The translations under genes were made by a program, and so were the position numbers. This document shows positions 1 to 21,423 of a DNA stretch of 21,423 bases, in pieces. Where the stretch lies: positions 1 to 21,423 of the IMG/VR virus record IMGVR_UViG_3300025687_000391; one strand, written 5' to 3'. The notes beneath the pieces are model-generated. The model saw only the letters and a list, made by a program, of their open reading frames with translations. It ran no database searches and was not told the DNA's origin. Source of the DNA: a virus. Position 1 is the first letter of the stretch, and each line of letters opens with the position of its first letter.

Positions 1-1
1 G

Positions 2-415
2 CTCTCCACCATTCATCGTCTAGGTGGAGCAGAAGAAGACTTTCTCTACAAGAAGTCATTCATGAACCATCCATGTACGGTGTGGGCAAGATCATCATCC
101 CACAATTACATCTGGTTGGCACAGCATACCAATGAGTTGTCAAATGAATATACCTACCGTTATGGTAAGATTCATAAGGCGCATTCTCTTACCTATTGGT
201 TTGAGAATGAAATTCCAAAGTATGTAATTGAGAATGGAACTGCTCGTACTCCATTCGCTCAGGCAATGCCAGAGCAATATAAAGTAACGGATGACGCCAT
301 TAGCGCATATCGTAATTATTACCTTGGAGAAAAGAAAAGATTCGCAAAATGGACAAGACGAAATATTCCAGAATGGTACTCCGAAGGCTTGACAAAGCAG
401 CAGATTCTGATATAA
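2..415 (+). CDS. Conserved T4-like phage protein of unknown function (5' end missing)
   Basis: The frame is open from base 2, so the gene begins upstream of the window; the first in-window ATG (62) is internal, because residues before it (LGGAEEDF...KKSF) read as normal protein. The visible part is about 137 residues, with conserved-looking blocks WARSSSHNYIWL, EYTYRYGKIHKAH, TPFAQAMPEQYK and AYRNYYLGEKKRFAKW and a terminal IPEWY. I recall this pattern from uncharacterised proteins of many T4-like marine phages; no catalytic motif is evident and I assign no function. It is soluble, aromatic-rich and has no membrane segment. Its last codons contain a consensus promoter (389-416) that fires into the following RNA region. 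Confidence 0.85.
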   Translation, partial: LSTIHRLGGAEEDFLYKKSFMNHPCTVWARSSSHNYIWLAQHTNELSNEYTYRYGKIHKAHSLTYWFENEIPKYVIENGTARTPFAQAMPEQYKVTDDAISAYRNYYLGEKKRFAKWTRRNIPEWYSEGLTKQQILI

Positions 416-416
416 T
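389..416 (+). promoter_or_regulatory. Sigma70-type promoter upstream of first tRNA block
   Basis: TTGACA at 389-394 and TATAAT at 411-416, separated by 16 bp; both hexamers match the bacterial consensus exactly. It lies in the last codons of the preceding gene and would start transcription near 423, giving a leader of about 160 nt before tRNA-Lys. It suggests use of unmodified host RNA polymerase, as expected of early phage genes. Confidence 0.8.
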
Positions 417-581
417 GTACCGCATGAGAGAACCATATGTGAACCATAAAACCGCTATTATATTATAAGATTTGCGTATTAGATCAAATACGCATCGACC
501 GTTGTTATAGTTTCTAACGAGTCGATTACCTAGAAACTAGGCGTAAAACCTTGCGGGGGACTCGCCATCCCCTGCTTTACC
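417..581 (+). ncRNA. Structured non-coding leader of the tRNA block
   Basis: No credible protein gene lies between the promoter and tRNA-Lys. Three inverted repeats are visible: 473-480 with 487-494 (8 bp, 6-nt loop); 508-515 with 532-539 (8 bp, 16-nt loop); and a composite hairpin 543-580 in which GTAAA pairs with TTTAC, and a GC plus four G-C pairs close a loop around 559-568. A further 6-bp match, 494-499 with 521-526, could pair into the loop of the second hairpin and make a pseudoknot. It could be a processing leader for the tRNAs or an independent small RNA; sequence alone does not decide. Confidence 0.45.
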
Positions 582-654
582 GCCCCTATAGCTCAGATGG
601 TAGAGCATTCGGCTTTTAACCGATAGGTCGTAGGTTCGATCCCTACTGGGGGTA
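582..654 (+). tRNA. tRNA-Lys (anticodon UUU)
   Basis: A full cloverleaf is visible: acceptor GCCCCTA with TGGGGGT (G1-U72 and one other wobble), D arm GCTC/GAGC, anticodon loop CTTTTAA with anticodon TTT, T arm GTAGG-TTCGATC-CCTAC, discriminator A654. CCA is not encoded. It would read AAA/AAG codons, which are frequent in this AT-rich genome. Only 3 nt separate it from tRNA-Gly. Confidence 0.95.
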
Positions 655-657
655 TTC

Positions 658-729
658 GCGGGTGTAATTCAGTGGTAGAATGCTAGCCTTCCAAGCTTGT
701 CGTCGTGGGTTCAAATCCCATCACCCGCT
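658..729 (+). tRNA. tRNA-Gly (anticodon UCC)
   Basis: Acceptor GCGGGTG with CACCCGC, anticodon loop CTTCCAA giving anticodon TCC, and T arm GTGGG-TTCAAAT-CCCAT (outer pair wobble). Discriminator T729; no encoded CCA. It reads GGA/GGG. The next tRNA-like gene begins 4 nt after it, so the block is probably one transcript cut by tRNA-processing enzymes. Confidence 0.93.
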
Positions 730-733
730 TTTC

Positions 734-821
734 GCGTAGTATCAGTCAGACCGCGCATCTGGAGGCTCTACTAGAATTGCTGTAAAGCAATTGAGAAGGG
801 GTTCAAGTCCCCCACTACGCT
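734..821 (+). tRNA. tRNA-like gene, long variable arm, anticodon unclear
   Basis: The ends are tRNA-like: acceptor GCGTAGT pairs perfectly with ACTACGC (814-820), and AGGGG-TTCAAGT-CCCCC is a T arm with one A-C mismatch. At 88 nt it has the size of a Leu/Ser/Tyr tRNA, and AATTGC-TGTAAA-GCAATT (775-792) suits a long variable arm. The middle does not fold normally: the best stem in the anticodon position, TCTGG/CTAGA (758-762 with 771-775), encloses an 8-nt loop without U at the usual place, and no standard D stem is seen. It may be a decayed tRNA, an unusual one, or contain a sequencing error. Confidence 0.55.
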
Positions 822-823
822 CT

Positions 824-967
824 ATGAATGACAATCGTCAACATTCCGCAGGCAAAGGCGATAAGTATCGTCCCGTTGATCGAAAGAAATGGGACGAAAA
901 CTATGATCGTATCTTTGGAAAAAAGAAGAATGAAAATATTAAAAAGAAAAGCAAGAAAACTTCTTAG
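824..967 (+). CDS. Small basic phage protein of unknown function (47 aa)
   Basis: Reads MNDNRQHSAGKGDKYRPVDR then KKWDENYDRIFGKKK and a Lys-rich tail. I recognise the pattern (SxGKGD.YRPVDR, NYDRIFGK) as a short protein found in many tailed phages; its role is unknown. The start is fixed by that N-terminal pattern. It begins 2 nt after the tRNA-like gene, so there is no room for a separate ribosome binding site; after tRNA processing the message would be almost leaderless. The very high Lys/Arg content suggests nucleic-acid binding, which is inference only. Confidence 0.8.
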   Translation: MNDNRQHSAGKGDKYRPVDRKKWDENYDRIFGKKKNENIKKKSKKTS

Positions 968-1052
968 TCAAGTTATTACAGACATTCCAATTATAATGAT
1001 AATCATCAGCATCGGTGTGCTGATGTTTATGGCATTTATAGATGCTATATAA
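930..1052 (+). CDS. Possible 40-aa membrane protein overlapping the preceding gene
   Basis: A 40-residue frame starts at ATG 930 inside the preceding gene (38-nt overlap, different frame). It has a basic N-terminus (MKILKRKARKLL) followed by one hydrophobic segment of about 20 residues (IPIIMIIISIGVLMFMAFI), a typical layout for a single-span inner-membrane protein with a cytoplasmic basic end. A GGAA stretch lies about 10 nt before the ATG. It fills the gap to the next gene, which begins 13 nt after its stop. Function unknown. The membrane segment supports translation, but the short length leaves doubt. Confidence 0.5.
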   Translation: MKILKRKARKLLSQVITDIPIIMIIISIGVLMFMAFIDAI

Positions 1053-1065
1053 CTTGGAGGTTCTT

Positions 1066-1359
1066 ATGGTTCCTGAAGAAGAAGTGTCAATACGGATCAA
1101 CAAGAAGAACTGGAAGATTAAGATTGTAAAATCCGCAGAACTTCCAAATAATATTCTTGGCGAATGCGATGATCCAAAATATTCAAAACCAGAAATTTGG
1201 GTTAAGCGCAGTCTTAAACCATTGGATCTCATGGATACAATCATTCATGAAGTTGTTCATGCAGTGCGTCCTGAGCTTTCCGAAGATGCGGTAATTGAAA
1301 CCGCCAACGCCATTGCTAAGGCGCTATGGAAATTAAATTATAGGAAAAAAGAAATTTAA
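1066..1359 (+). CDS. Putative small zinc metallopeptidase (HExxH)
   Basis: 97 residues starting at ATG 1066, chosen over upstream in-frame codons because GGAGG lies at 1056-1060. Residues 61-65 are HEVVH, the zinc-binding HExxH motif, in a predicted helix (DTIIHEVVHAV), followed by an acidic stretch (ELSEDAVIE) that could supply the third ligand. The N-terminal half is beta-rich. Small HExxH proteins of this size occur in T4-like phages, usually without known substrate. It could be a degenerate SprT- or ImmA-like fold; length and lack of other motifs prevent a family call. It closes the first gene group; a strong promoter for the next gene follows. Confidence 0.65.
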   Translation: MVPEEEVSIRINKKNWKIKIVKSAELPNNILGECDDPKYSKPEIWVKRSLKPLDLMDTIIHEVVHAVRPELSEDAVIETANAIAKALWKLNYRKKEI

Positions 1360-1387
1360 GATTCTTTTTCCTGCCCCCTCAAGGGGC

Positions 1388-1416
1388 TTGACAGACGACC
1401 CCCCTTCCTGTATAAT
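1388..1416 (+). promoter_or_regulatory. Sigma70-type promoter for the HTH gene
   Basis: TTGACA at 1388-1393 and TATAAT at 1411-1416 with the optimal 17-bp spacer. A short GCCCC/GGGGC hairpin (1374-1388) lies just upstream but has no T run, so it is a poor terminator. Transcription would begin near 1423 and give a leader of about 75 nt. Confidence 0.85.
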
Positions 1417-1428
1417 GTACCCAGTTAA

Positions 1429-1478
1429 CCGATCAGGTGACTGACCCGCAAATGATCGGATCTTCCAATTCAGGGTCA
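1429..1478 (+). promoter_or_regulatory. Candidate H-type pseudoknot in the mRNA leader
   Basis: Stem 1: CCGATCA (1429-1435) pairs with TGATCGG (1453-1459), 7 bp. Stem 2: TGACCC (1442-1447, inside the stem 1 loop) pairs with GGGTCA (1473-1478), 6 bp. Together they form a classic H-type pseudoknot that ends 2 nt before the AAGGA ribosome binding site (1481-1485). T4 gene 32 has a comparable leader pseudoknot used for translational autoregulation; that this one regulates the HTH gene is inference. Confidence 0.5.
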
Positions 1479-1496
1479 CTAAGGAATTTTATTATT

Positions 1497-1775
1497 ATGG
1501 CAAACAGCAACACTCTTACCAAGAAGCGTCAGGTCATCAATCACCTTGCCCGTGGATGGGGCATCGATGCCCGTGAGGCGCTAAACAAGTACGGTGTTCA
1601 GAACCTCCGTGCGACCATCAGCGACATTCGTGAGATGGTCGAGGCATACGGCAATTGGGAGATTGAGACTGTCGAGAACGGTAGCAACACTCGCTACTTC
1701 ATGCGCGACACTCACCCTGGTTCGCGCACCTACGGCTTCCGCAAGGACGGTAGTCGCTACATGATCAACGCCTGA
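1497..1775 (+). CDS. Phage helix-turn-helix protein (HTH_39-like)
   Basis: 92 residues from ATG 1497, preceded by AAGGA at 1481-1485. The central part, KKRQVINHLARGWGIDAREA then LNKYGVQNLRATISDIREM, has the spacing of a winged helix-turn-helix (first helix, turn GWGI, recognition helix, then a G-N-W-I wing) and resembles the small phage HTH_39-type family. The C-terminal part is rich in aromatic and basic residues (RTYGFRKDGSRYMINA) and looks like the wing and tail. It is monocistronic, with its own consensus promoter, a structured leader and a strong terminator, and is more GC-rich and codon-biased (CGT, GGC, AAG) than its neighbours, suggesting high expression. The target is unknown. Confidence 0.7.
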   Translation: MANSNTLTKKRQVINHLARGWGIDAREALNKYGVQNLRATISDIREMVEAYGNWEIETVENGSNTRYFMRDTHPGSRTYGFRKDGSRYMINA

Positions 1776-1798
1776 TCATAACAAACTAAATTCCCGCG

Positions 1799-1829
1799 AA
1801 GGTAGGGCAGAAATGCCCTACCTTTGTTT
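1799..1829 (+). terminator. Rho-independent terminator after the HTH gene
   Basis: A perfect 11-bp stem (1799-1809 with 1814-1824) closed by a GAAA tetraloop (1810-1813), followed by TGTTT. It ends the HTH transcript and abuts the ATG of the next gene at 1830. Confidence 0.85.
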
Positions 1830-2195
1830 ATGACAGATCTTGATGACATTTTGGATTTTGCGTTTCCTCTCTGTCTTGAGATTCAGAGACAGAAGAAACA
1901 TATCTCTCTAATCTTTCATAAGAATAGAATTGTTTCTGTAGGTAGGAATAATTTCAAGACACATCCGAAGGCCTCCGAAATCGGATATCGGTATGACGAA
2001 ATGCACTCAGAGCTTGACGCATACCGCAAAGTCCCATACAATCTACGCGGCAGAAAGTTGAATCTTGTAAATGTTAGATTCAACCGTTTCGGACAATTAC
2101 GAATGTCAAAACCATGCGAACTTTGTTTGCCGTGGTGTCGTGAGGTTTTTCAAACTATATACTATACAGACAACGAAGGAATTCACAAACTATGA
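1830..2195 (+). CDS. Small cytidine-deaminase-fold protein
   Basis: 121 residues from ATG 1830 (an in-frame TTG lies at 1824 inside the terminator). H59-S-E61 in MHSELDAY and P95-C-E-L-C99 in KPCELC form the zinc and catalytic signature of the cytidine/deoxycytidylate deaminase superfamily: H59, C96 and C99 as zinc ligands, E61 as proton shuttle. C103 is extra. The order beta strand, HxE helix, strand, PCxxC helix, strand (QTIYYTD) is kept, but the protein is short, like the compact deaminases of T4-like phages. Nucleotide salvage or nucleic-acid editing are both possible; the substrate cannot be read from sequence. No ribosome binding site is visible because the terminator precedes it directly. 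Confidence 0.72.
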   Translation: MTDLDDILDFAFPLCLEIQRQKKHISLIFHKNRIVSVGRNNFKTHPKASEIGYRYDEMHSELDAYRKVPYNLRGRKLNLVNVRFNRFGQLRMSKPCELCLPWCREVFQTIYYTDNEGIHKL

Positions 2196-2344
2196 AATAT
2201 GTAATCAAGGAAACAAAAGAAACTTGTGTTGTGATTGAGAATTACGAAGATCTTTTCGGAAACAAGATGGCAAAGGTTCGCACAGAATCTGGTCAGATTG
2301 TTGAAGTCGCTCAGGAAGAGATTGTACAATTTCTACAGGATTGA
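2192..2344 (+). CDS. Small phage protein of unknown function (50 aa)
   Basis: Starts with an ATGA overlap on the stop of the deaminase-like gene, which indicates translational coupling. The product begins MKYVIKETKETCVVIENYED and ends EEIVQFLQD; it is acidic with a beta-strand then helix pattern and no membrane segment. Nothing in it identifies a family. The tight junctions on both sides (next ATG 2 nt after its stop) make it a credible member of a three-gene operon. Confidence 0.7.
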   Translation: MKYVIKETKETCVVIENYEDLFGNKMAKVRTESGQIVEVAQEEIVQFLQD

Positions 2345-2346
2345 TC

Positions 2347-2622
2347 ATGACATACCGTCTTCACATTGATATTCCTCTTGAGATGAATGAAGAGGAAGCA
2401 AAGAACGTTTCAATTTCTCTACTTTCAATCTTCGCAGGTGAAGAGAGTGATGCTGTCATTCTCAATGCTCTTGGAGTGAAGGAAATTAATTATCGTCTTG
2501 GTCACGATGAAGATCGTCAGAAGAGCAATTATTTCATGAAGAATGAAAATGGACATGTGAACAATAAGAAATCAAAGATTGTTGTTCCAGAGGTCTTGAC
2601 AAGCGAACAGAATTTGGTATAA
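2347..2622 (+). CDS. Acidic phage protein of unknown function (91 aa)
   Basis: ATG 2347 is the first ATG after the stop of the upstream gene. The N-terminal half (YRLHIDIPLEM then NEEEAKNVSISLLSIFAGEE) has a strand followed by an amphipathic acidic helix; the C-terminal half is polar (NENGHVNNKKSK) and looks disordered. No catalytic motif or membrane span. Its last codons hold the promoter at 2596-2623, so it is the last gene of its operon and no terminator is seen. No family recognised. Confidence 0.7.
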   Translation: MTYRLHIDIPLEMNEEEAKNVSISLLSIFAGEESDAVILNALGVKEINYRLGHDEDRQKSNYFMKNENGHVNNKKSKIVVPEVLTSEQNLV

Positions 2623-2623
2623 T
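2596..2623 (+). promoter_or_regulatory. Sigma70-type promoter for the second tRNA block
   Basis: TTGACA at 2596-2601, TATAAT at 2618-2623, 16-bp spacer, embedded in the 3' end of a coding region. The predicted start (about 2630) lies only a few bases before the first tRNA-like element at 2633. Confidence 0.8.
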
Positions 2624-2632
2624 GATACCAAC

Positions 2633-2703
2633 GCGCCGTGGGCGGAAAGTTTCGCAGGATTGCTTATAACAATCTCAAGCCAGAGCGTTACTGGAACGGC
2701 GTA
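2633..2703 (+). tRNA. Aberrant tRNA-Ile(UAU)-like gene
   Basis: Acceptor GCGCCGT (2633-2639) pairs with ACGGCGT (2696-2702) over 7 bp with G1-U72, as in the tRNA-Lys and tRNA-Glu genes here. D arm GCG/CGC, anticodon stem GATTG/CAATC around loop CTTATAA (anticodon TAT, for AUA codons), T stem CCAG/CTGG with a 7-nt loop AGCGTTA. The D loop lacks the GG pair and the T loop lacks TTC, so ordinary tRNA elbow contacts would be missing. Its position, directly after a promoter and 6 nt before tRNA-Glu, supports a real gene. It may be a divergent functional tRNA or a decaying one. Confidence 0.6.
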
Positions 2704-2709
2704 TTTACT

Positions 2710-2783
2710 GCCCTAATAGATCAACTGGCCAGATCGTCGCCCTTTCAAGGCGAAGGCTCGGGGTTCGAGTCCCCGTTAGGGTA
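2710..2783 (+). tRNA. tRNA-Glu (anticodon UUC)
   Basis: Acceptor GCCCTAA with TTAGGGT (G1-U72 wobble), anticodon stem TCGCC/GGCGA around loop CTTTCAA (anticodon TTC), T arm CGGGG-TTCGAGT-CCCCG, discriminator A2783, CCA not encoded. Three bases separate it from tRNA-Tyr. Confidence 0.95.
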
Positions 2784-2786
2784 TTG

Positions 2787-2868
2787 GGTTGTATACTCAA
2801 GCGGCAAAGAGGACAGACTGTAAATCTGTTGTCATTAGACTTCGGGGGTTCGAGTCCCTCTGCAACCA
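2787..2868 (+). tRNA. tRNA-Tyr (anticodon GUA)
   Basis: 82 nt with a long variable arm, as bacterial tRNA-Tyr has. Acceptor GGTTGTA with TGCAACC, D stem CTC/GAG, anticodon stem ACAGA/TCTGT around loop CTGTAAA (anticodon at 2820-2822), T arm GGGGG-TTCGAGT-CCCTC, discriminator A2868. One base separates it from tRNA-Asn. Confidence 0.95.
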
Positions 2869-2869
2869 T

Positions 2870-2942
2870 TCTCTGATAGCTCAGCAGGTAGAGCGCGAAG
2901 CTGTTAACTTCGATGTCACTGGTTCGATCCCAGTTCAGAGAG
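2870..2942 (+). tRNA. tRNA-Asn (anticodon GUU)
   Basis: Acceptor TCTCTGA with TCAGAGA, D stem GCTC/GAGC, anticodon stem CGAAG/CTTCG around loop CTGTTAA (anticodon GTT), T arm ACTGG-TTCGATC-CCAGT, discriminator G2942. The next coding region starts 2 nt later. Confidence 0.95.
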
Positions 2943-2944
2943 TT

Positions 2945-3268
2945 ATGACATTACCAAATGAATGGTTCATTTCAATGCGAAAGACAAGAAAGTTCTTGTT
3001 TGACTTGCTCAATCCAGAGGAAACTCCAAGAGTTCCAAAGGAAATTCGCAAGATGGCATCAGAATGTCTGAAGCATTTTCCAATGGAGCATGAGATTGCC
3101 GAACTGGAAGAGATGTACAATACAGCACATACCGATCAGAACATTCTGATCTCGGAAACAAATAAAGAAATTCAAAATGCCACAAATGGCATGTTCTTGA
3201 CTCAGCACTCATTGAATAGAGTGGCATCTGCTTTGGAGAAACTTATAAATACTCCAAAGGGGAATTGA
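2945..3268 (+). CDS. Conserved phage protein resembling the BPSL0761 family
   Basis: 107 residues from ATG 2945, which follows the 3' end of tRNA-Asn by 2 nt, so no separate ribosome binding site exists. The N-terminus (LPNEWFISMRKTRKFLFDLL, then P-E-E-TPRVPKEIR and a CLKHFP segment) follows the pattern of small uncharacterised proteins of the BPSL0761 type seen in proteobacteria and phages: a helix, a short TP.VP turn, then R..A...L+HFP. The rest (IAELEEMYN ... SALEKLINT) is helical. Function unknown; the family call is from memory of the pattern. A T4-type late promoter sequence lies in its last codons. Confidence 0.75.
   Translation: MTLPNEWFISMRKTRKFLFDLLNPEETPRVPKEIRKMASECLKHFPMEHEIAELEEMYNTAHTDQNILISETNKEIQNATNGMFLTQHSLNRVASALEKLINTPKGN
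3244..3251 (+). promoter_or_regulatory. Candidate T4-type late promoter
   Basis: TATAAATA matches the T4 late promoter core exactly and sits about 25 nt before the ATG of the next gene. The phage encodes gp33, so late promoters should exist. One such octamer is expected by chance in an AT-rich 21-kb window, hence low confidence. Confidence 0.3.
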
Positions 3269-3269
3269 A

Positions 3270-3407
3270 ATGAGATCAAAAAATGAATTACAAAAACTTA
3301 TTGAACATGAGAGAAAACTTGCTAAATTGACTCCAAAAGTAGTTTCTACTCCGCCAGAGAAAGAACAAATAAAAAAACAAACTGATGTAAAGAAAACTAA
3401 AAAATAA
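3270..3407 (+). CDS. Small basic helical protein (45 aa), unknown
   Basis: ATG 3270 with AAGGGGA 7 nt upstream, one base after the previous stop. The product starts MRSKNELQKLIEHERKLAKL, a strongly helical, charged segment, followed by a Pro/Thr linker (TPKVVSTPPE) and a Lys-rich tail. No family recognised. Its stop codon ends at 3407 and tRNA-Pro begins at the next base, a junction with no spacer. Processing of the tRNA would cut the mRNA directly after its stop codon. Confidence 0.65.
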   Translation: MRSKNELQKLIEHERKLAKLTPKVVSTPPEKEQIKKQTDVKKTKK

Positions 3408-3478
3408 CGGGAATGTGGTGTAGTAGCAACACACCACTTTTGGGAAGTGGAAACGCCGTGCAAATCGGACATTCCCGA
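3408..3478 (+). tRNA. tRNA-Pro (anticodon UGG), T arm short
   Basis: Acceptor CGGGAAT pairs with ATTCCCG, giving the C1-G72 pair typical of bacterial tRNA-Pro. Anticodon stem CCACT/AGTGG encloses TTTGGGA (anticodon TGG). The D stem is GTG/CAC. The T arm is weak: only CCG/CGG around loop TGCAAAT, with two mismatched outer pairs and a short variable region. It lies directly upstream of the tmRNA acceptor piece. An alternative reading, that it is part of the tmRNA precursor, is unlikely because it closes its own acceptor stem. Confidence 0.75.
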
Positions 3479-3480
3479 TT

Positions 3481-3540
3481 GATATCGTTGATCTTTGTGA
3501 ACAACCCATTTGGACGGGGGTGCGAATCCCCCCGACTCCA
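3481..3540 (+). ncRNA. tmRNA acceptor piece
   Basis: About 60 nt that would become the small RNA of a two-piece tmRNA. It holds the 3' strand of the candidate P2 helix, the segment ATTTGGAC before the T arm (compare ATTTCGGAC in one-piece tmRNA), the T arm and the acceptor strand ending in discriminator A. CCA is not encoded. The exact 5' end is uncertain; it must lie after tRNA-Pro (3478). Confidence 0.75.
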
Positions 3541-3666
3541 TTCGACACTAGTGGCGTTCTGACGGAAACGCGGTCTTGACAAGAGACGCTCTTGCGTAAA
3601 ACGGTCTGTAAAATTGACCGACAAAGCAAGGTAGATGGTGTAATCCATCATAGTGTCCCAAACTAC
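3541..3666 (+). other. tmRNA intervening segment, strongly folded
   Basis: This sequence would be removed to give the two mature pieces. GACACTA (3544-3550) pairs with TAGTGTC (3651-3657) and encloses four hairpins: 3554-3571 (GCGTT/AACGC), 3580-3594 (CAAGAG/CTCTTG), 3602-3620 (CGGTC/GACCG) and 3634-3649 (GATGG/CCATC). The closing helix is followed by CCA (3658-3660). No open reading frame of interest is present. Confidence 0.6.
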
Positions 3667-3830
3667 GGGGTCGAATAGAATCGACAAGGGGAAGCGAGCA
3701 TAAGGGAGATATCCGTCACTGGCAACGAGTGTCGTGAAACAACGGTTGCAATTTTAAATGCCGCACCAATGCGGATGGCTGCTTGAAGCAGTGGGGATTG
3801 GTTCTCCCGCATCTGAACGAACCACCCCAC
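3667..3830 (+). ncRNA. tmRNA coding piece
   Basis: Starts with GGGGTCG, the acceptor 5' strand, then the D-loop region. A hairpin at 3713-3745 (CCGT/ACGG around CACT/AGTG) precedes the tag frame, where pseudoknot 1 sits in other tmRNAs. After the tag stop, 3791-3803 can pair with 3820-3830 (GTGGGG/CCCCAC and GGTT/AACC). The mature 3' end is probably near 3830. Confidence 0.7.
3748..3786 (+). other. tmRNA proteolysis-tag reading frame
   Basis: From a GCA codon at 3748 the frame reads AILNAAPMRMAA and ends at TGA 3784-3786. Tags that end in two alanines after a hydrophobic residue are the norm, because ClpXP and related proteases read the C-terminus. The resume codon is chosen as the first Ala codon in the frame; GTT at 3745 is the alternative. 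Codons 3761-3774 also form a CCGCA/TGCGG hairpin with a CCAA loop. Confidence 0.65.
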
Positions 3831-3850
3831 CAGAGATGGTGGGGTTTTTT
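3825..3850 (+). terminator. Rho-independent terminator of the tmRNA gene
   Basis: CCCCACC (3825-3831) pairs with GGTGGGG (3838-3844); an A-T pair closes a GAGA loop, and TTTTTT follows at 3845-3850. The 5' strand of this stem is also the 3' strand of the alternative helix with 3791-3796, so the two structures exclude each other. Confidence 0.9.
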
Positions 3851-3863
3851 ATATATACTAGTA

Positions 3864-3893
3864 CCTTTATATCATGTTTTTCTAGTATAAAGG
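3864..3893 (+). promoter_or_regulatory. Hairpin over the ribosome binding site of the holin-like gene
   Basis: CCTTTATA (3864-3871) pairs with TATAAAGG (3886-3893), 8 bp, loop 14 nt. The 3' strand includes most of the AAGGA ribosome binding site (3890-3894) 6 nt before the ATG, so the stem would hide it. Whether it tunes expression of the membrane protein is inference. Confidence 0.5.
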
Positions 3894-3899
3894 ATAAAC

Positions 3900-4229
3900 A
3901 TGCAGAACGACGATTTCCACTCACAGTTATTAAGATTCGGGATTGATTTAGGATTTTTAGTATCTGGATTCTTCGGTGCATTGATCTTATCAATCAAGAA
4001 GAAGAAGCAAAAACTAAGCAAACAAATAATGTGCATAACCATGGGTACTATTTGTGCGAATTTTCTCACACCACTAGTACTTAACTTCGCCCCCGAATCT
4101 CTTCAAGATAAGGGAAAATACGCGGTAGCATTCATGATGGGTTATATCGGACTCAAGAGTCTAGAGGAATTGTCAGATGTTATTTCTGATTATATTAAGT
4201 CCAAAAGACCAAAAACCCCAACCCCTTGA
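3900..4229 (+). CDS. Holin-like small membrane protein
   Basis: 109 residues from ATG 3900, with AAGGA 5 nt before it. Hydrophobic segments lie at about residues 15-32 (GIDLGFLVSGFFGALILSI), 43-62 (IMCITMGTICANFLTPLVLN) and 73-86 (YAVAFMMGYIGLKS), separated by a KKKKQK loop; the C-terminus is charged and ends KRPKTPTP. The size, two to three membrane spans and basic tail fit a phage holin, which would time lysis by permeabilising the inner membrane. No lysozyme or spanin gene is adjacent, so another small membrane role is possible. The final codons carry a promoter-like TTGACA. Confidence 0.55.
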   Translation: MQNDDFHSQLLRFGIDLGFLVSGFFGALILSIKKKKQKLSKQIMCITMGTICANFLTPLVLNFAPESLQDKGKYAVAFMMGYIGLKSLEELSDVISDYIKSKRPKTPTP

Positions 4230-4254
4230 CAACGTATACATACTGATATAGAAT
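4226..4254 (+). promoter_or_regulatory. Possible sigma70-type promoter, near-leaderless
   Basis: TTGACA at 4226-4231 and TAGAAT at 4249-4254 with a 17-bp spacer. The predicted start (about 4261) lies after the GGGAGG ribosome binding site (4255-4260) and 6 nt before the ATG, so a transcript from here would lack that site. This makes the element less certain than the others. Confidence 0.45.
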
Positions 4255-4266
4255 GGGAGGTTCAAC

Positions 4267-4503
4267 ATGAGAAGAGAAGTAAAGAGATCGGACTTGGTTT
4301 ACTTGCAAGCGAAGAAAGATGATCGCTGCATTGACATGCTTCTTACGATGAAAGAAATTGAAAAAGCAGTCGCCAGAGCAGAAGATCCAAAGAATTCAGA
4401 CAAGATTCCATCCGACTGTTGCACATGTTGGCCTATTGATAAACCCCCAAAGTGTAAGTTTTGGGATCGTATAATGTTTAAATGTCCAGAAGATAAGGAG
4501 TAA
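4267..4503 (+). CDS. Cys-rich C-terminal phage protein, unknown (78 aa)
   Basis: ATG 4267 with GGGAGG at 4255-4260. The first 45 residues are charged and helical (CIDMLLTMKEIEKAVARAED). The last 30 contain five Cys: D-CCTCW at about 51-55, then CKFWDRIMFKC near the end. The spacing CCxC...C...C could bind a metal, but it matches no family I recognise. It is followed, 5 nt after its stop, by the Sm-like gene whose AAGGAG overlaps its last codons. Confidence 0.7.
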   Translation: MRREVKRSDLVYLQAKKDDRCIDMLLTMKEIEKAVARAEDPKNSDKIPSDCCTCWPIDKPPKCKFWDRIMFKCPEDKE

Positions 4504-4508
4504 TTATT

Positions 4509-4820
4509 ATGGCAGTGAAAATTGTTCGTCTAATGAGTGGTGAAGAGATTATCGCAAGCGTTGAGGAAACTAAAACCTCAGTGACTCTTAAAGATCCTTC
4601 GGTTCTAATTCCATCCCCCGAAGGAAAGTTGCTCTTGGCAAAATGGTTGCCATACGCTAATGTTGAGGATGGAATTGATCTATTAAAGTCTCATGTAGTG
4701 TTCATGGTTGACGCACAAAAGGATCTAGAAGACCATTACACAAATGTTGTTGTAAATAATCTGGTAATTCCTGGTAAAAAGGTAATTGATCCTTCAGCAA
4801 ACCTTAAGTTGTCAGTCTGA
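4509..4820 (+). CDS. Sm-like-fold phage protein
   Basis: 103 residues; AAGGAG at 4496-4501 precedes ATG 4509. The N-terminus KIVRLMSGEEIIASVEE, then VTLKDPSVLIP and later HVVFMVDAQKDLEDHY, follows the strand-turn-strand pattern (L.SGE.I...V) of Sm/LSm-like proteins found in T4-like marine phages. Such proteins are thought to bind RNA by analogy with Hfq, but phage members are uncharacterised. No membrane span or cysteine. Family assignment is from pattern memory. Confidence 0.6.
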   Translation: MAVKIVRLMSGEEIIASVEETKTSVTLKDPSVLIPSPEGKLLLAKWLPYANVEDGIDLLKSHVVFMVDAQKDLEDHYTNVVVNNLVIPGKKVIDPSANLKLSV

Positions 4821-4825
4821 CAGGC

Positions 4826-4860
4826 TTGACATGGATACCCATTTGTGGTACAATGGGTAT
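4826..4860 (+). promoter_or_regulatory. Sigma70-type promoter with operator-like palindrome, for tRNA-Arg
   Basis: TTGACA at 4826-4831 and TACAAT at 4849-4854, 17-bp spacer. ATACCCATT (4835-4843) and AATGGGTAT (4852-4860) form a perfect 9-bp inverted repeat covering the spacer, the -10 hexamer and the start region, as a repressor site would. It begins right after the Sm-like gene and ends 2 nt before tRNA-Arg. Confidence 0.75.
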
Positions 4861-4862
4861 AT

Positions 4863-4936
4863 ATCCCTGTAGCTCAGTTGGATAGAGCAACAGCCTTCTA
4901 AGCTGTGGGTCAGAGGTTCGAGCCCTCTCAGGGATG
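4863..4936 (+). tRNA. tRNA-Arg (anticodon UCU)
   Basis: Acceptor ATCCCTG with CAGGGAT, D stem GCTC/GAGC, anticodon stem ACAGC/GCTGT around loop CTTCTAA (anticodon at 4897-4899), T arm AGAGG-TTCGAGC-CCTCT, discriminator G4936. It reads AGA/AGG, common codons in this phage. The next gene begins 14 nt downstream. Confidence 0.95.
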
Positions 4937-4950
4937 CTTGGAGGTTTACA

Positions 4951-5358
4951 ATGTCAATCAAAACATATAATGTGTTTAATACAATTCGTGTTAGTCCCCC
5001 GTTTCTCAGAAGAATGAAAGGAAAAAATATGTCAAAGATTACAAATTTATTCGTTAATGTTCTAGGGTGGGTTGGCGTTCTTACTCATGTCTTTGTGTTT
5101 TTCGCTGGCAAGAATCTTGCTCCTCGCACTGGAGATATGTTTGAACTGTTTGGTTCTCTCTGCTTCGGAGTCGGTGTGCTTGTTTATATCGCACTCAGCA
5201 AGACCGAAGCAGAATTCAAGCGTGAGCGTGACGATCTCTATCGTGAGTGGGATGCTTGCTATCGTTACATTGATGATGGTCTACGAGAAGTTCGTGATGA
5301 TGTAGAGAGACTAAATCATGTGTCTCAGTGCTGCAATGTGAAGAACTCACGAAAGTGA
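4951..5358 (+). CDS. Membrane protein with C-terminal coiled coil, unknown
   Basis: Start 4951 is chosen for its GGAGG 6 nt upstream; an internal ATG at 5029 (MSKITNLF, with AAAGGAAAAA before it) is an alternative. From the first start the 135 residues have a basic N-terminal segment, two hydrophobic spans (NLFVNVLGWVGVLTHVFVFF and FGSLCFGVGVLVYIAL), and a long charged helix (AEFKRERDDLYREWDACYRY onward) to residue about 125 with heptad-like spacing. The layout could suit a spanin- or holin-associated protein, but no family is recognised. Confidence 0.7.
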   Translation: MSIKTYNVFNTIRVSPPFLRRMKGKNMSKITNLFVNVLGWVGVLTHVFVFFAGKNLAPRTGDMFELFGSLCFGVGVLVYIALSKTEAEFKRERDDLYREWDACYRYIDDGLREVRDDVERLNHVSQCCNVKNSRK

Positions 5359-5380
5359 GAAATAATATACATAAAGGTGA

Positions 5381-5599
5381 ATGATTCAAGTCACATATCT
5401 CTACTCTTTTATTGAGTTAAGTGGCAAACCTAAAAGATTTTTAGAATCAAAACCTGAATGTAAAATTAGGGGTTACGGTGTCTCAACGGATGCCGTAACC
5501 CTTTCTGTTTGGTATGAGAATACCCAAGCATTTAATGTCATAAACAAAAGTCTTCAGGACCGATTCGGTATCGTTCCTCAAGATGTCAAGTTTGTTTAG
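5381..5599 (+). CDS. Small phage protein of unknown function (72 aa)
   Basis: ATG 5381, with AAAGGTGA just upstream. The product alternates short strands and helices (QVTYLYSFIELS, CKIRGYGVSTDAVTLSVWYE, FNVINKSLQDRFGIVPQDVK) and looks like a compact alpha/beta domain. It contains no known motif. It is followed after 9 nt by another small gene with a strong AGGAGG, probably co-transcribed. Confidence 0.65.
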   Translation: MIQVTYLYSFIELSGKPKRFLESKPECKIRGYGVSTDAVTLSVWYENTQAFNVINKSLQDRFGIVPQDVKFV

Positions 5600-5608
5600 G
5601 AGGACGCC

Positions 5609-5794
5609 ATGAAGTTATTTAAAGTCAAGGCAGAGCAAGTCATTTTCCACACCATCAATATTCTAGCAAATGACGAAAATGAGGCAACCTCTAGAGCAAA
5701 CGAATTGATACAAAATAGAAAAGCATTCTCCACTAGTCAGGAAATTCAAATCACTGATGTCAGTGCTTCAGATCCTAGATTGGAAGCTGCTTAA
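5609..5794 (+). CDS. Small phage protein of unknown function (61 aa)
   Basis: AGGAGG at 5598-5603 and ATG 5609 mark the start. The product MKLFKVKAEQVIFHTINIL then ANDENEATSRANELIQ has a strand-strand-helix plan in which an acidic loop precedes a helix; many small phage proteins share it, without known function. It is the last gene of the rightward accessory region. Its TAA overlaps, by three bases on the opposite strand, the stop codon of the leftward gene that follows. Confidence 0.68.
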   Translation: MKLFKVKAEQVIFHTINILANDENEATSRANELIQNRKAFSTSQEIQITDVSASDPRLEAA

Positions 5795-6807
5795 AAATTT
5801 CTGCCGTAGAATTTAGTTCTACTGATCGTGTTGTTGATATTCACCACGGCATCTGCCAAGGTGTTGGTGATTTGAACCAGATTATCAGTTGTGGTAGTCT
5901 GCACAGCAGTACTTGTCTCTGGTGTGGAGCAGAATGTGCCTAGAGTAAGTTCTGTAGTTACACCTTTTACGGTGCTAGATCTTGCTCTACACTGTGAGAG
6001 TGTGTGGTTGTTATTACATGAAACAATCACTCCACCAGAGTATTCTATACAAGCACCAACATCTCTTTCTTCTGTGTTGGGAGTAGTTGTGTACTTATCA
6101 ACAACTGAAACATATACTTCAATCTTGATTTTTTGATTTGTATAATCTACTTCTTCCAATACTCCCTGAATCTCTATAAACTCGTTTCCTTCAGAATCAA
6201 CTTCTAGTTTCAAGACCTTCAGAGGAACAGTATCAGAACTTATTCTAATATAGTCCCCCACCTTCACTCCAAGATAGTTGAATGAATTCTTTGTGTTCTT
6301 TCCTAATTTGTTTTTAATTAGAGTTTTGTTTTCGTCTGGTGTCTTAAGCGAAGGAACACTTAGATATGGAATCTGTTCAAAGTTTAATTTGTTGTACTTC
6401 GTGATACCACTGTACAGACTTTCAACTGTGGTGACATCCGCCTGTATGACTCCATTGAAATAACTTCTATACACATATGTTCCAGACACATCTGCTGAAA
6501 AATCAAAATTTGGATCCTTATAATAACCATTTGTTATTGTAAGTGTCGTACCAGTTGTAATTTGATCAAAGAATTCCTTTGTTGCTTTTTCGGCATCAGA
6601 ATTTGTCTGATTGCTGTAGTCTATTAGGCACTTGGTGTTGTTAGTGTGAAATAAAAATGTAGGTGTAGCAACGATGCCTCTCTTTAGACTTAGTGTTTCT
6701 GGTTTTGCTCTTTCTATGCTGATTCCATACAGCAAAGAATATCTAACCAATACCAGTTTTTCTTTTTCTGTTTGTTTAAGAGAGGATGTCGTTTTATTTC
6801 TTATCAT
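5791..6807 (-). CDS. Probable virion structural protein, unknown (338 aa)
   Basis: The start overlaps the stop of the upstream leftward gene by 4 nt (ATGA), so the two are coupled. The N-terminal 100 residues are mixed alpha/beta; the middle (GVKVGDYIRISSDTVPLKVL and FIEIQGVLEEVDYTNQKIKI) is beta-rich and resembles the small barrel domains of baseplate and tail proteins. The C-terminal third has four Cys in short spacing (ACIEYSGGVIVSC, SQCRARS, TFCST) and a Thr/Asn-rich end. No catalytic motif. Pairing with a Gly/Ser repeat protein suggests a fibre or tail-tip role, but this is inference from context. Confidence 0.65.
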   Translation of the reverse strand: MIRNKTTSSLKQTEKEKLVLVRYSLLYGISIERAKPETLSLKRGIVATPTFLFHTNNTKCLIDYSNQTNSDAEKATKEFFDQITTGTTLTITNGYYKDPNFDFSADVSGTYVYRSYFNGVIQADVTTVESLYSGITKYNKLNFEQIPYLSVPSLKTPDENKTLIKNKLGKNTKNSFNYLGVKVGDYIRISSDTVPLKVLKLEVDSEGNEFIEIQGVLEEVDYTNQKIKIEVYVSVVDKYTTTPNTEERDVGACIEYSGGVIVSCNNNHTLSQCRARSSTVKGVTTELTLGTFCSTPETSTAVQTTTTDNLVQITNTLADAVVNINNTISRTKFYGRNF

Positions 6808-8048
6808 GTTGCGATATATGCTAGAGTTGCTGATCCCGCAGATGTTCTAACAAATATAGATCCAAGAGTACTGACTTCAAGGAATAGAGTTTCGCCAGGA
6901 CTCAAGACATAACCATTGGTCGTTGTCAATGCGAGTGAATTTCCGACGTAAATGTCAGTCGTGTTTGTTGCCAATGATTTGATTGTAACACCAGATTTCA
7001 GACCTGTTTGATTTCCAAGAATGGAAGTATTTGAAGTGACTGTGACTTGAGAATGTGAAATTCTATTTGCTCTTGCGATAGAATTTACAATTACTCTTGC
7101 TCCATCACCACCTGTGTTGATGAGGTTAAGAATATCAAGCGCATATCCTGCATTTGTCGCAACAGTTCCGATGTTGGTCTTGAGTGATTCAATCTCATCA
7201 ATGATATCCGTATCATCAATTGAAACTGTTCCAGAGACACCAACGGGAACCGCAGTATATGCTCCAATTTCTACAGCACCTCCTGCGAGACTTCCTTGAA
7301 TAGTGACTGGTGTTGCACCAGAAAGACCTTGAACCCTTAGAGCATTATCTGCTGCGTCGTTGGTCACTCCAACTGTTGATGAAAGTGAAACCGAGAAAGT
7401 AAATCCAGCATTTGTGACTGCTACCTTGAGTGCGTCTCCAGATATTCCAAGAGGAGTTCCTGCTACATTAAGATTCGCTTCAATGTACGTTGATCCACCA
7501 GGACCATATACAGAAACAGAATCATCAGCAGCAACTAATTGGAATCCACCACTAATTCCTACGTCACCATAAACATAAACACTATCGGTGGACGAATCTA
7601 AATGTCTTCCACCAGTAATAGCAATTGCGGTTGCTCCACTGATTCCATAGACGCCTACATTATTGGTGACAGAAACTGATCCAGAGACTGCGACGGCCTG
7701 ACCACCAGAGATGCCTTGAATTGATCCAGTAATTCCAACAGGAGCATCTGTAGAGAAAGTAGAACCCTTTACGATCAAAGGAATGGTTGGATTTGTGCGA
7801 ACATAGAAATCACCAGTACCAGAAATCGTTCCACTGATGGGAATTGTAGTGCCAGTGATGCCGTATATCTTTACAGGGAATGGATATGTCTCACTTGCTC
7901 TATATGTGGTGCTATCGTCACCCCAAGAAACCTTTGCGATCTGAGCATGAGCAAGACTAAATCCAGTTCCACTTGTACCATAATCAGTGGCAAGAATAGC
8001 AGTTCCAGATGCTATTGTGATTTCAATGTTGTCGGCAGTATATGGCAT
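6804..8048 (-). CDS. Gly/Ser-rich beta-repeat virion protein, fibre-like
   Basis: 414 residues with AAGGGA before the ATG at 8048. The first 60 residues form a short head; residues about 60-270 contain degenerate repeats of the type V.GISG...V.VSGSVSV.N, at 15-25 residue intervals, as in beta-helical or beta-sandwich stalks. A short helix (IIDEIESLKTNIG) follows, then a C-terminal domain from about 310 with TDIYVGNS, YVLSPGETLFLEV and IFVRTSAGSATLAYI, a pattern common at the ends of small phage structural proteins. No cysteine. It probably forms a trimeric fibre or surface decoration; the exact site in the virion is unknown. Confidence 0.68.
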   Translation of the reverse strand: MPYTADNIEITIASGTAILATDYGTSGTGFSLAHAQIAKVSWGDDSTTYRASETYPFPVKIYGITGTTIPISGTISGTGDFYVRTNPTIPLIVKGSTFSTDAPVGITGSIQGISGGQAVAVSGSVSVTNNVGVYGISGATAIAITGGRHLDSSTDSVYVYGDVGISGGFQLVAADDSVSVYGPGGSTYIEANLNVAGTPLGISGDALKVAVTNAGFTFSVSLSSTVGVTNDAADNALRVQGLSGATPVTIQGSLAGGAVEIGAYTAVPVGVSGTVSIDDTDIIDEIESLKTNIGTVATNAGYALDILNLINTGGDGARVIVNSIARANRISHSQVTVTSNTSILGNQTGLKSGVTIKSLATNTTDIYVGNSLALTTTNGYVLSPGETLFLEVSTLGSIFVRTSAGSATLAYIAT

Positions 8049-8084
8049 ATATTATTCCCTTTATTCTTATATATAGTGTAGAGA

Positions 8085-8112
8085 TTGACAGTGTTTAAAA
8101 CCATGGTATAAT
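8085..8112 (+). promoter_or_regulatory. Sigma70-type promoter for gp33
   Basis: TTGACA at 8085-8090 and TATAAT at 8107-8112, 16-bp spacer, in the 70-nt gap between divergent genes. The expected start (about 8118-8119) coincides with the ATG of gp33 at 8119, so the message may be leaderless. Confidence 0.8.
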
Positions 8113-8118
8113 GAGTTT

Positions 8119-8346
8119 ATGATATTCAACATTACCCGAGAAGAATTTTCCAAACGCATAGAAAACTATGTAAGAGACAAGAATTCATCATATATGGACG
8201 CTGTTATTTATTATTTTGAAGAGTATTCGTATGATTTTTCTCTTGCCCCAAAACTTTTAACCAGACCACTGCTTGAAAAGATTGAGCAAGAGGGTAGAGA
8301 TTTAAATCTTTTACCAAGAATTAAGAACAAATTGCCTCTGGGTTGA
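8119..8346 (+). CDS. gp33: Late-transcription coactivator gp33
   Basis: 75 residues. The core (FSKRIENYVRDKNSSYMDAV, then IYYFEEYSYDFSLAPKLLTR, and EKIEQEGRDLNLLP) matches the T4 gp33 family: helix, SY.DAV, an aromatic-acidic stretch, L...L..KI..E...LNLLP. gp33 binds the beta-flap of host RNA polymerase and links it to the sliding clamp gp45, so that late genes are transcribed with replication. T4 gp33 is 112 residues; this shorter form is usual in marine relatives and keeps the C-terminal hydrophobic region (LPRIKNKLPLG). No ribosome binding site is seen. The stop codon overlaps the -35 of the gp32 promoter. Confidence 0.88.
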   Translation: MIFNITREEFSKRIENYVRDKNSSYMDAVIYYFEEYSYDFSLAPKLLTRPLLEKIEQEGRDLNLLPRIKNKLPLG

Positions 8347-8371
8347 CAGGCAATATTACACATGGTATACT
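8343..8371 (+). promoter_or_regulatory. Sigma70-type promoter for gp32
   Basis: TTGACA at 8343-8348, overlapping the gp33 stop, and TATACT at 8366-8371 with a 17-bp spacer. The start is expected near 8378 and the gp32 leader is about 60 nt. Confidence 0.8.
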
Positions 8372-8376
8372 TCAGG

Positions 8377-8423
8377 GGTGGGGAGTTCCCACCGTCAAGT
8401 AAAAGTCCAAGGGAGATCCTTGG
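8377..8423 (+). promoter_or_regulatory. Twin hairpins in the gp32 mRNA leader
   Basis: GGTGGG (8377-8382) pairs with CCCACC (8388-8393), and CCAAGG (8407-8412) pairs with CCTTGG (8418-8423); both have 6-bp stems and 5-nt loops. In T4 the gp32 leader folds into a pseudoknot that nucleates gp32 binding and represses translation. Here the two hairpins occupy the same place, so a similar autoregulation is possible. The predicted transcription start is close to the base of the first hairpin. Confidence 0.5.
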
Positions 8424-8437
8424 GGAAAGTAGGCAGT

Positions 8438-9328
8438 ATGGGTTTTAGCGATCTTAAGAAGAAGTCCAAAGCAGGAATTGAAGATCTCATCAAGAAGATG
8501 GATGATCAGACAAAGGCAAAGGACTACAAGGATGATCGTTTCTGGCGTCCTGAGCAAGACAAGTCAGGAAACGGGTTTGCGATCATTCGTTTTCTTCCTC
8601 CAGTTGACGGGGAAGACGTACCTTGGGTAAAGGTATACAATCATGCGTTTCAGGGACCAGGTGGTTGGTACATTGAGAATTCTCTCACGACTCTTGGTCA
8701 GAAGGATCCAGTTGGTGAACTCAATAACATGCTCTGGAATTCAGGTCTAGAGTCAGATAAGGATCTTGCCCGTGTTCGTAAGCGTAAACTCACTTACATC
8801 TCTAATATCTACGTTGTTTCGGATCCTGCGAATCCTCAAAACGAAGGTAAAGTCTTTCTCTATAAATACGGAACCAAGATCTTTGAGAAGATTCAGGAAG
8901 TCATGAAGCCTGAGTTCCAAGATGAGGAACCAGTCAATCCGTTTGATTTTTGGAAGGGTGCTAACTTCCGCATCAAGATTCGCAAGGTTGGTGGTTACAC
9001 CAACTACGACGCATCAAAGTTTGATTCAATGACTCCTCTCTCTGGAGATGATGCTCAACTCGAACGAATCTGGAAGTCGCAACATGCTCTTCTTCCATTC
9101 CTTGATTCTTCAAACTTCAAGTCGTATGAAGAACTGAAGGCAAGAATGCAAGAGGTTCTTGGTGGAGATATTCGTGGTGGTGCTCCTACAAATCAGAAGA
9201 CTGCTGAAGACATCGCAGAAGAACTGGTGGAAAAGAAGCCTACTCTCAAGCAGAAGAAACCAGTTGAAGATGATGTTGAAGATGAATCCGATGCACTCAG
9301 TTACTTTCAGCGACTTGCTGAAGACTGA
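8438..9328 (+). CDS. gp32: Single-stranded DNA-binding protein gp32, zinc-free type
   Basis: 296 residues (T4: 301). ATG 8438 is chosen because MGFSDLKKKSKAGIEDLIKK is the usual N-terminal cooperativity region of gp32; upstream in-frame codons run through the leader hairpins. The core contains NGFAIIRFLPP (44-54) and WYIENSLTT (77-85), both gp32 hallmarks, and the C-terminus is acidic and ends SYFQRLAED. It coats ssDNA in replication, recombination and repair. The zinc site is missing: where T4 has C77, C87 and C90, this protein has S82, D90 and G93; only H69 remains, and it has no cysteine at all. Similar losses occur in marine T4-like phages. Confidence 0.95.
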   Translation: MGFSDLKKKSKAGIEDLIKKMDDQTKAKDYKDDRFWRPEQDKSGNGFAIIRFLPPVDGEDVPWVKVYNHAFQGPGGWYIENSLTTLGQKDPVGELNNMLWNSGLESDKDLARVRKRKLTYISNIYVVSDPANPQNEGKVFLYKYGTKIFEKIQEVMKPEFQDEEPVNPFDFWKGANFRIKIRKVGGYTNYDASKFDSMTPLSGDDAQLERIWKSQHALLPFLDSSNFKSYEELKARMQEVLGGDIRGGAPTNQKTAEDIAEELVEKKPTLKQKKPVEDDVEDESDALSYFQRLAED

Positions 9329-9347
9329 TTAACAAACTTTCTCTCCT

Positions 9348-10718
9348 TTACCCTAGAACAGTCCTCCATATTGGGGGACTGTTCATTTTATTAATGAGTA
9401 TACCAATTGTGTTGGCACTCATGGAACTTTTATTGATATTGGATGTTTTATGAGGTGATGTGTTGTCTGAAATTTTTTCAAACATCGGAGTATCAAATAC
9501 AGCATCCATTGTGCTATAGTTTTGAATTGAATTTGTTTTTTCATTATTTAAATCTCTATTTTCTCCTTCAATTCGTTCCAATTCCATCAAACGAGTTTCA
9601 ATTGACTGCACCTTCTCGCTCGGAGAAGTATTAATTATATCTCGTTGTCCATTGGAAAATTGTGGATTTGGATTTGCATCCATTCTTTCTAGGGGTTTGT
9701 ATGATGCCCTGTTTTCCACCACCACCGTTGAATAGTTTCCCACAAATTGTTGTTGAGAATTTGTGGACATTGATGCCACATTTGTCATATTATTTTGATT
9801 TTGATTATTTGTATAATTGTAAGAATTTGTGAAATTGGATACTGAGGAATTACCATCTCCAATAGATTGATAAGAGTTGTTATTTGTTGATTGTATAATT
9901 GATGAATCTGATTGATTTTCAAAAGAATTACCATCTCCAATAGATTGATAAGAGTTGTTATTTGTTGATTGTATAATTGATGAATCTGATTGATTTTCAA
10001 AAGAATTACCATCTCCAATAGATTGATAAGAGTTGTTATTTGTTGATTGTATAATTGATGAATCTGATTGATTTGTCAGATTTGTTATATTGCTATTATT
10101 TGTAATGTTTTCGCTGCTGTTGGATTGAATGTTAACATTATCAGAAGACAGTTGTGGTATCTGTTGATTTGAGATATTTTCAATTTTAGGATTGGTTATT
10201 ATAGTAGTTGAACTTTCATTTCCATTTATGACATTATTTTCAAATGAACTCATTGATGGTGGTGTTTGAGATAAATTTGAATTAAAATTAGTAATATTAG
10301 AATTAGTAATATTTGTCACTGGAGCAGAGACTGAAGAAGAATTTATTGATATATTTTCACTTGGACTGTATGAATTATTTGATATTAAATTAGTATTTTC
10401 TATTTTTAAGTTTGATTGATAATTTTTTTTTAAATCCAATGGATCTGTAATCTTTTCGGTATTTAAGAAATTATTAATTTCCTTTCCTATGTTATTGTAG
10501 TTCTTACTTACACCCTGACCCACATTAGCAATGTTTAAACTTAAATTTACATTATTATTGATGACCGACTGAGTAGCATCCGTGACGTTTTCTATGGATG
10601 GTATTGGAGAAGTATCGGCGGATAATGAAGTTATAACGTTAGGAGCAATGGACATCATGTTGGAACTGAAAAGAGATCCTAGTTCTTCATTTGCCATTGT
10701 CTTGTTATCTTCTGCCAT
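9348..10718 (-). CDS. Asn/Ser-rich repetitive protein of the hub region
   Basis: 456 residues. The first 15 residues and the last 110 are ordinary (ETRLMELERIEGENRDL is a coiled-coil stretch; the end is PPIWRTVLG); the middle 300 is low complexity, rich in N, S, I, T and Q. Three copies of a 26-residue unit (NQSDSSIIQSTNNNSYQSIG plus DGNSFE) lie at about residues 215-290. It is downstream of gp26 in the same transcript and its start overlaps the 55-aa gene by 14 nt. T4-like phages have hub and tape-measure genes here, so a structural or assembly role is likely, but no homologue is recognised. The middle is probably disordered. Confidence 0.65.
   Translation of the reverse strand: MAEDNKTMANEELGSLFSSNMMSIAPNVITSLSADTSPIPSIENVTDATQSVINNNVNLSLNIANVGQGVSKNYNNIGKEINNFLNTEKITDPLDLKKNYQSNLKIENTNLISNNSYSPSENISINSSSVSAPVTNITNSNITNFNSNLSQTPPSMSSFENNVINGNESSTTIITNPKIENISNQQIPQLSSDNVNIQSNSSENITNNSNITNLTNQSDSSIIQSTNNNSYQSIGDGNSFENQSDSSIIQSTNNNSYQSIGDGNSFENQSDSSIIQSTNNNSYQSIGDGNSSVSNFTNSYNYTNNQNQNNMTNVASMSTNSQQQFVGNYSTVVVENRASYKPLERMDANPNPQFSNGQRDIINTSPSEKVQSIETRLMELERIEGENRDLNNEKTNSIQNYSTMDAVFDTPMFEKISDNTSPHKTSNINKSSMSANTIGILINKMNSPPIWRTVLG
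9356..9392 (+). terminator. Terminator after gp32
   Basis: A 12-bp stem (9356-9367 with 9373-9384, one G-T pair) and a 5-nt loop, followed by ATTTTATT. It lies inside the last codons of the converging leftward gene, so it serves mainly gp32. Confidence 0.7.
9847..10073 (-). repeat. Three tandem 78-bp repeats inside the Asn/Ser-rich gene
   Basis: Units at 9847-9924, 9925-10002 and 10003-10073; the first two are identical and the third is identical until about 10073. The length, 26 codons, keeps the frame. Near-perfect identity of the copies points to recent expansion by slippage or unequal recombination. Confidence 0.95.
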
Positions 10719-10872
10719 AACTTCTACTTTCTACAGCAGCTTGCTGTGATTTTAAATTCTGCTCTTCTACATACTGCCTCAGTTGATCCACATACAAATC
10801 TCTTTCCCAGGGTATCATATTTTCAATATATTCCAAAGATTGATTGTGTACATACCCAAGATCAAAGTTCAT
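10705..10872 (-). CDS. Small 55-aa protein between gp26 and the repeat protein
   Basis: The frame from ATG at 10872 reads MNFDLGYVHNQSLEYIENMI, then PWERDLYVDQLRQYVEEQNL, then an Ala/Arg-rich end, and stops at 10705, overlapping the next gene's start by 14 nt. The segment IPWERDLYVDQLRQYVEEQ resembles the short helical P..ER..Y...L..Y..EE motif of small proteins encoded just after gp26 in T4-like phages, where T4 has gp51 (hub assembly catalyst); T4 gp51 is far longer, so this is at most a functional counterpart. No clear ribosome binding site. It fills an otherwise empty gap. Confidence 0.65.
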   Translation of the reverse strand: MNFDLGYVHNQSLEYIENMIPWERDLYVDQLRQYVEEQNLKSQQAAVESRSYGRR

Positions 10873-10886
10873 TTTAAGAACTATGT

Positions 10887-11606
10887 TCAGATTTGTGTGG
10901 CTGAGGCAGACTGAAAAAAATCACGAATTCCCTTTAATTTAATTTTTCTAGAAACTTCATCCGATGTTTGATACTCTACTTCGGTTTCAATTCTTGGCAT
11001 AGTCTTGAAAAATTCAATCAACTTATTGAATTGTGTTTTTGTGAGACTGTCTACTATTTCTGTTAGATTTTCTTTTGAATAATCCTTGGCAATGATGAGT
11101 TCATCTTTCGTCTCTATACTTTCAATACACGTCAATAGTAAGTTGTAGTAATCTAAATTTTCGTTATCTATGATGTCATCCAATGATGGGTATCTCATTT
11201 TGACTTTAATTGTAGGGTCAATAAGAATTTCACATTTATGGTCTTTTGAATATACTGGTTCTATATCATCAAGATTTATTTCTTTTGTTATCTTTTCTTT
11301 AGTTTCTGGACATATGAAAGTAAGTTCTACTGTCTCATTTACTGATTTTGATCTTAGTTTTAAGAACAAGTATTCTATATCAAAGAATGGATATTCTGAT
11401 GACGGTCTGTCCAAGTCAAAGCAAGAGTCAATCACGTTTGTCAGTGTGTTCAACATTTCCTCATACGATGCTGTAGAATTTGCGATCAAAAGTACTTTCT
11501 CTTCCTTCACAGTGAATGGTCTGAATTTAAGTTTTTTCTTCGTGGAAGGAAGAGAGACGGAATACTTTGGCAAGGCACTTTGCAATTGTTTCAATAATTT
11601 ATTCAT
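10887..11606 (-). CDS. gp26: Baseplate hub assembly protein gp26
   Basis: 239 residues (T4: 208), with GAGGT before the ATG. The N-terminus contains VSLPSTKKKLKFRPFTVKEE, then KVLLIANSTASYEEML, the characteristic opening of the T4 gp26 family (short strand, RPFTVKEEK, helix). The middle (VELTFICPETKEKI and CEILIDPTIKVKMRYP) is beta-rich. gp26 helps assemble the central baseplate hub. It follows the tail-tube-like gene by 11 nt in the same leftward operon. A T4-late-like octamer, TATAAATG (11622-11615, 7 of 8), lies just before it. Confidence 0.88.
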   Translation of the reverse strand: MNKLLKQLQSALPKYSVSLPSTKKKLKFRPFTVKEEKVLLIANSTASYEEMLNTLTNVIDSCFDLDRPSSEYPFFDIEYLFLKLRSKSVNETVELTFICPETKEKITKEINLDDIEPVYSKDHKCEILIDPTIKVKMRYPSLDDIIDNENLDYYNLLLTCIESIETKDELIIAKDYSKENLTEIVDSLTKTQFNKLIEFFKTMPRIETEVEYQTSDEVSRKIKLKGIRDFFQSASATQI

Positions 11607-11617
11607 ATTAACCTCAT

Positions 11618-12205
11618 TTATACTGTAGAACTAAAATTGTCATATTCATATGTGTTGTATTCAAACGTTACATTAAATGTGGGATAAGAAGAACCGTCAG
11701 CACCCACAGTAATTTGACTTAAACTGGAAGGATATGCTTCTTTGAGAACCACACTTGTATTTGTGATATTATGATCATCGCTTGCTAGAAATCTGACTTG
11801 TATAGTACCGACATTTTCATATTTTAAATAATCATTATACTGGTTATCCGATTGATTGGTACTTCCCACAGAAGTATTGTCTTGGTTTTTGATCACATGG
11901 TTCATCCATTTTTCTAGAAACGATCTTTCACCCCAGTCCTGGTATATTATGAATGTCATGCTACAGTCAGAATATACTCTCTTGATTGGTATTTTTCTAT
12001 TTGGTCCCCAGATATCATGTTCATAGAATTTGTAGGTTCTACCAGGAAGAACAACATTCAATGGATAGCAGGATATAGATTCGCCATATCCAGTGACCAT
12101 TACCACCTCGTACTTGCCAGCAATTTGTGGTCCTTTTCTTTGGACTACAGTTTGTCTAAACTCGTTGAGTGTTTTTGCGATACCTAAATTATTTGTCCGA
12201 GGCAT
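11618..12205 (-). CDS. Tail-tube-fold baseplate protein (gp19/gp54-like)
   Basis: 195 residues. The pattern CYPLNVVLPGR (about 46-56), GPNRKIPIKRVYSD, then MTFIIYQDWGERSFLEKWMN, and later LKEAYPSSLSQITV and FNVTFEYNTYEY is that of the T4 tail-tube family (gp19, gp54, gp48): an opening loop, a strand, an aromatic-rich helix and a final strand ending in Y..Y. gp54 starts polymerisation of the tail tube on the baseplate; gp19 forms the tube. This protein is shorter than T4 gp54, so it may be the tube or an initiator. It overlaps gp4 by 17 nt and precedes gp26, which favours a baseplate role. Confidence 0.75.
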   Translation of the reverse strand: MPRTNNLGIAKTLNEFRQTVVQRKGPQIAGKYEVVMVTGYGESISCYPLNVVLPGRTYKFYEHDIWGPNRKIPIKRVYSDCSMTFIIYQDWGERSFLEKWMNHVIKNQDNTSVGSTNQSDNQYNDYLKYENVGTIQVRFLASDDHNITNTSVVLKEAYPSSLSQITVGADGSSYPTFNVTFEYNTYEYDNFSSTV

Positions 12206-12638
12206 TGAATAACTCTTTCTCTGTTAGAATGACAAATTTCCATGAATGTTTTTCGCAAAACTCTTTTGCTGCTTCCCACTTACTTTTATTTATCTCAAAT
12301 GTAATATTTTCATTGATCATTGATTTTTTGCTTTTTCTTTTTCCAGTCTTTGGTTTTTGTGTCTGCTTGAAAGGTTTGATCTCAACCAATAGTGTTTCAA
12401 TTTCTCCCTTTTTGTTCTTCTTCTCTACGATAAAATCTGGTATGTAGAAATGTGGTTGTCTGTCAACTGGAGAAATATATGGTATTTTTAGAGTTTCAAA
12501 TGACCAACGAATGACATTTACGTTTTCGTCCAGGAACTTACAAAATTTACGTTCCCAGAGAGAACGACATATTATCTTATTACAATCACCTATATATTTT
12601 GTAGTGTTAGTTGGTAAAAAACGAGTCTTATATGCCAT
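12189..12638 (-). CDS. gp4: Head-completion protein gp4 (nuclease-like)
   Basis: 149 residues (T4: 150). MAYKTRFLPTNTTKYIGD is the usual beginning of gp4; an in-frame ATG 10 codons upstream (12668) overlaps the rightward gp48 gene and is not preferred. The core resembles TnsA-like endonuclease folds: NKIICRSLWERKFCKFLDEN, IPYISPVDRQPHFYIPDFIV with a metal-binding P-D, and LLVEIKPFKQT with E.K. These (E, PD, EIK) form a restriction-type nuclease signature. gp4 completes DNA-filled heads before tail joining. It starts 24 nt from gp48, read on the opposite strand, so a divergent promoter pair is expected there, though none is obvious. Confidence 0.9.
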   Translation of the reverse strand: MAYKTRFLPTNTTKYIGDCNKIICRSLWERKFCKFLDENVNVIRWSFETLKIPYISPVDRQPHFYIPDFIVEKKNKKGEIETLLVEIKPFKQTQKPKTGKRKSKKSMINENITFEINKSKWEAAKEFCEKHSWKFVILTEKELFNASDK

Positions 12639-12661
12639 GCTAATAATATCTAGGAGAGAAA

Positions 12662-13546
12662 ATGGCATCCCCCTTTGAATTCACGGAATCAACTCAATCA
12701 TTTTTGTTTCCAACCCTAGAAAGTCTAAAATCAAAAATTCCACTATGGATGAGATTTTATGCGTTTTCCTACACACAAAATGCTCTGAATAGATTCGAGG
12801 CATCCAAACGAGGTGCTGGTGAATTCAACATACCAACCCTGAGTAACATGCTTTTGAATATTGTCGTCCCAGCACAAATATCATTCATAAGTACCACTGC
12901 TCCAGAGTTTAAGAAAAAATTTACAGATGCCGTGACATCTACTCCTTCTTTGTTTGGATTAGGAGGAATTAAACAAAGTTTTGATGATTTTATAGGAAAT
13001 ATAGGATCTTATATTCAAGAAAAAGGAGAAATTATTAGTGAAGAGATGGGATATGGTTCTTCTATGCCAGAACCAGATATGTATGATTTGACATTTGCTG
13101 GTGGTGGTCCATCAAGATCTTTTAACGTGACGGTAAATCTACCCTGTTTTACATCAAGTGATTCAAAAATGGCAGCAGATATAGCAAATGCATTTGAAGC
13201 ATATTCGCTTCCAACAGGAACTTCTTGGGGAAATATAGCGAACACCAAATTTTATCACCCACCTCTTTGGTCGTTTGGAAACAGCGTTTCTCTGAATAGC
13301 ACGCAGATCAATAAGGCATGGACGGGTCAACCTCAACTTTCTGTATTAACCGTTGTGAAGACCAAGAGAATACCACTAGAAAGCAGCAGTGTGGTAGGTG
13401 TTGGTAACGATATAGATCCAATGGTATATTCGATATCACTCGCATTCACAGAACTTGAACCATCTGTTCGTCTTCGTGGTTCTCAAATCACTAGCAGATC
13501 TGGACTTATTGCTGCTGGCAGATCTCAAACACTAGGATTACGATAA
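12662..13546 (+). CDS. gp48: Baseplate tail-tube cap protein gp48
   Basis: 294 residues (T4: 364). AGGAG at 12652-12656 precedes ATG 12662. The conserved C-terminal half includes YDLTFAGGGPSRSF, KMAADIANAFEAYSLPTG, KFYHPPLWSFG, WTGQPQLSVLTVVKT and VGNDIDPMVYSISLAFTELE, the signature of gp48 with the tail-tube fold. The N-terminal half has helices and a Gly-rich loop. gp48 caps the baseplate hub so that gp54 and the tube can attach. It is the first gene of the rightward baseplate operon; the stop overlaps the gp53 start by one base. Confidence 0.9.
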   Translation: MASPFEFTESTQSFLFPTLESLKSKIPLWMRFYAFSYTQNALNRFEASKRGAGEFNIPTLSNMLLNIVVPAQISFISTTAPEFKKKFTDAVTSTPSLFGLGGIKQSFDDFIGNIGSYIQEKGEIISEEMGYGSSMPEPDMYDLTFAGGGPSRSFNVTVNLPCFTSSDSKMAADIANAFEAYSLPTGTSWGNIANTKFYHPPLWSFGNSVSLNSTQINKAWTGQPQLSVLTVVKTKRIPLESSSVVGVGNDIDPMVYSISLAFTELEPSVRLRGSQITSRSGLIAAGRSQTLGLR

Positions 13547-14511
13547 TGCTATTCAGCAATTTAGAAACAATTCCTTACAATCTTAATGGTAAACAAGTTA
13601 CCATATTGGATATTTTTAGAAATATTTCCATTCAAGATGTTTCTGGAAATGCGTTTGAAGACTATTTTGTACAAGAGGGAGAGACACCAGAATCGGTTTC
13701 TTTTAAGTTTTATGGTGTTCCTGGGTTTTCATGGTTGGTCATGATGTGTAATAACTTTGCGGATATCAATAATGAATGGTATCCAACTGCTCAGAAATAC
13801 GAAGCATCTCTTCAGAGAGATTATGGAGGAGATGCGTACTATATTGCTAATCTGCCAGACATACAAGAAGGAGATATCATCATAAAGGTAGATGGTACAA
13901 GTGATCTGACTACTACCAGTGTTGATGTTGATCATTATCGTCAAATTGTCAGTTTTGATAAGAATTTAAGAAAAATAAGAGGAATATCTGGTGCTGGAGA
14001 AATCAGTACTGGAGATCTTGTGGCATTTGCCAGAAAACTTCCTAACGGAGAGATAACACCAATTACATTCGGAAGCACTGGATCGACACCACAGGACACA
14101 GATTACGCGGAAGTGCTTCACACTGAAACATATCTCAATAGTCTTTCTTATTTTTATATTTCTACTGCGGGAACAGATGCTGGTAAAATTGAAGTGTCTC
14201 CGTACAGAATCGTATCATTGAGTACACTGACTATAAACTCTTTAGATCCATCTGAAACATATACAGATCCAACTGATGCAGTTACCTCCAACTTCTCGGA
14301 TACTGTTCTTTATGATTATGTGACAAATGATGGATCGCCAACTACGACAAATATACGATACAAATATCTAAGCGAAGAATTAGTCGTTTCCAGATTTGAA
14401 AGTCAAAAGATCAAAGTACTCAAGGCAGATTATCTAAATAGTGTAATGGCGACTATTCAGACGGCATTGGAAACAAATCAGATAGGTAGATCATTTAAGG
14501 TACTAGTTTAA
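13546..14511 (+). CDS. gp53: Baseplate wedge protein gp53
   Basis: 321 residues (T4: 196). The N-terminus has the gp53 signature: YNLNGKQVTILDIFRNISI, then FEDYFVQEGETPESVSFKFY and GVPGFSWLVMMCNNFADINN, EWY. That is a short strand pair, a LysM-like segment (EGETPESVS..FYG) and W...M.NN. The middle is enlarged by a beta-rich insert (residues about 115-270, rich in T and S). The end is helical (YLNSVMATIQTALE). gp53 joins wedge proteins gp6 and gp25 in the baseplate. Next gene starts 2 nt after its stop. Confidence 0.9.
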   Translation: MLFSNLETIPYNLNGKQVTILDIFRNISIQDVSGNAFEDYFVQEGETPESVSFKFYGVPGFSWLVMMCNNFADINNEWYPTAQKYEASLQRDYGGDAYYIANLPDIQEGDIIIKVDGTSDLTTTSVDVDHYRQIVSFDKNLRKIRGISGAGEISTGDLVAFARKLPNGEITPITFGSTGSTPQDTDYAEVLHTETYLNSLSYFYISTAGTDAGKIEVSPYRIVSLSTLTINSLDPSETYTDPTDAVTSNFSDTVLYDYVTNDGSPTTTNIRYKYLSEELVVSRFESQKIKVLKADYLNSVMATIQTALETNQIGRSFKVLV

Positions 14512-14513
14512 TT

Positions 14514-17500
14514 ATGTCTATATTTTCTTTAGCATCATTACTTGGACAGGCAATTTCTGATTATTTCACTCCTACACCAGATTTGCCAAATCCAATCAGT
14601 CCAGCAGAATCAAGAATTCAAGAACTATACATTGAATCTGGATCTTCATTCTTTTTTAACACATCCTTCACAATAATTCCTTGGGAATCTGAAGTATATA
14701 CAGATTCTCCTTTAGTTTCCATGACATTTGAGGAATCTTTGTTTGTTGGACCGATGACTGGTTCTGTAGTGTTGTATGATGTTAGAAACTGGACTAATGA
14801 AATTAAATTAAATGGAAAAGACACTTTAGTCTTAAAGGTAAAAATTGGTGATTCGGAAGATGTCACCGAATTTAGATTTCATATCCATGCTGCAAAAAAT
14901 ATAACAAACGAAGCAAAGCAAACTGACTATACCACATTGGATGAGAGATATAGTCTTTGGAAGTTGGATCTCATTAGTTCTGAAATATTTCTTCCAAACT
15001 ATACAACATCATTTCTCAATGACAATGAAGACTTTGTTGGAAAAATAGCAACAGATCAAGAAGGAAATCAGGGATTAATTTCTACAGCAATACAAAGTAT
15101 AAGTGAGTTTGTGTTTGGCGAATCTGAAGTTGGACTTATAAATGTTCTTTTTGAATATTATAAATTGCCAATTGGAAAGATTGACTCTGCCAAGAATGGC
15201 ATATGGTTGAAGCACGATCATGTCTCTTACCCCTGGATGAAGAGAAAAGGGCAAATGAGAATCACTCAAATGCTCAATTATATCTCAAAGTATGCCTGGG
15301 ATGGCACTGGAACAAATGGACATCCTCTTGGAGTATTGTCATTTGTTGATGTTCTTGACTTGTATGCTCCTACTCTGTATGCAGATTATTACTGCTGGCA
15401 CGATAGAAACGGATGGAACTTCAGATCTCTTTCCAAGATCTTAAAGGAAAAGAATTCAGAACTTGACGATACATTCTTAATTACGATTGATCAAAACAAT
15501 CCAAAGAGAATTCACAACTACGAAGTGTTGAGTCAAAATAATATTCAGTGGTTGTATGATTCTGGTGGTTTGTTTTCTTATTATGAGAGAATTGATCCAG
15601 ACTATACTAATCCTTACATTGACTTCACAAGTAGCGATGATTGCTTTATCAAGAAAACCGTAACCTATGATTATCATAGAGATTACTCCAGAATAGAGCA
15701 TATTGAGAAGAATAAACTAGTTTCGGATGATATTGATACTTCACCATTCAACGAACTCACAACTGCCAAACAGAATTCAAAAGTAGATGATGAGATATAT
15801 GGATACTTTAGCGAAAAAGTACTCAACAATCCACATCCAGTCAAGTGGGAAGTATATAACCACAGAGCAAGTTCTCCTTGGTCGAGGAAGGCATGGCAAC
15901 CTCAATTTGATTTGACAGACCTTACATTCTCTACATTTGAAAAGATACACAAAGAGATTCGTGTTCCACTTAAAGCGAAAAGACAAGAATACGCAGAGAA
16001 AAAAGACATCAAACGAAAATGGGAAACGTATAGATGTACCGTCTGCTGTCATGCCGATGGACCTCTTGGTTCCAAGGAAGATTTAGAAATTCTGGAAAAC
16101 CCAGGACCAATTGATGGCATTACATATCAGGCACTCTTTGGAGCAACTGGCATCTATGGATCAATCAAAGAAGACGAATATAAGATCGTTGCTGCTGGAT
16201 CTTTCACAGATCTAATCAACTACGATCCAGGCAATACTGCAAATCAGTATGGTCTAACATACTCGTATGATCTTACAAAAGCACCATACAATGAAACAAT
16301 TGGTCAGTTCTTCAATATAGTTGGACCAGAAGCACCAGCAGCATATAAAAAATACGCACTACAAAGATCTTTAAATCTCTATAATATACTCCTTCAAAAG
16401 ATCAGCAAAAGAATTAATGATATTGATCTATTTTTGGGAAATGTAAATCAATATAAATTCAATGCCATACAGATCCTAGATAAAGCAACTATTGACAAAC
16501 AGTCGGATTCTTATAGACCAGTTGATCTTTCTCAAGGATTTAGATATGTCGGAGATTCTTTCCCAGGAGAAAATCTAGGACCATTCATTGGAAGCGAAAC
16601 CAGACAGTGGCCTATATCTGAACAAGAATACGGTCTTGTCCCATATACTGCCATTCCTATAAACAAAGGATTGGGTGTTGTTGTTTTTGGAGAAGATCCA
16701 AATGGAAATCAACTCACCTATAGATTTTCCAATTTTGCAGGCGGTGAGGGATGTTGTCAATATTGTACAGGTAATCCGAATGAATCGTATATATTAGAAG
16801 GTTCATGTTCTTATTATGGTGCTATAGTTAATGGAAATTTACCATATAATGATCTTCCACAATACCCACCAGACTGGGCTAACAATTCGTATGGATGTCA
16901 GGGATATTATTCATTTGGACCAGGTGCGAGTATCGCACAAGCATGGTCAGAAGACGCATGTGCGGGTGGAGCATGTTGTCGCGAAGGTACATTTGGTAAT
17001 TTTGGAAATTGCAGCATAGAAATAGAAGCAGGATGTTCTGGTGGACAATGGCAAGGACCAGGAACATCTTGTATTGATGATAATGGATTCCTGACATGTG
17101 AAAGTTACGATTGTGACACCAACCCAGAAAACTGTACATGGTGTTGTATTCGTGGAGCACAAGCAGGAGATCCAAGCTATCCAGCATTTATTCCAATTCC
17201 AGAATGTGCGGCATTGGCAGCAGAAAATCCAGCTCGTGGTTATAGCATTGAAGATCCAGAACAATGTACATACGATCCAGGAACTCCAGACGACGGAGTT
17301 GAAAATTGCTGCTTAAGTGTTGCGGCATTTGGTGTGAGTGTTTGTGTTCCTCTTCCAAATGGATTTTGTGGAACTCAAGATTTCCTAGGATCTGTAGTTG
17401 AAAATTGTTCAGAGTGTATAGTAGATGACGACGTAACCGTTATAATCGTTCCTGGAACTCCTGGTCCAACTGGACCAACTGGACCCACAGGACCAACTGG

Positions 17501-20300
17501 ACCCACAGGACCATCTGGATTGCCAACAGACGAAGATGTGGTTTATGTAAATCCCAATCTACTGGCACAATGCTCAAACGATCCAGTTGTTCGTGGATAC
17601 ATCAAACACATCAACCGACAAGCAGCATCTGAGTATTCTCCTATATATGATTACGCTGCTCCATATCTTTGGGATGATGGTGTCAAGGATTGGTCGTTCT
17701 TTGATTATGGATCAGAATCTGGATTGATACCAGCAATCACCGACGAAGAAATTAGAAACACGACCAAAGAATGTTTAGAAAATGTACAATGCTACAACAC
17801 GACATGTCTCAGTCCCGTTTCTCTGGAAACTCTAAGAAGAACAGTAGTAGTTGAAAAACAATTGTTGCTTGTAGAGTTTGAATTAACAGAAAAACTCAAA
17901 TCAGAAATAGCAAGCAAATTTATCAATTCTTGGAACACTTCTTATCAAGAGTGGTATCAGAGAAATGCTTTCTTCTTCTCGAAGAATCCAGGTGCTTCGA
18001 TATTCAGAAACGAACAAACAGGTGTTTCTGGTATAAATTCACCTCTTTCTCTTCAGAATGTAAAGAAAATAACAAGAAAAGAAATTCGTGGAAGTAGATA
18101 CGAACTCTTATCAAACAAGGTAGGAATCACTGGTGCTTCTGCGGGAGAGTGGTTGTATGAAATATTCTTCGGAGGAGATGCTGGTTCTACAGCACATCCA
18201 TACTACGATCAGGGGTATAATTCTCAACCATTTGTGACATCAAGATCTCCTCATGTTTGGTTCGGAAGAACTGACGCAGATGGAACAGATGACTTTACAT
18301 TCTTTATTGATAATACTTCATTTACGGCAAATGCTGGAAATTATTATCCATCGTATTCTGGAAATGAAGCAGTAGTTCCTGGTGTTGCTCATATTGATTT
18401 GTATTCTCACAATCCAAACAACATAGTTCCAGCAAGCAGATTGCTGAATAGTTCGTATGGACAGGCACAATCGGATCTTTCTGGAACTCTTACTGATTTT
18501 AAAGACACTTACAACTTCTATGATGTGACTGGAAGGAAACCAGCAAATGTCAAGAAGGAAGAAATCTCTTCTTATGTCAGAATTGAATTCAATACGCCCA
18601 TCGGTCTTGATACAATTAAGGATTTCCCAAATGCGTTCATCCGTGATGCTGGTATTGAATACTTCTTGCCATATCTTGTGAATGTAACTCCTGGTCCATT
18701 CGGAAGACAAGGTGTCAAGTACAATATTGCCGTCATTGGAATGGATCCTTACGGATTTGATGTTGCCGTAAAGAAGATCAAGGATGATCTTCCAAGCAAT
18801 CGCAAATTACAAGGCATTAACAAGGGCAATTATTACAACTGGTGGAATCACGATACTGGATCTGTTTTGTCAAAGGCAGATTATCTAACACCAGATTACA
18901 ATGGCATGGATCTTTGGCCTGAACCTGGATTTGAAACTGATTATCCATATTACGCATACGATCCAGCACAAGAAGATCTTCATGGTGGAGGGTATGATCT
19001 AGATTTCCACATGGGTGGTGGATACTACTTTGAGAATGAGTCTCAAGACTGGATGGAATCTCTATACCACTACGGGGTTTCTTCTGGCAAGCAATTTGAT
19101 CCACTTTATAGAACGTCAGTTGTAGGATCTTATATTCTTCCAAACAGTTATCGTAAGTTAAAACCACACCGTTCGTGGTGGTCGTTGTTTGTGCCAAGAA
19201 ATCTATTCATACCAATTCGTTTTGCGAATATGTTCAAGACTCCAAATACCAAGGCAAGAGACTTGTTTGGTGGCAAGGCAATATTCACAATCAATCCAAA
19301 TTACTGGAGAACTTGGTATGGAAGTGAATTTGAAACCTGGTTGACCTTGGACAACAATCCAACAACAAAGGCATTGATGGAAAACAGTGCTCCAGACCTT
19401 ACATTCTTTATTGAAGGCAAAGATGGAGATTCCATTTCTCCGTACACAACCGACTTACAAGGTTATTTCCACGAATCTCTGATGAATTATATCGCTGGAA
19501 ATTACAATCTTTACAGACCAGGATTGGTTGCGACAGATCTCTGGAAATATGATCTCAGTGGTGAGACTGAATATGGATTGATCACTCCACCAGTGGATAC
19601 AGAGTACGAATTCTTTGATCGTAACTTTGCAGCACAATTTGTGGTATTTGCCAAGTCAAGACTTCGTACATGTAACGATTTAGGTCTTTCCTGTGCAAAT
19701 CCAAATCAAGTTATTGTAAATTCCGATGGTTGTCCAAATACGAACTACTACTGTAACTGTCCAGCACAGAACGTAAAACCAACAGAAACAGAACCAACAT
19801 ATTTGGAACTGTACAGACTGGAAAAGGAAATCAATGAATGTGCGATGATTGAAGAAGTTCTTGGGGAGGAATATCTTGGTTGTGAGTATTCTGATCCAGA
19901 ATCTACATGTAGTTGTAATTGTCCAGAGTGGGGAGAGAAGTTCAATGAATATCTGGCATATACCAGAACATATGCGACTTTCTGGGAAACACCTTATGAA
20001 GTTCCACTCATGAGAAATGCCCATTCTGCTCAGTTGAGTTCTCAGCAAATCAGAATTAAAGTCACTTCAAATTCGGTTGTCAATGTTGGATCTTTGGTAT
20101 CGGTCATCAATGAAAATGATGCTCCTTTATATACGCAAGATCAATATAAGGCAATTTCTGGAACTTGGATGGTTTCGGGAATCCAACACATGTTCGCGAC
20201 TCCGAGAACATATTACATGATTCTCACCCTAGTAAGAGACTCTAATTATTTTGATCCAAACGATATAACATCTCCAGTCAAACCATTTGTTTTAACCTAA
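14514..20300 (+). CDS. Giant gp27-like baseplate hub protein with Cys-rich and collagen-like inserts
   Basis: 1928 residues (T4 gp27: 391). The N-terminus (ESLFVGPMTGSVVLYDVRNW, then helix and strand repeats) and the very C-terminus (AISGTWMVSGIQHMF ... YYMILTLVRDSNYF) resemble the two ends of gp27-type hub proteins; the long middle is an insertion. Residues 747-968 carry about 20 Cys, many as CC (EGCCQYC, GACCREG, TWCCIRG, ENCCLSV). Residues 980-1002 are seven Gly-Pro-Thr-type collagen triplets. A second Cys cluster spans residues 1720-1803. The rest is mixed beta and Tyr/Asn-rich. A hub role is supported by position between gp53 and gp25; the insert may be a surface-exposed host-contact arm. 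There is no lysozyme motif. Confidence 0.75.
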   Translation: MSIFSLASLLGQAISDYFTPTPDLPNPISPAESRIQELYIESGSSFFFNTSFTIIPWESEVYTDSPLVSMTFEESLFVGPMTGSVVLYDVRNWTNEIKLNGKDTLVLKVKIGDSEDVTEFRFHIHAAKNITNEAKQTDYTTLDERYSLWKLDLISSEIFLPNYTTSFLNDNEDFVGKIATDQEGNQGLISTAIQSISEFVFGESEVGLINVLFEYYKLPIGKIDSAKNGIWLKHDHVSYPWMKRKGQMRITQMLNYISKYAWDGTGTNGHPLGVLSFVDVLDLYAPTLYADYYCWHDRNGWNFRSLSKILKEKNSELDDTFLITIDQNNPKRIHNYEVLSQNNIQWLYDSGGLFSYYERIDPDYTNPYIDFTSSDDCFIKKTVTYDYHRDYSRIEHIEKNKLVSDDIDTSPFNELTTAKQNSKVDDEIYGYFSEKVLNNPHPVKWEVYNHRASSPWSRKAWQPQFDLTDLTFSTFEKIHKEIRVPLKAKRQEYAEKKDIKRKWETYRCTVCCHADGPLGSKEDLEILENPGPIDGITYQALFGATGIYGSIKEDEYKIVAAGSFTDLINYDPGNTANQYGLTYSYDLTKAPYNETIGQFFNIVGPEAPAAYKKYALQRSLNLYNILLQKISKRINDIDLFLGNVNQYKFNAIQILDKATIDKQSDSYRPVDLSQGFRYVGDSFPGENLGPFIGSETRQWPISEQEYGLVPYTAIPINKGLGVVVFGEDPNGNQLTYRFSNFAGGEGCCQYCTGNPNESYILEGSCSYYGAIVNGNLPYNDLPQYPPDWANNSYGCQGYYSFGPGASIAQAWSEDACAGGACCREGTFGNFGNCSIEIEAGCSGGQWQGPGTSCIDDNGFLTCESYDCDTNPENCTWCCIRGAQAGDPSYPAFIPIPECAALAAENPARGYSIEDPEQCTYDPGTPDDGVENCCLSVAAFGVSVCVPLPNGFCGTQDFLGSVVENCSECIVDDDVTVIIVPGTPGPTGPTGPTGPTGPTGPSGLPTDEDVVYVNPNLLAQCSNDPVVRGYIKHINRQAASEYSPIYDYAAPYLWDDGVKDWSFFDYGSESGLIPAITDEEIRNTTKECLENVQCYNTTCLSPVSLETLRRTVVVEKQLLLVEFELTEKLKSEIASKFINSWNTSYQEWYQRNAFFFSKNPGASIFRNEQTGVSGINSPLSLQNVKKITRKEIRGSRYELLSNKVGITGASAGEWLYEIFFGGDAGSTAHPYYDQGYNSQPFVTSRSPHVWFGRTDADGTDDFTFFIDNTSFTANAGNYYPSYSGNEAVVPGVAHIDLYSHNPNNIVPASRLLNSSYGQAQSDLSGTLTDFKDTYNFYDVTGRKPANVKKEEISSYVRIEFNTPIGLDTIKDFPNAFIRDAGIEYFLPYLVNVTPGPFGRQGVKYNIAVIGMDPYGFDVAVKKIKDDLPSNRKLQGINKGNYYNWWNHDTGSVLSKADYLTPDYNGMDLWPEPGFETDYPYYAYDPAQEDLHGGGYDLDFHMGGGYYFENESQDWMESLYHYGVSSGKQFDPLYRTSVVGSYILPNSYRKLKPHRSWWSLFVPRNLFIPIRFANMFKTPNTKARDLFGGKAIFTINPNYWRTWYGSEFETWLTLDNNPTTKALMENSAPDLTFFIEGKDGDSISPYTTDLQGYFHESLMNYIAGNYNLYRPGLVATDLWKYDLSGETEYGLITPPVDTEYEFFDRNFAAQFVVFAKSRLRTCNDLGLSCANPNQVIVNSDGCPNTNYYCNCPAQNVKPTETEPTYLELYRLEKEINECAMIEEVLGEEYLGCEYSDPESTCSCNCPEWGEKFNEYLAYTRTYATFWETPYEVPLMRNAHSAQLSSQQIRIKVTSNSVVNVGSLVSVINENDAPLYTQDQYKAISGTWMVSGIQHMFATPRTYYMILTLVRDSNYFDPNDITSPVKPFVLT
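17451..17519 (+). repeat. Collagen-like Gly-X-Y repeat
   Basis: Codes for PGTPGPTGPTGP... , seven G-X-Y triplets, mostly GPT. The DNA holds an 18-bp unit repeated in tandem (17480-17515 region), suggesting slippage. Such repeats make short triple helices that trimerise fibres. Confidence 0.9.
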
Positions 20301-20308
20301 ATAATTAT

Positions 20309-20704
20309 ATGAAAGCATTTACCAACAATTACGCAGACATTCCGTTCTTTATCAGTAGCAATACGTTTACTGGTGATTTGAACATTTCTCGTAATTTAAG
20401 TGCGGTTCGTCAATCAATTAAGAACATTCTGTTGTCAAATGTCGGAGAAAGACCATTTGATTATGGATTTGGATGTAATCTATTCAATTCGTTGTTTGAA
20501 AACAACACATCGGAAATGCACATAGAGATGCAAGCAAGAATTCAAAGTGCATTTGCTGGATATGAACCAAGAATTTCAATTCGGGACATTCGGTTTGAAT
20601 TTGACCCAGACTTGCCAAATACTATAACTTTATATTTTAGTTATCTCTTGGAAGAAGGAAATGTTCAAGATGAAATAAATATTCAAATATCAAGGAACAG
20701 ATAA
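20309..20704 (+). CDS. gp25: Baseplate wedge protein gp25
   Basis: 131 residues (T4: 132). The sequence has the GPW/gp25 pattern: the N-terminal strand region, GDLNISRNLSAVRQSIKNIL, LSNVGERPFDYGFGCNLFNS, then FENNTSEMHIEMQARIQSAF, YEPRISIRDIRFE. The EPR motif (EPRI), typical of gp25/TssE proteins, is present. gp25 is the core of the wedge and starts tail-sheath assembly. The stop codon TAA overlaps the gp6 ATG by one base. The ribosome binding site is weak; translation may be coupled. Confidence 0.95.
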   Translation: MKAFTNNYADIPFFISSNTFTGDLNISRNLSAVRQSIKNILLSNVGERPFDYGFGCNLFNSLFENNTSEMHIEMQARIQSAFAGYEPRISIRDIRFEFDPDLPNTITLYFSYLLEEGNVQDEINIQISRNR

Positions 20705-21423
20705 TGGCAGTATCCAGAACACCAACAACTTTAGGCAATTTAGAGTTCACAGATATCAAAAAGAGTCTGACTGATTATTTAAGAAATCAGTCAATATTTT
20801 CTGGATATAACTTTGAAGGAAGTGCTCTACGGACCATGATTGATCTCATGGCATATAACACTTACTTTTATGCCTACTATGCGAATATAATCAATGCCGA
20901 AGCATTTCTTGACAGCGCACAGAGAGAATCTTCGGTCATTTCATTGGTTAAACCATTAGGGTATACCGTTCCCGCAAGAACTGCCGCGATTGCTACGGTC
21001 AGTGTTGCTGGACTTGGTGCTTCCATAACATCATTGGCAGAAGGAACTCAGTTTACTTCTAAAAACTCTGATGGTGTACAGTTTTCTCTATTCACACTTG
21101 AAGATATTCCAGTAATTGATGGATCTGCTTCTTCTTTCAATATATACGAAGCTTCTGCATACATTGATGCCGAAGTGTTTCCAGACTTTGACTTTGATAA
21201 TCAAAAGATTGTATTTGTCACTGATTCTTTTGATTTGAGCACGATTCGTGTAATCACCGTTGAGGATGAGATTGAGTATGTCTGGACAAAGGTGGATTCC
21301 ATCGGATATGCTTCACAAGTAGATGAAAGAATCTACTTCATAGAAAGAACACCAAATGGATTCGCAGTCGTTTTTGGTTCCGTGAATTCTCTAGGAAAGG
21401 CAATCGGAGAAGACACATCAAGC
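20704..21423 (+). CDS. gp6: Baseplate wedge protein gp6 (3' end beyond window)
   Basis: 240 codons are visible, open to the last base. Start ATG 20704 overlaps the gp25 stop. The N-terminus (TTLGNLEFTDIKKSLTDYLR, then FEGSALRTMIDLMAYNTYFY and NAEAFLDSAQRESSVISLVK) is the typical opening of gp6-type baseplate J proteins: L.F.DIK..L..YL, G S.L..MID..AY, N....E.FLDSAQ...SV. The following beta-rich part (TVPARTAAIATVSVAGLG) fits the family. gp6 forms the continuous ring of the wedges. T4 gp6 has 660 residues, so about two thirds lies outside the window. Confidence 0.93.
   Translation, partial: MAVSRTPTTLGNLEFTDIKKSLTDYLRNQSIFSGYNFEGSALRTMIDLMAYNTYFYAYYANIINAEAFLDSAQRESSVISLVKPLGYTVPARTAAIATVSVAGLGASITSLAEGTQFTSKNSDGVQFSLFTLEDIPVIDGSASSFNIYEASAYIDAEVFPDFDFDNQKIVFVTDSFDLSTIRVITVEDEIEYVWTKVDSIGYASQVDERIYFIERTPNGFAVVFGSVNSLGKAIGEDTSS

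Follow-up and report, generated by a model that had tools for sequence, protein, structure and literature searches.

A conserved RNA nested between the halves of a permuted tmRNA gene in a T4-like phage contig

Main finding

We describe here a permuted tmRNA gene in which the stretch of approximately 126 nt between the two tmRNA halves is no simple linker: it contains a separate RNA, conserved and about 114 nt long. The gene lies in a 21-kb IMG/VR virus record with T4-type genes (IMGVR_UViG_3300025687_000391, positions 1 to 21,423), the whole of which, 21,423 nucleotides, was analyzed and is referred to below as the window. We estimate a probability of about 0.7 that this is a two-piece tmRNA gene of a T4-like phage with another tRNA-like RNA, conserved independently, in its spacer. 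No permuted tmRNA in which the halves enclose a further conserved structured RNA has been described, as far as searches of Rfam and the literature show.

A permuted tmRNA gene and its relatives

A search of the whole window with cmscan matches the Rfam family tmRNA_permuted (RF04321) at 3481-3786 with 66.4 bits (E 4.7e-11), exceeding the gathering score of 47 bits, and a second, independent program, ARAGORN, calls a permuted tmRNA at 3451-3877 with the tag AAPMRMAA at 3760-3786. A sequence-only reading of this DNA had proposed such a gene, phage-encoded, and expected it to be recognized both by ARAGORN and by covariance models for permuted tmRNAs. The gene itself is upheld by the agreement of the two programs and by covariation in relatives, and its phage origin by the gp32-like ssDNA-binding protein, tail tube, head closure, and baseplate wedge families encoded on the same contig; among the covariance models RF04321 recognizes it, but the older alphaproteobacterial tmRNA model (RF01849) gives 32.3 bits against a cut-off of 50.

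The gene order is permuted, with the tRNA 3' half upstream of the 5' half, and all of the features described here are on the plus strand of the window. The acceptor (3') piece, delimited by the RF04321 alignment, the sequence, and acceptor covariation, spans 3481-3540 and comprises a helix-2 strand, a T arm (3516-3532), the acceptor 3' strand CGACTCC (3533-3539), and the discriminator A3540; CCA is not encoded, the 3' end being CTCCATTC. The coding (5') piece is placed at 3667-3820 by the RF04321 alignment and ARAGORN, with an approximate 3' boundary, and contains the acceptor 5' strand GGGGTCG (3667-3673), a D-loop region, a helix-2 strand extending to about 3713, and the mRNA-like domain. 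The two acceptor strands are located precisely as first proposed, and form seven pairs including G3-U70. The tag reading frame (3760-3786, ARAGORN) has a GCC resume codon followed by the peptide AAPMRMAA and TGA, so that the predicted Ala-Ala-stop ending is present, and it is conserved in relatives. A terminator-like hairpin with a T tail (hairpin 3824-3845, whole feature 3824-3850) is also seen in the sequence where a terminator had been suggested, but a single site of this kind is close to the level in shuffled sequences (0.8 expected). We infer that the gene gives rise to two mature tmRNA pieces.

Directly upstream of the tmRNA is a tRNA-Pro(UGG) gene (3408-3478, plus strand) with a shortened and imperfect T arm/stem (ARAGORN; 46.9 bits with RF00005), and the two are probably in one transcript. 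In the near-identical contig L122 an unrelated tRNA-Pro is found at the same place, which suggests that the tRNA gene has been replaced at this spot between the two contigs. Elsewhere in the window, a 1928-aa open frame (14514-20300) lies between baseplate genes and has a C-terminal tail-protein match and a GPTGPTGP collagen-like stretch.

Loci of relatives were collected via gp32 and via a holin-like gene that sits downstream of the window tmRNA, and many carry the same tmRNA. The acceptor pairing, upon which the initial interpretation depended, is kept in these genomes, with all seven pairs present, an invariant G3-U70, and compensatory changes at pairs 4, 5, and 6. The acceptor forms include GGGGTCG/CGACTCC, GGGGATG/CATCTCC, GGGGCTG/CGGCTCC, and GGGACCG/CGGTTCC, among others; G1-C, G2-C, G3-U70, and G7-C are constant across those given, while pairs 4, 5, and 6 vary on both strands. 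The tags in the group have eight residues (AAPMRMAA, AAPMRRAA, GAPMRMAA, AAPMAMAA, ANQMAMAA, AEELAIAA, ANEMAMAA, and ANELAMAA), and synonymous third-base changes beneath the conserved peptide make it appear, on the sequences compared, to be under selection. This conservation, together with the difference between (A/G)APMR(M/R)AA and its relatives and the ANDxxxxALAA type of many other viral tmRNAs, is consistent with the earlier suggestion of a phage-tailored tag.

The supposed rarity of permuted phage tmRNAs is not borne out, as an example is already published (Melnitz) and they are common in IMG/VR. The paper on Melnitz reports 402 phages with tmRNA, with 133 unique structures of which 53 are predicted to be two-piece, and 50 of these 53 are from marine or aquatic phages (PMC9004378). 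ARAGORN identifies at least 56 permuted tmRNAs in at least 120 IMG/VR stretches matching one T-arm pattern, and self-pairing spacers occur in many other viral permuted tmRNAs. Phage permuted tmRNAs are thus a known and common kind, of which the window tmRNA is a further member.

Structure and conservation of the nested RNA

The nested RNA (3544-3657, plus strand) is predicted to fold as a tRNA-like five-way junction. Its acceptor-like closing stem (3544-3550/3651-3657) has 5-7 bp across the family and no acceptor G3-U70. Within it are a D-like hairpin (3554-3571) of 5 bp with the loop GGUNNGAA in most groups, a 5-bp hairpin at the place of the anticodon arm (3573-3587) with the pentaloop GACAA or GAGAA, and GAUAA once, a long arm (3591-3595/3626-3630 and 3602-3606/3616-3620), and a T-like arm of 5 bp (3634-3649). 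The long arm contains an invariant internal loop, GUAAAACGGU/ACCGA (as RNA GUAAAA-CGGU/ACCG-A), which is the most conserved part of the nested RNA and is far from its ends; the pentaloop hairpin and this internal loop are both near-invariant. The T-like arm has a 7-nt T-type loop (for example TTCGAAT) in all 14 of the non-nested copies compared, with the loops UUCGAAU, UUCAAAU, UUUAAAU, UGCAAAU or similar; most nested copies, that of the window among them, have a shortened 6-nt loop, UGUAAU or UGCAAU. The tRNA-like tertiary fold may therefore be lost in the latter.

Several observations show that this is a conserved structure. The 126-nt spacer has a folding energy of -40.2 kcal/mol, compared with -28.8 +/- 3.3 kcal/mol for shuffled sequences (z -3.5). 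A covariance model built from 10 sequences, with the window's group left out (model R1), recovers that group at 72-90 bits, and the window copy (3545-3656) at 83.3 bits (E 1.7e-18). In the 10-sequence alignment 98.1% of the cells are paired and double changes are present at 15 of the 31 pairs, a level reached in 0 of 500 shuffles, and RNAalifold returns the same fold unaided, without being given the structure. With 33 distinct sequences, in a model-fitted alignment that leans towards the model, 98.0% of the cells are paired, double compensatory changes occur at 19 of the 31 pairs, and the covariation score is 0.50, compared with 0.18 for shuffled and at most 0.07 for slid alignments. Sequence identity is 85-95% in the nearest group and the RNA is far more divergent in other groups. 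Beyond these copies there is a weak tail of R1 matches, all 17 of which coincide with tRNA genes.

A search of Rfam 15 with the nested RNA found no family at or near its cut-off, only matches at chance level with E up to 10, and it is well supported that the nested RNA is a real family absent from Rfam. None of the spacers tested yields a tRNA with ARAGORN, the Rfam tRNA model has no match at the nested RNA, and the 7-nt anticodon loop with U33 that characterizes tRNAs is lacking. No copy was found by blastn against INPHARED phages and PLSDB plasmids, and a literature search, thin on subscription journals, returned no description of the RNA. A bacterial origin was considered and rejected, because the invariant loop, sought in 84,980 bacterial and archaeal species, gave 12 matches, none of them with the flanking fold and together consistent with chance. 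No Rfam match to a glutamine riboswitch, which the Melnitz gene is reported to contain, was found in 3400-3900, and no match to a hammerhead or other self-cleaving ribozyme was found in the spacer.

Genomic settings of the nested RNA

RNAs of the nested type are present in 41 phage records, always on the tmRNA strand and either inside or 5' of the tmRNA wherever one was found. In 20 of these, the window included, the RNA is nested inside a permuted tmRNA, and in two more (L250 and L259) inside apparent tmRNA remnants without an mRNA domain. Nine records have it upstream of a separate permuted tmRNA, at a distance of 13-625 nt, and in three (L273 1312-1772, L282 5553-6013, and L306 4768-5225) it is 4-5 nt 5' of a one-piece tmRNA (118-129 bits). 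Whether the tmRNA is permuted or one-piece, the element can thus immediately precede its 5' half, an arrangement that may be relevant to the origin of the permutation. The remaining seven copies are in tRNA arrays, in records of up to 113 kb with no detected tmRNA; we therefore dropped the notion that the RNA is always tmRNA-linked, and a role inside trans-translation is not required.

Nine related tmRNAs (L130, L136-L138, L182, L188, L202, L204, and L205) have spacers of just 5-11 nt without the nested RNA, showing that the tmRNA does not need it, and a search of the short-spacer records of this clade for a copy elsewhere in the record found none. Nor is it general to phage tmRNAs, as a survey of 99 tmRNA-type viral stretches found no strong copy and a single 28.6-bit match.

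Other unusual arrangements were seen among these loci. In L269 (minus strand, 655-851) the spacer carries the nested RNA and then a complete tRNA-Pro(UGG), so a spacer can carry two RNAs. In L250 (minus strand, 50-300) and L259 (2600-2880) a tmRNA 3' half and the nested RNA precede a short 5' half, after which comes a terminator-like hairpin. Both loci lack the mRNA domain, no further permuted tmRNA was found in these 81-93 kb records, and by analogy with phage DS6A these are possibly tag-less tmRNAs. In L275 (5923-6202) and L276 (1568-1845), from phages that also have a free-standing copy, the spacer of the permuted tmRNA is of another kind, long and conserved (ATTAGCCTAACCGAA...), and may be a further structured RNA. 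The 117-nt spacer in L111 (minus strand, 5083-5513) contains a perfect T arm (ACAGG TTCAAAT CCTGT) adjoining a closing stem, and is perhaps another tRNA-like RNA within a tmRNA. A 67-nt tRNA-like gene with a 5-nt loop at the anticodon place, missed by ARAGORN, is present in L255 (9509-9576; 32.8 bits with the Rfam tRNA model) and L205 (4439-4505). Contigs with a nested-type RNA also include Pistol ribozymes (60.6 bits; L273 4010-4077 and L282 3260-3327) and a group I intron (64.3 bits; L307 6604-6784).

Possible roles of the nested RNA

In the mechanism that we propose, the gene would probably be transcribed with the upstream tRNA-Pro, and the T-tailed hairpin would end the transcript. The tRNA-processing machinery of the host (RNase P, tRNase Z or exonucleases, and CCA addition) would then cut the transcript at the tmRNA acceptor ends, the route inferred for other permuted tmRNAs (PMC3985003), releasing the acceptor and coding pieces together with a free tRNA-like RNA derived from the spacer. 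The tmRNA would act with host SmpB and AlaRS, adding the phage-type tag; no SmpB gene was found in a search of 27 phage records, many of them fragments, and the host would have to supply it.

Because there are close relatives without the nested RNA, and others with it outside of tmRNAs, it should have a role of its own. An acceptor-like and a T-like arm in an RNA that has no 7-nt anticodon loop suggest, as the likeliest single role although at well under even odds, a tRNA mimic or decoy that would engage a host tRNA-handling factor, a tentative assignment based on the modeled fold. More broadly, it is conceivable, at somewhat short of even odds, that these RNAs are a new family of anticodon-less tRNA mimics of T4-like phages, existing either as a free gene within tRNA arrays or as cargo cut from a permuted-tmRNA spacer, and decoying a host tRNA-handling or ribosome-rescue factor.

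The best of the competing explanations, which we regard as rather unlikely but still a serious contender, is that the nested RNA serves just as a structured spacer, keeping the acceptor halves together or helping RNase P or tRNase Z to cut, and has no independent existence. Self-pairing spacers in many other viral permuted tmRNAs and the loss of the 7-nt T-like loop from most nested copies are in keeping with this, but spacers of 5-11 nt suffice in related tmRNAs, the same RNA is found outside tmRNAs, beside one-piece tmRNAs, and in tRNA arrays, and conservation is highest in an internal loop distant from the ends. Less likely again, though also still in contention, is that the RNA is a selfish or hitchhiking element, spreading by recombination among phage tRNA and tmRNA loci without benefit to the phage. 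Such an element could account for the occupied and empty tmRNA sites among close relatives and for the occurrence in at least four genomic settings; however, the RNA has no coding capacity or mobility gene, is confined to the tmRNA strand and to positions inside or 5' of the tmRNA wherever one is found, and has helices under purifying selection with compensatory change. The coincidence of weak R1 matches with tRNA genes and the real tRNA-Pro in the L269 spacer raise the question of whether the nested RNA could be a true tRNA, in decay or of an unusual type such as class II, trapped in the spacer. This is very improbable given the absence of tRNA calls by ARAGORN in the spacers tested and of an Rfam tRNA match at the element, the lack of a 7-nt anticodon loop with U33, and a pentaloop hairpin and internal loop that are near-invariant rather than decaying. 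Finally, chance resemblance as the source of the tmRNA call itself, for which only the modest score with the older alphaproteobacterial model (32.3 bits, cut-off 50) speaks, can be dismissed, since two programs agree (E 4.7e-11) and it is refuted by the acceptor compensatory changes with invariant G3-U70 and by the conserved tag in relatives.

Our preferred reading therefore remains that of a two-piece tmRNA gene with an independently conserved RNA in its spacer. The RNA family is well defined, with a characteristic fold, an invariant loop, and 41 records, and can be synthesized and tested. Its covariation makes it a marker with which to follow the cutting of permuted tmRNA precursors, it is a tractable putative tRNA mimic whose host target can be sought, and the orphan stable RNAs of phage T4 may usefully be compared with it.

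Comparison with known systems

The Methylophilales phage Melnitz and the Pelagibacter phage Mosig share with the window a permuted tmRNA in a T4-like aquatic phage (PMC9004378). Their tmRNAs match RF04321 at 113.4 bits and 93.6 bits, respectively, and have the tags ANDNYVPVDYALAA (Melnitz) and GEDNFALAA (Mosig), in contrast to the 8-aa AAPMRMAA of the window. Both encode CCA (CTCCACCA), whereas the window (CTCCATTC) does not, and the nested RNA is absent from both. The Melnitz spacer (L313, approximately 1565-1706) is 142 nt long and contains an ATG following a GGAG ribosome-site-like sequence, with an open frame running into the coding piece.

The alphaproteobacterial two-piece tmRNA (RF01849), functional in Caulobacter according to Keiler et al. 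2000 as cited in PMC9004378, has its gene order and its acceptor and T-arm design in common with the window tmRNA, but the latter scores below threshold with that model (32.3 bits) and has an additional RNA in its spacer.

The RNA that the nested RNA most resembles in its setting and overall shape is T4 stable RNA C, also known as species 1 RNA (rnaC), which is encoded in the T4 tRNA cluster and has no known role (PMC3014915). Both are small RNAs of T4-type phages found in tRNA arrays. Homology is not supported by R1, which scores rnaC at only 13.0 bits, below some T4 tRNAs, and no shared sequence was found. The 3' part of rnaC (L297 1411-1501, minus strand) folds into an acceptor CGGAACG/CGTTTCG with a G-U third pair, a long variable-like arm, and a T arm.

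Phage DS6A encodes an RNA consisting only of the tRNA-like domain of tmRNA, and a similar molecule inhibits tmRNA, perhaps by titrating SmpB (PMC4131195). Like the nested RNA, it is a phage tRNA-like RNA without a tag frame, but the DS6A RNA is a reduced tmRNA, whereas the nested RNA lacks the acceptor G3-U70 and has a different, five-way fold.
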